Source of the DNA: Pseudodesulfovibrio sp.
Lineage (GTDB): Bacteria > Desulfobacterota > Desulfovibrionia > Desulfovibrionales > Desulfovibrionaceae
Direction of reading: 5' to 3'
Assembly (NCBI GenBank): GCA_016744135.1
Contig: JADGEX010000002.1
Span: 434,001 to 498,000, forward strand
Length of the DNA stretch: 64,000 nucleotides
The notes beneath the pieces were generated by a model. That model made no database searches, was not told where the DNA came from, and saw only the letters and a program-made list of their open reading frames with translations. Shown here in pieces: positions 1-64,000 of the stretch; positions within the stretch are counted from its first letter, which is position 1; each line of letters starts with the position of its first letter. A program made the position numbers and the translations under genes.

Positions 1-175
1 GGAATACTAAATCGATTTGGTGTTAGCCGTGTAAATCCTCTAAAGTTTTAATTATATTATCTTCTACAATTGTGACCGTCCATGGATTTAATGAGTGAAC
101 TCTTTCCTTACTTGATTTCTTGATCCTTGAGCGATAGTGCATCGCCACGACGTTATCTTGTATTGGAGCCATATA

Positions 176-778
176 ATGACACAGAATTCCTTTTCCGATC
201 TTTCTTTTTCTCTTGATATGCCCAAATGGGCCGTTTCAACCCTTGAATCATTACCAACGCATATGCCGACGCCGGAAGAGCGCATGGCGGCTGTTATCGA
301 GTTTTCGCGACAGAATTTCCTGAGGAATACTGGTGGGCCTTTTGCTGCTGGAGTGTTTGAACGGGATTCCGGGCGGTTGGTCGTTATCGGCGTGAACCGC
401 GTTATGCCGTACAATTGTTCGTCAGCGCATGCCGAGATCATGGCCTTGTCATTGGCTCAGAAGATGCTCGGGACCTATGACCTTGGCGCTGAGGGGCTTC
501 CAGCCCATGAGTTGGTAGTCAACTGGCGGCCTTGTGCAATGTGTTTCGGAGCAGTGATATGGTCCGGGGTGCGTTCGTTGGTTATTGCAGGGTCCGGGCC
601 GGAGTTGGAAGAAATTACCGGGTTTGACGAAGGGCCGGTCAGTGAGAATTGGCGGGTTGAATTGGATCGACGCGGTATTTCCCTGACTAATGATGTCCTG
701 CGGGATGAAGCTATTGCCGCCTATCGTGAATTCGCGGCTTCACAGAACACCGTTTATAATGCGCGGCAGGGGAATTAA
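176..778 (+). CDS. Nucleoside/cytidine deaminase-like zinc enzyme
   Basis: The 200-residue protein belongs to the cytidine/deoxycytidylate deaminase superfamily. It shows the zinc signature HAE (in SAHAEIMAL) followed by PCAMCFGA, where His and the two Cys bind zinc and Glu is the proton shuttle. The PCxxC layout is that of the guanine deaminase/TadA branch, so it probably deaminates a free base or nucleoside; the substrate cannot be told from sequence. An upstream in-frame ATG at 137 exists, but I chose 176 because GGAG (165-168) lies seven bases before it. It is a single gene, convergent with the chemoreceptor gene, and ends just before a long hairpin. Confidence 0.8.
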   Translation: MTQNSFSDLSFSLDMPKWAVSTLESLPTHMPTPEERMAAVIEFSRQNFLRNTGGPFAAGVFERDSGRLVVIGVNRVMPYNCSSAHAEIMALSLAQKMLGTYDLGAEGLPAHELVVNWRPCAMCFGAVIWSGVRSLVIAGSGPELEEITGFDEGPVSENWRVELDRRGISLTNDVLRDEAIAAYREFAASQNTVYNARQGN

Positions 779-781
779 TGA

Positions 782-825
782 CGTCTACTTCTCGTGCCGT
801 CATTTTACGGCACGAGAAGTAGACG
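782..825. terminator. 19-bp perfect hairpin between convergent genes
   Basis: Arms 782-800 and 807-825 are perfectly complementary around a six-base loop. It lies four bases after the deaminase stop and just before the end of the minus-strand chemoreceptor gene, so it probably ends transcription from both sides. There is no long T run on either side. Confidence 0.7.
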
Positions 826-837
826 GTTAAAGAATTG

Positions 838-2505
838 TTATTCGCTTTTCAATGAAGCAATCAAAGCCTTGAGCTGCACCGACTGTGCGGCAAGGTCCAT
901 GATGGCTTCCGTCGCCTGTCCCATGCCTTCAGCTGTTTCAGTGGAGATGCTGTTTATTTCATCAGCAGCCCGATTTATTTCCTCACTTGCGGCGGATTGT
1001 TCTTCACTTGCTGTTGCGATGGAGCGCACACGATCAGAACTGTCGTTCACTAGCTCGACGATATCCTGCAATTCTTGACCAGCTTTTTTGGCCAATCCGG
1101 TAGTCATCGATACGACCTCGTTGGTGTCGTTCATGTGGTTAATGTTACTTTCGGTGAGTTTTTGAATCGAGCCGATGGTACTTTCAACTTCCTTTGTGGC
1201 GGACATGGTTTTTTCAGCCAGTTTCCTGACTTCATCTGCCACGACCGAGAATCCTCTCCCGGCTTCTCCTGCACGGGCAGCCTCAATGGCGGCATTCAGA
1301 GCCAGCAGGTTTGTTTGGTCTGCAATATCATTGATGACATTGATTATTTCACCAATGCCAAGGGCGCGTTCTCCCAAAGAATGCAGGCTCTCCCGCATGG
1401 CCTTAGTCCTGTCTGACACGGTGCCTATGGCTGTGATGACTTCTTCAACAACAGTCAGGCCGGATTCTGCCACGGTTTTGGCGTTGTCAGTCTTTTCGGC
1501 TGCAGTGGAAGCATTTGAAGCGACTTCAAATACCGTTGCGTTCATTTCTTCCATTGCTGCTGCGGTTTCGAGCGTCCTTAGCTTTTGAGTCTCGGCACCC
1601 TGTGCGACCTGTTGTACCTGAGCGGCAAGCTGCTCACTGGCTATGGAAAGATGGTGCGATGAGTCTTCTAATGTAACCGCTGCCTCATGGCGGGCAGTAA
1701 TTCCGGCCTGCTCTGCGTGAGTTTGCGCTTCTTCAGCTGTTCTTTTTGCTTGCATGGCCTGTTGTTCATGCTCTTTTGCCGTCTCGATTTGTTTGACAAG
1801 ATTTTTGTTTAGTTCTTCAATTTCCTGCATACCCTTGTTTATTTCGGCATGGAGAAACATTTTTTCATCTTTGGCGTTTTTCCATGACGCCCAGAGAATG
1901 GGGATGAGAAGAAGAAGGAGTGCGAACCCTTTGCCGATGGACATGAGCGCGCGGGAGAACAACATGTCGTGGATGTCGTTCATTCTGATATCGGCTCCGG
2001 TGACATATCGGGTGCCATCCGGGGCCGTGAATGGAACCAGTATGCAATGAAAGTTTCCATCGCTGTTTTCATAATCTTTAAATACCGTCTTGTTGGAAGA
2101 AAATATGTTTTTTAGCGTCGCACTTGCATCCACACAGGGGGCCATGAATTTAATGTAGTCTCTCGCTGCAATGTCGTCGCGAGAAGCATTGGAGCTGGTA
2201 TAAAACACGTCGCCGTTTTTCTTGATCATCGAGTAGAGGTTGACGATGTTCGTGTCTTTTATGGCGTCATTCAAATCTGAAAGTATGCTGGTGTATGTTT
2301 GCACATCAGATTGTTTTGCAGCAATACCAACATGGTAGTCCTTTCCGATGATTGCAGGGATGACATGTGCGGCATTTTTGAGTTGTTCATCTGTTGCATG
2401 CAGCACCTGATTCTTGGTGGAAAGGTATTCGTATCCAGAGAAAAGGAAAACGCCGAGTATATAAACGGCAAAAGCAATAGTCAGTCTAAGTACATTCTTT
2501 TTCAT
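838..2505 (-). CDS. Methyl-accepting chemotaxis protein
   Basis: A 555-residue membrane chemoreceptor. TM1 is near residues 4-24, a periplasmic sensing region of about 150 residues follows (possibly a single Cache-like fold), and TM2 is near 180-198. The signalling hairpin tip [20 protein letters not shown] is near 384-403. Between TM2 and the signalling helices I see a long heptad-rich coiled coil instead of a recognisable HAMP domain. An ATG 34 codons upstream is possible, but MKKNVLRLT starts a normal signal-anchor. The protein would couple to CheA/CheW and control flagellar rotation; no che genes are nearby. The ligand is unknown. Confidence 0.88.
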
Positions 2506-2847
2506 GAGAGGTTCTATCTTTTTTTTGTGGTGAATATATTGTCGCAGAATGGACGATGACTGACAGTCATCGTCTATTGTTTGGCACACGTAACCGATTG
2601 ACTTCATAGTGAAAGTTGCAGTTTGGAAACGTCGAAGCCTGCGTCATCAGTGTGGAAAGTCAGGGAGAAAGATCGTGGACTATCGAGTGCATGTACATCC
2701 AGCTATTCATTGAGTATCTTTTTCGAGACAATTCTGATGAAATAGTCTGTAAATACAAAGTCTTGTACCAATACTTATATGCATTATATTGAGTCCACAT
2801 GATGTGAAATCGATCCATAGGCCATCACTAGGGAGTCGTCAACATCA

Positions 2848-3009
2848 ATGCATCCCTTCAAGTGTGAAGAAAGATCATCTGTTGGATGTGTGTATGGGAG
2901 CATGGAACAGAAAAAGTTTTTCCAAAGAGACAAGACGCATTGGTTTTTCAACATTGCTTGGAGAATGATAATTGATGACAGGGGATTGATTTTGGGCGTA
3001 GCTTTTTGA
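2848..3009 (+). CDS. Possible small protein, 53 residues
   Basis: An ATG-started frame of 53 codons lies in the 546-base gap between the chemoreceptor start and the next kinase gene, in the same direction as the kinase and ending 42 bases before it. It has a GGGAG 12 bases upstream, which is too far for a good ribosome site. The sequence is rich in aromatic and basic residues and matches no family I know. It may be a chance frame. The rest of the gap (2506-2847) shows nothing else I can name. Confidence 0.2.
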   Translation: MHPFKCEERSSVGCVYGSMEQKKFFQRDKTHWFFNIAWRMIIDDRGLILGVAF

Positions 3010-3051
3010 CGACCAATTCTTTTTTTTACGAAGTCATGGTGGAGGAGGCGA

Positions 3052-4785
3052 ATGAACCTCGTTATTGTGCTCGCATCGATGGTTCTTCAGTTTACGGCTG
3101 GTTTTTTAGCCTTGCGACTTATCATTGATACTGATCGCAGTTGGGCCTGGATCCTTCTGGCTGCGGGGATTTTTGCTATGGCGTTTCGCCGTGTTCATAC
3201 TTTGTACGCGATGTATTCAAAGGGCGTTGACCCCTCGCTGCTCTATGAAGGCCTTGGATTGGCTGTCTCCATTCTTCTTTTTTTTGGTATTTTCATGGTT
3301 GCCCCGATGATACGGGATATGCGCAAAGCGACGGCTCGTTTGGCGCGAAGTGAAGAACGGTACAGGACTGTTGCCGAATTTACACACGACTGGGAGTATT
3401 GGCTCGCACCTAACGATACGTATCAGTATGTTTCTCCGGCCTGTGAAAGAATCACCGGGTACGGCCCGGATGAGTTCTTCCTTGATCCTGAATTATTTGA
3501 ACGATTGATCCATCCCGATGATCGTGAAGTGGTGTTGAGTCAGATTTCTTCGGTTGAAAAGATGCACCAGCGCATGCGGTTTGATTGTCGGATAATCGCC
3601 AGGGATGGACGTATTCATTGGGTCGCGTACAACAGCATGCCTGTGTATTCTCCAGATGGGCTTTATCTTGGCGTTCGTGCGTCGGTGAGAGAAATTGAAC
3701 ATCGCAAACGGTTGGAGGTCGAACTACGTGAAAGCCGTGCTTTATATCAGGGATTGATCCAAGATTCCCGGTCCATGATATTTCGGCTTGATCCTTCGGG
3801 GCTGGTGACATTTGTAAACAATCAGGTCCTCGGCTGTTGGGGATGTGTCGAGTCTGATTTCCTTGGAAAGTCGATTAAGGATATCCTTTTGGGCGATGGT
3901 GCTGGTTCTGATGGAGCTTACCAAATGGATGATTTTTTGACTTCTGGCGGACGGTTTGAACTGGAAACGACAGTGAAAATGTTCTGCGGAAGTACCATCT
4001 GGTGTCAGTGGGGTGGCAGTGTACTTCGGGATATTGAAGGCGGGATTAGTGGTTTTGTTCTTGTTGGGCTCGATGTTTCCAATCGTAAGGCTTTGGATAA
4101 GTTGAAGGAGAATGTGACACGGGTTGTTCGACATGATCTCAAGTCTCCGCTTTCCGGTATTATCGGCATCCCGCGCCTGCTTCGGAAGGACAACAATATC
4201 ACTCCACGACAGGCTGATTTGCTTAAAGCTGTTGAAGATGCTGGAAGCCTTATGCTCGAACTTCTCAATCAATCCATTAACTTATATAAGCTGGAAACTG
4301 GGACTTATCGATTCAATATTGAGGAATTTGATCTTGTTGAATTGCTCGGTATTATTGTGAAATCCATTCAGGTCAGTCAGGAACGACCAGCAAGTGTTGT
4401 GGTGACGATGGACGGAAATTCTGTGGGGAATGAAGGGCAATTCTTGATTTGTGCTGAGCAGCCGCTTGTTTTTTCACTTTTTAGCAATCTGTTGCGAAAC
4501 GCTTTTGAAGCCAGCGAGAAAGAGCCGATCAGCGTGGATTTGCGAAATGATGGCGGGTGTGTGGTTCGTATTCATAACGCCGGGGTGGTTCCTGAATCCA
4601 TACGAGCGTCTTTTTTTGAGAAGTACGTCACCGAAGGAAAGCCCGGTGGCACGGGACTGGGAACCTTTAGTGCGAAGCTTATCGCACAGTCCCATGGAGG
4701 TGATATTACAATGGATTCGTCAGCAGGAAGCGGGACGATCGTTACAGTCTGGCTCCCCCTGAAAACGGAGTGCTTTTCCTGTTAA
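3052..4785 (+). CDS. Membrane PAS-sensor histidine kinase
   Basis: A 577-residue sensor kinase. Three hydrophobic stretches sit in the first 90 residues, followed by two PAS domains (about 105-225, with a PAC-like end at REIEHRKRLE, and about 230-345). A HisKA dimerisation domain has the phospho-accepting His361 in VVRHDLKSPL, and a HATPase domain shows LFSNLLRNAFEAS (N box) and GGTGLGTFSAKLI (G box). The N box carries the usual Asn and the lid is short. A strong GGAGGAGG precedes the start. No response regulator is adjacent, so it is an orphan kinase with unknown partner and signal. Confidence 0.88.
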   Translation: MNLVIVLASMVLQFTAGFLALRLIIDTDRSWAWILLAAGIFAMAFRRVHTLYAMYSKGVDPSLLYEGLGLAVSILLFFGIFMVAPMIRDMRKATARLARSEERYRTVAEFTHDWEYWLAPNDTYQYVSPACERITGYGPDEFFLDPELFERLIHPDDREVVLSQISSVEKMHQRMRFDCRIIARDGRIHWVAYNSMPVYSPDGLYLGVRASVREIEHRKRLEVELRESRALYQGLIQDSRSMIFRLDPSGLVTFVNNQVLGCWGCVESDFLGKSIKDILLGDGAGSDGAYQMDDFLTSGGRFELETTVKMFCGSTIWCQWGGSVLRDIEGGISGFVLVGLDVSNRKALDKLKENVTRVVRHDLKSPLSGIIGIPRLLRKDNNITPRQADLLKAVEDAGSLMLELLNQSINLYKLETGTYRFNIEEFDLVELLGIIVKSIQVSQERPASVVVTMDGNSVGNEGQFLICAEQPLVFSLFSNLLRNAFEASEKEPISVDLRNDGGCVVRIHNAGVVPESIRASFFEKYVTEGKPGGTGLGTFSAKLIAQSHGGDITMDSSAGSGTIVTVWLPLKTECFSC

Positions 4786-4927
4786 TCCTTTATTCCTCGA
4801 TCAGCCCTTAAAAAATATCGAGTCATTTCAGCCCGACTATTGTGGAATCATGACCACCGTGGAGATCAAAATCAGGGGCGAGAGTCTAAAAGGGGTATCG
4901 CCGTTTAAGCCTGTGAAGGGATGACTT

Positions 4928-7879
4928 TTACGCAGTACATTTGGTTTTTGTCCCTGGAACCGGCGGAATTGAAAAGGAGAAGCAACTGCCTTTCCCAAAA
5001 GTCGATTCAACCCAAATCGCCCCGCCGTAGTGCTCCACGATTTCTTTACAAATGGTAAGGCCAAGTCCGGTTCCTCTATCTGCTATGCGAATGGTGTCAC
5101 CCAAGGGCGATTTGTGAAATTTTTCGAACAGGTGAGGCAATTCTTCGTCGGGGATTCCTGGTCCTGTGTCAATGATAGACAGGATCAAGCTCTCGCCGTT
5201 GTCCCGCAGGGAAACAGTTACGGTTCCATGTGGAGTGAATTTGTAAGCGTTATTGAGCAGATTGATAAGCACCTGATGCATTTTATCGGGGTCGGCGTGA
5301 ATGAGACGTGAGGTCGACGGTAAATCGGTTTTGAGTTGCACCCCGGTTTTGGCGGCAAAGCTGCCAGAGGCCGTAGTGGTCGCTTTGGTGATGATATCGC
5401 AGGGATTAAGAAGGGAGTCGTGCCAGGCCGCTTTGCCTGATTCAATACGATTGATATCCAGGAAATCATTGATAAGGCGTGTGAGGCGTTCGCCTTCTGT
5501 GTCGATAATTCCGAGATTATCCCGAATGCGTTCGCCCTTTCCTTTAAGTTGCTTGTTCTCCGTGAGAGGGTGGAAATATCGCGTGAAATCACGGGCGCAG
5601 AGTTTGGCAAACCCACGTATGGATGTCAGCGGTGTGCGGAGTTCATGAGAAACTGAAGAAACAAGAGCTGACTTGATTTCATCCAATTTGCGAAGTCGTT
5701 TGTTGGCATTTTCGAGTTCAGCAGTCTGTGTCTTGAGTTCTGCGGTTCGTTGATCGACTTTTGATTCCAACTTTTCGTTGAGTCGGGTCAGGGACTCTTC
5801 GTTGGCTTTGCGTTCAATGGCCATGGCCACCTGCTCGGAAACGGCTATCATGAAAGTGACGTCTGTTTTTGAGTATTGCAGGGGGTTGGAATAATCCTGT
5901 ACGACCATGACGCCCATGACCTTGCCATTCAGTCTGAGTGGAACACCAAGCCATGCCGCAGGGGGAGTACCGATGATGCCAATTTTTTTGGTCATGGCAA
6001 TATCGTTTGGACGAGCCGAGGAAAAACGGAAAGGGTTGCCTGTCCTATATACATTGATGGACAGGCTGTTTTGGTTCGGATCGCTGATGCCACTGATGTC
6101 GATATAGTCATCTTTTTCATCGCGAAAATAAACGAATCGCATCGTGTCTGTTATTTCATCGACCTGTGCAATGAAGAAATTTTTGGCGTGAATCACATCA
6201 GCAATAATGGCGTGAATGGCACAGTAGAGTTCGGAAAGGTCGCGAGTGATGGTTATGGCCGCAGAAATGGCATAGAGAGCTTTTGTCGTGCTTTCATTGA
6301 ATCGACGCGTAGTGATGTCCTGAAGAAATCCCTCGTAATACTCAATATCTCCATTGTCGTTATAAATCGCACGGGCGTTTTCGGATATCCATATTCTGGA
6401 TCCGTCTTTGCGTTTGATGTGCTGCTCGTAGTTTTGCAGCGTGCCGTTTTTAGCGAGTTCTTGTAGAAAAACTTGCCGATCATTTGGGTTGACCCACATC
6501 TGTTGACAGATGTTGTTGATGGTATTGATCATTTCCGTAGGACTGTTGTATCCCATATAGCGGGCCATGGCAGTGTTGACCGTCAGGAATTGTCCGTCCA
6601 GAGTGCATTGGTAGATGCCATCTGTCGCATTTTCGAAAATGGTTCTGTAGCGTTCCTCGCTGTCGCGTAGGGCATTTTCAGCCTGTTTGCGTTTGGTGAT
6701 GTCGGTATGCGTTCCCGAAAGACGATACACTGTGCCGTTTTCATCTTTGGTGCTGCCGCCTCGACCGAGTATCCAACGGATCGAGCCATCCTTGTGGAAC
6801 ATGCGAAATTCTACTTGAAATTGATCAATCTTGCCGTCGACGCATTCCCTGTTGGCGGCTATGCACCGTTTCGCATCATTGGGATGGACTGCATTTTCCC
6901 ATGAACTGATCTGGTTAGGGAATTCTTCATCGGTATATCCGAGAATCTCCTTGTATCGTGGAGAATAATATACGGAATTGGTTGTCAAATCCCAATCCCA
7001 AAGACCGTCGTTGGCTCCCCATGTCATGAGTTCGTATCGCTCTTCGCTTTTGCGTAAAGCTTGCAGAGCCTCTTTTCTTTCCGTGACATCAATGAGAGAG
7101 CAGACCCGATCATTGGTATCTGGAATAACGCCTACAAAAACGTGAACCTGTTTATGAATTCCGTTGCGGGCAAGGAAAATGAACTCATAATTGTCGGGAG
7201 CCGAGTTGGTTTTGAGCGTACGGGTGGCATGGTAGGCTTGCATTCGTTCCAGTTCTTCGGGGGGAACAAAATCCGACCAACACATCTTTCCTTCAATCTC
7301 TTGGGTTGAGTAACCGGAAAGTCTTTCATATTGTGAGTTGCAACTGCGGATAACGCTATTGGTGTCGATGATGGTCATGGCCGTACCCGTGTTTTCGAAC
7401 AGCGTACGGTAGTAAGTTTCACTTTTGAGAAGAGCCCTTTCAACGAGCTTCATGTCAGAGATGTCGACGATAATGCCGCGTATGCCTGCCGTACGGTTGT
7501 TTTCGACTATCCGTTGGGAATAGACCTTGATGGGAAAGGTGGATTTGTCTTTGCGAAGAGCAATGTATTCTTCGCCCTGAATGATTTCACCCTTGAGGAT
7601 AGAAGCGACGCTGTTTTGGGCTTGGCTGACTGAATCCGGGTGAATGATGTCTGCCAAGTGAAGGCCGTCTATGACGTCCTTTGGGGAGTATCCGTAGCTT
7701 TTGAGGGCATATTCGTTGGCGTACCGTAGGTTCCCCGCGGTATCGAGTTCAAAGACGAATTGAGGTAGGCCTTCAACTATATTGCGGTATTTTTCATTAT
7801 CTGTGCCCGCCACAGCAAAGCGGAGCTTGTTCAGCTCCGCTATAAGCTCCGCTTTTGACTTTTCGTGATCTTCTCTCAT
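4928..7879 (-). CDS. Soluble multi-PAS/GAF histidine kinase
   Basis: A 983-residue cytoplasmic kinase without membrane segments. From the N terminus it has a short coiled coil, four PAS(/PAC) domains (about 33-150, 155-280, 290-405, 410-530), a GAF domain (about 540-690), a coiled coil, then HisKA with His745 in SSVSHELRTPLTS and a HATPase domain with NLLNNAYKFTPHG and GTGLGLTICKEIVEHYGG. The frame opens earlier at a TTG, but the ATG at 7879 has GAGGAAG directly upstream and I use it. It is convergent with the other kinase gene. No regulator gene is next to it. Multiple PAS and GAF domains suggest redox, light or small-ligand sensing, unproved. Confidence 0.88.
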   Translation of the reverse strand: MREDHEKSKAELIAELNKLRFAVAGTDNEKYRNIVEGLPQFVFELDTAGNLRYANEYALKSYGYSPKDVIDGLHLADIIHPDSVSQAQNSVASILKGEIIQGEEYIALRKDKSTFPIKVYSQRIVENNRTAGIRGIIVDISDMKLVERALLKSETYYRTLFENTGTAMTIIDTNSVIRSCNSQYERLSGYSTQEIEGKMCWSDFVPPEELERMQAYHATRTLKTNSAPDNYEFIFLARNGIHKQVHVFVGVIPDTNDRVCSLIDVTERKEALQALRKSEERYELMTWGANDGLWDWDLTTNSVYYSPRYKEILGYTDEEFPNQISSWENAVHPNDAKRCIAANRECVDGKIDQFQVEFRMFHKDGSIRWILGRGGSTKDENGTVYRLSGTHTDITKRKQAENALRDSEERYRTIFENATDGIYQCTLDGQFLTVNTAMARYMGYNSPTEMINTINNICQQMWVNPNDRQVFLQELAKNGTLQNYEQHIKRKDGSRIWISENARAIYNDNGDIEYYEGFLQDITTRRFNESTTKALYAISAAITITRDLSELYCAIHAIIADVIHAKNFFIAQVDEITDTMRFVYFRDEKDDYIDISGISDPNQNSLSINVYRTGNPFRFSSARPNDIAMTKKIGIIGTPPAAWLGVPLRLNGKVMGVMVVQDYSNPLQYSKTDVTFMIAVSEQVAMAIERKANEESLTRLNEKLESKVDQRTAELKTQTAELENANKRLRKLDEIKSALVSSVSHELRTPLTSIRGFAKLCARDFTRYFHPLTENKQLKGKGERIRDNLGIIDTEGERLTRLINDFLDINRIESGKAAWHDSLLNPCDIITKATTTASGSFAAKTGVQLKTDLPSTSRLIHADPDKMHQVLINLLNNAYKFTPHGTVTVSLRDNGESLILSIIDTGPGIPDEELPHLFEKFHKSPLGDTIRIADRGTGLGLTICKEIVEHYGGAIWVESTFGKGSCFSFSIPPVPGTKTKCTA

Positions 7880-7974
7880 TGCTTCCTCGTATGTTTTGTC
7901 TAGCAAAAACAAAGGAAGTTCGGCAATGATAAAGAACCCGGAAAGGCTGCGAGTTCCGTTCGAAAACGGTTTGT

Positions 7975-9642
7975 TTAATCTTTTTTCTTGCCCCGAGTCA
8001 TGTAAGGTCGTTTACCGGGACGTTGTCCACCTTTCTTGTGGAAGTCACGACGGTAGGATGGTTTCTTTTTGAATTCGCCTTGTGTGATGAGCGGTTTGCC
8101 ATCTCTGCTGTTGACCTTGTTCATGACCTTGTCGGCTTCATGATTGGGGACAGTGAACGTGGTTTTGTTGCCTTGCACGCGAACATGCTGAATGGACCAA
8201 GGTTTGATATGAGCGGACTGGGCAACAAATTCAACGAATTCTTTTGGACCCATGCCGTGAGCGCGACCTAGTGCGCAGACGAGATCAACTCGTCCGGACT
8301 GACCACGAGAACCTGAACCAGGGCCGGCAAGATCGATTTCGCGATAGCTTGAGGCGATCAGTTCGTCTCCGAAGGTGTTTTTGAGCAGGGCGGCCACGAC
8401 TTCGGCGGCATCTTTTTCAGCCATCAGTTCGCGGGCCATGTCCAAGTAGTTGCTATGGCCTTCAGCTTCCATGATTGCGTTCAGTTCGGAAACCACGCGG
8501 CTCTTCTTGGAATATATTACATCTTCGATGCGCGGCAATTTTTCTTTTTTGATCTCAATGCCGGAGCTTTTGGAGATGAACATGAGGCGACGGAATTCAT
8601 TAGGCGCGATCAGAGTGATGGCAACGCCTTGTTTCCCTGCTCGGCCTGTACGTCCGGTGCGGTGTACATATGTCTGTGGGTCCTGAGGCAGGGCAAAGTT
8701 GACCACGTGTGTCAGGTCCGGCACGTCAATACCACGTGCTGCAACATCTGTTGCCACAAGGATGGTTGCCTTTTTCTTACGGAAACTCGCCAGAATTTTT
8801 TCACGCTGGCCCTGCGAAAGATCACCATGGATCGGTTCGGAAGGATACCCACGCTGGGTCAGTCGGGCAGCTACCCGATCTGCATCAGCACGTGTGCGTG
8901 TGAAGACCAGACCGTAGAAGTCCGGCTGGGCGTCGATAACTCTGCAAAGAGCTTCAAAACGGTCTGAGTCGGCCATCTCATGGAAAATCTGTCGAGTGAG
9001 CGGAATGTCGCTTTTTTCAGGCTTCACGGAGACGACTTCGAAGTCGCCCATGAATTCCTTGGCAATGCGCATAACCTCTCGAGGCATGGTGGCCGAAAAG
9101 AGCAGGGTCCGACGATCTTCGTTGGCGGAAGCGAGAATTTCGCGGACATCTTCCACGAAGCCCATGTTGCACATCTCATCCGCTTCATCAAGAATGAAGA
9201 AATCGAGATTGTCGATATGCAGGGTGCGGCGCTTAAGATGATCCATGATGCGACCAGGTGTGCCAACAACAACGTCAACGCCTTGTTTCAAGGCCTTCAG
9301 TTGCATGTGAATAGCCTGTCCACCGTAAACGGGCAGAACCCGGATGCGTTTTTGTCCTTTGAGTGAATTGATTTCCTCAGCCACCTGAATAGCGAGTTCG
9401 CGGGTGGGGGTCAGGATGAGCGACTGGACGTGGCGTACCTTTTCCTGGGCGGCTTCAATAACGGGAAGGCCGAAAGCGGCGGTCTTGCCGGTTCCGGTCT
9501 GGGCCTGGCCCACGATATCCACAGAGCCGTCAAGCAGCATGGGGATGGTCAGGGCCTGAATGGGGGTGGGGTTCGTAAACCCTTTAGATTCCAGAGCGGT
9601 CAGCGTGGCAGCCGACAGCCCCAGTTCCTTGAAACTGGACAT
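7975..9642 (-). CDS. deaD: DEAD-box ATP-dependent RNA helicase
   Basis: A 555-residue helicase with all core motifs: Q motif (GFTNPTPIQ), Walker A AQTGTGKT, PTRELA, TPGR, DEAD (in LDEADEM), SAT (FSATMP), and HRTGRTGR. The C-terminal region (about 450-520) resembles the DbpA-type RNA-binding domain, and the tail is rich in Lys, Arg and Gly. This is the CsdA/DeaD layout; such helicases unwind structured RNA in ribosome assembly and cold adaptation. The start at 9642 follows AAGGAA; the open frame upstream is ignored. It lies downstream of infA and the RRM gene on the same strand, a translation-related cluster. Confidence 0.93.
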   Translation of the reverse strand: MSSFKELGLSAATLTALESKGFTNPTPIQALTIPMLLDGSVDIVGQAQTGTGKTAAFGLPVIEAAQEKVRHVQSLILTPTRELAIQVAEEINSLKGQKRIRVLPVYGGQAIHMQLKALKQGVDVVVGTPGRIMDHLKRRTLHIDNLDFFILDEADEMCNMGFVEDVREILASANEDRRTLLFSATMPREVMRIAKEFMGDFEVVSVKPEKSDIPLTRQIFHEMADSDRFEALCRVIDAQPDFYGLVFTRTRADADRVAARLTQRGYPSEPIHGDLSQGQREKILASFRKKKATILVATDVAARGIDVPDLTHVVNFALPQDPQTYVHRTGRTGRAGKQGVAITLIAPNEFRRLMFISKSSGIEIKKEKLPRIEDVIYSKKSRVVSELNAIMEAEGHSNYLDMARELMAEKDAAEVVAALLKNTFGDELIASSYREIDLAGPGSGSRGQSGRVDLVCALGRAHGMGPKEFVEFVAQSAHIKPWSIQHVRVQGNKTTFTVPNHEADKVMNKVNSRDGKPLITQGEFKKKPSYRRDFHKKGGQRPGKRPYMTRGKKKD

Positions 9643-9767
9643 AAAAATTCCTTTTAAAAAAATATCGTGTAACCCAACACTGGGACAATAGCATAGATAA
9701 CCGCAAACGCACAGACGCGCGATGCGCATTCTTTATGGTTTGAGGAAGGAGAGAAAAGGTGAAGGGT

Positions 9768-9829
9768 TTGGGGGAAGAGGAGAAAGCGGAACCCATCTTT
9801 TGAGTTCTCCCTCTCTCCTCTTCCCCCAA
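9768..9829. repeat. Hairpin repeat between infA and deaD
   Basis: Perfect 16-base arms (9768-9783 and 9814-9829, beginning TTGGGGGAAGAGG) flank a purine-rich loop, and the right arm is followed by CCGCC. The arm sequence closely matches the hairpin at 51530-51595, so I treat it as a degenerate member of the dispersed intergenic repeat of this window. On the minus strand it could partly end infA transcription before deaD. Confidence 0.6.
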
Positions 9830-9843
9830 CCGCCGAAACCGAC

Positions 9844-10062
9844 TTACCGAGGGCGGAAGGTGATTCTGCCGCGGGTGAGGTCGTACGGGGAAAGTTCCAC
9901 GGTGACAGTGTCGCCAGGCATAACGCGGATGCGGAATTTGCGCATTTTTCCAGAAATATGTGCCAGCACGGTGTGACCGTTTTCAAGTTCAACGCGGAAC
10001 ATAGCGTTGGGCAAGGCTTCTTCAACGGTGCCTTGAACGACGATTCCTTCTTCTTTAGCCAT
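9844..10062 (-). CDS. infA: Translation initiation factor IF-1
   Basis: A 72-residue protein matching IF-1 over its whole length, with the S1-like OB fold signatures [20 protein letters not shown] and [16 protein letters not shown] and the usual end ITFRPR. IF-1 binds the ribosomal A site on the 30S subunit and helps IF-2 and IF-3 during initiation. The start is the family start (MAKEEG), with GAGG upstream. It sits between the RRM protein and deaD on the same strand, with a terminator on its upstream side, so it has its own promoter or depends on read-through. Confidence 0.97.
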
Positions 10063-10095
10063 CTATTGCTTCCTCTTGTTTTTTGGAGACGGGAA

Positions 10096-10126
10096 AAGCC
10101 CGCCCTTTTTTGGACAGGGCGGGCTT
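10096..10126 (-). terminator. Intrinsic terminator after the RRM gene
   Basis: Ten-base perfect arms (10096-10105 and 10117-10126, AAGCCCGCCC) followed on the minus strand by a short T run. It lies 33 bases past the RRM gene stop and before infA. Confidence 0.8.
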
Positions 10127-10158
10127 GTTGTGTCGTAAATTGATGAGAGTGTCAACGT

Positions 10159-10422
10159 CTACCAACGCGGACGTTCGGGGCGTGGGCGAGCCTCGTTGAC
10201 TTTGATATTGCGCCCGCCCATGTCGGAGCCGTCCAGACTTTCGATAGCTTCCAGAGCGCCATTGTCTTCCATTTCCACGAAACCAAAGCCGCGGGGGCGA
10301 CCGGTTTCACGGTCATTGATCAATTTGACGGAGACAACTTCACCGTATGTTTCAAAAGCTGCGCGTACATCCTCTTCCGTGGAACTCCAGGGCAGATTGC
10401 CCACATAAATGTTCTTAGCCAT
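10159..10422 (-). CDS. Small RRM RNA-binding protein
   Basis: An 87-residue single RRM protein. RNP2 is KNIYVGNLPW and RNP1 is RGFGFVEM, both with the aromatic residues that stack on RNA bases, followed by a short Arg/Pro tail (RPRPERPRW). Bacterial proteins of this kind (Rbp) are often cold-induced and bind single-stranded RNA. The start at MAKNIYVG follows GGAG; the longer open frame has no ribosome site. The 256 bases upstream (10423-10678) hold no gene and may include a long 5' leader. Confidence 0.9.
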   Translation of the reverse strand: MAKNIYVGNLPWSSTEEDVRAAFETYGEVVSVKLINDRETGRPRGFGFVEMEDNGALEAIESLDGSDMGGRNIKVNEARPRPERPRW

Positions 10423-10678
10423 TGTGTACCCAACTCCAAAAAAATATAAAGAATAATGAATAGAGCGATCGTTCGCCCTGTGAAATAAGCGAGAGGAAAT
10501 TAAAGCGCGCGAGCCCTTCACAACCAATAATCATTTCACCCATTGTCAGTGAAATCCGTTGATATACCGGACGCATCCCCATGAACGCCACTGACCCCTA
10601 TGGTAAATTGACTTACGCTTTGAGGTAGTAGTCGTCAAGAAAAAAGGCAACAAAGTATAGAATGTCTTAGATTTATAT

Positions 10679-10978
10679 TTAGAGTATGAATTTCATATCG
10701 TTGAAAATTTTGTCTGCATCATAGAGCCCTGGATATTTTGCTGCAATGGAATCCATTGTCGAATAATAATTGTCCCATCCAGCGGCTTCGGCAACCTTCT
10801 TTTTATCCACGAAAATTTTGAAGGTGGTACCTCTTGGGCATTTTGTCAGATTGATTTCAAGTACACCATTGGGTGTCATTTCGGTCCAGAAGGCGGACCA
10901 TGCAGTCCGATCTCCTTCCGTTTTTTTGTATTTTTCGAAATAGGCTTCGAAAATGTGTTCGATATCCGCTCGTTCCAT
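10679..10978 (-). CDS. Small conserved-looking protein of unknown function
   Basis: A 99-residue, soluble, acidic-basic mixed protein without signal peptide. I do not recognise a family. The start MERADIEHIF has a strong GGGAGG just upstream, well better than the earlier in-frame starts. It is the last gene of a three-gene minus-strand operon, starting 16 bases after the sialidase-like gene stop, so it may work with that protein or with the PaaK-like ligase. Confidence 0.65.
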   Translation of the reverse strand: MERADIEHIFEAYFEKYKKTEGDRTAWSAFWTEMTPNGVLEINLTKCPRGTTFKIFVDKKKVAEAAGWDNYYSTMDSIAAKYPGLYDADKIFNDMKFIL

Positions 10979-10994
10979 GGCGTACCTCCCGTTT

Positions 10995-12539
10995 TCAGTC
11001 CGTAGTGAAGTCGTCCAGTGTGAACCATGTCCCTGCGATGTGGCTCGAATGGAGCGGCTCATATTCTGCCTCGGTTCCGCCACCGTGATGGTAAGCGCAG
11101 AAAAAAGTTCCGTCTTTGAGCCTTGTCCAGCCGGAATATCCGAAATCCGGTGCTGCTGCGTGTCGATCATTGCGCAATTCAAGGACATGGTCGCGTACCC
11201 AGTGGTCAGGCAGTCCGTTTTCAGCCTTCCAGTGCCAAGTATATTTTCTTTCGTACGCAGGTTCCATGATATTTAGGTTCACACGTCGCCATATGCAGTC
11301 CACACCGTTGTCCTCAAAAGGATAGGGAGCACCGAACATGATGGGCCGCGTTTCAGCGTGGTCCGGGTCAACGGAAATAGCCGCTGCTTTTGTGTCGTTG
11401 ACGTGCAGGGTCACGATCCCATCGGCGTAATGAAAGCGGATACGGTTGAATTGTCCCGTTGGAAGAGGGGTGGAAAAAGATTCTTTCGCGTCCGGGGTTA
11501 TGTTTCCTGGTGTGAGCCGCCACCATGTTCCAAAGCGAATGCCGCATCCATTAGTGTCAGCCGTGTCGACTCTGACTTCGGCTTCCAGTGTTGCAGTGGC
11601 CGTGCGTGGATCAGTCATGGGACGGAGTGCATAGCGAACAACGGACTCGCTGCCCGGTGTGTTGTGGATACGCATGCCGTCCTGCGTGAATGTTGGGTTG
11701 TTTAGATCTGCTGCAAGTCCGTGGACCCTGAAGCCGGACATTAGTTCATTCACGGTACCGCTCCATGCTGAGGTTCCCCAGTCCGGTCCTACATTTCGGT
11801 AGGTGACGAGGAGTCGTCCATCAGGAAGCAGTCCCATGGTCGGTCGATGTCCCATCAGTGGAGTGTCTACCGGGGCGGACCATGACGCGCCGTTATCCGT
11901 ACTGATTGAACAGTACATCGGTTCGAATACGAAACTGTTTTCTCGCATGAGAGCGAGGATACACCCATTTGGCAATCTGGTCATGGATGCTTCACATAGG
12001 ACCAGATTACGATGCTCGGCAAGGATGGAATGTGTGGCCCAATTCAGGCCGTGATCTTTAGAGCGGAAGATCATCTGTTGTGTGGGAGGCTGACGAATGG
12101 CGGGATGCTCTTCGCTGCCGAGATGACGATGGCCGGTGGTTAGTAAAACATTATTGTCGAGGTTCATGATTCGGTCATGCATGTCGTGAGTCAGACCGGT
12201 TGTCGGGAATGGGATCCATGAACGCCCGTTGTTGAGGCTGCGATGAAAAATGCGGGAGCTGTCCGAAATAATCAGTTGGTTGTCTGATGCCATGTAGAGG
12301 CGAGGACAATGGCTTGTTGGCGAATCCAGATAAATCGGTTCAGACCATGTTTTCCCGTTGTCCCGACTTGTTTTAACGACAAGGACGCGACTGGTGGGCC
12401 TGACATGTTTGTCTGCTTCGTTGTATGCAACTACCAACGATTCTTTGCCAGTGCGGATCACATCAGGAAAGGCAATATATCGGCCCGGCCTGCGGTCGAT
12501 GACCACATGGCGGGTGGGATCGTCGGACAGACTGGGCAT
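10995..12539 (-). CDS. Sialidase-like (BNR/Asp-box) six-bladed propeller protein
   Basis: A 514-residue protein with four Asp-box motifs (SRDNGKTW, SLNNGRSW, SKDHGLNW, STDNGASW) typical of the sialidase superfamily. After the propeller, residues of about 300-430 look like an inserted beta-sandwich (concanavalin-like) module. No signal peptide is visible, so it should be cytoplasmic, which is odd for a sialidase. An N-terminal Arg of an FRIP-type motif is not obvious, so I call the fold and not the activity. It begins 15 bases after the PaaK-like gene and probably shares its transcript. Confidence 0.7.
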   Translation of the reverse strand: MPSLSDDPTRHVVIDRRPGRYIAFPDVIRTGKESLVVAYNEADKHVRPTSRVLVVKTSRDNGKTWSEPIYLDSPTSHCPRLYMASDNQLIISDSSRIFHRSLNNGRSWIPFPTTGLTHDMHDRIMNLDNNVLLTTGHRHLGSEEHPAIRQPPTQQMIFRSKDHGLNWATHSILAEHRNLVLCEASMTRLPNGCILALMRENSFVFEPMYCSISTDNGASWSAPVDTPLMGHRPTMGLLPDGRLLVTYRNVGPDWGTSAWSGTVNELMSGFRVHGLAADLNNPTFTQDGMRIHNTPGSESVVRYALRPMTDPRTATATLEAEVRVDTADTNGCGIRFGTWWRLTPGNITPDAKESFSTPLPTGQFNRIRFHYADGIVTLHVNDTKAAAISVDPDHAETRPIMFGAPYPFEDNGVDCIWRRVNLNIMEPAYERKYTWHWKAENGLPDHWVRDHVLELRNDRHAAAPDFGYSGWTRLKDGTFFCAYHHGGGTEAEYEPLHSSHIAGTWFTLDDFTTD

Positions 12540-12554
12540 GTTTTGTAGTCTGCC

Positions 12555-13844
12555 TTATTCTTCGCCGCGTTCGTCCTGTACGCGCTTTGTCTTGGCAAAA
12601 CTGCGCGGCAGTTCTCCCGGATTTAAAATACGGACATCACTACGCACCAGAATGTGTTTGCGAATTTCAGTGGATAACTTTTGGGCGAGGTGTTCATTGT
12701 CCGAGACATTCGCTTCGGGTGTCCGTTCTACATCCACGGCCATATGGTCCAGTCCGTCGCGACGGGTCAGGGAAATCTTGTATTCTGCGGAAAGGTCGTT
12801 GAATTCTTCCAGCACTGAACCAATTTGGCCGGGGTAGATATTTACGCCACGGAAGATGAACATGTCGTCGGAGCGCCCCATGATCTTGTCGATACGCGGC
12901 ATGGTTACACCGCAGGCACAATCGCCGGCAATTTTTCTGGTCAGGTCGTGGGTACGGTATCGGATGAGCGGAGAGGCTTCCTTTTGCAGGGAGGTCACGA
13001 CCATTTCACCGACTTCGCCGGGGGCTACCGGCTCTAGGGTCTCCGGGTCCAATATCTCCATGATGTAGCGGTCTGCCCAATAGTGGATGCCGTCATGGGC
13101 CTGACATTCCAGACCGGTTCCTGGACCGTAGAGTTCGGTCATGCCGATGATGTCGAAGCTGTCTTCCAGTCCGAGGGCTTCTTCGAACTGACGGCGCATT
13201 TTGGGAGTATGAGTTTCAGAGCCGAATATCGCTTTTTTCAGGGCTATCTGTTCGAAGATCCCTTGTTTCTGGACTTCTTCGCCCATGAGAAGGGCCATTG
13301 ATGCCGTAGAGCAAAGGCAAGTGGATTTTAGATCAGTGAGCATCTGGAGTTGAATTTCCAGCAGACCGGGACCAACAGGCAGTGCCATGGCACCAAAACG
13401 TTCGCAACCGAGCTGGAAGCCTGCTCCGGCGGTCCACAAACCATATCCTACACAAATCTGGATACGATCTTCGATGGTCAGTCCGGCCAGTTCGTAGCAT
13501 CGGGCAAACATGTCCCGCCAGATATCGATGTCTTTTTGGGTATAGGCAAGAATCTTTCGTTTGCCTGTGGTTCCGCTGGAGCCGTGGATACGGACGACAT
13601 CTGATTCTGGTACGGAGAGCAAGGGCATGGGATAGCCGTTTTTCAGATCGTCCGCCGTGGTGAACGGAAGTTTTTGGAGGTCGTCCAAAGATGTAATGTC
13701 ACCGGGTTTCATCCCGACGTCATTCAATCGAGCCTGATAAAATGGGCTATTGGCGTAAGCGTGGGCCGTGGTCCATTTTAGTCCTTCAAGTTGGATGTCG
13801 GCGATCTGTTCTTCTGTCAGATGTGGAATAAAACGATGGTCCAT
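12555..13844 (-). CDS. Phenylacetate-CoA ligase-like adenylating enzyme
   Basis: A 429-residue member of the PaaK branch of the ANL superfamily, which activates an aryl or alkyl carboxylate with ATP and transfers it to CoA. The ATP loop HGSSGTTGKRK, the motif GMTELYGPG, and the hinge/C-terminal part around MGRSDDMFIFRGVNIYP are all present. Length is normal for PaaK. The start follows GGGAG closely. It heads an operon with the sialidase-like gene and a small protein. In anaerobes PaaK homologues activate phenylacetate, or indoleacetate; the substrate here is not known. Confidence 0.88.
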   Translation of the reverse strand: MDHRFIPHLTEEQIADIQLEGLKWTTAHAYANSPFYQARLNDVGMKPGDITSLDDLQKLPFTTADDLKNGYPMPLLSVPESDVVRIHGSSGTTGKRKILAYTQKDIDIWRDMFARCYELAGLTIEDRIQICVGYGLWTAGAGFQLGCERFGAMALPVGPGLLEIQLQMLTDLKSTCLCSTASMALLMGEEVQKQGIFEQIALKKAIFGSETHTPKMRRQFEEALGLEDSFDIIGMTELYGPGTGLECQAHDGIHYWADRYIMEILDPETLEPVAPGEVGEMVVTSLQKEASPLIRYRTHDLTRKIAGDCACGVTMPRIDKIMGRSDDMFIFRGVNIYPGQIGSVLEEFNDLSAEYKISLTRRDGLDHMAVDVERTPEANVSDNEHLAQKLSTEIRKHILVRSDVRILNPGELPRSFAKTKRVQDERGEE

Positions 13845-13975
13845 GCGTGGCTCCCTTAATGCGTTCTGTCTGCCATCCTCTTGTGTCGGGTTGTGAAATC
13901 CGATAGTTCATAGGATGCTGCTCTCGCGGTATTCATGCAGTAAAAACGGCAACTCTTCAAGTGCCGAGGGGCATT

Positions 13976-14758
13976 ATGGACGCTATTCCCACATGGATTT
14001 TTTATCTGGCTGCCGGAGTCATCGGTCTGGAACTCGGTAGCCTGACCACCATATTCATTCAACGGTGGATCGATGAGGTACCCATTCTCAAGCCGGGCGG
14101 ATCCCGTTGTCCTTCGTGTGAACATAAACTCGGGATGCTTGATACCATTCCACTTTTGAGTTTTATTGTGCTCAAAGGACGGTGTCGCCATTGCGACGAG
14201 TTCATTGGCGGCCAGTACATGCTGGTCGAGCTTTCCTGCATGGCGTGGGCTTTGGCCTCGGCTTACCGTTTCGGTCTGTCCCCGGAGTGGGGTGTATACT
14301 TGATTCTTGGTGTCATGCTTATTGCCGGAAGTTTTATCGATTTTGAAACGTTCCTTTTACCTGATCGTATTACACTGGGTGGAACCTGTATAGTTCTCGT
14401 AGCCAGTTTTTTTCTTGAGAACGGCGTGGGATGGCAAAGTACTTTTCTTGGGGCAGTGGCCGGTGCCGGTGCCTTTTGGGTTCTGCAACAGGGGTATCGA
14501 CTGTTGCGCAAAGAGGAAGGACTGGGTACAGGCGACGTCAAACTTATGGCTATGATCGGCGGAATGACCGGATTGGCGGGATTACCTCTGACCATTTTTG
14601 TTGGTTCGGTGTCCGGTATGATTGGCAGTCTTTATTATACGATTCGTCCCGGCACGGATGGCATACGCGGGAAGGTGCCATACGGTCCGTTTCTTAGCCT
14701 CGGGTGTATGGTGTATCTTTTGTATGGCAAAGAAATCATGGCTTGGTGGAATGTATGA
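13976..14758 (+). CDS. pilD: Prepilin peptidase (A24 family)
   Basis: A 260-residue polytopic membrane aspartyl protease that cleaves and N-methylates type IV prepilins or type II pseudopilins. It has the N-terminal methylase part with two zinc-binding CxxC pairs (CPSC and CRHC), the first catalytic Asp in FIDFETFLLPD, and the GxGD motif in GTGDVKL. A GTG five codons upstream is possible, but ATG 13976 has GAGGGG before it. No pilin genes are nearby. Its stop overlaps the start of the next gene (ATGA), so the two are translationally coupled. Confidence 0.92.
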   Translation: MDAIPTWIFYLAAGVIGLELGSLTTIFIQRWIDEVPILKPGGSRCPSCEHKLGMLDTIPLLSFIVLKGRCRHCDEFIGGQYMLVELSCMAWALASAYRFGLSPEWGVYLILGVMLIAGSFIDFETFLLPDRITLGGTCIVLVASFFLENGVGWQSTFLGAVAGAGAFWVLQQGYRLLRKEEGLGTGDVKLMAMIGGMTGLAGLPLTIFVGSVSGMIGSLYYTIRPGTDGIRGKVPYGPFLSLGCMVYLLYGKEIMAWWNV

Positions 14759-15759
14759 TCAGACATGCTGCGTTGTACCTTGTTATGATTATGAGTTGTC
14801 TATTCTGTTTTCAACCTGCTTGTGCTGCAGAGACTTTTTTGCTTGATCAATGGGACTGGACCAGTGGCGGCGAGGTGTCAGAGGATAGTTGGCTTAAAAT
14901 GTCCGCGGCCTCAACTCCAGTCAAGAAACCTGAATATTTTCCTATAGACGACCCGTATGAGGAAGATCACAAACCCGTGGAGCCGTCCACTCGGCTGTTG
15001 CCCATATGGGGGGATGAAGCTCGGGCCAAGGGGTATGAACTTCCTCTGCCTTTCGGGTTGAGTATTACCAGTCTGGTACAGCGGCAGGAACCGAAGATTG
15101 AAAATCTCAAGTTTGGATTCGGTGATCCCACAGCGAGACCGGGGATTGATCTTGAGGGGTCCGAAGTGATCAGCGCGACCATGCTGGGCAGAGCCGATGT
15201 CTGGTTATTCCCGTTTCTCAATGTGTATGGTTTCGCCGGAGTTATCGCAGGGCATGCGGATATCCGTGTGAACGTGGCCGGGTTTACACTTGGGGGTACT
15301 GTCATTGATGATTTTCAGTTGGATATTGACAGCGACTACACGGGGTATACCGGTGGGCTCGGTTTGACTCTTGCCGGTGGCTACAAGCAATATTTTGGGT
15401 CACTAGATATGAATATGGCTAGAACCGAGCTTGATTTTCTCCATGGAGAAATCGAAACATATACCGTCACTCCGAGGATTGGTATTCTTGTGGATTCGGA
15501 AAAGTATGGAAAGGGGAGCTTCTGGGCTGGGGTCATGTATCTTGATCTGGAAGAACGACTACATGGTTCCATTGAAACGAATATTTTGCCTGGTCCAGGG
15601 TCCCGTGAGCTTAATTATGATCTGATTTTTACCACCAAGAATCCATATTCAGTCCTGATGGGCGGCATGTGGGAATTTTCCAAGAGAATGCAGGCGTTGG
15701 TTGAGGTGAGCTATGGTGGGCGGACTAGTTTGACCGGGCAATTCTCGTATCGTTTTTAG
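14755..15759 (+). CDS. Predicted outer-membrane beta-barrel protein
   Basis: A 334-residue exported protein with a clear signal peptide (cleavage after ACAA, near residue 25) and an aromatic C-terminal residue (FSYRF), the hallmark of an outer-membrane barrel recognised by BamA. Many alternating hydrophobic segments rich in Gly and Tyr fit beta strands. I do not recognise the exact family; it looks like an uncharacterised porin-like protein. It starts inside the stop of the prepilin peptidase gene, suggesting a common transcript, though a functional link is not evident. Confidence 0.7.
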   Translation: MIRHAALYLVMIMSCLFCFQPACAAETFLLDQWDWTSGGEVSEDSWLKMSAASTPVKKPEYFPIDDPYEEDHKPVEPSTRLLPIWGDEARAKGYELPLPFGLSITSLVQRQEPKIENLKFGFGDPTARPGIDLEGSEVISATMLGRADVWLFPFLNVYGFAGVIAGHADIRVNVAGFTLGGTVIDDFQLDIDSDYTGYTGGLGLTLAGGYKQYFGSLDMNMARTELDFLHGEIETYTVTPRIGILVDSEKYGKGSFWAGVMYLDLEERLHGSIETNILPGPGSRELNYDLIFTTKNPYSVLMGGMWEFSKRMQALVEVSYGGRTSLTGQFSYRF

Positions 15760-15771
15760 GTTTGGGACGTA

Positions 15772-15802
15772 AGAAAGCCGCCCGAGGATGACAGGCGGTT
15801 TC
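15772..15802 (+). terminator. Likely terminator after the barrel gene
   Basis: An imperfect hairpin (AAGCCGCC against GGCGGTTT) lies about 15 bases past the stop. The stem is short and the T run is broken, so this is a modest call. Confidence 0.4.
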
Positions 15803-15836
15803 CTTTGCAGTCACCGAAAAGTGGCCGTGGGCGGAG

Positions 15837-16619
15837 TTAACGCCCCCGATCCGGGTTGGAGACGACCAGCATTGGTGCTACTATTTGTTTTTTTGTGGCG
15901 ACAGGGCGAGAACGTTTGCTCTTGGGTTTTTTCTTAGGCGGTGGGGCAATAGTTTTATCGGGTGAAGGCGTGAGGCCTGCCACCATGATGTGCGGTTCCG
16001 GTCCTGCGTTTTCCTGATGATAAAGATAAGAGACAACCCGGTCGATGCCATCCACGCTGAGAGCGTGTGACATGATCCGATCACGTTCCTCTTTTCCCTT
16101 GATGACTCCGAGCAGAATCATGTCTCCATGGACAATTTCGACTTCGATGGGTGTACTTGTTACTTCGAAATCGGCCATGAGCTGTGTTTGAAGGTCCGCA
16201 TACTTGGCCTGCTCATGGAAATATTCGTTTTCTTCCATGTCCTTGCGGAGATAAAGACAGCTGATGATAGCCCGCTTCCCTTTCACGTTGTCAGCGCATT
16301 CATAGATATACCTGAGTTGTTCTTGGGAATCGTATTCCCCGACAAGGTAAAGCTTCCCGAAATAACTGTATGTGGTGATTTGTCCGGCCCTGACTTCTTT
16401 GCTTTTGTACAGTTCCGCTTGAGCGTGGCCTGCTATGATGGCATCCATCATCTGCTGTTTAGTTGTTCGTTCATCCACGGCAGTGGCATACATGGACTGG
16501 CTGCCACCCACGAGTGATGAGACGTATGCCGGTGCACCGGGGATGAGCCCGATGCCAAACGGCACCGCGGCACACCCCGGTGAAAGGAAGATTACGAGTA
16601 TGAGAATTGCTTTTTTCAC
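15837..16619 (-). CDS. BON-domain lipoprotein
   Basis: About 260 residues, starting with GTG (VKKAILILVIFL), a short hydrophobic signal and a lipobox-like end LSPGC, so it is probably lipidated and held in the outer membrane or periplasm. Two BON-like modules follow (about residues 55-130 and 140-210, with YLVGEYDS and DMILLGVIKG cores), then a Pro/Lys-rich tail. This resembles DolP/YraP and OsmY, which bind anionic phospholipids and help envelope integrity. The frame is open further upstream, but there it crosses the long inverted repeat and has no signal peptide. Confidence 0.75.
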   Translation of the reverse strand: MKKAILILVIFLSPGCAAVPFGIGLIPGAPAYVSSLVGGSQSMYATAVDERTTKQQMMDAIIAGHAQAELYKSKEVRAGQITTYSYFGKLYLVGEYDSQEQLRYIYECADNVKGKRAIISCLYLRKDMEENEYFHEQAKYADLQTQLMADFEVTSTPIEVEIVHGDMILLGVIKGKEERDRIMSHALSVDGIDRVVSYLYHQENAGPEPHIMVAGLTPSPDKTIAPPPKKKPKSKRSRPVATKKQIVAPMLVVSNPDRGR

Positions 16620-16772
16620 GATGAGTCTTTGCGCCTTTTCCCGTGGGTATGAACTGGTTCCACCTGCTTCCAACGAAGCAAGAATCTTGCCATAGGGGAA
16701 CCCTTTTGAATAAAAGGCCAAAAGACTTAGAGTCTCAAAGGTTTTGCAATAATTGTCTTTTTGTTGATTAAA

Positions 16773-16846
16773 ACAAATACTCCATAAAAAATAGACTTCG
16801 CCCACTCACAGGAATGGGCGAAGTCTATTTTTTATGGAGTATTTGT
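16773..16846. terminator. Very long perfect inverted repeat, 32-base arms
   Basis: Arms 16773-16804 and 16815-16846 are perfectly complementary with a 10-base spacer. The inner 13 pairs (TAGACTTCGCCCA) next to a T6 run form a normal strong terminator for the glycosyltransferase gene, whose stop is only eight bases away. The extra outer arm (ATACTCCATAAA and more) is unusual for a terminator. Confidence 0.8.
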
Positions 16847-16853
16847 AGAAACT

Positions 16854-18437
16854 CTAATATTTCCCGAGTCCGAGTTGCGGCCAGTATCCGTTGTATCCTT
16901 TACAGATGATCAGGGTAAATTTCCTGGCTGGCTGACCATTGAAGCTCGACTCGTAGAAAATGGGTTCACTCACGGAGTCGAACATTTTTTCAAGCTCTGC
17001 GATACGGCCTTTTTGAAAGCGTTTGCGCACCATAATTCCGTCCCACCCGAGCTGGCCGTTGGCTTCCGGGTTGGGCCAGAGGTCATACTGATTCATACGT
17101 CGGTTATCAGTCCATGGGCAGTAGGTGATGGGTTGGCCCGGAATGTAGAAGGCGAGTTCCGAGGTAAAACCGTAGTTGTCGCTCATGGCAAAGACTTTGG
17201 CGGGGTCGTTAAATTCTGTTTGGGTCAGTTGTTCGATTTTTGTGCCGAGATCTTCCCATCCTTTGAGTCGGTGGGTGGGGTTCAAATTGTCTGGGACCGG
17301 CAGAATTGGTGCAACGTAGATCAAGCCCGTTACAGCGATTGCGGTTGTGACAAGTATAAATTTGCCGCGCATTTTGCGATTGGGAGCGTGCCACCATGCG
17401 TGTAGCCCCATGCCACCGAGCAGGGCACCAGCCATGAAAGCCACCGCAGTCCAGTTGGCTTCTACTTTTGAGAAAAGCGCTTTGAAAGTAATAATCGCCC
17501 AGAGTGGCCAGAAAAACAGGACCGATTGGAGGTCACGTCTGTATTTTGCATCGAACGCGCCGACTGGGCCGACAAAGGATTTACCCAATGCTTTTTTACT
17601 GCCCATCAGGATGAAGATGAACCACCAGGGAGCGAGCAGGCCAATCTGTGCGCCGAGCATTTCAAGGAATGGCATGAAGCGAACGGAAAATTCTCTGCCA
17701 ACGCCTGTGGAGAGTTTGGCCACATGTTTATAGGCCACCCAGTCGTTGTGCATATTCCATAATATGATGGGAGCAAGGCCGACAATCGTACCGATGAGAG
17801 AGGCCAGGAAAAAGCGTCTCCAAAAGCGGGATGGCATTTGGCCGCGCAATTGTAAAATCAGGGCGTAGATAATGCCAAGTCCCAAGAAGCTGAGCATCAT
17901 GTATTTTGCGAGAATGCCGATTGCCATACATAATCCAAGAATGACGAAAGGCCAGTTGGATGGCGTGGAGTCCGGAGTGTTTCGTGTGGCGGCAGCCAGA
18001 GCAAAGAAGGCGACCGTCCAGCAGAAAATCAGGGGGTTATCCGTTGTAGCGAGGATGCCCAATCCATTCAGAAGCGGCATGGTGGCAGCAACTAACAGGA
18101 CAAATATGGCCATGGAATATTCCCGCCATATTCTGGACACACCTATGTATAGGGCGGCTTGAATACCTGTCATGCCGATGATTGAGCCGAACCTGACACC
18201 CAGTTCCGTATTGCCGAACACCTCGGTCCAAGCGGCGATCATCCATGCGATGAGCGGTCCCTTGGAATAATAGGATAACTGTGGGCGACGAATCCAATCC
18301 CAGTACTGAGCCTCATCCTGTACCAGATTGAGCTGGCCGGAATCGACGAACCAGTAGCGGACGGCAAAGGACAGGGCAATGATCACAAGTGCGATCAGGT
18401 CCCGTGTGGGAGAATATGTATTTTTAGGCGAAGTCAT
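16854..18437 (-). CDS. GT39/ArnT-like membrane glycosyltransferase
   Basis: A 527-residue integral membrane protein with about ten to twelve hydrophobic segments and the dolichol-phosphate-mannose transferase (PMT_2) signature: the acidic pair in the first loop (LVQDEAQYWDW, Asp-Glu) and YYSKGPLIAWMIA. These enzymes move a sugar from a polyprenyl phosphate to lipid A, protein or cell-surface polymer on the outer face of the inner membrane. The C-terminal 150 residues are a soluble periplasmic part. The start MTSPKN is chosen over an unlikely longer frame. There is no strong ribosome site. The acceptor is unknown. Confidence 0.85.
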   Translation of the reverse strand: MTSPKNTYSPTRDLIALVIIALSFAVRYWFVDSGQLNLVQDEAQYWDWIRRPQLSYYSKGPLIAWMIAAWTEVFGNTELGVRFGSIIGMTGIQAALYIGVSRIWREYSMAIFVLLVAATMPLLNGLGILATTDNPLIFCWTVAFFALAAATRNTPDSTPSNWPFVILGLCMAIGILAKYMMLSFLGLGIIYALILQLRGQMPSRFWRRFFLASLIGTIVGLAPIILWNMHNDWVAYKHVAKLSTGVGREFSVRFMPFLEMLGAQIGLLAPWWFIFILMGSKKALGKSFVGPVGAFDAKYRRDLQSVLFFWPLWAIITFKALFSKVEANWTAVAFMAGALLGGMGLHAWWHAPNRKMRGKFILVTTAIAVTGLIYVAPILPVPDNLNPTHRLKGWEDLGTKIEQLTQTEFNDPAKVFAMSDNYGFTSELAFYIPGQPITYCPWTDNRRMNQYDLWPNPEANGQLGWDGIMVRKRFQKGRIAELEKMFDSVSEPIFYESSFNGQPARKFTLIICKGYNGYWPQLGLGKY

Positions 18438-18496
18438 GATGAGGACAGGTATATTATATATACCCGCCTTGGCAAGAAGGAAGCAGAGGAGCCTTC

Positions 18497-18545
18497 GGCG
18501 CAACCCTATCCCCCCTCCCAAACTTTATGGATGCGCTTCGCGTAG
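18497..18545 (-). repeat. Partial copy of the dispersed intergenic repeat
   Basis: Read on the minus strand this holds the small palindrome GCGAAGCGC, then ATAAAGTTTGGGAGGGG, then GCGCCGAAGGC, the left half of the repeat seen complete at 51479-51603. It lies just upstream of the glycosyltransferase gene. Confidence 0.5.
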
Positions 18546-18602
18546 GGGACCTTTGTGCAGGGGATAGTTTTCTCTTTTGAGTTATACTATCTAATTGCGA
18601 AT

Positions 18603-18695
18603 ATTCCGCCAAAGGCGGCACTAAAAAGTTCTGGAAGGGGAGTCCAGAGGGGAAACCTCTTTCAAGAGGTTTCCCCTCTGGCCGCCGGAGGCATT
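18603..18695 (+). repeat. Dispersed intergenic repeat after trpA
   Basis: The modules run in order: CCGCCAAAGGCGG palindrome, AAAAAGTTCTGGA box, a hairpin with arms CCAGAGGGGAAACCTCTT and its complement, then GGCCGCCGGAGGCAT. It ends ten bases past the trpA stop and its hairpin is strong enough to end the trp transcript. Confidence 0.75.
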
Positions 18696-18704
18696 CTTAA
18701 TTCT

Positions 18705-19466
18705 TTATTTCCACGGCTCCATGAATTCATCACTCGACTTGCCGGATTCGACGTGAGTGATGAGCGCGGAACCGAAAACGGCGGCATCCATCAACCCGTC
18801 GAACTCGTCGAGCTGATCGGGATGCTTGATGCCGAAACCGAGGGCGATGGGGATGTCGAAGACTTCCTTGGCCTCGGCCAGTTTTTCTTTGATACGAGTG
18901 GGTAGGGCTTTACGTTGGCCTGTGGTGCCGAGTACGGACACGAAATAACAGAATCCGGACGCATTTTTGGCGTACAGCTTCATGCGTTCTTTGTTCGTGT
19001 TCAGTCCGACAAGGGGGACCAGCGCTACGCCGTGTGGCTCAATGGCATCCTTGACGAACTGGGATTCTTCATGGGGTATGTCTGCGATGATCAGCCCGGA
19101 TACGCCTGCGGCCTCACAATCTTCGCCGAATTTATCCAGTCCGTATTGGTAGACAGGATTCAGGTAACCCATAAGCAGCAGGGCGGCCTTGAACTGTCCC
19201 TTGCGTGCTTTGAGTTCCGTGAGAATCCAGTCGAGGTTGATGCCGTCTTTCAGACATTTCAGCGAGGCCTTTTCCACGACGGGGCCATCGGCCACGGGAT
19301 CGGAAAAGGGCATGCCTATTTCAATGACCGAGGCACCGTCCTTGTCCAGTTCTTCTATTTCCTTCCAGAATTGTTCCCGATTGGGAAATCCTGCCGGGAG
19401 GAATGGAATGAGACCGACCTTGCCTTGCGCGGTGGCCTTTTCAATCTTTATTTGCATTGGATTCAT
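18705..19466 (-). CDS. trpA: Tryptophan synthase alpha chain
   Basis: A 253-residue TIM-barrel protein that splits indole-3-glycerol phosphate into indole and glyceraldehyde 3-phosphate inside the TrpAB complex. The active-site segments are visible: EIGMPFSDPVADGP (catalytic Glu and Asp region), GYLNPVYQYG, and VPLVG. The chain is slightly shorter than E. coli TrpA (268). The ATG at 19466 has GGAG at good distance; a TTG four codons earlier is ignored. It is the last gene of the operon, separated from trpB by 131 bases that hold a hairpin repeat, unlike the overlapping trp genes before it. Confidence 0.95.
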   Translation of the reverse strand: MNPMQIKIEKATAQGKVGLIPFLPAGFPNREQFWKEIEELDKDGASVIEIGMPFSDPVADGPVVEKASLKCLKDGINLDWILTELKARKGQFKAALLLMGYLNPVYQYGLDKFGEDCEAAGVSGLIIADIPHEESQFVKDAIEPHGVALVPLVGLNTNKERMKLYAKNASGFCYFVSVLGTTGQRKALPTRIKEKLAEAKEVFDIPIALGFGIKHPDQLDEFDGLMDAAVFGSALITHVESGKSSDEFMEPWK

Positions 19467-19521
19467 GAATATCTCCAAATTCTATTCTCACAGTAATGAT
19501 TCACTCCAACTTTTTGTTACT

Positions 19522-19597
19522 AACGCGAAGCGCGCCAAAAAGTTTTGGAGATTCCTAAGAACCTTTTTCAAAAGGTTCTTAGGCCGCCGGAGGCATC
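19522..19597 (+). repeat. Dispersed intergenic repeat between trpB and trpA
   Basis: The same modules as after trpA: CGCGAAGCGCG palindrome, AAAAAGTTTTGGA box, hairpin with arms CCTAAGAACCTTTT and its complement, then GGCCGCCGGAGGCAT that touches the trpB stop. It interrupts an otherwise compact run of trp genes and may lower trpA output or protect trpB mRNA ends. Confidence 0.75.
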
Positions 19598-20761
19598 CTA
19601 AAGGATCTGGTCGAGGATGCCGAGGTCCTTGTCACCGCGTCCTGACAGGCAAACGAGTACGGATTTTCCGTGCAGTTTGTTTTTGTTTTCAATGGCGTAG
19701 GCCACGGCGTGAGAAGATTCCAACGCCGGGATAATGCCTTCGCGGCGTGATAATACTTTGAACGCGTTCAAGGCTTGCTTATCATTGATTGTCACGTACT
19801 CGGCGCGGCCGATGTCCTGCAAATGGGCATGCTCGGGACCGACTCCGGGATAATCTAGACCGGGAGCTACTGAATGGGACGGGAGAATCTGTCCTTCATC
19901 CGTTTGTAACAGCTTGGTTTTCATGCCGTGCAATACGCCATCCGTTCCGAGATTGAGCGGTGCGGAATTGTCGCAGCCCGGTTCTCCGGTGCCCGCAGCC
20001 TCCACGCCGACGAGCTTGACGGATTCGTCAGGCACGAAATGATGGAACATGCCGATGGCGTTAGACCCACCGCCCACACAAGCAGTGACTATGTCCGGCA
20101 GATTGCCGTCATTGCGATCCATATACTGCTGACGGGCTTCTTTGGAGATGATTTGTTGGAATTCACGCACCAAATCAGGGAAGGGGTGCGGTCCGGCAGC
20201 CGTGCCGAAACAGTAATGGGTGTTTTCCTGATCGGCCAACCAGCGTCGTAAAGCCTCGTTGATGGCGTCCTTGAGTGTCTTTGTGCCGGATTCGACAGGG
20301 ATGATTTCCGCCCCCATGAGTCGCATCCTGTTGACATTAGGAGCCTGACGTACCACGTCGGCGGCGCCCATGTAGATGACGGCCTTCATGTCGAGCATGG
20401 CAGCGGCGACAGTTGTTGCTACACCGTGCATACCTGCGCCTGTTTCGGCCAGCAGTACTTCCTTGCCCATCATTTTGGCGAGGAGTCCCTGACCAAGCGT
20501 GTTGTTGATTTTGTGTGCGCCTGAATGGTTCAGGTCTTCACGTTTGAGCCATAGGTCCAGACCAAGGTCCTTGGACATGTGTTGGCAGTATGTCATGGCC
20601 GAAGGACGGCCCACGTTTTCCTTGAGCATTTGAATAAAGCGCGTCTGAAATTTCTCCGAGGGGAGAATGGTTTTCATGGCTTCTTCAAGCTCGATAAGCG
20701 GCGGCATGAGCAGTTCTGGAATGAACTGTCCGCCAAAATCGCCGAAATAACCCTTTTTCAT
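19598..20761 (-). CDS. trpB: Tryptophan synthase beta chain
   Basis: A 387-residue PLP enzyme (TrpB1 type) that joins indole and serine to make tryptophan. The PLP lysine lies in HSGAHKINN, the substrate loop in LAETGAGMHGVATT, and the phosphate-binding loop in CVGGGSNAIGMF. Length is normal. The true start (MKKGYFGDFGGQF) is at 20761, where the trpF stop TAA overlaps it by one base, so trpF and trpB are coupled. Its 3' end touches an intergenic repeat. Confidence 0.96.
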   Translation of the reverse strand: MKKGYFGDFGGQFIPELLMPPLIELEEAMKTILPSEKFQTRFIQMLKENVGRPSAMTYCQHMSKDLGLDLWLKREDLNHSGAHKINNTLGQGLLAKMMGKEVLLAETGAGMHGVATTVAAAMLDMKAVIYMGAADVVRQAPNVNRMRLMGAEIIPVESGTKTLKDAINEALRRWLADQENTHYCFGTAAGPHPFPDLVREFQQIISKEARQQYMDRNDGNLPDIVTACVGGGSNAIGMFHHFVPDESVKLVGVEAAGTGEPGCDNSAPLNLGTDGVLHGMKTKLLQTDEGQILPSHSVAPGLDYPGVGPEHAHLQDIGRAEYVTINDKQALNAFKVLSRREGIIPALESSHAVAYAIENKNKLHGKSVLVCLSGRGDKDLGILDQIL

Positions 20762-21387
20762 TATTCTTCCTCCGCGAGAATCCTGAAGACTTCCCGCAGC
20801 TTTGATGCATCCTTGACACCTGGTTCGAGTTCCACCCCTGAATTGATGTCCAATCCTGGAGGATTTATGGCCAGAGCTTTCTTGGTGTTGTGTGGCCCAA
20901 GGCCGCCAGCAAGAAACCAAGGTGTAAGTATTTCGATATCTTGTAATGTGGCAAAATCAATGGTCGTCCCCGTTCCACCCTGACCTTTGGTCCCTGCATC
21001 CAGCAGGAAATGACCACAGGCTTCAGAGTAGTTTTCCATGTCTCGGAGTAATGCTGAAGCAGAGGAATAGGTGTTTGGCCAGAAAACTCGAATGACCCTA
21101 TCGGGTCCGATTTTCCAACATGCATCCATATCCTGTCCACCATGGAGTTGGGCTGCGTGCAGTCCGCACCGATCCATGGTCTCAATGATTTCTTCAGCGG
21201 TCTGGTCAACAAAAACGCCAACTTTGGTGACCTTGCCGGTTTTGACCGAGGCCACGAAGTCGGGATCGGCCAACCGAGGACTTTTGGGGTGAAAGATGAA
21301 TCCAAGCAGATCAACGCCGAGATCGACGCACAGCTTAACATCTTCCATGCGGGTCATTCCGCACACTTTGACCAGAGGTCGTGCCAC
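20761..21387 (-). CDS. trpF: Phosphoribosylanthranilate isomerase
   Basis: A 208-residue TIM-barrel isomerase acting between TrpD and TrpC in tryptophan synthesis. It shows the family start VKVCGMTRMEDV (catalytic Cys), GFIFHPKSPR, QLHGG, and FLAGGL near the C terminus with a phosphate-binding part DINSGVE. The start is a GTG at 21387 with GGAG eight bases before it and a one-base overlap with the trpC stop. The frame is open upstream inside trpC but that part is a shadow. trpF stands alone here, not fused to trpC as in E. coli. Confidence 0.94.
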   Translation of the reverse strand: MARPLVKVCGMTRMEDVKLCVDLGVDLLGFIFHPKSPRLADPDFVASVKTGKVTKVGVFVDQTAEEIIETMDRCGLHAAQLHGGQDMDACWKIGPDRVIRVFWPNTYSSASALLRDMENYSEACGHFLLDAGTKGQGGTGTTIDFATLQDIEILTPWFLAGGLGPHNTKKALAINPPGLDINSGVELEPGVKDASKLREVFRILAEEE

Positions 21388-22157
21388 TACTTTGCTCCTG
21401 TCAATTCGGCCAGTTTTTCGCCGGGGTTGTCCGCTTCCATCAGGCAGGTTCCGATCAGCACGGCGTCGAAGCCGAGGCTGGCCATTTCTTCCACCTGTGC
21501 ACGTTCGGATATGCCGCTGGCACAAATCCAGAGTTCGCCTTTCTGCTTTTGCTTGATGAAGTTGCGGCTCTGATCCAGTGACGTCTCAAGGGTGTCGAGA
21601 TTTCGGTTGTTGACCTGAATAATGTCGGCTCCGGCTGTACGGGCCATATCGAGGTCTGCTTGGTCGAAGATTTCAACCACCGGGCTTAGGCCGGGCATGC
21701 GGGCCAATTCCACCATTTGAGTCAGGTGGGTGGCGTCGTCACACATACGGGCGACCAGTAGCACGGCGGCTGCCGGACTGGATGCGGTCATGGCAATCTG
21801 GAGCGGATCGAGGATAAAATCCTTGCGCAACAAAGGAATACCGGGTTGGCTCATCATAAACAGAAAGTCCGGGGTGCCGCCAAAGTATTGGTGTTCCGTG
21901 AGAACGGAGATGGCAGCCGCTCCATTGTTGGCATATATATCTGCAAAATCCAGCGGGTTTGCGTTTTCGCGCAGAACACCTTTGCTCGGGCTGGCAGGTT
22001 TGAATTCGGCAATGACAGCTCCGGGGCCTTTGGTTTTGATGGCGTCAACGAATGACGGGCGATCGCCACGGTAAACGGCAGGCAAATGTCCTTCCATGAA
22101 GCTTTTACGGAGGGAATCGATTTCAAGTTGCTTTGCTTCTCTGAATTTATTCAACAT
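21387..22157 (-). CDS. trpC: Indole-3-glycerol phosphate synthase
   Basis: A 256-residue TIM barrel that closes the indole ring. Visible motifs are AEFKPASPSKG (catalytic Lys and phosphate contact), LTEHQYFGG, LLRKDFILD (catalytic Lys), and IQVNNRNLDTL. Normal length. The start overlaps the end of trpD by 11 bases and follows AAGGAA. Its product feeds directly to TrpA. Confidence 0.95.
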   Translation of the reverse strand: MLNKFREAKQLEIDSLRKSFMEGHLPAVYRGDRPSFVDAIKTKGPGAVIAEFKPASPSKGVLRENANPLDFADIYANNGAAAISVLTEHQYFGGTPDFLFMMSQPGIPLLRKDFILDPLQIAMTASSPAAAVLLVARMCDDATHLTQMVELARMPGLSPVVEIFDQADLDMARTAGADIIQVNNRNLDTLETSLDQSRNFIKQKQKGELWICASGISERAQVEEMASLGFDAVLIGTCLMEADNPGEKLAELTGAK

Positions 22158-23154
22158 ATGGAATTCCTTTCTTCAGTCCTGTGTATACTGTGTCTCGGGC
22201 CAGTTCAGCGCATTCGGCCATGGGTCCCTTGTCCAAAAGATGCAGGCACCCTGCCAGATTCAGGGCCACCATGTCCATCATGGCGCGGGGGCCATCTCCA
22301 GCGAGAATCTCCTTGAGTTTGACCACGGCATCTTCTTTGCTGGTCACAACAACTTCCTTGGGATCATGCGCTTTAAAGCCGAGTTGCTGAGGGTTGACCG
22401 TGGTTTTTTCCATCACGCCGTCATGGATGATGTACCCCCGGCTGACCCCCCATGTGGTCAGTTCATCAAATCCGCCTGCCCCTGAGAAAAGGAGTGCGCG
22501 GTTGACGCCGGTCAGAAGTAGAGTTTCGCCCATGAGTTCCAGCCGTTCAGGGTCGCCTACGCCCATGAGCTGATGAGATGGACGGGCCGGGTTGAGCAAT
22601 GGGCCCATGAAGTTGAAAAGGGTACGAATACCAAGCTGCTGACGCACGGGCATGACATGTTTGAAGGCCGGGTGATAAGCAGGAGCGAACAGGAAGGCGA
22701 AGTTATGTTTCTTCAGACCTTTAGCGGCTTCTTCCGGGGGCATGTCCAACGGGATACCGAGAGCTTCCAGAGCGTCGGCTGATCCGCATGAGGACGACAG
22801 GGCGCGGTTGCCGTGTTTGGCAACGGTGTAGCCCATGTCCGCGAGAAACAGGGAGACTGCTGTAGAGTTGTTGAAGCTGCACTGGCCATCACCACCTGTG
22901 CCGCAGGTGTCGATGACCGGTTCCTTTCGGGTGCCGTCAAAGCCGGGGATTTTGATGGCGTGGGCTACTCCGGCACGGACTCCGGCGGCCAAATCTGTGG
23001 AATCTTCGCCCTTGACGCGCAGCCCCATGAGGAAGGCGCCGGTTTGGGACTCAGTCATCTTGCCATCCATGAGTTCGGTGAACATGAAGTCCGCCTGCAT
23101 GTCAGTCAGTGGCTTTCGCTGTGCAATGATTTCAAGTATTTCAGGTATGGTCAT
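22147..23154 (-). CDS. trpD: Anthranilate phosphoribosyltransferase
   Basis: A 335-residue enzyme that transfers phosphoribosyl from PRPP to anthranilate. The PRPP loop is DTCGTGGDGQCSFN, and KHGNRALSSSCGSAD and a Gly-rich C-terminal part are also family hallmarks. Length is typical. It begins four bases after the trpG stop, so TrpG and TrpD are separate chains here and not fused as in enteric bacteria. Confidence 0.96.
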   Translation of the reverse strand: MTIPEILEIIAQRKPLTDMQADFMFTELMDGKMTESQTGAFLMGLRVKGEDSTDLAAGVRAGVAHAIKIPGFDGTRKEPVIDTCGTGGDGQCSFNNSTAVSLFLADMGYTVAKHGNRALSSSCGSADALEALGIPLDMPPEEAAKGLKKHNFAFLFAPAYHPAFKHVMPVRQQLGIRTLFNFMGPLLNPARPSHQLMGVGDPERLELMGETLLLTGVNRALLFSGAGGFDELTTWGVSRGYIIHDGVMEKTTVNPQQLGFKAHDPKEVVVTSKEDAVVKLKEILAGDGPRAMMDMVALNLAGCLHLLDKGPMAECAELARDTVYTGLKKGIPYVE

Positions 23155-23158
23155 ATCA

Positions 23159-23731
23159 TTATCCTTGTATATTCAGAAAGTTCTGGAGTAATTTCGGGCC
23201 GTCCGGTGTGAGGATGGATTCCGGGTGGAACTGGACGCCATGCCATGGCCGGTCTTTGTACTGGATACCCATGATTTCGCCCTGTCGGGTTCGGGCCGTG
23301 ACATCGAGTGTGTCTGCCGCTTTCTCAGCCGGAACAATGAGCGAGTGGTACCTGCACACCTCGAAGGGTGAGTCGAGACCTGCAAAAATGCCTTGCCCGT
23401 TGTGGATCACCTGCGAGGTCTTGCCGTGCATGATCCGTTCGGCGCGCTCCACAGGTGCTCCGGCAAAGTGCCCAAGGGTCTGATGCCCCAGACATACGCC
23501 GAATACCGGAATCGTTTTAGGCAGTCGGCTGAGGAATTCCAGACAAAAACCGGCATTTTCCGGGTTGCTTGGTCCGGGTGAAAGACAAACTCGTTTAAGC
23601 GTGCCGCTTTGTGCCAGATCCAGTACTGTTTCGCGGTCGTTGCGGATGACCACTGGGTCGGCTCCAAGTTGTTGGAAGGCCTGCACCAGATTGAAGGTGA
23701 AGGAATCGAAATTATCTATCAGCAAAAACAT
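23159..23731 (-). CDS. trpG: Anthranilate synthase glutamine amidotransferase
   Basis: A 190-residue class I amidotransferase that feeds ammonia from glutamine to TrpE. The catalytic Cys is in VFGVCLGHQTL, and His and Glu are in GVQFHPES. The start has AAAGGAGG upstream and overlaps the end of trpE by 20 bases, so the two subunits are coupled in translation. PabA is a close relative, but the position between trpE and trpD settles the role. Confidence 0.95.
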   Translation of the reverse strand: MFLLIDNFDSFTFNLVQAFQQLGADPVVIRNDRETVLDLAQSGTLKRVCLSPGPSNPENAGFCLEFLSRLPKTIPVFGVCLGHQTLGHFAGAPVERAERIMHGKTSQVIHNGQGIFAGLDSPFEVCRYHSLIVPAEKAADTLDVTARTRQGEIMGIQYKDRPWHGVQFHPESILTPDGPKLLQNFLNIQG

Positions 23732-25169
23732 CGGTTCCTCCTTTGCCTGTGATGACTTCCAGAATAACTCGTGCCTTGTTGTGACATTCGTTCCACTCGG
23801 ATTCAGCGTCCGAGTCGTACACGATGCCAGCTCCGGCCTGCCAGTGGCAGATGCCGTCTCGAATCCACATGGACCGGATGGTAATGCCGGTGTCGAGGGA
23901 GATAACGCCGTCGTCCAGTCCCATCCAGCCTATGCAGCCGCCATAGGGACCGCGTTCCTGTGGTTCCAGATCGGCGATGATTTCCATGGCCCGAATTTTC
24001 GGTGCGCCGGACAATGTCCCCGCCGGAAAGGTGGATTGAAGGACATCCACGCCATCCAGTCCGTCTTTTAGCTCGCCTTCCCCATAGGAAGTGAGGTGCA
24101 TGACATGGGAGAAGCGTTCAACGTTCATGAATTTTTCGACGGTGACTGTGCCGGGTTTGGAAATACGACCCAGATCGTTCCGTCCAAGGTCGACCAGCAT
24201 GACATGTTCGGCCCGTTCCTTGGGGTCGGCCAACAGTTCTTTTTCCAAACGGATATCTTCTTTTTCGGTTTCGCCTCTCCAGCGAGTTCCGGCGATGGGA
24301 CGTACTTCAAGATGTCCGGCCGAGCTTCTGACCATCATTTCCGGGGATGATCCGAGCAGGGTGGTGCCACAGGTTTTGCCCATGGACGAGCAGTCCGGGA
24401 ATTTCATGTAGAACATGAATGGTGACGGATTGGCCTGTCTGAGGCGGCGATAAATCTTGAAAGGTTCATCCGGCAAAGGCACGGTGAATCGGGTGGACAA
24501 CACCACTTGAATGCATTCGCCTTCGGCAATGAGTTCCTTGCACCGCTCTACGCCGCGCATGTACTCTTCCTTACCGGGATGGACCGTGGGTGTCCCGACC
24601 TCGGGAGCAGTCAGGTCCGCGCCCCATTGAATGGGGGCAGGCATGGGGGTCGCGCCTTTATCAAGGCTGAGATAGCAGCAGGAGTGGCGCAGGTGATCGA
24701 AAAGGACCATTTGTCCGGGCAGGACTAAACACGCCTCGGCATCGGCTGGTTTGCAGCATTCGGTCAGCTTGCGTTCGAACATGCCGGCTACGCCATATCC
24801 GAAGTAGCCGTACAGACCGCGAGTCAGGCCGGGGAGGCCGTCACGCGCGTTGCCACCGGTTGTTTCCTGCGTGATCGAAAGTCGCTTCACGGCCTTTTTG
24901 ATGCCAGTGAGATACTCCATACCTTCCAACTCTTTGAGCTGGGCAAGCCTGTCGTCTGAAACTTCTACCACCAGCTTGCCATCCACGGGGTGGAGCATGA
25001 GTCGATAGTCCCAGGCGATCAAACTGTATCGACCAAGGCGACCATCCACCTCTGCCGATTCCAGCAAAATGCCGGGTTGGTCTCCCACCAGTCCCATATA
25101 GAGGGATATGGTGGTCTGGACGTCAGCCGGGAGCCACTTCCCGTGCTGCGTCAGTGAAATCTTTTCCAT
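23712..25169 (-). CDS. trpE: Anthranilate synthase component I
   Basis: A 485-residue chorismate-using enzyme that makes anthranilate with TrpG. The feedback-inhibition motif LLES (in GILLESAEVDGRLG) is intact, so tryptophan should inhibit it. The catalytic part shows PIAGTRWRGETEKED, AEHVMLVDLGRNDLGR and GTLSGAPKIRAME. Start MEKISLTQ follows AAGGAAAA. The 194 bases between tyrA and trpE hold the internal attenuator described separately. TrpE opens the Trp branch part of the operon. Confidence 0.96.
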   Translation of the reverse strand: MEKISLTQHGKWLPADVQTTISLYMGLVGDQPGILLESAEVDGRLGRYSLIAWDYRLMLHPVDGKLVVEVSDDRLAQLKELEGMEYLTGIKKAVKRLSITQETTGGNARDGLPGLTRGLYGYFGYGVAGMFERKLTECCKPADAEACLVLPGQMVLFDHLRHSCCYLSLDKGATPMPAPIQWGADLTAPEVGTPTVHPGKEEYMRGVERCKELIAEGECIQVVLSTRFTVPLPDEPFKIYRRLRQANPSPFMFYMKFPDCSSMGKTCGTTLLGSSPEMMVRSSAGHLEVRPIAGTRWRGETEKEDIRLEKELLADPKERAEHVMLVDLGRNDLGRISKPGTVTVEKFMNVERFSHVMHLTSYGEGELKDGLDGVDVLQSTFPAGTLSGAPKIRAMEIIADLEPQERGPYGGCIGWMGLDDGVISLDTGITIRSMWIRDGICHWQAGAGIVYDSDAESEWNECHNKARVILEVITGKGGTDVFADR

Positions 25170-25287
25170 TATTTTTCCTTGTAGGTTCAGTCTCGTTAGT
25201 TGAGCGGGCGAGGTATAACCTCCCACCCTTTTACCTTTTTTCGGTTTTCATGTGACTTTCACGTCCCTTTCATTGTGTGCTCCTTAT
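25170..25287 (-). promoter_or_regulatory. trpE leader region with mini-ORFs and palindromes
   Basis: After the tyrA-trpE terminator the RNA has AAGGAG followed by three tiny frames that overlap stop to start (ATG at 25273, then GTG, then ATG; 4, 4 and 6 codons). It also holds an 11-base palindrome GTGAAAGTCAC and a hairpin GGGAGGT/ACCTCGCCC. None encodes Trp. Their role is unclear; they may be remnants or may modulate trpE translation. Confidence 0.3.
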
Positions 25288-25322
25288 AAAAAAGGCCGTA
25301 CCCTTTCTGGGGGTGCGGCCTT
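25288..25322 (-). terminator. Intrinsic terminator of the internal trp attenuator
   Basis: On the minus strand the arms 25322-25311 (AAGGCCGCACCC) and 25303-25292 (GGGTACGGCCTT) form a 12-pair stem with one mismatch, a 7-base loop, then six T. It stands 42 bases past the tyrA stop and 119 bases before trpE. Confidence 0.88.
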
Positions 25323-25390
25323 GGTTCACGTTCGATTCCAAGTAACGGCATGAGCCGCACCATTTATGAAGTTTCGTTACGCCACCACCA
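25288..25390 (-). promoter_or_regulatory. Internal Trp attenuator using the 3' end of tyrA as leader
   Basis: Three consecutive TGG codons (25390-25382) lie five codons before the tyrA stop (25366-25364). Just after the stop, GGTGCGGC (25361-25354) is perfectly complementary to GCCGCACC (25319-25312), which is the 5' arm of the terminator at 25322-25292. A ribosome stalled at the Trp codons would leave this segment free and let the antiterminator form; a ribosome that reaches the stop would cover it and let the terminator form. This is the classic trpL layout, but the coding part belongs to an enzyme. Pairings were found by eye. Confidence 0.8.
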
Positions 25391-26134
25391 CTGTGCCCGA
25401 TCTGCGAGCAGGTCGAGATCACCGCCTGCGGCCAGGCTGAGGTAGGACATGAATTTGCGGTTGACTTCCTGAAGAAACGGATTCGATTCAGAAATGATTT
25501 CAAAGAGTTCTGTGTCTTGCGTAAGCATCTTGCGGGCAGAGTCCAGCCTGCGTTTGAACGAGGGGGTGATGAAGTTATCAATACCTTCCACATCTCTGGC
25601 TGCGGCCAAAAAAGCCACGGTGGACGTGAAGTTCAACCCCTGAACAAAGGCCATGGAACGGTCGTGTTCTTCGGCGGTCGTCGAGAAACAGTCGTAGCCA
25701 CATGCCTGCATGAGGCTGGTGACTTTGTTTGCGGCATCTGTATCGGTCTCGCGTCCCGGCGCGACAGCAATCTTGGGTGTAAAATCTTCCGGGATGACTG
25801 GTCCGAAAAGCGGATGCGTACCGACCACTGGACCGTCATAACTTTCTGTCATTGCTTTCATGGGGAGCATTTTGACTGAGCCAACATCGCACAGGATCGT
25901 GGTGCCGTTCAGGTACGGCACCACCTGGTCCAAGACGGATTTCATGGCCGTTACCGGCACACTGAGCAGCAACATGTCGCAGTCGGTGAGAGCCTCGCGG
26001 AGTGTATCCTCGGTGTATGGAAGGTCCAAAGCAATGACAGTGCGTCCGAGATCGGCAAAGGCTTTGAAAAAAAGCCCGCCCATCTGACCGCTTGCGCCCG
26101 CGATGGCGATTGTATGTATATCTGCCTCAGTCAT
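25364..26134 (-). CDS. tyrA: Prephenate dehydrogenase, with Trp-rich C-terminal tail
   Basis: A 256-residue dehydrogenase that makes 4-hydroxyphenylpyruvate for tyrosine. The NAD loop is IAGASGQMGG near the N terminus, and GTHPLFGP and the catalytic His region fit TyrA. It lacks a chorismate mutase part and an ACT domain. The chain ends AQWWWRNETS, and these Trp codons sit at the right distance from an attenuator in front of trpE (see that entry). It starts five bases after the aroA stop with GGATAAGG as ribosome site. Confidence 0.92.
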   Translation of the reverse strand: MTEADIHTIAIAGASGQMGGLFFKAFADLGRTVIALDLPYTEDTLREALTDCDMLLLSVPVTAMKSVLDQVVPYLNGTTILCDVGSVKMLPMKAMTESYDGPVVGTHPLFGPVIPEDFTPKIAVAPGRETDTDAANKVTSLMQACGYDCFSTTAEEHDRSMAFVQGLNFTSTVAFLAAARDVEGIDNFITPSFKRRLDSARKMLTQDTELFEIISESNPFLQEVNRKFMSYLSLAAGGDLDLLADRAQWWWRNETS

Positions 26135-26138
26135 TGCC

Positions 26139-27479
26139 TTATCCGATGATTTTTTTCCATTCGTCCCAGAAGCCGGGGAATGATTTGTTGACACAGGTCG
26201 GATTGTCGAGAGTGACGTCGATACCCGCCAATTGAAACAGGGACATGGACATAGCCATGCGATGGTCGCCGTATGTCGTGAAATCTATTGCATGTCCGTT
26301 GGGCAGCCTGCCGGGGCGGATGATGAGTGTGTCTTCAACGATTTCGGTTTCGGCCTGAGTGCGGGATACTTCCAGAGCACAGGCTTCCAGTCTGTCGGTT
26401 TCTTTGATGCGCAGATGGGCCACATTGGTGATGGTGGTCGGTGAGGTGGCGAATGCTGCGGCGGCGGAAACTGTCGGGACCAGATCCGGGCAACGGCCCA
26501 TGTCCACGGTTATGCCATGCAAGGTGCTCGGTTCAATGAGGATGCCGTCAAAGGTGACTTTGATCGATGCGCCCATCTGGCTGAGAATATCCATGATGGC
26601 CCGGTCGCCTTGGAGCGAATCCGCTGCCAATCCCTTGATGAGTACGGGGCGTCTGCCCACGGCTCCGGCGGCCAGGAAGTAACTGGCGTTGGACCAGTCG
26701 CCTTCCACTCGATAATGTGTCGGATCATAGCCGGTCGGTTTGACAATGAACCGAATTTTGCCAGGGCTGACGGCCTTGATGGAGCGCCACGGTACGGCTT
26801 CCCATTTCTTGCCGTTTTTGATTTCGACTTCGAACCCTGCCTTGAAATCTTCCATGATGCGTAAGGTCAGAGCCACATACGGCCAGGAAACAGCTTTTTT
26901 TCCCGTGACCGTGATTGTGGTTTCATGGTCAGTCAAAGGCGCACCTAGGAGCAGACCGGAGAGGTATTGGCTGCTTTCTTCCAGGGTGATTTCCACCTTT
27001 TTCGAGGTGTAGCCTTTGCTGGTCATGATAAAGGGGAGGAATCCCTCTTTTTCAGCAAATTCGAATGTGGAGCCGAGTTCTTGCAAGGCTGTCACCAGTT
27101 CGGCCATGGGCCGTTCATGCATGCGCTGGGCGCCGTGTACTTTGAAGGAACCGTATCCGGCAGCGGCCACGGCGGTCATCAGACGGCAGGTGGTCCCGGA
27201 TTCGTGCATGAATAATTCGTGCGGTTCTTCATCCTTGTGCTTGCCGTCGGCATTGCCGCCCTTGGGGCCGGACTCCATGCCTGTGACGATGAGTTTCCCG
27301 TCCTTTTCATCGATTTTTGCTCCGCAGGCGGTCAGACAACCGCGTGTGCGGGTGATGTCGTCTGAATCGAGGATAGATGATACTTCGGAGACGCCGTTGG
27401 CCAATGCTGCCGCGATGAGCGTGCGGTGGGAAAGCGACTTGCTGGCCGGTGCATTGATGATAATCGGTTCCTTGGTCAT
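26139..27479 (-). CDS. aroA: EPSP synthase (3-phosphoshikimate 1-carboxyvinyltransferase)
   Basis: A 446-residue enzyme that joins PEP to shikimate 3-phosphate, the step before chorismate synthase. It shows PASKSLSHRTLIAAALA at the N terminus, HESGTTCRLM (in place of the common GNAGT motif), SSQYLSGLL, and the C-terminal RIKETDRLEA. The motif HESGTTCR is a divergent form, so the enzyme is far from the E. coli type. The start ATG overlaps the pheA stop (ATGA). Confidence 0.93.
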   Translation of the reverse strand: MTKEPIIINAPASKSLSHRTLIAAALANGVSEVSSILDSDDITRTRGCLTACGAKIDEKDGKLIVTGMESGPKGGNADGKHKDEEPHELFMHESGTTCRLMTAVAAAGYGSFKVHGAQRMHERPMAELVTALQELGSTFEFAEKEGFLPFIMTSKGYTSKKVEITLEESSQYLSGLLLGAPLTDHETTITVTGKKAVSWPYVALTLRIMEDFKAGFEVEIKNGKKWEAVPWRSIKAVSPGKIRFIVKPTGYDPTHYRVEGDWSNASYFLAAGAVGRRPVLIKGLAADSLQGDRAIMDILSQMGASIKVTFDGILIEPSTLHGITVDMGRCPDLVPTVSAAAAFATSPTTITNVAHLRIKETDRLEACALEVSRTQAETEIVEDTLIIRPGRLPNGHAIDFTTYGDHRMAMSMSLFQLAGIDVTLDNPTCVNKSFPGFWDEWKKIIG

Positions 27480-28576
27480 GATCGATTCTCCTGAGTGGGG
27501 TAGGTGCCGAGGACTCGCAGCGTATGGCACTGCTGGCGAATGTCCTCAAGGACGTCTTGGTAACGGTCGCCGCCCAAATCACATTCGAGGTCGGTGAAGA
27601 AAACATATTTCCATTTTTCACCTCGGAATGGACGGGATTCAAGCTTGGTCATATTGATGCCTTGATGGCCCAGAGTGGTCAACACGCGGGCCAGCGCACC
27701 CGGTTTGTCGGGCAAAGTGAAAAGTATGGTTGTCTTGTCGCGTCGGTTTTCCTGTGAAGGAGCTGCGCCGATGATAAGGAATCGTGTCCAGTTGTCGGGC
27801 AGGTCCTCAATTGATTGGGACAGCACGTTCATGGCGTGCATGTCAGCCAGCTTGATGTGACCGATAACGGCAGCAGCTTTTTTGCCTGCTACTACTTCGG
27901 CAGCCTCAGCTGTTGATTCCATGGGGATGGTCGGTACATCCGGCAGATGGGTGCGCAACCAATCCCGGCATTGGCCCAATGGTTGAGGGTGGGAGTATAT
28001 GACCTCCACATCCTTAAGGGATTCGGCTTTGGACATGATCGAGTGGCTGATGCGACTGAAAACCTCGGCCTGAATGTAGACCTTGTATTTCATGAACAAG
28101 TCCACGACCTGCCCCACGGTGCCTTCAATCGTGTTTTCCATTGGTATAACGCCGAGTTCGGCTCCTTCCTCGGCCACGGCCCGGAATATTTCTTCAAAAT
28201 TTCCCTTGGGAGTCAGGGATGCGGCACTGCCCATGTGTTCGATGGCAGCAAAATAGGAGAAGGTCCCTTCAGGGCCAAGATAGACCACACGCTCGGGGCG
28301 TTGCAGATGGCGCGAGGAGCTCATGATCTCGCGGTAGATGGTGCGCAGGTGTTTGTCCGGCAACGGGCCGGGACTGGAACCCGCGATCTTGTTCATGACT
28401 TCCTGCTCGCGGAAGGGTTTGTAGATGGCTTCGCCCTTGGACGCTTTGTATCGGCCTACACCGAGGCTCAGATTTGCCCGTTGATTGAGCAGGTCCACGA
28501 TTCGACGATCCACGGAGTCGATGGACTCGCGCAGTTCGCCGAGATCGGGAATATCGTTGTGGTCTTTATCTGCCAT
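27476..28576 (-). CDS. pheA: Bifunctional chorismate mutase/prephenate dehydratase
   Basis: A 366-residue P-protein. Residues of about 10-95 are an AroQ-type chorismate mutase (RESIDSVDRRIVDLLNQRA), about 95-275 the prephenate dehydratase with the catalytic TRF motif (NWTRFLIIG), and 285-360 an ACT domain with the Phe-binding signatures GALA and ESRP. So phenylalanine should inhibit it. It converts chorismate to phenylpyruvate. Start follows GGAG; the stop overlaps aroA by four bases. It is placed between the general pathway genes and the branch genes. Confidence 0.96.
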   Translation of the reverse strand: MADKDHNDIPDLGELRESIDSVDRRIVDLLNQRANLSLGVGRYKASKGEAIYKPFREQEVMNKIAGSSPGPLPDKHLRTIYREIMSSSRHLQRPERVVYLGPEGTFSYFAAIEHMGSAASLTPKGNFEEIFRAVAEEGAELGVIPMENTIEGTVGQVVDLFMKYKVYIQAEVFSRISHSIMSKAESLKDVEVIYSHPQPLGQCRDWLRTHLPDVPTIPMESTAEAAEVVAGKKAAAVIGHIKLADMHAMNVLSQSIEDLPDNWTRFLIIGAAPSQENRRDKTTILFTLPDKPGALARVLTTLGHQGINMTKLESRPFRGEKWKYVFFTDLECDLGGDRYQDVLEDIRQQCHTLRVLGTYPTQENRS

Positions 28577-28591
28577 GACGTTCTCCGAAGC

Positions 28592-29575
28592 CTAAGCTTC
28601 CTTGATTTCTTCTTTGATGCGCATGCCGAAGTGTCGACCAGCTTCATCGGTTTTGACCATGATTTTATCACCAACCTTGAGGGTCACGACGGACACTGGT
28701 TCACCTTTGTCCGAGACAACGCGGATGGTTTCGGCGTTTTGCAGGAAAATTTGACCTTCGGTGGTGGCTTCTTTGGTTTTGATTGCGGCCTTAATGAGCA
28801 ACATGGGCCGAACTTCCACTTTGACGCGGCCTACGGTGGCTATACTGGTGTCACCATTTGCACCCACGATGAGCACGTCGTCGCCAGCACCTAACTCATC
28901 CAGATAGGTCGTTTTGTCACCGGGCATTTGGGCATAGGCGTGAACTGCTCCCGCATTGATACGGAAGGGGCGTGCAGCCACATACGGATTGGATTCGGTC
29001 TCTGCATGGACAAGGAAGGAGAAGGCGGAGGAGTTGCCGATGAGCATGCCTTGGCCTTTTTTCAGGACGGAAATGGTGTCGACACAAACGCGGTGTCCCA
29101 ACCCGGTGGATTCGATCTCGGTAACTTCGGCGGTTTGGAGGTCCATGGTTCCCTGCGAGAGTTTGAGTTCGGAGACGATCTGCTTGAGGTCGGATGCGCC
29201 TTCGGGCAATACGACCACGGTGTCACAACCGCGTTCCAGAATTCCTGCGGCCAACACAGCCCGGTCCAGCGATTCACATTCAAGAGCAAGAGAATCCACC
29301 TGCGCAAGGATGTTTTCTACTGGAATGATTTCCCATCCCTTTTTGAGTACGACATCCTTGCCGTCACGAATGCCTTTGATGGCAATGTCTTCATCGGCTT
29401 TCTTGGTCAACTCGACCACGGGCATATCGTCTGGAGTGATGACCGTGACTCGACCGAGAGATTTGACTGCCTTGGCCTGATCTTTCTCGACCATCACAGC
29501 GTCTACACCGGACTCAAGAGCCAGAGTGACGAGGTTCTTGTCAAAGGGGATGGACTTGAAGATGACTTTTTTCAT
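28592..29575 (-). CDS. aroB': 3-dehydroquinate synthase II (archaeal type)
   Basis: A 327-residue protein matching the MJ1249 family, which oxidatively deaminates 2-amino-3,7-dideoxy-D-threo-hept-6-ulosonate (ADH) to 3-dehydroquinate with NAD. Recognisable parts are the C-terminal EVRPMLLIKAA and the segment RPFRINAGAVHAYAQMPGD, both typical. It is unrelated to classical AroB. With the preceding ADH synthase it replaces the DAHP route, known from methanogens and described for Desulfovibrio. The start has only a weak ribosome site and lies 12 bases past the ADH synthase stop. Confidence 0.93.
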   Translation of the reverse strand: MKKVIFKSIPFDKNLVTLALESGVDAVMVEKDQAKAVKSLGRVTVITPDDMPVVELTKKADEDIAIKGIRDGKDVVLKKGWEIIPVENILAQVDSLALECESLDRAVLAAGILERGCDTVVVLPEGASDLKQIVSELKLSQGTMDLQTAEVTEIESTGLGHRVCVDTISVLKKGQGMLIGNSSAFSFLVHAETESNPYVAARPFRINAGAVHAYAQMPGDKTTYLDELGAGDDVLIVGANGDTSIATVGRVKVEVRPMLLIKAAIKTKEATTEGQIFLQNAETIRVVSDKGEPVSVVTLKVGDKIMVKTDEAGRHFGMRIKEEIKEA

Positions 29576-29587
29576 TGTATGGTACCG

Positions 29588-30385
29588 TTATCCATTGAGG
29601 TGATTGAGAGCGGTTTCCACAGATTCGTCAGCGTGGACCACCATGTTGAGCGCTTCGACCAGACGGGTCGGATTTTCATGTTGGAATACGTTGCGGCCCA
29701 CGGACAATCCTGCGCCACCGGCTTCCAGAGAATCATGCACCATTTGAAGAAATGCTTCTGTGCTGTCAAGTTTGGGACCACCAGCTATGACAACAGGAAT
29801 ACAACAGGAATCGCACACATGGGCAAAGGTGTCTATGTTGCCAGTGTACGGGACTTTCACAACGTCCGCACCGAGTTCTGTGCCAACACGGGCGCAATGG
29901 GCCACGACTTTTGCGTCGTATTCGTCAGAAATTTTGGAACCGCGAGCGTAGACCATGGCCAGCAACGGGATGCCCCATCTGGCTGCGTCAGAAGAAATTT
30001 TGCCGAAGTCGTTGAGCATGGCAGCCTCGGTTTCGTCGCCGAGGTTACAATGGATAGAAACAGCGTCTGCGCCGAGACGGACGGCATCTTCTACACTAGC
30101 GACCAGCGTTTTGGCATTGGGGAAAGGGGACAACGATGTGGAAGCGGACAGATGGACAATCAGTCCGATGTCCTTTCCCTGTGCGCGGTGACCGCACCGA
30201 ACCAACCCTTTGTGTTCGATGACCGCGTTGGCTCCTCCGTCTACGACTTTGCCGACGGCTTCGCGCATATCGACCAGTCCGTCAATAGGGCCAACGGTTA
30301 CGCCATGATCCATGGGAACTACGATAGTTCGGCCGGTATTCCGATTGAAGATTCTTTCCAGCCTGATGGCTTTACCTATGTGCAT
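29588..30385 (-). CDS. aroA': 2-amino-3,7-dideoxy-D-threo-hept-6-ulosonate synthase (aldolase family)
   Basis: A 265-residue class I aldolase (DhnA/MJ0400 family) that builds ADH, the archaeal-type first intermediate of aromatic synthesis. Motifs are [21 protein letters not shown], and [13 protein letters not shown], where the Lys forms the Schiff base, and GGPK for phosphate. Fructose-bisphosphate aldolases of this family look alike; the neighbour aroB' makes the aromatic role near certain. It is the first enzyme gene of the operon, with AAGGAG ribosome site, 128 bases downstream of the leader peptide. Confidence 0.92.
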
Positions 30386-30440
30386 TTTATTCTCCTTGAG
30401 GTTGTCCCTTCACTGAGTGAGCATCCAACCGACGAGCCAC

Positions 30441-30477
30441 AAAAAACAAGGGCCGCCGGCTTTCGCCCGCGGCCCTT
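30441..30477 (-). terminator. Intrinsic terminator of the aromatic operon leader
   Basis: On the minus strand nine perfect pairs (AAGGGCCGC against GCGGCCCTT) plus an inner GGC/GCC around a GAAA loop are followed by GTTTTTT. It stands upstream of the first enzyme gene and downstream of the leader peptide, so it must be conditional for the operon to be expressed. Confidence 0.9.
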
Positions 30478-30512
30478 GAAGAGGTTTTGTTCAGTTTGTA
30501 TCCACCAGTTGG

Positions 30513-30608
30513 CTACAATGCACCTCTCCCAAGACCACGAGCGTGGCAATACCAATACCAGAAGGTAAAGTTGGAAAAGGATACGTTGGAGACGGTTGTG
30601 GAGTTCAT
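30513..30608 (-). CDS. Leader peptide with FTFWYWY run (31 residues)
   Basis: The frame starts MNSTTVSNVSFSNFTFWYWY and ends CHARGLGRGAL. It holds three Phe, two Trp and two Tyr between residues 11 and 20, an extreme bias. It stops 35 bases before a strong terminator that precedes the aromatic operon. No classical Shine-Dalgarno is evident (AATAAAGCC before ATG). As in pheL and trpL of enteric bacteria, the peptide likely has no function of its own and serves as a sensor of charged tRNAs; here it would sense all three aromatic amino acids. Confidence 0.82.
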   Translation of the reverse strand: MNSTTVSNVSFSNFTFWYWYCHARGLGRGAL

Positions 30609-30616
30609 GGCTTTAT

Positions 30617-30645
30617 TAGCTACACAGCCCCGGTTGATCTGTCAA
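30617..30645 (-). promoter_or_regulatory. Candidate sigma-70 promoter of the aromatic operon
   Basis: Minus strand TTGACA (30645-30640), 17 bases, then TAGCTA, a weak -10 box. The leader ATG lies only about nine bases past the -10 box, so the transcript start would be almost at the leader start; a slightly different -10 is possible. Confidence 0.45.
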
Positions 30646-30675
30646 CAAAAAAAGTTACAGCGATTTCAGTGTGAT

Positions 30676-30712
30676 ACTATATATAGTAATATACTGTGTG
30701 ACCGACGGTCAC
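30676..30712. promoter_or_regulatory. Two palindromes upstream of the aromatic operon
   Basis: A perfect 12-base palindrome ACTATATATAGT (30676-30687) and a 15-base palindrome GTGACCG-A-CGGTCAC (30698-30712) lie 31 to 67 bases upstream of the operon -35 box, in the divergent region before amtB. They look like operator sites for a dimeric regulator; which one is unknown. Confidence 0.4.
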
Positions 30713-30997
30713 TTCTTTAGCGTGTTTTGGCCCTGAAATATGACATTTCTTATGAGGGTGAGTTTTGAGGAAATGGCTTCTTTTTGATTAAAATCGTGTT
30801 TGTCGTTCTCAAATATTTTTTTGTAACGTTTGTTAGCATGAATTCTCCAAATGCGCTGGGGGCGCTTTTCGTTATTTGACATTTTTTGTGAAAATATATG
30901 GAATAAAAATGAATAAAATCACAAAAAAGTAAAAAATATAGATTTTAAAAAATACAAAAAACTGTGTTTTTACATAAATCGCAATGGTAAACCATTT

Positions 30998-31013
30998 TGG
31001 CACGACTCTTGAT
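30998..31013 (+). promoter_or_regulatory. Sigma-54-like promoter of amtB
   Basis: TTGGCACGACTCTTGAT fits the -24/-12 promoter (GG, ten bases, then GA in place of the usual GC). It is about 50 bases upstream of amtB, a gene commonly under NtrC and sigma-54 control. An imperfect GCGC-N5-GCGC repeat near 30854 might be an enhancer site. The rest of the AT-rich region 30720-30995 shows nothing I can name. Confidence 0.65.
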
Positions 31014-31061
31014 ATAGGGGGGACAGGTTAGAAACGCATTTTATTCAAAGAGGAGTTCCCA

Positions 31062-32420
31062 ATGTTTTCAAGAAAGTCCCCGAACCATGTTTTCAGGAGG
31101 CTCGTTACAGGCGCAGTCGTCTTGGCGGCAGCTCTTGCCCCTACCTTTGCCTATGCAGAAGAGGTGGAATATTTGACGCAGTCCAACGCCAATATTTTGT
31201 GGACGTTGATCGCAGCATGTTTGGTCATGCTCATGCAGGCCGGTTTTGGCTGCGTTGAGGCCGGTTTCACTCGCGCCAAATCCGCAGGCAATATCATGAT
31301 GAAGAACTTTCTGGATTTTTCCGTCGGTTCGGTCATTTTTTTCCTGTTTGGCTTTGCGTTGATGTTTGGTCTGGATGCAGGTGGGTTCATCGGTACTTCC
31401 GGCTACGGTCTGACTGGTGTTGGTGAGAGCGACATGATGTGGACGTACACTTTCTGGTTCTTTCAGTCCGTGTTTGCCGCTACTGCCGCGACCATCGTTT
31501 CCGGTGGTATGGCCGAGCGCACCAAGTTCTCCAGTTACATTATAGTCTCCATCGTGGTTACCGGCGTGATTTATCCCATTTCAGGCCATTGGGCATGGGG
31601 GTCGTTGTGGCTGGGTGATGACGGAGCCGGTTGGTTGGAAGGTCTCGGTTTCTGTGATTTCGCCGGGTCCTCTGTTGTCCATTCTGTTGGTGGCTGGATT
31701 GCTTTAGCCGGTGCCATGGTGCTTGGTCCCCGTATCGGCAAGTATACTGAAGATGGCAAAGCCAAGGCTATTCCCGGTCACAACATTCCGCTTGCTGGTT
31801 TGGGTGTGTTCATCCTTTGGTTCGGTTGGTTCGGTTTCAATCCCGGTTCTACGACGACAGCCGACAATACTATTGGTTTGATTGCCATGAATACTTCTTT
31901 GGCAGCCGCAGCAGGTGTTCTTGGTGCCATGGTTGTTTCCTGGTTTCGTTATGGCAAGCCTGACATTTCCATGACCTTCAACGGTGCTCTCGCAGGTTTG
32001 GTCGGCATCACTGCCGGATGTGCCACGGTTACTCCGAGTTCTTCCATGGTTATCGGTTTGGTCGCAGGCGTGTTGGTTGTCTTGTCTATTGAATTTATCG
32101 ATAAGGTTCTCAAGATTGATGATCCGGTCGGTGCTTCTTCTGTCCATGGCGTGTGTGGCGCCTGGGGTACTATCGCTTGTGGTCTGTTTAATGCTGATGG
32201 CGGGTTGTTTTTTGGTGGCGGTGCATCGCAGCTTGGAGTTCAGCTTCTTGGTGTCGGTACGTTCTTTGTCTGGGCATTCGGTGGAGGTTTTATTCTCATG
32301 ACTGCAGTTAAAGCTCTTTTCGGTCTTCGTGCTGAAAAAGATGAAGAACTCAAGGGATTGGATATCGCCGAACACGGCTCTGAGTCCTACAATGGATTTC
32401 AGCTCTTTTCCAACGAATAA
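31062..32420 (+). CDS. amtB: Ammonium transporter Amt
   Basis: A 452-residue channel with a cleavable signal peptide (ends AYA, near residue 32) and eleven membrane segments. The twin His of the pore are visible in SGHWAWGSL and SSVHGVCGAWGT, and the phenylalanine gate region in FFFQ-like TFWFFQSVFAATAATIVSGG. It imports ammonia when nitrogen is scarce. It is followed by a P-II gene 57 bases later, the usual AmtB-GlnK pair, in which P-II plugs the channel when nitrogen is plentiful. Start follows GAGGAG. Confidence 0.96.
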   Translation: MFSRKSPNHVFRRLVTGAVVLAAALAPTFAYAEEVEYLTQSNANILWTLIAACLVMLMQAGFGCVEAGFTRAKSAGNIMMKNFLDFSVGSVIFFLFGFALMFGLDAGGFIGTSGYGLTGVGESDMMWTYTFWFFQSVFAATAATIVSGGMAERTKFSSYIIVSIVVTGVIYPISGHWAWGSLWLGDDGAGWLEGLGFCDFAGSSVVHSVGGWIALAGAMVLGPRIGKYTEDGKAKAIPGHNIPLAGLGVFILWFGWFGFNPGSTTTADNTIGLIAMNTSLAAAAGVLGAMVVSWFRYGKPDISMTFNGALAGLVGITAGCATVTPSSSMVIGLVAGVLVVLSIEFIDKVLKIDDPVGASSVHGVCGAWGTIACGLFNADGGLFFGGGASQLGVQLLGVGTFFVWAFGGGFILMTAVKALFGLRAEKDEELKGLDIAEHGSESYNGFQLFSNE

Positions 32421-32477
32421 GTTGAATCCGTTTACAAGAAGCAATGAATTAGACGTATTTATTAGGAGAATAAGAAA

Positions 32478-32810
32478 ATGAAGCTCATTATAGCATATAT
32501 CAGGCCCGAAAAGCTCAATGACGTGAAGCAGGCTTTGTACGCCAAGGAGATTTACTCCCTGTCCGTGTCCAATATTCTTGGTTCCGGTCGTCAGAAAGGG
32601 TTTACTGAAACCTATCGTGGTGTGCAGATGGAAGTTAATTTGCTCAAGAAGGTTCGTCTTGAAATCGGTGTGAACAATGATTTCGAACCGTTGGCTATTG
32701 AAGCTATTCAGTCTGCCGGTCAGACTGGTACTGAAGGAGATGGTGTGATCTTTGTTCAGGAGCTTGCCAAGGCCATGCGTATTCGGACCGCTGAGGACGG
32801 TATCCTTTAG
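32478..32810 (+). CDS. glnB: P-II signal protein without the T-loop tyrosine
   Basis: A 110-residue P-II protein with the family N terminus and T loop GRQKGFTETYRG. In the T loop the usual Tyr51 (YRGAEYMV in E. coli) is replaced: residues 48-53 read GVQMEV, with Met51. It therefore cannot be uridylylated there and must respond by ligand binding (ATP/ADP, 2-oxoglutarate) alone. It follows amtB, so it is expected to bind and block AmtB. AGGAG precedes the start. Some would name it glnK or nifI-like; the family is certain, the subtype is not. Confidence 0.9.
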   Translation: MKLIIAYIRPEKLNDVKQALYAKEIYSLSVSNILGSGRQKGFTETYRGVQMEVNLLKKVRLEIGVNNDFEPLAIEAIQSAGQTGTEGDGVIFVQELAKAMRIRTAEDGIL

Positions 32811-32834
32811 AAGCCGGTCAATTAATATGGACTG

Positions 32835-32861
32835 CCGGGGCAACAAGATTTGTTGTTCCGG
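32835..32861 (+). terminator. Hairpin after the P-II gene
   Basis: CCGGGGCAACAA against TTGTTGTTCCGG pairs over twelve positions with two G-U wobbles. No T run follows, so it may be an mRNA end protector. Confidence 0.45.
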
Positions 32862-32920
32862 TGAGTTCTTCCCATCTAATTTTTAAAAAGATCAATACGA
32901 CATACCTCCACCCCCTGACC

Positions 32921-32973
32921 TTCGGCCTTGTCCGAGGCATGATTTTGACTCATCATGCCTCGGACTGGCCGAA
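32921..32973. terminator. Long GC-rich hairpin downstream of amtB-glnB
   Basis: Inner arms of 13 bases (GTCCGAGGCATGA, 32930-32942, and 32953-32965) are extended by outer seven-base arms TTCGGCC/GGCCGAA. It ends the amtB-glnB unit before the next gene. Confidence 0.6.
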
Positions 32974-33055
32974 AATATTATAAGAATTGCAATTCGGAAC
33001 GGATAGTCAACTAACAAGATTTGACATTTAGTAAATGTTCCCGCATACTTAATAA

Positions 33056-33775
33056 ATGTATAAATGCGTATTTTTCGGATGTTCGTTATTGATTCTTATG
33101 CTCTGTGCTCTTCCTGCCAAAGCAGAGGAAGTGGTTTTGGCATATGATGAATATCCGCCATTGAATTATACCGAGAATGGGAAAGCCTGTGGTGAGGTTA
33201 TAGACCTCATCCGTGAAGCTGGACAGCGGTTAGGCGTGGGAACGATTTTTATTAAACGACCATTTGTTAGAGCCATTCAGGAAGTTGAATTTCGTGGTAT
33301 CGATGGCATTCTGGGCGTCGTAAAGACCAAAGAACGACAAAAATATTTGTATTATCCTTCAACCGGACATACTCAGGATGGACCTACACTTTTTGCGCAT
33401 ACGCAAAGTGGCGTGAAAGTGGATTCTTTGGAAGACACACACGGTCTCACTGTCGGTGTGATTCGAGGCTATCAATACGGTGACAGAGTGCTTGAGTCTT
33501 TGACTGGAGAAATACGGCCTGTCAAAGACGGTGGTACTCTGTACAAAATGATTGCTGAGCGCCGTTTTGATGTAGGTTTGGGATACAGTTTGTCAGGTGA
33601 GTATTATTTGAAGAAAATACCGGGTGGCGATCAGGTCAAACCCGTATTGATGCTGCCGGCACTTTCGTTGTATCTGGCTTTTTCAAAAAAACTTGGTTCC
33701 CGTGGTTTGGAACTTGCCGAGAGTTTTTCCGAAGAAATTGATCGTATCAAGAAAGAACGCACGCTGATGCAGTAG
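33056..33775 (+). CDS. Periplasmic solute-binding protein, family 3
   Basis: A 239-residue exported protein with a signal peptide (cleavage after AKA, near residue 22) and the SBP_bac_3 fold: LAYDEYPPLNYTENGKACGEVIDLIREAG, then a hinge region and LEDTHGLTVGVIRGYQYG. These bind amino acids or related compounds. No permease or ATPase gene is nearby, so it may be an orphan binder or feed a receptor. The ribosome site is poor. A strong terminator follows. Confidence 0.8.
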   Translation: MYKCVFFGCSLLILMLCALPAKAEEVVLAYDEYPPLNYTENGKACGEVIDLIREAGQRLGVGTIFIKRPFVRAIQEVEFRGIDGILGVVKTKERQKYLYYPSTGHTQDGPTLFAHTQSGVKVDSLEDTHGLTVGVIRGYQYGDRVLESLTGEIRPVKDGGTLYKMIAERRFDVGLGYSLSGEYYLKKIPGGDQVKPVLMLPALSLYLAFSKKLGSRGLELAESFSEEIDRIKKERTLMQ

Positions 33776-33787
33776 AACGTAAATTTA

Positions 33788-33825
33788 AAGCCCCGCCATC
33801 ATGACATGATGGCGGGGCTTTTTTT
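33788..33825. terminator. Strong bidirectional terminator
   Basis: Sixteen-base perfect arms (33788-33803 and 33805-33820, AAGCCCCGCCATCATG) and a T7 run on the plus strand. It lies between the convergent binding-protein and MFS genes and serves both. Confidence 0.9.
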
Positions 33826-33828
33826 GTC

Positions 33829-35205
33829 TTATTTTGTGCGCTTGAGTTTAGCTCGGGCGGAGAGGAAGACTCCCAGAGCGCTGAATGCTGTCAGGGTTAT
33901 GAATGAAATGTTCATGGCTTCAACAAAGGCGTTTGCATTGCCTGTATGTAGGGTCGTCGGACCGACTATGGTTGCTAGAACTGCGCTGATGAAAACAAGG
34001 CTGATGGTCATGCCGGTTGTTCGCATCCCCGCCACCATGGCGGAAGCAATACCGTAGTTTTCTTTTTCCACGGCTCCCATAATGACAGCCGTGTTGGCCG
34101 TTGCGAATATGGCACTACCCGTACCGCATAGCCCCAGTACTGAAATGATGAGCCACAATGATCCATTATCACCGATGAAAATGGCACCAGCCAGTCCGGC
34201 CGTGGCAAAGAGCATGCCGACAGTTGCAACATGGTGTGCAGCCCATCGTTGGCAAAGCTTGCCGCTGATCGGAGAAAAGAGTGTCTGCATGAGTGGTTGA
34301 GCCATGAGTATCATTCCGGCTTCACTGGGCGTCATGCCTTGCGCGATCTGAAGATAGAGAGAAATCAGAAAAGTGATGCCAAATGTTGCAGCATAGCTGA
34401 TGAACTGCACAGTGTTGCCCAGTGCAAAGGACTGGTTCGTGCTGAATAAGGTCATGTCCAGTAGCGGGGCTTTTGCGCGTTTTTCCCAGAGGGCAAATGC
34501 AGCGAGTGAGACCACTCCGCCAGCGAGCATTGCCTTGCCTGTGAGCAAATGAAAGTGGGAACCGCCTTGCGAGAGCATGACCATGCCCATGGCAATGAGG
34601 ATGGCACCACCCCAGTCAAAAGGCGGGCATTTCTTGTGTTCCGGTTTGACCGGAAGAACACAGAGAGTCAGCGCAAGGCAGACAGCGCATGGCACTGCTC
34701 CTATATAGAAGATGGCCCGCCATCCCATGGTGGTGGCAATGATGCCGCCGAGCCATGGCCCTGCGGATAGTCCTACGTAAACACCTGTCGACGCAATTCC
34801 CAGTGCCATGGATCTGCGAGGTCCCGTAAAGAGGTCCGCGAGAATGGCCAACCCGGTGGTGACCATCATTGCACCGCCACACCCCTGGAACACACGGAGT
34901 ATGATGAAATGTTCGATGGACCCTGACAAAGGTAGAATCAGGCTGACTGTTGTGAACAAGGCCATGCCGGTTGCAAAGATAAATCCTCGTCCTGTCATAT
35001 CAGCCAATCGAGTAACAGGGAAAAGGAGCATGGCAACAGCTGCTATGTAGCCTGATTCAACAAGGCCGAGTTGTGCGGCTGTTGCACCGAATTCCTTGCC
35101 CAGTGACGGAATTGCCACGGCAACGGATGAGAGCATAAATACCAGTGAAAACTGGGTGACTGTGATGGCCCAAAGGGCCGCAGTGCGTTCTTTTTCCGAA
35201 ATCAT
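33829..35205 (-). CDS. MFS drug efflux transporter (DHA family)
   Basis: A 458-residue membrane transporter with about 14 hydrophobic segments. Motif A is seen in TRLADMTGRG, motif C-like Gly/Pro in GVYVGLSAGPWLGG. This is the EmrB/QacA-type of proton-driven efflux. The start codon directly follows the stop of the MarR gene with no spacing, so the two are one unit and the pump is probably under control of that repressor. The substrate is unknown. Confidence 0.9.
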   Translation of the reverse strand: MISEKERTAALWAITVTQFSLVFMLSSVAVAIPSLGKEFGATAAQLGLVESGYIAAVAMLLFPVTRLADMTGRGFIFATGMALFTTVSLILPLSGSIEHFIILRVFQGCGGAMMVTTGLAILADLFTGPRRSMALGIASTGVYVGLSAGPWLGGIIATTMGWRAIFYIGAVPCAVCLALTLCVLPVKPEHKKCPPFDWGGAILIAMGMVMLSQGGSHFHLLTGKAMLAGGVVSLAAFALWEKRAKAPLLDMTLFSTNQSFALGNTVQFISYAATFGITFLISLYLQIAQGMTPSEAGMILMAQPLMQTLFSPISGKLCQRWAAHHVATVGMLFATAGLAGAIFIGDNGSLWLIISVLGLCGTGSAIFATANTAVIMGAVEKENYGIASAMVAGMRTTGMTISLVFISAVLATIVGPTTLHTGNANAFVEAMNISFITLTAFSALGVFLSARAKLKRTK

Positions 35206-35664
35206 TTATTTTTTCACTTCCTTGAATTCATTTTGGACATTTGCGTAGATGCGATCGAGCATGGATTTTGCGAGCGCTTTTTCGTCTTTGGAGAATTCTT
35301 TGAGCATGACCTGATTATGTCGGTCGAGCAGAGGGATGAGTGTGGCGTACAGTTGTTTGGCTTTATTCGTCGGATACACAAATTTTTGACGGCGATTTTT
35401 CGGGTTTTCTTCTCGCCATACAAGACTGGAAGCCTCCATGTTTTTCAACATTCTGGCTGTGGCCGCAGGGCAAACGCGTATGCTTGCCGAAAGCTGGTCT
35501 TGTGTTTGGCCTTCATTTTCTACAGTGGTCATAATGTATGGAATTTGTCCCGAACAGATCCCGTGTTTATTAAGCCAGGAGTCGAGTAAACACCCGTTGA
35601 GCCTGAATAGTCGGCTTATTTTGTATCCAAGACTTGTTGTGCGCCGTTCTGTATTATCCTGCAT
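35206..35664 (-). CDS. MarR-family transcriptional regulator
   Basis: A 152-residue winged-helix protein. The recognition part is QTQDQLSASIRVCPAATARM and the wing ENPKNRRQKFVYPT, both typical for MarR. It would repress its own operon and the efflux pump until a ligand binds. The upstream region holds two related palindromes that fit operator sites. The ribosome site is weak (AGAG). Confidence 0.88.
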   Translation of the reverse strand: MQDNTERRTTSLGYKISRLFRLNGCLLDSWLNKHGICSGQIPYIMTTVENEGQTQDQLSASIRVCPAATARMLKNMEASSLVWREENPKNRRQKFVYPTNKAKQLYATLIPLLDRHNQVMLKEFSKDEKALAKSMLDRIYANVQNEFKEVKK

Positions 35665-35675
35665 GAAAGCTCTTT

Positions 35676-35735
35676 TGTTGACATGTTAACAGTGTTGAAA
35701 GGAGGTCTTTAAAAAAGATTTGTTGATGTGTCAAC
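35676..35735. promoter_or_regulatory. Two palindromic operators upstream of marR
   Basis: TGTTGACATGTTAACA (35676-35691) and TGTTGATGTGTCAAC (35721-35735) are near-identical palindromes 45 bases apart, around and above the start of the marR-pump operon. This fits binding of a MarR dimer to each. Confidence 0.6.
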
Positions 35736-35845
35736 TATCTTTGTGAGTGATATTTTATTTCACAAAAAAAATGATGAAGGAGTGGGAGTAGGAAAGTACA
35801 AGATGTGAGAGTATGAGGGCAGATTTTATGTGTAAAATATACGCA

Positions 35846-36550
35846 CTAAAAAATGCGACATTCTTCAGTGTATTGATTGAAGTCTTCGAGGAAATCTTGA
35901 TGTTTTTTTAAGAAATCCTTGGTGAAATAGACTCCAAGAGGTGCATCCATGAGGTGTATTCGTAGTATCTTGTCTTCAGCATGTTGTTTTCTGACAATTT
36001 CATCCATGGACCCATTATTAGCAAGAATTGCATCAATTCGATTTTCAAGGAGGACATTGATCAGGTTGGGATAATCCTTGGCTTTGTACGAAATGGTGTA
36101 TCCGTTGTTTTCCATCCAGCGTTCGGCATTGGTCCCCCGAAAACACGCACATTTTGCTTCTGTTGGAAATGTTGGGGCAGTCGGATCGTGAGGATAATCT
36201 TTTCTGACATACCAGAAAAGTTTGTGGTCGTTGAAGGGGGCTGATTGGGTAGCAAATACATCGCGTTCTGACGTTCTGGATGCGGGGAAAAAACCATCAA
36301 CTTCACCATGGAGTGCCATAGATTGTGCTCTGGCCCATGGAACAACATGCAGGGAGAGTTCAATTCCCATTTTTCTCAGAGTGCATTGTATGATGTGAAT
36401 GCAGCTTCCACTGGGATTTTGATTTGTGTTGCAAATAACATACGGAGAAAGTTCAAGTGTAGCCAGTGAGATACGACGAGGTTGTCCTGCGGTTGCTGGC
36501 GTGGAAATGATTAAAAAAAAGAATAGTAAGATAAATATCCGATGCTGCAT
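35846..36550 (-). CDS. Periplasmic solute-binding protein, family 3-like
   Basis: A 234-residue exported protein: signal peptide to about residue 21 (TPATAG), then an SBP_bac_3-like two-lobe domain with the cysteine pair CNTNQNPSGSC and WARAQSMALHGEVDGFFPAS. It resembles the other family 3 binder at 33 kb in type only. No transport genes are near. AGAGGGC precedes the ATG. The substrate is unknown; many such orphan proteins act in sensing. Confidence 0.78.
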   Translation of the reverse strand: MQHRIFILLFFFLIISTPATAGQPRRISLATLELSPYVICNTNQNPSGSCIHIIQCTLRKMGIELSLHVVPWARAQSMALHGEVDGFFPASRTSERDVFATQSAPFNDHKLFWYVRKDYPHDPTAPTFPTEAKCACFRGTNAERWMENNGYTISYKAKDYPNLINVLLENRIDAILANNGSMDEIVRKQHAEDKILRIHLMDAPLGVYFTKDFLKKHQDFLEDFNQYTEECRIF

Positions 36551-36654
36551 ATTGCCCTCTTATGGGGGAGTTTGGCACAGTTTGATGGTTTTGTGAATAG
36601 TAATCAAAGCCATACTTTGCAGCAAAGTCATTAAAATAGAAAAAAGACGAAAAA

Positions 36655-36682
36655 GCCCGGTTCGGCAAAAGCCAAACCGGGC
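36655..36682. terminator. Terminator after metK
   Basis: Arms GCCCGGTT and AACCGGGC with inner GGC/GCC pairs; T runs on both sides, so it works in both directions. It separates metK from the binding-protein gene. Confidence 0.85.
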
Positions 36683-36704
36683 AGTTTTTTTGTTTTTAGT
36701 GCAG

Positions 36705-37874
36705 CTAAATCTTGGCTGCAGTGCGCAGATCGTCTACGGCATCAGTCTGTTCCCAAGTGAACTCGGGGAGTTCGCGACCGAAGTGACCGTAGTTGGTCGA
36801 CTTCTGGAAGATCGGACGACGAAGGTTCAAGCGTTCCAGAATGTAGTAGGGGCGCATGTCAAAGACTTCGGTGACAGCTTTGGTCAATTGTTCGTCAGAG
36901 ACCTGGCCGGTGCCGCGAGAGGAAACAACCACGGAAACCGGGTTAGCGACGCCGATGGCGTATGCAATCTGGACTTCGCACTGGGCGGCGAGACCTGATG
37001 CAACAACATTTTTGGCAACGTAACGGGCCATGTATGCGCCGGAACGGTCAACTTTGGACGGGTCCTTGCCGGAGAATGCGCCACCGCCGTGACCACCAGC
37101 TCCACCATAGGTGTCGTTGATGATTTTACGACCAGTCAGACCGCAGTCGCCAACCGGTCCGCCGATAACGAAGCGTCCGGTGGGGTTGATGTATGTTTTG
37201 AGATTTTCGTCGATCAATTCTTCAGGCAGGGTTTTCATGATGACTTCTTTATGAATGGCAGCCTGAAGGTCAGCCAGTTCGATGCCTTCGGCATGCTGGG
37301 AAGAAACGACCACGTTGTCGATACGTACGGGTTTGCCGTTGTCGAATTCGACGCAGACCTGAGTTTTTCCGTCAGGACGCAGGTAATCGATAATCCCCTG
37401 TTTACGTACATCGGTCAGCCGTTTGGACAGCTGGTGAGCGTAGTAGATGGGGGTAGGCATCAGAGTAGGGGTCTCGTTGGTGGCATAACCAAACATCATG
37501 CCCTGGTCGCCCGCGCCCTGTTCTTCGGGCTTCTGGCGATCAACACCCTGTGCGATGTCCGGGGACTGTTTGTCCACGGAAGAAATGACAGCGCAGGTCT
37601 GCCAGTCAAAACCCATGTTGTCGGCAGAGTTGTATCCGATATCTTTGATGGTGTTACGGACGATCTCTGGGAAATCGGCGTAAGCAGTGGTGGAAATCTC
37701 ACCAGCAATGAAGGCCATGCCGGTCGTGACCAGCGTTTCACAGGCTACGCGTGCCATGGCATCCTGGCCGATGATGGCGTCAAGAATGGCGTCGGAAATC
37801 TGGTCAGCCACTTTATCGGGATGGCCTTCGGTCACGGATTCGGAAGTGAACAGGTACTTGCCTTCAATTTGCAT
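36705..37874 (-). CDS. metK: S-adenosylmethionine synthetase
   Basis: A 389-residue enzyme making SAM from methionine and ATP. Visible signatures are [31 protein letters not shown], and the phosphate loop [20 protein letters not shown]. Length is typical. AAGGAGG precedes the start. It lies 37 bases downstream of panD and probably is co-transcribed with panC and panD. I see no SAM riboswitch in the short gap; control may act further upstream. Confidence 0.97.
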
Positions 37875-37911
37875 CAGAGTCCTCCTTTAAGGATACTGCT
37901 GTAATAAGCGT

Positions 37912-38289
37912 CTAGAAATCTGGGTTGAGATCGCACTCAAGGATTTCGTCGATGCCATTGTTTTCATCAGCTACGATAACACGCGGTTTGCGGGTTTTGG
38001 CTTCATTCTCATCCAGCCACATGTAGGTGGCGATGATGACTCGTTGGCCGACTTTCCCTTTGTGGGCGGCTGCTCCGTTGAGACATATCTCGCCGGGGCC
38101 ACCGGGAATGGCATACGTGGTCAGCCTTTCGCCGTTGTCCAGATTGTAAACGTCGATCTGTTCATAAGGAAGGATGCCGACCGTCTTCATCAGGATGGGA
38201 TCGATGGACAGGCTGCCTCTGTATTCCAGATTTGCGCAAGTAATTGCGACGCCGTGAATCTTGGCGCTCAAAAAGCATCGTTGAGCCAA
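37912..38289 (-). CDS. panD: Aspartate 1-decarboxylase
   Basis: A 125-residue pyruvoyl enzyme making beta-alanine from aspartate. The self-cleavage site is the Gly-Ser in LEYRGSLSID, and Tyr and Arg of the active site are present (NGERLTTYAI). The frame starts with TTG at 38289, which aligns to the family N terminus (AQRCFLSAKIHG) and has AGAGG ten bases upstream; there is no ATG in frame near it. It follows panC by four bases. Confidence 0.92.
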   Translation of the reverse strand: MAQRCFLSAKIHGVAITCANLEYRGSLSIDPILMKTVGILPYEQIDVYNLDNGERLTTYAIPGGPGEICLNGAAAHKGKVGQRVIIATYMWLDENEAKTRKPRVIVADENNGIDEILECDLNPDF

Positions 38290-38293
38290 TGGA

Positions 38294-39142
38294 TTATACC
38301 TCTATCAAAATGTTGTCTAAGAGCCGGGCTTTGCCGACGTGGATTGCCACAGCAGCGAGTACCGACGATGAAATAGTCGAGACCGGTTCAATTGAATCCG
38401 GGGTGACCAATTCTATATAATCCACAATGCTCATGGGCAGGGTGGATGAATATTCTTTTTCAAGCCAACGTTTGGCGGCAGCGGAATCGCGCTCACCATT
38501 TTTAACTTTATCGGCCAGCTTGAGCAGGCCTTGGCGGATGGCCGGGGCTGCGGCTCGTTCTTTATCGGTCATATAGGCATTGCGGGAACTGAGGGCTAGG
38601 CCGTCGGCTTCGCGGACAATGGGATGACCGATGATTTCTATCGGCATATTCAGGTCTCGGACCATGCGTTTGAGAATGGCGAGTTGTTGCCAGTCCTTTT
38701 GTCCAAACACCGCTTTGGTTGGTTGGATAAGGTTAAACAGCTTGGTCACGACCGTACACACACCTTGAAAATGAATGGGGCGGGACGCTCCGCACAGGTG
38801 CTTGCCGAGCGTCGGCACGGTCACCCATGTGGCATGGTCTGGTGCGTACATGGCATCCGGGGCTGGTGCGAAAAGCAGATCAGCGCCGTGCGTTTCGGCC
38901 TTGGCGCAATCCCCGTCAAAATCGTGGGGGTAATTGCCAAGGTCTTCGTTCTCGCCGAACTGGGTCGGATTGACGAACAGAGTGACAACGAGTTTGTCGC
39001 ACTGAGCGCGGGCCATGTCTATGAGCGACGTGTGGCCGTTATGGAAATAGCCCATGGTCGGTACCAAGCCAACGGTCAGGCCTTGGTTGCGCCATGCCAT
39101 GCATTGGCTCTGTAGTTCTATAGGATCAGTGAGTATTTTCAT
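38294..39142 (-). CDS. panC: Pantothenate synthetase
   Basis: A 282-residue enzyme that joins pantoate and beta-alanine with ATP. The HIGH-like signature is PTMGYFHNGHTSLI, and the motifs LFVNPTQFGENEDL, VFGQKDWQQL and SSRNAYMT are all standard. It is first in the panC-panD-metK unit. I chose ATG 39142; a TTG four codons before it is less likely. No panB is in view. Confidence 0.95.
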   Translation of the reverse strand: MKILTDPIELQSQCMAWRNQGLTVGLVPTMGYFHNGHTSLIDMARAQCDKLVVTLFVNPTQFGENEDLGNYPHDFDGDCAKAETHGADLLFAPAPDAMYAPDHATWVTVPTLGKHLCGASRPIHFQGVCTVVTKLFNLIQPTKAVFGQKDWQQLAILKRMVRDLNMPIEIIGHPIVREADGLALSSRNAYMTDKERAAAPAIRQGLLKLADKVKNGERDSAAAKRWLEKEYSSTLPMSIVDYIELVTPDSIEPVSTISSSVLAAVAIHVGKARLLDNILIEV

Positions 39143-39352
39143 TGTATCTCTCAAATTATGATGAACATCTGACAGATTTGGGAGGGGGAGTCAAACAAAA
39201 TGTTTATATCAAGATGTATTGATATAGTTAAATGCCGTGTAGAGTTTTAAGGGGAGGGATGTGTCTGAGAATGAGAGAGTTGCCATAATTGTTGACATGC
39301 TGATATGTTGAGCATTCTGGAATGTCCCATTGTAAATTGGTCGAGGTGAAAT

Positions 39353-41020
39353 ATGCGGAATTTTTTTTGTTGCTTTTTGATGATTTTAATCGTCCTGCCC
39401 CTCTTGGGGTGTCAGTCTCAGCCGGATGAAGCTGCTGTAAAACCGAATTTTTTGCTCATTGTCGCTGATGATATGGGATGGACCGACCTTGGGCGTTTCG
39501 GAAGCGAGATACAGACACCGAATTTGGATACTTTGGCTAAAGAGGGTGTCAGCTTTACGGATTTTCATGTCTCCATGAGTTGCTCTCCGACGCGGTCCAT
39601 GCTTTTGACCGGGACTGACAATCATATTGCCGGACTGGGAACCATGGCTGAATTATTGACCGAAGAACTGGCTGGAGTTCCGGGGTATGAAGGGCATTTG
39701 AATGATCGGGTGGTGACAGTGGCAGAAGTACTTCGCGAAGAGGGGTATCATACGTATATGGCTGGCAAATGGCATCTTGGGCACGATGCCGGACATTATC
39801 CTTTTGATAGAGGATTTGAACGGTCCATAAGCATGCTGTATGGCGGGGCCAGCTATTGGAGTGATATGTCTGGGGTGTTGGCTCGTGTTCAGGAAGTGGC
39901 TAAATATGTTCTTGATGGAGAAGAGTTGAAGAGTCTGCCGCGAGATTTTTATGCCACGCGAAGTTATACCGATTATTTGATGGATTTCATTCGTGAGAAC
40001 CGGGACGACGGCAAACCATTTTTGGCTTATCTGGCTTTTACTGCGCCTCATGACCCTTTGCATGTGCCTGAGCCATGGCGCAGTAAGTATAAGGGACAAT
40101 ATGATGAAGGATATGCCGCGTTGAAGTCGGGGCGTTCCCAGGGGGCGAGACAGGCGGGTGTTTTGTCTTCGCGCATTGAGCCAGCTTCTTTGCATCCGAT
40201 GGCTGCAGCTTGGGATTCCCTGACGCCAGAGCAGAAGACTTACGAGTCCAGAGCTATGGAGGTCTATGCCGGCATGGTTGATAATATGGATTATAATGTC
40301 GGTAGGATTATTCGATTCCTCAAAGATATTAATGAGTACGACAACACTATCATTATTTTCATGAGCGATAACGGTTCCAACCCTCTGACCAATGCGGATT
40401 ATAGTCCTGGTGAGGCCGGACGGAAGTTTCTCGCTAAATTTGACAATAGTCTCGATAGCCTTGGCAGCCCGAAATCCCACTATGCCTATGGTGTGGGGTG
40501 GGGATCGGCTTGTTCCGGGCCACTTGATTTTTTCAAGATGACCGTCGGAGAAGGCGGGATACGCAGCCCGATGATAATTTCTGGCCCTGGAGTGATAGGC
40601 GGACGACAGGTTGACGCGTTTTCGTATGTCACAGACATCATGCCTACCATCCTTGAATTGGCTGATCTGGCCCATCCAGAAGAGTTCAGAGGCCGACGTG
40701 TGGAACCCATGCGTGGGTATTCCATTACAGGGTTGCTGTCCGGAGCGCGTGAAAATGTATACGCAAACGATGAGTATGTGGGCGGAGAAATGGGGGCCAA
40801 TAAGTGGATGCGTCAGGGGGACTACAAGGCCATATATGTTCCAGGGCCGTATGGGCCGGAGCATTGGCGACTTTTCAATGTGGTCGAAGATCCCGGAGAA
40901 ACAACTGATTTATCGAAGGAAAAACCGAAATTGCTTGCGCGGTTGAAAGCGGCTTGGGATCAATATGCTGATGACGTTGGTGTTGTGCCTGTGGCAGCCG
41001 GGATGGATGTTCTCAATTAA
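39353..41020 (+). CDS. Cys-type arylsulfatase lipoprotein
   Basis: A 555-residue sulfatase. The N terminus is a lipoprotein signal with lipobox LLGC (Cys20), so it is anchored on the periplasmic side. The sulfatase signature C-x-P-x-R is SCSPTRSMLLTG, with Cys77 to be turned into formylglycine; metal ligands are in VADDMGWTD and MSDNGSN. It should remove sulfate esters from organic compounds. The maturing enzyme (anSME in anaerobes) is not in this window. GAGGTG precedes the start. Confidence 0.9.
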   Translation: MRNFFCCFLMILIVLPLLGCQSQPDEAAVKPNFLLIVADDMGWTDLGRFGSEIQTPNLDTLAKEGVSFTDFHVSMSCSPTRSMLLTGTDNHIAGLGTMAELLTEELAGVPGYEGHLNDRVVTVAEVLREEGYHTYMAGKWHLGHDAGHYPFDRGFERSISMLYGGASYWSDMSGVLARVQEVAKYVLDGEELKSLPRDFYATRSYTDYLMDFIRENRDDGKPFLAYLAFTAPHDPLHVPEPWRSKYKGQYDEGYAALKSGRSQGARQAGVLSSRIEPASLHPMAAAWDSLTPEQKTYESRAMEVYAGMVDNMDYNVGRIIRFLKDINEYDNTIIIFMSDNGSNPLTNADYSPGEAGRKFLAKFDNSLDSLGSPKSHYAYGVGWGSACSGPLDFFKMTVGEGGIRSPMIISGPGVIGGRQVDAFSYVTDIMPTILELADLAHPEEFRGRRVEPMRGYSITGLLSGARENVYANDEYVGGEMGANKWMRQGDYKAIYVPGPYGPEHWRLFNVVEDPGETTDLSKEKPKLLARLKAAWDQYADDVGVVPVAAGMDVLN

Positions 41021-41133
41021 ATGATGAAGTTGAAAAGTCTGCTATAAGGGGACGGACGCTAACACACCGTCAGGTGTGGGCTTTTCAAACTTTCATTTGA
41101 GAAAAAACACTCTCCGTTGTACCCTTCCGGATT

Positions 41134-43521
41134 ATGAGGACAAAAAAAGACATCTTTGCGGACCGGGCCATTTCGTTCACTCCTCAGGAGTTGATCGATT
41201 TCGAGCATACCATCAAGGATTGCATCGCTGAATTTCTTCCTTTTACCTCCTACAGCCTCTTTTTTCCCAGAGAAGAAGCAACGGTCATTCCCGAACCGGA
41301 ATATCGTGCCGAGGATAAGGAATTGATTCTGCCGTTGGTTTTTCAGGACAAGATGCTCTGTTTTTTCATTGCCAAAGGTGTTCGTCTCAAAGCACCGGCC
41401 ACGGCTCCCAAGTACATTATGGCACTTGCTTGTTCCGTGCTGGAAAAACTCGCATTGTACAAAAAAGCCATTACGGACCCCTTGACCGGGCTGTATTCTC
41501 GCAATTTCTTTTTCGGGGAATTGGAGCAGGCCATTGAGCAGGTGCAGGGATGTTTGGCGACAGGCAGTTGTCGAGCCGGCATTGAGGCTCGTAATGCAGA
41601 CTTGACCTTTTCCGGTACTTTTGGGGTCATTTTTCTCGATTTGGATACATTTCAGCCTGTGAATGAGCGGTATGGCTATCTGACAGGTGACGATATCTTG
41701 TCCGAGATCGGCCGTCTGCTCAATATGGTGTGCCCTAAGTATACAACCGTGTCCCGGTTCGCCAATGACAAGTTCGCCATTCTTGTGCCGGATGCCAAGC
41801 CTCGGGCTTGTTTTCAATTATCCGAAGTCATTCGTTCGGGGATCAGTAAACTCTCTTTTATTGATGATGTGACCAACGACACCCTTCGGGTTTCCGGCAG
41901 TCTTGGGTATGTTTGTTATCCGCAGGGCCTTGAAGGCGCACAGTTCCGTCGTTCGGGGTCCGAGCAAGCACGAATGATCGTGCGTAAGGCCCGAGAGGCT
42001 ATGGCCGTGGCCAAGGCACAAGGACGTAACCGAGTGTTTGGCTATGCTGATATCTTGGCGCGGGGTGGGCGTGTACTTGAAGTTCTGCCTATGAATCGGG
42101 TGAGTGTTTCTTTGGGCGAAGCGTCGGGAGCCAAGATAGGACAACGGTTCCTCGTTCGTGCTCCCAAGGGCGGACAGAAATCGGCCACGCTGCCATTCAA
42201 AGGTGAAGTCGTGTTGGTTGAAGTCCGGGACGATATTGCTTTTGCAGAAGTATTGCATTTGGGTGATGCGGCTTGGAGTATTGATGAGAATGATCGACTT
42301 AAACTTATTGAAGGCGAGGAAAGTCTTTTCGCCCATACGGAGGAAGCAAAGGACGACGCCATGCCAAGTAAGGACGCAGCTACCAAACTCTACCGATATT
42401 CTGAATTTATTTCCTGGTTTTCCGAGGCACGGCTGACGCCCAAATCCTTTGGACTCACTCTTATACGTATTCTTGACCAGCCCGATGAACAAGCCGAAGG
42501 GTATCAAGACGGTATGGACCAGATGGCTTTGATCGTGGCTAAATTGGCGCAAGGGGCCTTCGGAGAAAATGCGACTGGCGGCCGGTATGGTCTTAACGGA
42601 ATGATTTTCTTTCAGGAGGATATCGACCGGGAGACGCTTATGGAGCGTTGTCTGGAGATAGAAAAGCAGGCCGATGACGCGTTAGGCATCAAGGTGTCTG
42701 TCGGCGCAAGTTGCTATCCGTTCCTTAATTTTGATAGGGCTGATATTTTGGACAATTGCCGGAAGGCTCTTGAACACGCATTGTTGCTGCCCGATCCGCG
42801 AGTGGCTGTCTTCAATTCGATTTCCATGAATCTGTCTGCGGATCGTAAATTTATGGACGGAGATATTTACGGATCTATCGAAGAATTTAAGTTGTCCTTG
42901 CTGGATGATGAGAATAATTTGCTCGCGCGAAATTCACTCGGCATTTGTTATGCCCAACTTGGTCGTTTCGAAGAGGCTCGGCATGAGTTTGAGACCGTGG
43001 TGTCTTTGGACAAGAAAGATGTGCTTGCATTGTACAATCTTGGCTGGGCCAACCACCGTCTCGGCGATCTCGACAGCGCGGCAAAGGCGTATCGCCAATG
43101 CCTTAAAGCAGAGCCGGGGCATGTTTATTCCCTCATGCGACTGGGATCTATTGAAGAGAAGGCCAACAATCTCAAGAAAGCGGCCAATTTTTATACGAAA
43201 GCAGCCGAACAACCCGGTGGCGAACGTATGGTTTTTCGTTCACTGGCTCGTGTCTCCTACAAACAGGGGGATGTCGAAGGGACTCGTGAGTATTTGCATC
43301 TCGCATTGAATGCCGATCACAACGATCATCAGGCTATGCACATGCTTGCCAAGCTCTATCTTGATCAGGGCGAAGATCCGCAGATCGCGGAAGTATTGGC
43401 CCGTCAGTCTTCTGCCCTTTCTCCCGGCATCGACGCCTATTGGGATACCCTCGTGGAGGCGCTTGAGGCGCAAGGCAAGGCTGAAGAAGCCGCCAAGGTT
43501 GCGGCCCGGGCGGCGGGGTAG
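41134..43521 (+). CDS. Degenerate double-GGDEF protein with TPR repeats
   Basis: A 795-residue soluble protein. After a small N-terminal region (possibly GAF-like, 20-110) comes a GGDEF domain (about 115-310) in which the GGDEF motif reads ANDKF (residues 210-214); the Asp/Glu and Gly needed for catalysis are altered. A short insert follows, then a second, weaker GGDEF-like fold (about 420-560, motif GLNGM at 486-490). The last 220 residues are about five TPR repeats. It is very unlikely to make cyclic di-GMP and may bind it, GTP, or a partner. Ribosome site is weak. Confidence 0.82.
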   Translation: MRTKKDIFADRAISFTPQELIDFEHTIKDCIAEFLPFTSYSLFFPREEATVIPEPEYRAEDKELILPLVFQDKMLCFFIAKGVRLKAPATAPKYIMALACSVLEKLALYKKAITDPLTGLYSRNFFFGELEQAIEQVQGCLATGSCRAGIEARNADLTFSGTFGVIFLDLDTFQPVNERYGYLTGDDILSEIGRLLNMVCPKYTTVSRFANDKFAILVPDAKPRACFQLSEVIRSGISKLSFIDDVTNDTLRVSGSLGYVCYPQGLEGAQFRRSGSEQARMIVRKAREAMAVAKAQGRNRVFGYADILARGGRVLEVLPMNRVSVSLGEASGAKIGQRFLVRAPKGGQKSATLPFKGEVVLVEVRDDIAFAEVLHLGDAAWSIDENDRLKLIEGEESLFAHTEEAKDDAMPSKDAATKLYRYSEFISWFSEARLTPKSFGLTLIRILDQPDEQAEGYQDGMDQMALIVAKLAQGAFGENATGGRYGLNGMIFFQEDIDRETLMERCLEIEKQADDALGIKVSVGASCYPFLNFDRADILDNCRKALEHALLLPDPRVAVFNSISMNLSADRKFMDGDIYGSIEEFKLSLLDDENNLLARNSLGICYAQLGRFEEARHEFETVVSLDKKDVLALYNLGWANHRLGDLDSAAKAYRQCLKAEPGHVYSLMRLGSIEEKANNLKKAANFYTKAAEQPGGERMVFRSLARVSYKQGDVEGTREYLHLALNADHNDHQAMHMLAKLYLDQGEDPQIAEVLARQSSALSPGIDAYWDTLVEALEAQGKAEEAAKVAARAAG

Positions 43522-43557
43522 AACCTCAAGGGACCATTCGTAGTTCTTAAAATATCC

Positions 43558-43595
43558 AGAACGGCGCACCATGTATAAACATGGTGCGCCGTTCT
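43558..43595. terminator. 17-bp perfect hairpin between convergent genes
   Basis: Arms 43558-43574 and 43579-43595 (AGAACGGCGCACCATGT) around ATAA lie between the convergent GGDEF-TPR and cNMP-binding genes. No long T run. Confidence 0.75.
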
Positions 43596-43615
43596 ATTTG
43601 GAGAAGTGGTTAGGA

Positions 43616-44116
43616 TTAGGAACAGTCCATGGAACATTCTTCCAATTTGTCTTCTAATTCCAATATACGGGCATTGGCGTCCCGGACGCGAGCGGATAGC
43701 ATCTCGGAAAATATGCGGTAGAAGAGTGCTTCCGCCAACAATTTGTCCACGCCCTCCAGACGTTCCATGAAATTGCTGTCCAGCACGAGACAAAGTACGG
43801 GTTTTTCAGCTCTGACAGTGGCAGACCGAGGCTTTTGGTCAATGATGCCCATTTCGCCAAAAATGTCGCCGATTTTATTGATTGAATTGACCTTCACTCC
43901 TTCAATGACAACGGTGCAACTGCCCATTATGAGGAAATAAACTGTTTGATCCGTATCCCCTTCTCGGATGATGGTTTCATCTTTTTCATAGCGGCGTAGT
44001 GTCGTCATCCCAAGGACATTGGGCAAACGGTCTTCGGTTATGGCTCCGAATACCGGCATTTGTCGTAGCCTTACCACTGTCTCCCTGTCGTTCGGGTCAA
44101 AGGGGATTTCTTTCAT
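43616..44116 (-). CDS. Cyclic nucleotide-binding domain protein (second copy)
   Basis: A 166-residue single-domain protein. The cNMP fold covers about residues 20-135, with the phosphate cassette region FGEMGIIDQKPRSATVRAE (Glu and the Arg-Ser pair kept). The C terminus is a short coiled coil ending with two Cys. There is no helix-turn-helix, so it is not a Crp-type regulator; it probably transmits a signal by protein contact. It is a clear paralogue of the preceding gene, with the same N terminus pattern (PFDP), starting 17 bases after it. Confidence 0.82.
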   Translation of the reverse strand: MKEIPFDPNDRETVVRLRQMPVFGAITEDRLPNVLGMTTLRRYEKDETIIREGDTDQTVYFLIMGSCTVVIEGVKVNSINKIGDIFGEMGIIDQKPRSATVRAEKPVLCLVLDSNFMERLEGVDKLLAEALFYRIFSEMLSARVRDANARILELEDKLEECSMDCS

Positions 44117-44133
44117 ATGCGCCTCCTGCCAGA

Positions 44134-44625
44134 TTATTCTTTCGATGCTTTCAACTCTGTCTGCATATCTGCAATTTTCTGATTTGCAGCCCGCAAACGG
44201 ACCGCAAGTACTTCGGCGAATACCCGGTACATGACGGCTTGTGTGAAAATCTTGCTGGTATCCCCCAATGAGCCAATGGCCGTGTCGTCCATGCTTATAA
44301 CCAGTGAGGTTTTTTTCGTGGTGATGGTGGCTGACCTTGGGCTGCCATCGATGATACCCATTTCACCGAATACATCGCCTAGTCGTTTCAATTGACCAAC
44401 TTCGGTGCCTTGCACGGAAATTGAGAGACACCCGAAGATGAGGAAGAAAACTTGATTATCAAATTCCCCTTCTTGAATGATGGTTTCATTGGCCTCATAA
44501 CGGCGGATGGAGGCCGCACGCATGGCTTCGCGGATATGACTTTCAGGGAGGTTGTCAAAGACCGGAACACTTTTTAGTCGTTCCATGATGTCGTCATTAT
44601 CTGGATCAAAGGGTACTTCGCGCAT
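44134..44625 (-). CDS. Cyclic nucleotide-binding domain protein (first copy)
   Basis: A 163-residue paralogue of the downstream gene, with the same layout: N-terminal REVPFDPDNDD, cNMP-binding fold with cassette FGEMGIIDGSPRSATITT, and a short C-terminal coiled coil. No DNA-binding domain. The tandem pair likely arose by duplication and could form a heterodimer. GGTGAG precedes the start. Ligand could be cAMP, cGMP or none; the Arg-Ser pair suggests real nucleotide binding. Confidence 0.82.
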   Translation of the reverse strand: MREVPFDPDNDDIMERLKSVPVFDNLPESHIREAMRAASIRRYEANETIIQEGEFDNQVFFLIFGCLSISVQGTEVGQLKRLGDVFGEMGIIDGSPRSATITTKKTSLVISMDDTAIGSLGDTSKIFTQAVMYRVFAEVLAVRLRAANQKIADMQTELKASKE

Positions 44626-44693
44626 AACAACTCACCGGGTTAGGGGTATCAACTATCCCGAATATTGCCATAATGGCAGGAAGAAATCGAATA

Positions 44694-45932
44694 TTATTTG
44701 CGGTGCGGTTTTAGTGCCCTGATGCGGTCGAGGACCGGTGGGTGGCTGTACCCGAGCCAGACTGTTAGTGGATGCGGAGTCAGATTGGACAGATTACTGG
44801 CCGAGAGTTTTTTCAAGGCCGAGATCATGCTGTCAGGGTGCTCTGTGGTCGTGGCGGCAAAGGCATCTGCTTCATATTCATGCGTACGGGATACGCGGTT
44901 GGAAATTACAGACAGGATCAGTGACAACGGTGTGTAAAGGAGAACGAAAAAGACCAGTCCCGCGTAGATGGACGTCTGCTCCATGCCAAAGGCATCAAAT
45001 AATGGACGGGAGTCGAGAAACAGGGACATGAGATAGAAGATGGCCCCGGTTTTGAGAATGCCGGTGAACATCCGTTTCTTGATATGTCCGAGTTTGGCGT
45101 GTCCGACCTCATGCGCGAGTACGGCCACGATTTCGTCCACGGTCATTTCCTTGATAAGCGTGTCAAACAGTGCGATGCGGCGACGCTTGCCGAATCCTGT
45201 AAAAAATGCGTTGCTTTTGGTGGATCGTTTGGAGCCGTCCATGACGAAGATGCCTGAGAGTTCAAAGCCTGCTGAATCGGCGTATGTTTCAAGAGCTAAA
45301 CGCAGTTCGCCTTTTTCAAGTGGAGTGAATTTGTTGAATATCGGTAGAATCCAGGTGGGAGCCACATACGTCAAGCCTAATGAGACTGCCACGGCAAATC
45401 CCCAACAATATAGCCAAGCGTATCCTCCGGCCTCCCGCAAGAAGAGCAGGATAGCAGCAACCAGTATGCCGCCGATCAGGCCTGTCAGAAATAATCCTTT
45501 GATGCGATCAGTGACGAAAGTCGTCAAGGATGTGGTGTTGAAGCCGAATTTTTTTTCCAGCACAAATGTATGATAGGCTTCAAACGGCAGGCTCATGATC
45601 CCGCTGATGAGTCCGAGTGCTCCGATATATATCAGGCCGGTAGAGAGCGTGGACAAGCCGAGCGAGCGGATTATTTGGTCCAGCAGATTGAACCCGCCGA
45701 AGAGGATGACAATAAGAATGACTGCGGTGTTGAATGAATCGGTCAGGGAGGAGAACTTCATGGAAGCTCGTGTATACTCCTGTGACTGGCGATACGTGTC
45801 TGTATCAAAGACATCGCGAAGTTCTCGCGGTGGGGCAGGTCTCATGGCCCGTGCATTCAGAAAATCAGAGGTGACGCCGAGCAGCCATGATATGATGAGA
45901 GAAGTGATAATGACCGCGAAGTATATGTTCAA
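44694..45932 (-). CDS. M48 (Ste24-type) membrane zinc protease
   Basis: A 412-residue integral membrane protease of the CAAX-prenyl-protease-1 type. Zinc ligands are HEVGH (in AVLAHEVGHAKLGH) and the downstream Glu in THEYEADAFA. Several membrane helices precede and follow the catalytic part. In bacteria such proteins degrade or cut membrane proteins. The start is a TTG with AGGAG seven bases upstream; no ATG fits. It lies upstream of the cNMP pair on the same strand but with a gap of 68 bases. Confidence 0.88.
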   Translation of the reverse strand: MNIYFAVIITSLIISWLLGVTSDFLNARAMRPAPPRELRDVFDTDTYRQSQEYTRASMKFSSLTDSFNTAVILIVILFGGFNLLDQIIRSLGLSTLSTGLIYIGALGLISGIMSLPFEAYHTFVLEKKFGFNTTSLTTFVTDRIKGLFLTGLIGGILVAAILLFLREAGGYAWLYCWGFAVAVSLGLTYVAPTWILPIFNKFTPLEKGELRLALETYADSAGFELSGIFVMDGSKRSTKSNAFFTGFGKRRRIALFDTLIKEMTVDEIVAVLAHEVGHAKLGHIKKRMFTGILKTGAIFYLMSLFLDSRPLFDAFGMEQTSIYAGLVFFVLLYTPLSLILSVISNRVSRTHEYEADAFAATTTEHPDSMISALKKLSASNLSNLTPHPLTVWLGYSHPPVLDRIRALKPHRK

Positions 45933-46137
45933 ATCAGGCTCCTGAATGGGGTGATTTCACTTGATTGGATGGTCGGGTAAGCTAGCCCGACCGAGTGTTG
46001 TGCGTCAACTGCTGTGCAGGAAAAAGGGCAGAGCATGTTGGGAAAGCTGGAACGTTTTCATGTGCTCTTGATAAAATCTATAGGCTGATGTACTTTACGT
46101 AAGAATCTCAACATATTTGACGTAGGAATCGAAGTTC

Positions 46138-47010
46138 ATGCCACGTGTGAAGATGACTGCCAAAGAAATTCGGGAAAACATAGCCCGTGCTCGCGCTTAT
46201 GCCAAAAAGAGTGATTATCTGCGGACGCTCAGTTGTTTGGCCGGTGCTATCAAAGGGCTGGTAACCAGTCAGGTTTTCGGTGCCGAAAAATTTGAGATTC
46301 ATGCCCATCTGGATGAAGCTCTGCGCGATCTCAATAAGATGAAGATGATACGCAAGCTTTTTCCCAAGGGGCTCAAGTGTGAAAAGGGCAAGGAAAAGGC
46401 CTTTTATCAGACTCTCATGCGGCTGCACAAAAAGCTGGGTGAGGCCATGGAAAAGGCTCGTGTCGCCAAGATGCGGAAACGATTGGGCGTATTGGATGAC
46501 AATCTGATCAAGGCCGCCAATCTCGTCAAGGCGGGCAGTCCGCTCGAAGCTCGGAAGCTTTATTCTAAAATTTCAGAATATTTTCAGGATATTGAAGGGA
46601 TTAATTCGGACATTGGTAATCGGATGACCACCTTCGGCATGTTTTCCGAGGCCGTGCCATATTTGCAAAAAGCTCTTGAAACCCAGAACAATGACGCCCG
46701 TGCCCACAATGCACTTATCCTGAGTTATGAGGGGATGCATGAAACGGGAAAAGCCATGGCTGCCATCAAGGATGCCATGCGGTGGCTCGGTCCGAGCGAA
46801 GGGTTGTACCTGCGGATGGCCAAGCTTCATTTCGCCCGGCGCGAGTGGGGCGAAGTCTTCAACAATGCCAAGGCGGCATTAGATCGCAACCCACTCAACA
46901 CCGCGGCCGAAAAGCTCATGAAGAGGGCAGAGCCAAAGATTTTCAGTGCGACGAAAAAAGCACCAGGCAAAGGCAAACCTGTCAAAAAGACCCACGACCT
47001 GAGCTTTTAA
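46138..47010 (+). CDS. TPR-repeat protein of unknown role
   Basis: A 290-residue, very basic soluble protein. The N-terminal half is helical and Lys-rich; residues of about 150-265 hold TPR-like repeats (PYLQKALETQNNDARAHNAL). The tail is Lys/Pro-rich (KKAPGKGKPVKKTH). No signal peptide. Its stop abuts the stop of the convergent gene at 47011 with no gap. The function is unknown; TPR proteins usually hold partners together. Confidence 0.75.
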   Translation: MPRVKMTAKEIRENIARARAYAKKSDYLRTLSCLAGAIKGLVTSQVFGAEKFEIHAHLDEALRDLNKMKMIRKLFPKGLKCEKGKEKAFYQTLMRLHKKLGEAMEKARVAKMRKRLGVLDDNLIKAANLVKAGSPLEARKLYSKISEYFQDIEGINSDIGNRMTTFGMFSEAVPYLQKALETQNNDARAHNALILSYEGMHETGKAMAAIKDAMRWLGPSEGLYLRMAKLHFARREWGEVFNNAKAALDRNPLNTAAEKLMKRAEPKIFSATKKAPGKGKPVKKTHDLSF

Positions 47011-47487
47011 TTACTTCCTGCTATCTGTTAGTTCTTTCCGTTCGACAGTGATGACTGAGCCATTGCTCATGCCAATGACCAATCCGCCGTCACGGTCCAC
47101 GCTCAATCCAATAATTCGCCCATCGCAGCGGTAAGCCTCACGAACACTCCCATTCCGTGTCACTGCATGGACTCGTCCTGATGCTGTGCCTACATACAGT
47201 GTCTGTTTGCTGTCTACGGCCAACACCGTGGGGGTGTCCTCCACCTGAGCATACATGATGGGTTCGCCTCCTGAAGGCAGGCAAAATATCTGACCTGTCT
47301 GGCCGCATGCGGTGTACACGTTTGACCGGTTGTCCATGACCAATCCCACTGGTTTGGCTCGGTTCGGGCAGGCAAAATCTGTCGTTTTTTTGACCGGTTG
47401 CGCATATGCTACGGTGATCCCTGCAAGCATGATAAGCAGGCCGGTTAACCCTAAAACACACAGTCGGCGATTCATTGTTCTCTGCAT
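47011..47487 (-). CDS. Small exported beta-propeller-like protein
   Basis: A 158-residue protein with a signal peptide (cleavage after AYA, near residue 28) and three to four repeats of the NHL/WD-like kind (VGLVMDNRSNVYTACGQTGQIFCL; TVLAVDSKQTLYVGT; IGLSVDRDGGLVIGM), so it is half a propeller and might dimerise. AGGAG precedes the start. It diverges from the LysR gene and may be its target. The family is not recognised. Confidence 0.65.
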   Translation of the reverse strand: MQRTMNRRLCVLGLTGLLIMLAGITVAYAQPVKKTTDFACPNRAKPVGLVMDNRSNVYTACGQTGQIFCLPSGGEPIMYAQVEDTPTVLAVDSKQTLYVGTASGRVHAVTRNGSVREAYRCDGRIIGLSVDRDGGLVIGMSNGSVITVERKELTDSRK

Positions 47488-47530
47488 TGAGAGTCTCCTA
47501 GGTATGCTCAGAAACTAGGAGCGAGGCATC

Positions 47531-47549
47531 AATATGTCCAATACATATT
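47531..47549. promoter_or_regulatory. Palindrome in the divergent LysR intergenic region
   Basis: AATATGT-N5-ACATATT is a perfect seven-base inverted repeat between the divergent propeller and LysR genes, where a LysR regulator commonly binds its own operator. Confidence 0.45.
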
Positions 47550-47582
47550 TACACCTTGATTGATATGTTGTACCTCTTGATG

Positions 47583-48506
47583 ATGGAACTCAGACAGCTC
47601 AAATATTTTATTGCCGTGGCAGAGGAACTGCATTTTGGGCGGGCCGCCGAGCGGTGCCATATCGCGCAACCGCCGCTTTCCCAGCAGATCAAGCGACTCG
47701 AAGAAGAACTCGGTGTCATCTTGTTGGAACGAACCAGCCGGAAGGTGTCGCTCACGGACGAGGGCAGTATGTTTCTTGCCGTGGCGCGTGATACCCTGTG
47801 TACGCTTGATGGCGGTATCGAGAAAATGCACATGATGGCCGAGGGCCTTATCGGCAAGTTACGGGTCGGGTTTCTCAGTTCCGGCTTGCATACTGATTTT
47901 TTCAAAGGAGTGACCGCTTTTCGAAAGAAATATCCCGGCATCATGTTAGATATCCGCGAGATGCAGTCCTCCGACCAGAACAACGCCCTACGCGCAGGTG
48001 ATCTCGATGTCGGGCTGTCGCATCATTGCTATGCCAACCATTACAATCTCGAAGCCAAAACGTTTATGGCGGATCGCTATTTCCTTGCAGTGCATCATGA
48101 GCACCCGCTCGTTGCCCAGGGCCATGCGGGCTATCCGGACATCGACAAGGAACCGTTTATCATGTTCTCGCGGCAGCATTATCCGGAAGCCTATGATCGC
48201 GCTATTGGTCGCTATTACAAGTATGGCGTTCAGCCCCGTGTTGTGCAGGAAGCCAAGACACACCAGACAAAGCTTTCCCTCATTGCCGCAGGTATGGGCA
48301 TTGGTTTTGTACCCGAGCGTATGTGTGCCGCGCTCCCTGATTGCGTTCGTATGATTCCTTTTGATTTTCAAGGTGAGGTACACAACACCCCTCTCAAGCT
48401 TGTTTGGCGCAAGGGCGACAAGTCCCCGACGCTCAAATGCTTTCTTGAGGTGCTCAGTGAATTTTGTCGTGAAGTCGATGATGTCGCGAACGGCTGTAAT
48501 ACTTAG
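47583..48506 (+). CDS. LysR-family transcriptional regulator
   Basis: A 307-residue LysR regulator. The N-terminal winged helix reads MELRQLKYFIAVAEELHFGRAAERCHIAQPPLSQQ, very close to the CatR/BenM subgroup signature, and the rest is the two-lobe effector domain. I use the ATG at 47583 by family alignment; an ATG one codon earlier is equally possible, and there is no clear ribosome site. Subgroup relatives sense aromatic acids. The divergent gene at 47011-47487 is the only obvious target here. Confidence 0.9.
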   Translation: MELRQLKYFIAVAEELHFGRAAERCHIAQPPLSQQIKRLEEELGVILLERTSRKVSLTDEGSMFLAVARDTLCTLDGGIEKMHMMAEGLIGKLRVGFLSSGLHTDFFKGVTAFRKKYPGIMLDIREMQSSDQNNALRAGDLDVGLSHHCYANHYNLEAKTFMADRYFLAVHHEHPLVAQGHAGYPDIDKEPFIMFSRQHYPEAYDRAIGRYYKYGVQPRVVQEAKTHQTKLSLIAAGMGIGFVPERMCAALPDCVRMIPFDFQGEVHNTPLKLVWRKGDKSPTLKCFLEVLSEFCREVDDVANGCNT

Positions 48507-48600
48507 GCCTACCGGCGGTCGCTTTCAGCGGGACCAGAGAACCCTTTGAAAAGGGTTCTCTGGACTCTCCTAAACTTTTTGGGTCGCCTTCGGCGAGGTT
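48507..48600 (-). repeat. Dispersed intergenic repeat after the LysR gene
   Basis: On the minus strand: CGCCGAAGGCG palindrome, AAAAAGTTTAGGA box, hairpin with arms CCAGAGAACCCTTT and its complement, then a second small palindrome (CGCTGAAAGCG) and CCGCCGGTAGGC. The order is the same as after trpA, but the copy is on the opposite strand. Confidence 0.75.
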
Positions 48601-48655
48601 GTTTAGGGGAGTTTTTTATCCGTCTGGGAGGGGTGGAGGAAAGGGTGGTTCCTTT

Positions 48656-48880
48656 TTATTCCGATTCAGTTACTTCGTCGGTTTCGTAGCGCAATATATC
48701 GCCGGGTTGGCAGTCCAGATGTTTGCAGATGGCATCCAGTGTGGTGAAGCGGATAGCCTTTGCCTTGCCTGTCTTCAGGATAGAAAGGTTTTGAGGGGTG
48801 ATACCCACGGCTTCCGCCAGTTCTTTTGAGCTGGTTTTGCGTCTCGCCAGCATGACATCAAGGTCAATGATGATACCCAT
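48656..48880 (-). CDS. Small XRE/YozG-like HTH regulator
   Basis: A 74-residue helix-turn-helix protein (IIIDLDVMLARRKTSSKELA, ITPQNLSILKTGKAKAIRF) of the short Cro/C1 kind known as YozG or HTH_26. It is the usual partner of DUF2975 membrane proteins and starts eight bases after that gene here. Together they look like a small regulator with a membrane anchor or anti-factor; the targets are unknown. Confidence 0.88.
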   Translation of the reverse strand: MGIIIDLDVMLARRKTSSKELAEAVGITPQNLSILKTGKAKAIRFTTLDAICKHLDCQPGDILRYETDEVTESE

Positions 48881-48888
48881 AGCGCCCC

Positions 48889-49461
48889 CTAAACCGTCAG
48901 CTCGTTCACTTCGCGGAGTTTACGGCCCTCTTCCATGATCCAACTCACCAGTATGATGACACCGGCTATAACCACTTCTTCAAAGTTGGCCGAGTCCAAT
49001 GATATGGATATCATACGTTCTCCCGGTGGGTTGTTGATGGTCAAAACAAGGGTCAGCAAAGCCTCATGTATCGGTCCGACGCAGACTCCAATCAGCATGG
49101 TCCAACCCGTGCGACGAATATACATGACCGTGTTTCGCGTGAATATTTCACCCGCAGCAAAGCAACTGAACAGTTGAACCAGCCACCACAAGGAAAGCAT
49201 GCCTATGGCCGTCGGGAGCATATCAACACCCAGTCCAAGAATACGTGTGCTCCACGCCAGCGGGTAAGCCGGGGCCTGAGCTTCATCTATGCCCAAATCC
49301 TCAGTCAGGAATTCAATGGCCATTGAAGGGCTATCATCATCCATGAGCATTATTTCGCCGCCAGTCAGCCAGATGCCTCCCACAATCAGCGGGCTTGCAA
49401 TAAGGGCAACAAGGAATATCGCGCGGAAAAATTTGGCAAATTTCTGAATACGTTCGTTCAT
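48889..49461 (-). CDS. DUF2975 membrane protein
   Basis: A 190-residue protein with four hydrophobic segments. The pattern (long first TM, polar segment with acidic residues, then three more) and the following YozG-like HTH gene identify the DUF2975 pair. The start MNERIQKF follows AGGAG; the open frame before it is ignored. Its role is unknown; in other bacteria the pair is linked to regulation of small membrane or peptide systems. Confidence 0.85.
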   Translation of the reverse strand: MNERIQKFAKFFRAIFLVALIASPLIVGGIWLTGGEIMLMDDDSPSMAIEFLTEDLGIDEAQAPAYPLAWSTRILGLGVDMLPTAIGMLSLWWLVQLFSCFAAGEIFTRNTVMYIRRTGWTMLIGVCVGPIHEALLTLVLTINNPPGERMISISLDSANFEEVVIAGVIILVSWIMEEGRKLREVNELTV

Positions 49462-49668
49462 AACAGACTCCTGTGTTGTCGTGATGAGTCCTTTTTGCGA
49501 TGATTTATTATCGTTTGTCAATAAATTTTTGCTGAAAAAGGACGTTTTTTATATTTGCACTTCTCGGTGTGCGTAGGGAATTTGCAGGAAGATGAGAGAT
49601 GTGTTTGACCGTTGTGGGAGTTGGCCGTTACATTGTAAGTAATGCATAAGTGAAGAGGATAACACCAC

Positions 49669-49989
49669 ATGGAAGAAATGAATAAGCGGGAAAGGGCCGA
49701 GGCCGATATCAAGGATGCCGAAGAGCGCATTCGTTTTTTTAACAAGCATTGGTTGAATCACAGGAATATTCTTCCTGCCTTCGCCGTTTCCTTGATGGTG
49801 CTCATTTTCCTCGGGATGCTGGTTCCCATTATCATGGTGCCGGTGTGGATTCTCGGTGGCGTATACGTAGCTGTCTTTGTTGGTGCCATGTATTGGCGGT
49901 CCCGCCGAGCGGATACGTTGAATGAGGAGATGGAAGCCGTTCAAAAAGCGTTCAAAGAATACGAGCGTGGACGGCGTAAAAGGAAATAA
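49669..49989 (+). CDS. Small two-TM membrane protein
   Basis: A 106-residue protein with a charged N-terminal helix, two hydrophobic helices (about 36-56 and 60-78), and a charged coiled-coil C terminus ending RRKRK. No family recognised. GAAGAGG precedes the start. It stands alone between the DUF2975 gene and the PH-domain gene. Confidence 0.6.
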   Translation: MEEMNKRERAEADIKDAEERIRFFNKHWLNHRNILPAFAVSLMVLIFLGMLVPIIMVPVWILGGVYVAVFVGAMYWRSRRADTLNEEMEAVQKAFKEYERGRRKRK

Positions 49990-50053
49990 GGCATCAAAAA
50001 TTATTGTTCATCATGCGCCCAAAGCGCAATTAACTTTTTGAAAAGGACTGAAA

Positions 50054-50431
50054 ATGGGATTTTTAGATGGATTGATGGGGAATGCAACGGAAGTAAGTGT
50101 TGAGGAAATCGAGCAGGAATTTTCCCCTATTCTCGGCAACAACGAGCACGTCGAACGCGCCTTCAAAGTCGTGCGTGATATGTATATCTTCACCTCCGGT
50201 CGTCTGATTCTTATCGACAAACAAGGACTCACAGGCAAAAAAGTCGATTATCTCTCCATCCCCTATCGCTCAATCTCAACCTTCAGTGTCGAGTCCGCCG
50301 GGCATTTCGATCTCGAATCAGAACTCACCCTCTGGGTTTCCGGGCGGCACGATCCCATCAAAAAAGAACTCAAAAAAGGCAGCGACGTAGTCGGTATTCA
50401 GAAATTACTGGCTAACAAGATTTTGAAATAG
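50054..50431 (+). CDS. Bacterial PH-domain protein
   Basis: A 125-residue protein of the bPH_1 (YjqA-like) kind: FTSGRLILIDKQGLTGKKVDYLSIPYRSISTFSVESAG and the strand ESELTLWVSG are typical. Bacterial PH domains of this family form rings and are of unknown function. No TM segment. The ribosome site is AAAAGGA. Confidence 0.8.
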   Translation: MGFLDGLMGNATEVSVEEIEQEFSPILGNNEHVERAFKVVRDMYIFTSGRLILIDKQGLTGKKVDYLSIPYRSISTFSVESAGHFDLESELTLWVSGRHDPIKKELKKGSDVVGIQKLLANKILK

Positions 50432-50441
50432 CTTTCTGGAG

Positions 50442-50651
50442 GGGATGCCTACCGGCGGTCTCCTTCGGAGAGAGCAGGGTGCTGCCCTGCACCCGCCTAA
50501 GGCCGAGGGCCTTAGGAATCCCATGTCGCCTTGCGGCGAGGGGTCAGGGTGGCAGAGGCCGGGCCATGGAATGCTTGCGAGAAACGGGGAATCCCCAGCT
50601 GGTCGCGTCTTTCGACGCTCTCTGGCTGAGGATTCCCCGTTTCTCGCAAGC
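50442..50651. repeat. Repeat-dense intergenic block with 79-nt hairpin
   Basis: It starts with TACCGGCGG and small palindromes (TCTCCTTCGGAGA), then GCAGGGTGCTGCCCTGC, CCTAAGGCCGAGGGCCTTAGG and TCGCCTTGCGGCGA, and ends in a long inverted repeat with 22-base perfect arms (50573-50594 and 50630-50651) that also pairs inside. The block lies between the PH-domain gene and the HNH gene. It shares elements with the dispersed repeat family of this window. Confidence 0.65.
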
Positions 50652-50725
50652 GGTTGCCAACGCCGCCAGTTTAAGTTGGAAGAGCGCGAGGGAGTGGGAT
50701 GGCAGCGTAATTCATTTTTTTATTA

Positions 50726-51427
50726 CTATACATTGAATTTTTTGAGTATTCTTGTCTTTGAAGCTTTTGCTTTGTCTCGATTCCATCTTGTATTTTTAGT
50801 CACCTCAATCATAAAAACTACACGATTATAAAATGCAAACATATACGAGTCGTCCTTAATCCACAGGATAGGACCATCATCCTCTTTATAATGAGCAAGA
50901 GAGTTTTTTTTTAAATCTTCAAATGGATATGTTCCATTTGTGTTGTGATACTTTTTTTGGAAAAATTCTAAAGTTTCGCCTGCTGCAAAGTCGATATTGA
51001 TTATGCTTTTTCGAGTTAAAAGTGGAGATTTGTGATGCAAAAAAAAAGCTCCTTTCGCTAACATTTCACCATAACGAATGATTTCGTCACCGGTTATATC
51101 ATATGTAAGTTGGATTGTGTTGTGCCCGTATCTTTTGCCTGATTGTATAGTACGGATAGCCCTATTTCGAGTATGGTCATTTGCTTCTAAGGCTTTTTCA
51201 AAAGCTTCTTTTTGTAGCCCTTTTTTGTTTGATAATGTTTTGGAATACCAACCAATAAGAGAGTCTAGATATCCTTTCTTTCGATTGTTGCAATCTTTAC
51301 ATGCAAAAAAGTCAGATTCTAATCCTTTAGAATTTGTATAGGCAATTTTGGGTATTAGATGTTCTCTGCTACGGTTGATTCTTGTAAGCGGCTGTAAACA
51401 ATATGGACAAATTTTATTTTGTAGCAT
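50726..51427 (-). CDS. HNH endonuclease, AT-rich
   Basis: A 233-residue HNH nuclease. The zinc and active-site region is CPYCLQPLTRINRSREHLIPK then CKDCNNRKKG, i.e. two CxxC pairs around the His-Leu core. The rest is alpha-helical and unknown. Base use is much richer in A and T than the genes on both sides, and it is flanked by hairpin repeats, which suggests transfer. No restriction methylase or intein is near. It may be a stand-alone nuclease or part of a defence system, which I cannot show. The ribosome site is poor. Confidence 0.75.
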   Translation of the reverse strand: MLQNKICPYCLQPLTRINRSREHLIPKIAYTNSKGLESDFFACKDCNNRKKGYLDSLIGWYSKTLSNKKGLQKEAFEKALEANDHTRNRAIRTIQSGKRYGHNTIQLTYDITGDEIIRYGEMLAKGAFFLHHKSPLLTRKSIINIDFAAGETLEFFQKKYHNTNGTYPFEDLKKNSLAHYKEDDGPILWIKDDSYMFAFYNRVVFMIEVTKNTRWNRDKAKASKTRILKKFNV

Positions 51428-51478
51428 GGTTTATTGAGTACATGTTCGACTTTAAATGTCAATAACCCCTCCCCCTTT

Positions 51479-51603
51479 GCGCGAAGCGCACATAAAAAGT
51501 TTAGGAAGGGAGAAAGGGATGGGGGTCTGGGGGAAGGGGAAGAGGGGAAGCCCTTTCCAAAGGGTTCCCCTCTTCCCCTTCCCCCAGCCGCCGGAGGCAT
51601 TCC
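51479..51603 (+). repeat. Dispersed intergenic repeat before groEL terminator
   Basis: GCGCGAAGCGC palindrome, AAAAAGTTTAGGA box, a very GC-rich hairpin with arms CTGGGGGAAGGGGAAGAGGG and its complement around CCTTTCCAAAGG, then CCGCCGGAGGCAT. This is the clearest full copy. Its hairpin arm is nearly the same as in the one between infA and deaD. Confidence 0.8.
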
Positions 51604-51610
51604 AAAAAAG

Positions 51611-51645
51611 AAACCCGCCCCGGTCCGTGAGGACCGAGGCGGGTT
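51611..51645 (-). terminator. Terminator after groEL
   Basis: AACCCGCC(T)CGGTCC pairs with GGACCGG(G)GCGGGTT around TCAC, followed by TCTTTTTT on the minus strand. It lies 29 bases past the groEL stop. Confidence 0.9.
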
Positions 51646-51673
51646 ATTTAATTGGCTATGCGTACGTACTAGT

Positions 51674-53350
<1,677 letters not shown>

Positions 53351-53391
53351 TTAGAAGAAATGTTTGTGTATGAATTCGGTGAATGTAACGA

Positions 53392-53679
53392 CTAGTCGAC
53401 GATAGCGAGGATGTCTTCCTCACGCATGACCAGATGTTCCACGCCTTCGATGTTGATTTCCATTCCGGCGTATTTGGCAAACAGCACGGAATCGCCGACC
53501 TTAACGGTCAGGGCAACGCGGTCGCCAGCGTCGTTCGGCTTACCGGGACCGGCAGCGACGATTTCACCCTTCATGGGCTTTTCCTTGGCAGAATCCGGGA
53601 TGTAGATGCCACCCGCGGTTTTCTCTTCCATTTCCAGACGCTTGACCAAGACGCGGTCGTTCAGCGGTTTCAGTTCCAT
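53392..53679 (-). CDS. groES: Co-chaperonin GroES
   Basis: A 95-residue co-chaperonin with the mobile loop [18 protein letters not shown] and the roof part near [11 protein letters not shown]. It caps the GroEL ring. GGAGG lies a little upstream. It is the first gene of the groESL unit. Confidence 0.98.
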
Positions 53680-53758
53680 CCTTTATTACCTCCAAAGGGA
53701 ATAATTTGATTTTTTGTGGGTCGGCATGTGCTACCAGACGGCCCATTATGCTGCGTGA

Positions 53759-53786
53759 AAGATAAACACCGCGTTCAGAGTGTCAA
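53759..53786 (-). promoter_or_regulatory. Candidate promoter of groESL
   Basis: Minus strand TTGACA (53786-53781), 16 bases, TATCTT (53764-53759). It could be sigma-70. I do not see a CIRCE element (TTAGCACTC repeat) nor a good sigma-32 box. Confidence 0.45.
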
Positions 53787-53966
53787 GCTGGATAGGCAAA
53801 AAAAATCCAGTCCGTAGAGAGTGAAAAACAGGTTTATATCCCATTATTTGAGATATGTCGGTTAACCTACTGATTTTATGAAAATATTATAAACAATAAT
53901 AGTTACTGCTAATTGGGCCCCGTTGATTGCATAATACTTGATGTACCGCAAACGGAGGTCGTCAAT

Positions 53967-54059
53967 ATGTCGAGTGCAGATCGTTCCGGTTATTTGGCAT
54001 TATTTCATAAGGACCACGGCACGGAGCGGGTGCTTCACGCCATTGATTATGAGCATTGA
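53967..54059 (+). CDS. Possible small ORF, 30 residues
   Basis: ATG with an excellent ribosome site (CGGAGGTCGTCAAT) and 30 codons, MSSADRSGYLALFHKDHGTE and on to a TGA. No match to a family. A terminator hairpin lies about 100 bases downstream and the OlsF-like gene follows, so this could be an independent small gene or a leader. The rest of the 640-base gap 53680-54318 shows no other gene; an antisense frame of 98 codons looks like chance. Confidence 0.35.
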   Translation: MSSADRSGYLALFHKDHGTERVLHAIDYEH

Positions 54060-54156
54060 GCATGTGCCCTCCCCATTCCGTGCAAACATTAGTCGGTGCG
54101 GTGTGACCTTGTAGGTTCGCTCCAGTGAGATAATTGATAAATAGAAGATACTTTGC

Positions 54157-54184
54157 CCCCGGATATGTCGGTATCCGGGGTTTT
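54157..54184 (+). terminator. Hairpin upstream of the OlsF-like gene
   Basis: CCCCGGATA (54157-54165) pairs with TATCCGGGG (54172-54180), followed by TTTT. It lies between the small ORF and the acyltransferase gene. Confidence 0.75.
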
Positions 54185-54318
54185 CCTTTTGGATGAGATT
54201 GCTGTCACAGAACAGTCGAAAGAGCGTCACCAAAGTGTGGTGTTTTGTCATGAAGGCGGCGCGAATTCGGCAGGGATTCATCATAGGGTTCGGCAACCAA
54301 TCACCCTAGGAGGAATGA

Positions 54319-56157
54319 ATGGAAGATCGCATAGCCGGTCCGATTTTCAATCTTGATTCGCCTTTTGCCGACCCTGTTCGTCACACCTTGTTTTCCATAC
54401 TCAAGAAGCCGCTTGCCAAGGTGCTTCGGCTTGATACGCTTAATTCTATGTATTCGACGCTTCAGGAAAAGGGCGGCGATGCTTCGTTTGTGGAGCAGAC
54501 ATTGGATATGCTCGGCGTGAAGTTCTCCGTGGACGGCCAACCTGTAGGCCGTGTGCCAAAGACCGGGCCGCTGGTCGCGGTGTGTAACCATCCATTTGGC
54601 GTACTGGAGGGACTGCTGCTCGTCCGGGTTTTGCGTGAGGTTCGGTCGGACATTAAGATTATGGCGAATTTTATGCTCGGAATGATTCCCGAGATGGACG
54701 ACTTGATTATCGAGGTTGATCCGTTCGGGAACCTCGGTTCCACCAAGAAGAATATAGCCGGACTCAAGGCGTGTATGCGCTGGCTCAAGGGCGGCGGTAT
54801 GCTCGTGGTCTTTCCGGCGGGAGAAGTGTCCAGCCTCAAGGTCAAGAAAGGGATGGTGGCCGATCCAAAATGGAGTCCCATGATCGGCAGAATTATTCGC
54901 AAGACCGGAGCCAACGCGCTACCGGTCTTTTTTGATGGTCGCAACTCGGGACTGTTTCAGACGCTTGGTTTGATCCATCCTCGTTTGCGAACCATGCTTT
55001 TGCCGCATGAGAACCTGCGTCATGCCTCGAAGGATGTCATCCGTATGGGGCTTGGCTCGACCATTGCCAGCGAGAAGATGCGCGAGTTCGATAGTGATCA
55101 GGAGTTGGTGGATTACCTACGGTTCCGCACCTACTTGTTGCGCAAGGACAAGAAACCGCGTTTCAATTTCAAGCCGCGTGAAGTCAGCCGGAAGTTGGAC
55201 CCCATCGCTAATTCGCGGGGCAAACATATTTTGGCCAGTGAGGTCGCCAGTCTGCCGGATGAGAATGTCCTGATAGAGAATTCGGAATTTGTGGTGTTCC
55301 ATGCCAACGCCGAACAGATTCCCCGGATTCTTCGTGAGATCGGTATCCGGCGCGAAGAGACGTTTCGTCAGGTGGGTGAAGGCACGGGCAGGGCCATGGA
55401 TATCGACGAGTTTGACGATACATACCGTCATCTCGTGTTGTGGAATCGCACTGATCGAGAAGTTGCCGGTGCGTATCGATTCGGCCTGACTGATGAGATT
55501 CTCAAACAGCAGGGCGGCAAAGGGCTGTATACCTCAACCCTGTTCAAGTACCGGGAGAGTTTTCTGTATGAGCTTGGTCCCGCCCTTGAAATGGGCCGGT
55601 CATTTATCACGCCGAAATATCAGAAAAGCTACCAGCCGTTGCTGCTGTTGTGGAAGGGCGTCGCCGAGTTTGTTGTGCGGAATCCGAAGTACACCCGACT
55701 GTTCGGCTGTGTGTCCATATCCAGTGAATACTCCGGCGTGTCCCGTGAGTTGATCATGGGGTTTATGGAGCGTCACTCATCCCTGCCAGAACTGGCGCAA
55801 ATGGCGTTACCCAAGCGGCCACCCAAGGTCAGGAAACTCAAGAAAGTGGATTTCACCTTGCCGGATAACATGTTCGACGATCCAGCCGACGTTGCGGATT
55901 GCGTGCGTGATGTGGAAGACGGGCGATCCATTCCGGTTTTGCTCAAGCAATACCTCAAGCTGGGCGGGAAGATTATCGGCTTCAATGTTGACCCTGATTT
56001 CGGCGACTGTCTGGACGGGTTGATTCTGGTGGACCTCATGAAATCCGACCCTAAAGTGCTGGGCCGATTCATGGGGAAAGAGGGTGTACAGCAATTTCTG
56101 GCAGCCAATGCGGGCGCGGGCGTTTTGCCTCTTCGCGACACCAATGCGGCAGCCTGA
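54319..56157 (+). CDS. OlsF-like fused acyltransferase (LPLAT plus GNAT-type)
   Basis: A 612-residue fusion. Residues of about 75-280 are a lysophospholipid acyltransferase domain with the NHPFGVLEG motif and the GEVS glycine-rich part (VVFPAGEVSS). Residues 300-600 resemble the OlsB/hemolysin-type N-acyltransferase (VAGAYRFGLTDEI, YTSTLFKYRESFL, ELGRSFI-like EMGRSFITPKY). This order is that of OlsF, which makes ornithine lipids in a single protein: N-acylation of ornithine by the C-terminal part, O-acylation by the N-terminal part. So a membrane amino-lipid is the likely product; glycine or other head groups remain possible. AGGAGG precedes the start. Confidence 0.8.
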   Translation: MEDRIAGPIFNLDSPFADPVRHTLFSILKKPLAKVLRLDTLNSMYSTLQEKGGDASFVEQTLDMLGVKFSVDGQPVGRVPKTGPLVAVCNHPFGVLEGLLLVRVLREVRSDIKIMANFMLGMIPEMDDLIIEVDPFGNLGSTKKNIAGLKACMRWLKGGGMLVVFPAGEVSSLKVKKGMVADPKWSPMIGRIIRKTGANALPVFFDGRNSGLFQTLGLIHPRLRTMLLPHENLRHASKDVIRMGLGSTIASEKMREFDSDQELVDYLRFRTYLLRKDKKPRFNFKPREVSRKLDPIANSRGKHILASEVASLPDENVLIENSEFVVFHANAEQIPRILREIGIRREETFRQVGEGTGRAMDIDEFDDTYRHLVLWNRTDREVAGAYRFGLTDEILKQQGGKGLYTSTLFKYRESFLYELGPALEMGRSFITPKYQKSYQPLLLLWKGVAEFVVRNPKYTRLFGCVSISSEYSGVSRELIMGFMERHSSLPELAQMALPKRPPKVRKLKKVDFTLPDNMFDDPADVADCVRDVEDGRSIPVLLKQYLKLGGKIIGFNVDPDFGDCLDGLILVDLMKSDPKVLGRFMGKEGVQQFLAANAGAGVLPLRDTNAAA

Positions 56158-56212
56158 CCACGGAGAATAATTCGCGGTTGGCATCGGGCGGAGAACCGTA
56201 TAAAGTCCGGCC

Positions 56213-56845
56213 ATGCAGCGATATATACCGATACTTCTTCTGGTTTTGGTCCTTTCTGTTCCTGCCCTTGCCTCTGGTGAAGAGCGGAATGGATGTGAGC
56301 CCGGATATCGGGCCTTGTATGATAACAGCGTGGTCGAACTCACGGGTACGGGTGAGCTGGACATCGTGGTCGTGACCGATCCTTTGTGCTGGCATTGCCG
56401 TCTGGGCCACAAGCTCCTTGGTGAATATCCCGATCAATATCGCACTTTGCGGCTGTCCTTTTTCCCGCGTTTGAGTTTCCCCGGTTCCGATATGGCTGCC
56501 TGGATTTTGGAGGATGCTGTCGGAACGGACCACCTCAAGGAATATGTGGACTTTGCATACTCCGACCTCAAGATGGTCAAGACGGATGATCTGATGCAGG
56601 CGCGTATGCTTATGCTCATGCAGTTTACCGAAGCCTTCCCGGATATGCTGAAAGATACGACGCTGCCGGAATTGGCTGTTCGTCTGCAAAAGGAACACGA
56701 GCCGCACACCATGCTGACCACTGATCTTGCCAAAACGGTGGACCTGCCCGGTACGCCGATTCTTATCGCGGGGAGCACGGTTCTTGTCGGTTACGGCCCC
56801 GGCCCATGGCTGGACGCTCTTAAAGAGAAAAATATATGCAAGTAA
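56213..56845 (+). CDS. Thioredoxin-fold disulfide protein (DsbA/DsbC-like)
   Basis: A 210-residue exported protein with a signal peptide (cleavage after LASG, near 21). The redox motif is CWHC and the cis-Pro loop is LPGTPILIAG. The length is near that of DsbA. It would make or shuffle disulfides in the periplasm. An additional Cys pair (Cys28, and one near the end) may be structural. It starts 55 bases after the OlsF-like gene with no good terminator between, so they could be co-transcribed. Confidence 0.8.
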   Translation: MQRYIPILLLVLVLSVPALASGEERNGCEPGYRALYDNSVVELTGTGELDIVVVTDPLCWHCRLGHKLLGEYPDQYRTLRLSFFPRLSFPGSDMAAWILEDAVGTDHLKEYVDFAYSDLKMVKTDDLMQARMLMLMQFTEAFPDMLKDTTLPELAVRLQKEHEPHTMLTTDLAKTVDLPGTPILIAGSTVLVGYGPGPWLDALKEKNICK

Positions 56846-56877
56846 TCGAAGTAGATTTTCAATGCTGAAACGATGAA

Positions 56878-56903
56878 CCCCCAACAGTGTATGCTGTTGG
56901 GGG
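56878..56903. terminator. Hairpin terminator, convergent
   Basis: CCCCCAACAG (56878-56887) pairs with CTGTTGGGGG (56894-56903) between the Dsb-like gene and the convergent yhhQ gene. Confidence 0.75.
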
Positions 56904-56970
56904 CTCATTATTTGTATGAGAAGTGAACGGGTTCGCGCGTAGAATCTTTTCGCCGCGAGGGAAGTTGGTA

Positions 56971-57600
56971 CTAGGCGGTGACAGGCCGGACTTTTCCTCG
57001 GATAAGCGCGACGAGCATGTAGACCACGGGTGTATCGAGTGCCGCAATCAGCAGTTTTACCAGCCATTGTCCGATAATGACTTCTCCCAGAGGAAGGATG
57101 CCGTAAAAGGCGACGGTGACAAAGATGGTCGAATCTATGAGCTGTGAGGCCATGGTGGAGAGATTGTTGCGAAGCCACAGGGAGCGGCCGTTCATGCGGC
57201 GTTTCAGCAAATGGAAGAGCCAGATGTCATGCTTTTGGCTCACGACATAGGCCAAGAGCGAAGCCACAACGATCCGTGGCGTGTTGCCGATAACCCCGGC
57301 GAACGCTTCCTGATTCTGCCAGAAAGGTGCTGCGGGCCAATAGACGGCCAGCCATGCGATTCCCGTGATGAATATGAGGGTAATGAATCCGCAGGTCACG
57401 GCTTCATTTGCCAGTTCCTCGCCCCACACTTCACTGATGACATCGGAAACGGCAAAGGTGATGGAATACGCCAGCACTCCGGCGGGTACGGCAAGGCCAA
57501 AAATAGTGATGATTTTGCTGGAGATGATTGCAGCGACAACCAGCCCGCCGATAAACAGGCTAATGAGCAAGACATACGCCTTGCGTTCGAAGGTTTTCAT
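56971..57600 (-). CDS. yhhQ: Queuosine precursor transporter
   Basis: A 209-residue membrane protein of the QPTR/DUF165 family with six helices; the signatures FAVSDVISEVWGEE and SQLIDSTIFVTVAFYG are standard. It imports queuine or preQ0/preQ1. It diverges from queF, so uptake and processing are side by side. In an organism with queF this suggests salvage of the 7-cyano precursor. Confidence 0.93.
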   Translation of the reverse strand: MKTFERKAYVLLISLFIGGLVVAAIISSKIITIFGLAVPAGVLAYSITFAVSDVISEVWGEELANEAVTCGFITLIFITGIAWLAVYWPAAPFWQNQEAFAGVIGNTPRIVVASLLAYVVSQKHDIWLFHLLKRRMNGRSLWLRNNLSTMASQLIDSTIFVTVAFYGILPLGEVIIGQWLVKLLIAALDTPVVYMLVALIRGKVRPVTA

Positions 57601-57760
57601 TTTTTCTTCCTTGGATTGAACTGTCCAAAAGTATTGGTACGAACCTGCCGCTTGGGGGAAAAACTGTCCCCGGCGGCGCCTCTGTTACGCAGCACTTGCC
57701 ATTGGGTCCGGTAAAAGTCAAAATATCCGCCAAGAGCCTCGACGGATAAAGGAGAAAATT

Positions 57761-58258
57761 ATGTCAAAAAGCCAAGATAAAACCAGCCACCTGCAAACCC
57801 TCGGTGAGGGTGGACAAACCAAATACCAGATGGATTCGCCCAATCCCGGGATTCTCGAAGCCTTTCCGAACAACTATCCCGGTCGGCCATATGTGGTGTC
57901 CATTTCATTCCCGGAATATACATCGCTTTGCCCCATGACAGGCCAGCCCGATTTTGGAACCATTGTCATGGAGTATATTCCGGACCAGAAAATTGTCGAA
58001 TCAAAGAGTTTCAAGCTCTACATGTTTGCCTACCGCAACCATCAATCCTTCATGGAAACATTGACCAACAAGATGCTCGACGACTTCGTGGAAGTACTCG
58101 ATCCTCTCTGGTGCCGGGTCAAAGGACTCTTCGCCCCCCGCGGTGCCACGGATTTGCACGTCTTTGCGGAACACTACAAAGCGGATTCCCCTCAAGCCGA
58201 ACAAGTAAAAGAGCTTGTCTCGGACTGGAAAAAGGAAGTCGGCAAACACACTGCCTAG
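57761..58258 (+). CDS. queF: preQ0 reductase (7-cyano-7-deazaguanine reductase)
   Basis: A 165-residue unimodular QueF (YkvM type) that reduces the nitrile of preQ0 to preQ1 with NADPH. The catalytic Cys57 is in TSLCPMTGQPDFG, and the substrate loop ESKSFKLYMFAYRNH is intact. AAAGGAG precedes the start. It diverges from yhhQ. I looked for a preQ1 riboswitch in the 160-base gap and saw none. Confidence 0.95.
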   Translation: MSKSQDKTSHLQTLGEGGQTKYQMDSPNPGILEAFPNNYPGRPYVVSISFPEYTSLCPMTGQPDFGTIVMEYIPDQKIVESKSFKLYMFAYRNHQSFMETLTNKMLDDFVEVLDPLWCRVKGLFAPRGATDLHVFAEHYKADSPQAEQVKELVSDWKKEVGKHTA

Positions 58259-58262
58259 AATA

Positions 58263-58290
58263 AAGCCCCAAGCTTGGGGCTTTTTTTTGT
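58263..58290 (+). terminator. Terminator after queF
   Basis: AAGCCCCAAG/CTTGGGGCTT with a T8 run, three bases past the queF stop. Confidence 0.92.
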
Positions 58291-58440
58291 GGATGGGGGC
58301 GAGGACTTTAATGGCGGGCCCGCCGCCATTGGTCATGAATTGAATGCTGCATGCATGACTAGAGCGTTGAAGTTGGTCTATGCCAAAGAGCAAAAGAAGA
58401 GGCCCGGATAAGCCGAGCCTCTTTGTAGTATCTATATTAC

Positions 58441-59619
58441 TTATTCAGGTTTGAAGTAGCGAATTTTCTTTAATCGTTCCAAAGCCTCAGTTATGCGTTC
58501 TTCGTTCATGGGCCATTTATCAGTCTTCATGTACTCTATAGGCGCACGCCACGCCATGTAGACTTTGGCAAATGATTGATCAACTTGGCTCATGTAGAGG
58601 AAACCGCTTTCGGTGTTGTAGCCATCCGATACCCCCGAATCTTGGAGGTCACTACAAAAGTAAGTCATGATGATTTTGCCGTCCTCGGCACTGATGATTT
58701 TTGACTTCGCCTGAGTCTTACAGCCAAGAGCGAGTGCGTTAAGCGATTCGTCGATAAAACGTTTCAGGTTGTATTCCGGCAGGTAGAAACCATAAACACC
58801 ATAGATTTGTTTCCAACTGTCAAATGTTTGTGGTTTGGGGATTTGTTCCAATGAAAACAAATTTTTATTTTGCTCACGCCAATATTTTGATTTGCCTAAA
58901 TCTTTGACCTTATTCACCCACAAAGGTGGGGGGAAGACCAATGTTCCCTGATATAGCCTGAGAGTTTGAGTTATTTTTTCTGTTTCAGTGAGGGGAATAT
59001 CTGCAGTTTTCTGCCCAACCTCAGATGATAATGAACTGGGATACTTCAATTGTTCATTGATTGAATTGTAATCGAGTTTCTGTAAAAAATCCTCAATGGC
59101 TTTTTCCATCGCTTTGCTTCCAGCATAGCCATTACTCACCGTCCAATCAGCCCTCTCTGCTGTCGTACTAACCGCAGAATGAGTGCGTTGCATCAAGTTG
59201 CCAGTCGCATCAAAGACCTTGGTATCTAATGTAAGAGAGAATTTATCGGGAGGCCAAAATGGAAAAGAATTATCGGATTTAGTTTTTATATCCGGCACAA
59301 TAATAACTTGAGATCCGTTTTCTATGGCATCCTTCGTACTTTCATAATATTTGATGCTGTGGCATGACATTTTTAATGCGTATCCCAAGCCAAAACGTAA
59401 ATCTTTATAGGGTGTGTATTGATAACTAGAATCAATGTTGCCCTCCACTACTTGTTTAGTAATATCCGCTTCAGAAATACAGATACCGCAATCACCGTTG
59501 ATTTTATTCGCCAAAAGCGCATAGTCATAATCTAACGGCCTAGTATTAATTACTTTAGCCCGACAGCCGAATGTAAAAAGAAAGAGTACAACTAGGCAGA
59601 GCAACCACACTTTTTTCAT
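58441..59619 (-). CDS. Large lipoprotein of unknown function
   Basis: A 392-residue lipoprotein: signal ending FTFGC (Cys19), then a mixed fold with no family I know. It has several Cys (CGICIS, CKTQ, CSDL). Base use is AT-richer than the neighbours and the frame is intact. Together with the small protein before it and the LOG fragment after it, it lies in a 2-kb AT-rich patch, which suggests acquisition. A localised periplasmic role is all I can say. Confidence 0.75.
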   Translation of the reverse strand: MKKVWLLCLVVLFLFTFGCRAKVINTRPLDYDYALLANKINGDCGICISEADITKQVVEGNIDSSYQYTPYKDLRFGLGYALKMSCHSIKYYESTKDAIENGSQVIIVPDIKTKSDNSFPFWPPDKFSLTLDTKVFDATGNLMQRTHSAVSTTAERADWTVSNGYAGSKAMEKAIEDFLQKLDYNSINEQLKYPSSLSSEVGQKTADIPLTETEKITQTLRLYQGTLVFPPPLWVNKVKDLGKSKYWREQNKNLFSLEQIPKPQTFDSWKQIYGVYGFYLPEYNLKRFIDESLNALALGCKTQAKSKIISAEDGKIIMTYFCSDLQDSGVSDGYNTESGFLYMSQVDQSFAKVYMAWRAPIEYMKTDKWPMNEERITEALERLKKIRYFKPE

Positions 59620-59629
59620 ATTATCCTCG

Positions 59630-59836
59630 TTAAGACTGTTTCATGATTTTTAAATAAAACACGCGACAGGCACTCAGAAAGCAAGCAACCATAAAGGGCT
59701 TACTTAATATGACAAATGCCATTGCCATAATAAAGCCAACTATTAAAATTACATTATTGTAGAGGGTCAGAGTTTTGACGACACTCCATTCGGCAACTCG
59801 GCTATCTCGTTGAGACCCGTGGTTTTCCGTCTCCAC
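59630..59836 (-). CDS. Possible small membrane protein
   Basis: A 68-codon frame with one long hydrophobic stretch (VILIVGFIMAMAFVILS), starting with GTG and ending ten bases before the lipoprotein gene. There is no clear ribosome site; the coding status is doubtful. If real, it is a single-pass protein co-transcribed with the lipoprotein. Confidence 0.35.
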   Translation of the reverse strand: METENHGSQRDSRVAEWSVVKTLTLYNNVILIVGFIMAMAFVILSKPFMVACFLSACRVFYLKIMKQS

Positions 59837-59927
59837 CTCACAGTGGATTTGGCATTATGATAGAAGCCTGACAGACAAATTCATTCCTGAAATTGCCATC
59901 AGATAAGGCGTTCCTATGATCATAATT

Positions 59928-60158
59928 CTAAGGAATCGTCAAGATTATACTGGATAATATATGCCACTGTCTACTTAACCTAGAGAAAGACGGTATGTCC
60001 TTACGGAGTTCGTTGACGACTCTCTTACAGTATGCATTCTGAGCGATGACGTGCTCGTTAGGAGACAGTATAATTAGGGATGTCTTTTTAAATGGAATTC
60101 CAAGTGGTTGCATGCTGTCGGTCATGCAATTGTAATAGCCTGGTTGGTTCCAGATCAA
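59928..60158 (-). pseudogene. Decayed fragment of a LOG-family gene
   Basis: The frame begins IWNQPGYYNCMTDSM, which matches TWNQLGY-13 residues-YSCMTDHM of the intact LOG gene 0.7 kb away, with exactly the 13 residues between two GY missing. On DNA level GTCGGTCATGCA and TGTAATAGCC are kept, and the lost 39 bases lie between two TAGCC copies in the intact gene (60873 and 60912). The frame has no start of the fold nor the PGGxGT motif, so it is not functional. Confidence 0.7.
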
Positions 60159-60235
60159 TTGCTTGAGTGGCTATCTTTCTTTTGTCTGTGCTGGGTAAAG
60201 CTAAAAGAAATCAATTCCCAATGTAGCTATCAAAA

Positions 60236-60266
60236 AAAATGGCTCCGAGTTCGTCGGAGCCATTTT
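60236..60266. terminator. Terminator downstream of ppiC
   Basis: AAAATGGCTCCGA (60236-60248) and TCGGAGCCATTTT (60254-60266) pair perfectly, with T/A runs on both sides. On the minus strand it lies 70 bases past the ppiC stop. Confidence 0.85.
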
Positions 60267-60335
60267 TACAACATGTATGGGAAACGCCTTGGCTGAAAAC
60301 AGCAGTGCGTTTTTATTACAAAGGTGAAGAGATGT

Positions 60336-60617
60336 TTAGTCTTCGCGGCTTGTGATTTCCAGCAGGTGGTAACCGAACTGTGTTTTTACCGGACCGTGAA
60401 CTTCGCCGACGGCTTCGTTGAAAACAACGGTGTCAAATTCCGGGACCATGGCACCGGGGCCGAATTCACCGAGATCGCCGCCCTGCTGTCCGGAAGGGCA
60501 GCTGGAGTGTTTTTTTGCTATTTCACCAAAATCTGCGCCGTCCTGAATTTGTTTTTTCAGGTCCAGACAGGTTTGTTCGTCACTAACCAAAAGATGGCGG
60601 GCAGTTGCTTTTGCCAT
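60336..60617 (-). CDS. ppiC: Parvulin-type peptidyl-prolyl isomerase
   Basis: A 93-residue cytoplasmic single-domain parvulin (PpiC type). It shows [38 protein letters not shown] and the end [11 protein letters not shown]. It speeds prolyl bond rotation. The ATG at 60617 has GGAG at the right distance; the ATG two codons earlier is too close to it. Confidence 0.93.
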
Positions 60618-60700
60618 GTGCATGCTCCTGTAAGTTTGAATGTAAAAGTTTTAATAAACCATATAAGTTGAAAAATGACAGTTACGAATTGAAAGTTGTT

Positions 60701-61285
60701 TTACAGCCCCTTCTTCTTCTCAATCCACTTGTCCACATGTGGCGGGTCGTAGGTGGCGAATTGGTCCAGCAGGGTTGCGGGGTCGGATGCGCTCAAGACC
60801 ATTTTGCGGTGTTCGGGGATGACAAACCCTTCATCAACCATGCGGTTCATGTGGTCGGTCATGCAGCTGTAATAGCCGTTTACATCCAGCAGGCCGCACG
60901 GCTTGGCGTGGTAGCCGAGTTGGTTCCATGTCAGGGCTTCGAAGAATTCTTCGAGCGTGCCGAGTCCGCCGGGCAGGGCGATGAAACCGTCGGAAAGATC
61001 GGCCATCTTCTGCTTGCGTTCGTGCATGGAAGTAACCACGTGGCTTTCGGTCAGGCCGGTGTGGGCCACTTCCTTTTCAACCAACAGTTTGGGGATGACG
61101 CCGATGACTTCGCCGCCGGCTTCCAAACAGGTGTTGGCAAGACGGCCCATGAGTCCGGTGCTGGACCCGCCATAGACAAGGCCGAGGCCTCGGTTGGCCA
61201 GTTCCTTGGCCAGTGTCTCGGCGCATTCGCCATAAGCCGGATTTGTTCCGGGGTTGGAGCCGAGATAGACACAGATTCTTTTCAT
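60701..61285 (-). CDS. LOG-family protein (TIGR00730)
   Basis: A 194-residue Rossmann-like protein with PGGLGTLEEFFEALTW (the PGGxGTxxE signature) and VYGGSSTGLMG. Members release the base from nucleoside monophosphates (cytokinin activation in plants). Its bacterial role is unclear. The start overlaps the stop of the threonine aldolase gene by one base, so the two are translated together. A broken copy lies 0.7 kb downstream. Confidence 0.9.
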   Translation of the reverse strand: MKRICVYLGSNPGTNPAYGECAETLAKELANRGLGLVYGGSSTGLMGRLANTCLEAGGEVIGVIPKLLVEKEVAHTGLTESHVVTSMHERKQKMADLSDGFIALPGGLGTLEEFFEALTWNQLGYHAKPCGLLDVNGYYSCMTDHMNRMVDEGFVIPEHRKMVLSASDPATLLDQFATYDPPHVDKWIEKKKGL

Positions 61286-62322
61286 TAAATTGCCTTGATA
61301 GCCTTTTCGATGTCAGCCACGAATTCGTCAACCATTTCCTCGGTGGTGGCCCATGAGGTCATCCAGCGGACAGTGTGGTCATGTTCGTCCCAGACATAAA
61401 AGTAATATTTTTCATGAAGAATTTCAGTTGCCTCAGGCGGGATGGAAGCAAACATAGCGTTGCAGTCCACGCTGCCCTTGATCGTGACGCCATCAATGGC
61501 ACCGGCTTTTTCAGCCAGTCGTTTTGCCATGGCGTTGGCGTGGCGGGCGTTCTCCAACCACAGATCATCGGCCAGATACCGTTCCAGCTGGGCAGACACG
61601 AAGCGCATTTTCGAGACGAGCTGCATGGCCTGCTTGCGGAGATACTTGAATCCTTCGCCGATGTTTGGCTTGAGGAAGATGACGGCCTCGCCCATGAGAC
61701 AGCCGTTCTTGGTGCCGCCGAACGAGATGAAATCAACATCAAGAGCCGTGGTCATGTCGAAGAATGAACAATCCAGTGCGGCGCAGGCATTGGCGATACG
61801 AGCCCCGTCCATGTGCAACAGCAGATCGCGGTCATGGGCGAACTCCACGAGGTCTTCGATCTCTTTTAATGTATAGAGCTTGCCCAATTCCGTGGGCTGG
61901 GTGATCGAAATAACCTTTGGCTGTGAGGCGTGGACGAATCCAACATGGCCGAGATACGGAGCAATGGCACCGGGGGTGAGCTTGCCGTCTTCGGACGGGA
62001 TGGGAACGAGCTTGATGCCGCCGAAAGCTTCGGGTGCGCCACATTCGTCGTTGTTGATATGCGCTTGTGCCGCACACAAAACCGAGTTGTAGGTCTGAGT
62101 CACGGTGCGCAGACCAAGGACGTTGGCAGCGGTGCCGGTAGTCACATAATGAATACTGGCTTGAGAACCGAAATATTCCTTGAACACTTCATCGGTATGG
62201 ATGGATATTTCATCGTCGCCGTAGGACTTCAGAAAGCCTTCGTTGGCTTTGATCATGGCTTCCATGATGGCCGGATGTGCGCCGGAATTATTATCGCTGG
62301 CAAATGATTTCAATGCACTCAT
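61285..62322 (-). CDS. ltaE: Low-specificity L-threonine aldolase
   Basis: A 345-residue PLP enzyme of fold type I that splits threonine to glycine and acetaldehyde. The PLP Lys is in SFGGTKNG, the cofactor ring stack in LHMDGARIANA, and the phosphate loop TTGTAANVLGL. Length matches. It is downstream of the SGNH gene by five bases and upstream of LOG, in a four-gene run. Confidence 0.93.
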   Translation of the reverse strand: MSALKSFASDNNSGAHPAIMEAMIKANEGFLKSYGDDEISIHTDEVFKEYFGSQASIHYVTTGTAANVLGLRTVTQTYNSVLCAAQAHINNDECGAPEAFGGIKLVPIPSEDGKLTPGAIAPYLGHVGFVHASQPKVISITQPTELGKLYTLKEIEDLVEFAHDRDLLLHMDGARIANACAALDCSFFDMTTALDVDFISFGGTKNGCLMGEAVIFLKPNIGEGFKYLRKQAMQLVSKMRFVSAQLERYLADDLWLENARHANAMAKRLAEKAGAIDGVTIKGSVDCNAMFASIPPEATEILHEKYYFYVWDEHDHTVRWMTSWATTEEMVDEFVADIEKAIKAI

Positions 62323-62327
62323 GATGA

Positions 62328-62906
62328 TTACTCCAGCCCGAAAAATGTTCGGGCCGCTTTGTGTTTCAAAATTGAATCGGCAAGGGCGATGTATCCGGCA
62401 GCCGTTGGATGCACGGTGTCGCCGTCACTCAAGGCCTGCTCGTATACTGCGGAACTTTCCATGCTGTCAAAGGTCGAGATGGCCGGGATAGCAAGCTCGT
62501 CGCAGAGTCGGGCTATTTCGACGGCCAAAGACTTGACGCGTGTGTTCTTGTGAGTATCCGAGACAGGGGGCGGGCCGATAAACAGGACATCGCCTTTTGC
62601 TTGCGCCGTGCTCAGGATGTTTCGGGCGGCCTTCAACGATTCCTGAAGTGGAACATCGTTCATGATGTCGGCCACGCCGAAGCTGAAGACGAATCGGCTC
62701 TCCATGCCATCTATGGTGCGGGGGGCCGCCTCACTCAGCCAGCGATCTTGCAGCCGGATGGTTGTATCTTTGCGCACACCGAGGTTGTAGCCAGTGATGT
62801 CCTTCCCGTTTTTTGCGAGCGAGGCGATGATGCGTCCGGGCCAGCCAAGGCCCGTCTCATCACCATAGCCCAACGTGAGGGAGTCACCGAAAAAAAAGAC
62901 GATCAT
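62328..62906 (-). CDS. SGNH/GDSL hydrolase
   Basis: A 192-residue cytoplasmic SGNH esterase. Block I is FFGDSLTLGYG (nucleophile Ser), block V DTVHPTAAGY (Asp and His). Block II has Gly in NLGVRKDTT. Block III, normally GxND, reads GVAD, so the oxyanion Asn is replaced by Ala. It would hydrolyse an ester or thioester; substrate unknown. It starts three bases after the nim-like gene stop. Confidence 0.85.
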   Translation of the reverse strand: MIVFFFGDSLTLGYGDETGLGWPGRIIASLAKNGKDITGYNLGVRKDTTIRLQDRWLSEAAPRTIDGMESRFVFSFGVADIMNDVPLQESLKAARNILSTAQAKGDVLFIGPPPVSDTHKNTRVKSLAVEIARLCDELAIPAISTFDSMESSAVYEQALSDGDTVHPTAAGYIALADSILKHKAARTFFGLE

Positions 62907-62909
62907 AAG

Positions 62910-63359
62910 TTATTCCTTGATCCGTGCAGATATGTTTTCGACATCAATGGCGTAGACAGCCGTGGCCGGAAGAGCCGCTTCCTTGTAGGGGAGTTGTTTA
63001 CCGAGATATTTGACCGTCAGCAAATCCAGACCGTGCATTTTTTCGTCGTCGTCAACGAGTCGGGGAGTGCCGTGGCCCATGACGGAACGGAAAAGATAGC
63101 CTTGATCACAGGCGTTGTCGCCACCTTGACGCATGCGAACGTCCACGGCAGTTGAGAAGGCTACCGTCTTACCAGTGTTCAGGCAGGCAGCCTTGCGGCC
63201 ACGTTTGCCGGAATGGATGTAGATGACGTTTCCTTCCACCGCAAAGTTGACGGGAACGCAGTACGGCCCGTCATTATCGGTCAGAGCAAGCCAAAGGACA
63301 TCGGCTTTGGTCAGAATCTCTGCGATAGCGGTTTCGTTTTCAGTGTATCCTTTGCGCAT
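62910..63359 (-). CDS. Pyridoxamine 5'-phosphate oxidase-like / Nim family flavoprotein
   Basis: A 149-residue split-barrel FMN protein. The parts YTENETAIAEILTKADVLWLAL, PYCVPVNFAVEGNVIYIHSG and KRGRKAACL match the PNPOx-like/NimA branch, which includes 5-nitroimidazole reductases. The start MRKGYTEN follows AAGGGAG. First gene of the nim-SGNH-ltaE-LOG run. Nitroimidazole reduction is only one possibility. Confidence 0.85.
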   Translation of the reverse strand: MRKGYTENETAIAEILTKADVLWLALTDNDGPYCVPVNFAVEGNVIYIHSGKRGRKAACLNTGKTVAFSTAVDVRMRQGGDNACDQGYLFRSVMGHGTPRLVDDDEKMHGLDLLTVKYLGKQLPYKEAALPATAVYAIDVENISARIKE

Positions 63360-63526
63360 GGAAATTCTCCCTTGAGTGTGTTTTGAGCCACACGTTTTAT
63401 GAATCACCCGAAGCCGGAAGACAACCTTTGTGGTGCAAAAAAAACAGGCTGAGACTGTCGGGTAAACAATGATTGCTCTGTGTGGAAATATTGTTATAAT
63501 GCCGCTGTTATAACCGGGAGATACCC

Positions 63527-64000
63527 ATGAGCCGATCCAGAGATAATCAATTACCTATTCACTATCTGCTGAATTCCTTTGACAGCTTTTTCAAGATGGA
63601 GGCAGCGGGTGGCATCGCCCTGATGATTTGTACGATAGCGGCATTGGTCTGGGCCAATTCGCCGTGGGCCGAAAGTTATCACGCCTTATGGCAGACCAAA
63701 ATTACCGTGGGATTCGGCAGTTGGGTGCTTTCCAAAGCGGCCATACTGTGGATCAATGACGGGTTGATGGCTATTTTCTTTTTTCTGGTCGGTCTGGAAA
63801 TCAAACGAGAGCTTCTGGTTGGCGGGTTGTCCACCCCGAGTCAGACGATCATGCCTGTGGCGGCAGCCATAGGTGGTATGGCCGTTCCCGCGCTTATCTT
63901 TGTTTCGATGAATGCAGGACAGGAATCCGCTGCTGGTTGGGGTATTCCCATGGCCACGGATATCGCTTTTGCGCTCGGCATCATGTCTCTTCTGGGCAAC
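63527..64000 (+). CDS. nhaA: Na+/H+ antiporter NhaA, 5' part
   Basis: 158 codons are present and the gene runs off the end. The segments [37 protein letters not shown] and [18 protein letters not shown] are NhaA hallmarks; the two Asp of the ion site lie just beyond or at the last one. It exchanges sodium for protons in the inner membrane and controls pH and salt. GGGAG precedes the start. Confidence 0.95.

What the first reader, a model, noticed from the sequence alone, without database searches (positions are those of the whole stretch)
25288..25400. The 3' end of tyrA appears to be the leader peptide of a tryptophan attenuator
TyrA ends QWWWRNETS. The three TGG codons (25390-25382) lie five codons before the stop. 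Right after the stop, GGTGCGGC (25361-25354) is perfectly complementary to GCCGCACC (25319-25312), which is also the 5' arm of an intrinsic terminator (25322-25292, six T) before trpE. Distances fit ribosome stalling: stalled at Trp codons, the ribosome leaves the antiterminator strand open; at the stop codon it covers it. E. coli trpL ends with WWRTS, strikingly alike. Here a functional enzyme, not a dedicated peptide, would carry the sensor. Tyr-branch translation would then be part of Trp control.
Basis: partly seen in the sequence, partly recalled or inferred. Interest (0 to 1): 0.93.

Follow-up and report, generated by a model that had tools for sequence, protein, structure and literature searches.

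The report
Enzyme gene's tail senses tryptophan
In a sulfate-reducing bacterium the gene for the tyrosine-pathway enzyme TyrA has its only three tryptophan codons at its very end, just before stretches that can form rival RNA hairpins, one of them a predicted transcription terminator in front of the tryptophan genes, so the enzyme gene itself likely does the tryptophan sensing that a separate tiny leader gene does in other bacteria.

Summary
In 81 distinct tyrA-trpE junctions from 20 groups, a tyrA tail with Trp codons is followed by a strand that can pair with the 5' arm of an intrinsic terminator. By group medians that strand starts 13-21 nt after the last Trp codon (SD 2.0), while the stop codon wanders from +6 to +42 (SD 8.6). 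Own strands pair better than swapped ones in 18 of 20 groups. In 69 of 76 measurable attenuator loci TyrA has no other Trp; outside the order 0 of 26. A model built on tyrA tails matches 21 of 24 trpE loci without an upstream tyrA, where stand-alone leaders lie. All 21 model-picked loci from five other families carry it at the tyrA end. Outside the order TyrA lacks the Trp tail, and three genomes read tyrA - free trpL - trpE, so I infer that a leader gene fused to tyrA. The regulatory response is untested. The Trp run alone is weak evidence: TyrA often keeps it without an attenuator.

The parts
25364..26194 (-). tyrA (prephenate dehydrogenase, 276 codons): proposed leader reading frame; no Trp codon except the terminal three
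   Evidence: Pfam PDH_N; sequence; Trp count
25382..25390 (-). three TGG (Trp) codons, proposed regulatory codons
   Evidence: Trp run of 3 or more in 80 of 81 attenuator-bearing loci
25364..25366 (-). tyrA stop codon TAA, +15 nt after the last TGG
25354..25361 (-). antiterminator 5' strand GGTGCGGC (strand 2), starting +20 after the last TGG
   Evidence: spacing and swap test; shuffles
25338..25342 (-). second antiterminator segment CTTGG, pairs with CCAAG 25324-25320
25311..25324 (-). shared strand 3 (CCAAGGCCGCACCC): 3' side of antiterminator and 5' arm of terminator
25292..25303 (-). terminator 3' arm GGGTACGGCCTT (strand 4)
25288..25293 (-). T-run of the intrinsic terminator (six T)
23712..25169 (-). 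trpE, first gene behind the attenuator (then trpG, D, C, F, B, A to about 18705)
   Evidence: Pfam Chorismate_bind and Anth_synt_I_N; the other trp genes named from ORF sequence by recall
30513..30608 (-). 31-codon leader MNSTTVSNVSFSNFTFWYWYCHARGLGRGAL in front of the whole supraoperon, likely first tier
   Evidence: short aromatic-rich ORFs in the same place in 46 of 56 named loci (no chance control)
30441..30478 (-). terminator-like hairpin plus T-run behind the supraoperon leader

Best explanation
The 3' end of tyrA likely works as the leader-peptide reading frame of a tryptophan-responsive transcription attenuator for the downstream trp genes, taking the place of a dedicated trpL. Predicted steps: when charged tRNA-Trp is scarce, the ribosome behind RNA polymerase would stall at TGG TGG TGG, the only Trp codons of tyrA, leaving strand 2 free; strand 2 would pair with strand 3, the terminator could not form, and trpE-A would be transcribed. 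When Trp is plentiful the ribosome would run on to the stop codon and cover strand 2; strands 3 and 4 would form the terminator, and transcription would stop after tyrA while Phe/Tyr and chorismate genes stay expressed. Shown here: the sequence anatomy, its conservation, covariation, spacing, the low Trp content of the TyrA body and its relation to stand-alone trpL leaders. Inferred: ribosome stalling, termination and read-through, and that the tail arose by fusion of a free trpL.
For: Anatomy confirmed. 81 distinct tyrA-trpE junctions with terminator in 20 groups: by group medians strand 2 starts +13 to +21 from the last TGG (SD 2.0) although the stop codon lies at +6 to +42 (SD 8.6); E. coli trpL has +14. 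Own strands pair better than swapped ones in 18 of 20 groups, Wilcoxon p 3.6e-5; helix positions alternate G-C and A-T between groups (register chosen for best pairing, so that table leans to the structure). Strand 2 would be free at a stall in 81 of 81 and at least half covered at the stop in 79 of 81. TyrA body Trp-free in 69 of 76 measurable attenuator loci, against 12 of 36 without detected terminator, 6 of 31 not before or overlapping trpE, 0 of 26 outside the order; trpE shows no such difference and aroA, pheA and aroB' smaller ones. Model R1 from 43 tyrA tails matches 21 of 24 trpE loci without an upstream tyrA at E below 1e-3 (20 of these 21 show a short WW ORF) and E. coli trpL at 0.0018. 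21 of 21 model-picked loci (20 genomes) of five other families have it at the tyrA end.
Against: No expression data. WWW is kept in 20 of 26 TyrA ends with no trpE behind them (overlaps and a contig end left out) and sits in a confidently predicted C-terminal helix, so a protein role is likely. In 18 of 81 loci more than 5% of shuffles pair as well. The window's terminator has one mismatch and the simple scan missed it. Two groups break the footprint geometry: g20, stop at +6, and Salidesulfovibrio, stop at +42. Ten of 36 adjacent loci without a detected terminator still have WWW, two of them detection misses by eye. AroB', AroA and PheA also have somewhat less Trp in attenuator loci (p 1e-5, 2e-5, 3e-4), so part of the Trp difference may be lineage-wide. 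Loci are related, so locus-level p values are too small. The Rfam Trp_leader match is at chance level (E 1.7).
Confidence: 0.9

Rival explanations
1. Translation-coupled attenuator without codon sensing: any slowing of tyrA translation changes the terminator, as recalled for E. coli rph-pyrE; the Trp run is only a TyrA protein motif.
For: WWW is kept in TyrA ends without trpE behind them (20 of 26) and sits in a predicted helix.
Against: Stand-alone leaders matched by the same RNA model carry the same Trp run; the rest of TyrA is nearly Trp-free mainly where the attenuator exists; among tyrA-trpE junctions the third Trp is missing mainly where no terminator is found; the strand is fixed to the Trp codons, not to the stop.
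Confidence: 0.06
2. Ordinary terminator after tyrA; trpE has its own promoter, and the pairing upstream is chance in GC-rich DNA.
For: 18 of 81 loci do not stand out from shuffles; in L010, L012 and L015 the tyrA-trpE gap is 531-864 nt, room for a promoter.
Against: Covariation and fixed spacing over 20 groups; no sigma-70-like site between terminator and trpE in the window (consensus scan only).
Confidence: 0.03
3. The tyrA-tail attenuator is real but arose in place, by TyrA's own C-terminus acquiring Trp codons, not by fusion with a free trpL.
For: Leader peptides are too short for sequence proof of fusion; the C-terminal helix runs on into the Trp run in the model.
Against: TyrA outside the order has no WW at its end (0 of 26) and its shorter forms end about where the run begins; three genomes from two families outside the order read tyrA - free trpL - trpE.
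Confidence: 0.35

Closest known systems
trpL-type ribosome-mediated attenuator (E. coli trp operon; Rfam RF00513 Trp_leader)
   Same: run of Trp codons, antiterminator and terminator sharing one strand, similar spacing from last TGG to strand 2 (+14 in E. coli; +20 here, group medians +13 to +21), tail WWR followed by T S
   Different: the reading frame is a 276-codon enzyme gene inside an operon, not a 14-residue dedicated peptide behind its own promoter; the Rfam gathering score is not reached (15.4 against 41 bits)
E. coli rph-pyrE attenuator (recalled; only a search listing seen)
   Same: translation of an upstream structural gene governs a terminator before the next gene
   Different: recalled as sensing UTP through polymerase pausing, not an amino acid through codons
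Chlamydia YtgCR WWW motif (PMC7755916, abstract and passages read)
   Same: a WWW run inside a structural gene makes a Trp sensor for trp genes
   Different: acts in trans through a repressor; starvation causes loss of transcription downstream of WWW rather than antitermination in cis
Putative attenuator listed for Desulfovibrio vulgaris aroA'-aroB'-aroQ.pheA-aroF-tyrA-[trp] (PMC1173090, passages of text and Table 7 read)
   Same: same supraoperon; probably the first-tier leader seen here at 30608-30441
   Different: placed in front of the whole supraoperon; no attenuator at the tyrA-trpE junction is mentioned in the passages read

Membership tests
Ribosome-mediated trp attenuator (mechanism class) | translated frame with a run of Trp codons just before the switch | tested here: met
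   three TGG at 25390-25382; run of 3 or more in 80 of 81 loci
Ribosome-mediated trp attenuator (mechanism class) | mutually exclusive antiterminator and intrinsic terminator | tested here: met
   by sequence and folding only; 81 loci; own pairing better than swapped in 18 of 20 groups
Ribosome-mediated trp attenuator (mechanism class) | spacing that frees strand 2 at the stall and covers it at the stop | tested here: met
   81 of 81 and 79 of 81 (uniform placement would meet both in 46%); footprint size recalled, the 12 nt beyond the stop codon also in PMC4833913 passages
Ribosome-mediated trp attenuator (mechanism class) | Trp-dependent read-through | not testable with these tools
   needs expression data
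trpL (dedicated leader peptide gene) | short stand-alone leader ORF | tested here: not met
   frame is the 276-codon tyrA
Rfam RF00513 Trp_leader | score above gathering threshold | tested here: not met
   15.4 bits against 41, E 1.7, 25393-25286
rph-pyrE type attenuator | upstream structural gene is the translated frame | tested here: met
   by position:
rph-pyrE type attenuator | nucleotide-sensing by polymerase pausing, no regulatory codons | not tested
   recalled definition; the Trp codons argue against it
T-box or riboswitch | Rfam match at the junction | tested here: not met
   the only gathering-level match in the window is a c-di-GMP-I riboswitch at 59862-59788

The most novel reading that the evidence does not exclude
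In the ancestor of the order Desulfovibrionales a free trpL leader gene lying between tyrA and trpE was fused in frame to tyrA. The enzyme became the leader peptide: its body lost its other Trp codons so that ribosomes reach the sensor, the stop codon drifted freely while the RNA switch stayed locked to the Trp codons, and in Desulfovibrio-type genera the leader was later set free again while TyrA kept the Trp tail.
Probability: 0.58. Interest if true: 0.87.

Novelty: new variant of a known kind. Interest (0 to 1): 0.84.

Why it matters
Attenuator leader peptides are treated as dedicated and disposable. Here a conserved metabolic enzyme appears to be one, in an old and widespread arrangement found in all six families of the order that were sampled, including Nitratidesulfovibrio, the genus of the laboratory strain Hildenborough (Hildenborough itself was not examined). 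Regulation seems to leave a mark on the enzyme: hardly any Trp elsewhere and a Trp-rich C-terminus. It would split one supraoperon into a Phe/Tyr part and a Trp-gated part, and searches that look for short leader ORFs in 5' UTRs would miss it.

Tried and rejected
Trp-run conservation alone as proof: rejected, since WWW is kept in TyrA without an attenuator. Rfam: no match over threshold at the junction. MAFFT alignment A2 put strand 2 of g29 out of register, so pair counting was done on anchored strands and by swapping instead of with the count of structure pairs; R1 therefore holds only the terminator's 8 pairs plus sequence. My terminator finder missed L003 and L034 and picked too long a hairpin in L037; these were not corrected. 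Group labels for one search are GTDB genus codes plus record titles, set by hand, and the group counts in the second Fisher test were entered by hand. L131 was dropped because its contig ends before trpE. Of the TrpE places listed, 130 were examined (30 loci plus 100 fetched); the list itself was capped. The 33 'no trpE downstream' ends include six where tyrA overlaps trpE (L064, L081, L090, L092, L093, L160) and L131; without them 20 of 26 have WWW, and a few of those contigs end soon after tyrA (L178 after 90 nt). One search measured 76 of 81, 36 of 36 and 31 of 33; its outside-order stretch is 270 residues against about 247, and includes C-terminal parts the others lack. One search looked at 27 loci: 21 outside family f1, and six of f1, of which two had tyrA with a Trp tail, two a free leader and two were read on the wrong strand and gave no tail. 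R1 tallies at weak E (248 of 297 at 0.01) include chance matches and are not used as a count of attenuators. Selenocysteine for the mini-ORF: no SECIS-like hairpin, no Pfam match, undecided. Literature: ten searches were counted; no listed title or abstract start describes a tyrA-borne trp attenuator, but subscription journals are not held; PMC545781 holds no 'tryptophan', 'trpE' or 'tyrA'.

Full report
Observation. The minus strand reads tyrA ...QWWWRNETS, stop, GGTGCGGC, then a hairpin AAGGCCGCACCC/GGGTACGGCCTT with six T, then trpE. The antiterminator is longer than stated, because CTTGG 25342-25338 pairs with CCAAG 25324-25320 next to GGTGCGGC/GCCGCACC. The genes in front are aroA' (DeoC/LacD-family aldolase), aroB' (DHQ synthase II), pheA, aroA and tyrA (Pfam), then trpE and the other trp genes (names beyond trpE from recall). 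The closest named relatives are Pseudodesulfovibrio.

Comparative set. TrpE was sought in 199 genomes of the family (178 with a match). I examined 130 of the listed places and 80 named TyrA loci (80 kept of 117). This gave 186 tyrA ends, 150 of them distinct. In 81 distinct loci from 20 groups tyrA is followed by an intrinsic terminator and then trpE (groups set by hand from genus codes and record titles).

Switch locked to the Trp codons, not to the stop codon. Over group medians the antiterminator strand starts 13-21 nt after the last TGG (mean 15.9, SD 2.0), while the stop codon lies at +6 to +42 (SD 8.6). In the window the strand follows the stop. In Nitratidesulfovibrio (...WWWRSHTERGGVRPS, L168) and Halodesulfovibrio (...WWWREDNDTGGVRQ, L174) it lies inside the tyrA coding sequence. 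E. coli trpL, read from NC_000913, has the strand at +14 and the stop at +9. With a ribosome footprint of 13 nt before and 15 nt after the P-site codon start (recalled), strand 2 is wholly free with the last TGG in the A site in 81 of 81 loci and at least half covered with the stop in the A site in 79 of 81. Uniform placement would meet both in 46%.

Covariation and chance. A strand 2 pairs better with its own strand 3 than with strands from other groups in 18 of 20 groups (Wilcoxon p 3.6e-5; single swaps reached the own score in 266 of 1,539). Single positions change from G-C to A-T between groups (register chosen for best pairing, so this table leans to the structure). Dinucleotide shuffles of the upstream strand do as well in 822 of 16,200 trials; 63 of 81 loci are at or below 5%, 18 are not.

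What the Trp run does and does not show. Of 81 loci with terminator, 80 have three or more consecutive Trp and one has two; of 36 tyrA-trpE junctions without a detected terminator 10 have three and 26 have two (Fisher 8e-17 by locus, 6e-4 by hand-entered groups). But of 33 ends with no trpE downstream in the locus 25 also have three Trp; leaving out six overlaps with trpE and one contig end, 20 of 26. The predicted structure puts W269-W271 at the end of a confident C-terminal helix (mean pLDDT 92.9). So the run likely has, or has gained, a role in the protein, and only its company identifies the attenuator.

Low Trp in the rest of the enzyme. Ahead of the terminal run, TyrA has no Trp at all in 69 of 76 measurable attenuator loci (mean 0.12). 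Without a detected terminator 12 of 36 are Trp-free (mean 1.0), where tyrA does not precede or overlaps trpE 6 of 31 (1.19), in other families of the order 13 of 14, and outside the order 0 of 26 (3.96, over a somewhat longer stretch). In the named loci the Trp percentage of TyrA is 0.08 with attenuator against 0.41 (adjacent, no terminator) and 0.53 (not adjacent). Controls in the same order: AroA 1.23 against 1.55 and 1.51 (p 2e-5), PheA 0.88 against 0.84 and 1.21 (p 3e-4), AroB' 0.32 against 0.53 and 0.45 (p 1e-5), AroA' 0.50 against 0.60 and 0.41 (p 0.11), TrpE 1.37 against 1.33 and 1.06 (p 0.11). The five- to six-fold drop is peculiar to TyrA, as expected if ribosomes must reach the sensor without an earlier Trp stall, but a milder lowering in upstream genes exists, and relatedness inflates all these p values.

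Distribution and origin. A covariance model from 43 tyrA tails (R1) matches 21 of 24 trpE loci that lack an upstream tyrA at E below 1e-3; 20 of these 21 show a short ORF with a Trp pair or run, for example MNSFSNTISNSFKGWWWRIQLRGGDVRA. E. coli trpL matches weakly (E 0.0018). In five other families of the order 21 of 21 examined loci (20 genomes) carry the element at the end of tyrA, 18 with trpE in range; these were picked as model matches, so they show where the element lies, not how often. Phylum-wide, 33 of 297 genomes match at 1e-4, 24 of them outside the order. Of 23 such genomes that I inspected, 17 show a Trp run with G-rich strand and terminator-like T-run outside any tyrA, mostly in short ORFs. 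Four of the 23 have tyrA just upstream of a free leader; in three (L326, L327, L330, two families) trpE follows. TyrA outside the order lacks the tail (0 of 26 with WW; 29 of 29 shown from the order have at least WW) and its shorter forms end about where the run begins. I infer a tyrA-trpL fusion in the order's ancestor and later release of trpL; leader peptides are too short to prove it.

Two tiers. Upstream of aroA' lies a 31-codon leader with FTFWYWY, a hairpin and six T. In 46 of 56 named loci the 330 nt in front of aroA' hold a short ORF with at least six aromatic residues in eight (no chance control). So the supraoperon likely has a general aromatic attenuator at its head and a Trp-specific one inside tyrA.

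Relation to known systems. It works like the trpL attenuator but is not a dedicated trpL gene and does not reach the Rfam Trp_leader threshold. A structural gene governing a terminator is known from rph-pyrE (recalled), and WWW in a structural gene as a Trp sensor from Chlamydia YtgCR, acting in trans (PMC7755916, passages). A putative D. vulgaris attenuator is listed ahead of aroA' (PMC1173090, passages). None of the ten counted library searches listed a tyrA-borne trp attenuator in titles or abstract starts; subscription papers are not held.

Verdict. Real, old and well supported by comparative evidence; the regulatory response is untested.

Noticed in passing
window 25273-25196, minus strand (between terminator and trpE): Conserved 25-codon ORF with an in-frame TGA at codon 5: MKGT(TGA)KSHENRKKVKGWEVIPRPLN, with an AAGGAG-type ribosome site. 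Found in 23 of 36 genomes of the genus at E<=1e-5, once each and with the TGA. In the 13 loci chosen for this form length, TGA and following Lys are invariant, and pairwise differences by codon position are 372/218/896. No SECIS-like hairpin, tRNA-Sec over cut-off in 35 of 36 genomes, no Pfam match. Possible programmed UGA read-through microprotein next to trpE.
   Followed up: partly
window 30608-30441, minus strand: Aromatic leader peptide MNSTTVSNVSFSNFTFWYWYCHARGLGRGAL plus terminator before the aro-trp supraoperon. Mailhella-type leaders (L198-L200, L202, L210) have F and Y but no W in the cluster, as if W was lost once trp left the operon.
   Followed up: partly
   Followed up: no
L010, L012 (same genome as L134), L015, L132: The start of the TGA mini-ORF is kept (MRDT-TGA-K) while the rest has diverged; the tyrA-trpE gap is 864, 746 and 531 nt in the first three and 220 in L132.
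   Followed up: no
L105: Halodesulfovibrio-type locus with LWW instead of WWW although strand 2 and terminator are kept.
   Followed up: no
window 59788-59862, minus strand: c-di-GMP-I-GGC riboswitch over Rfam's gathering score.
   Followed up: no
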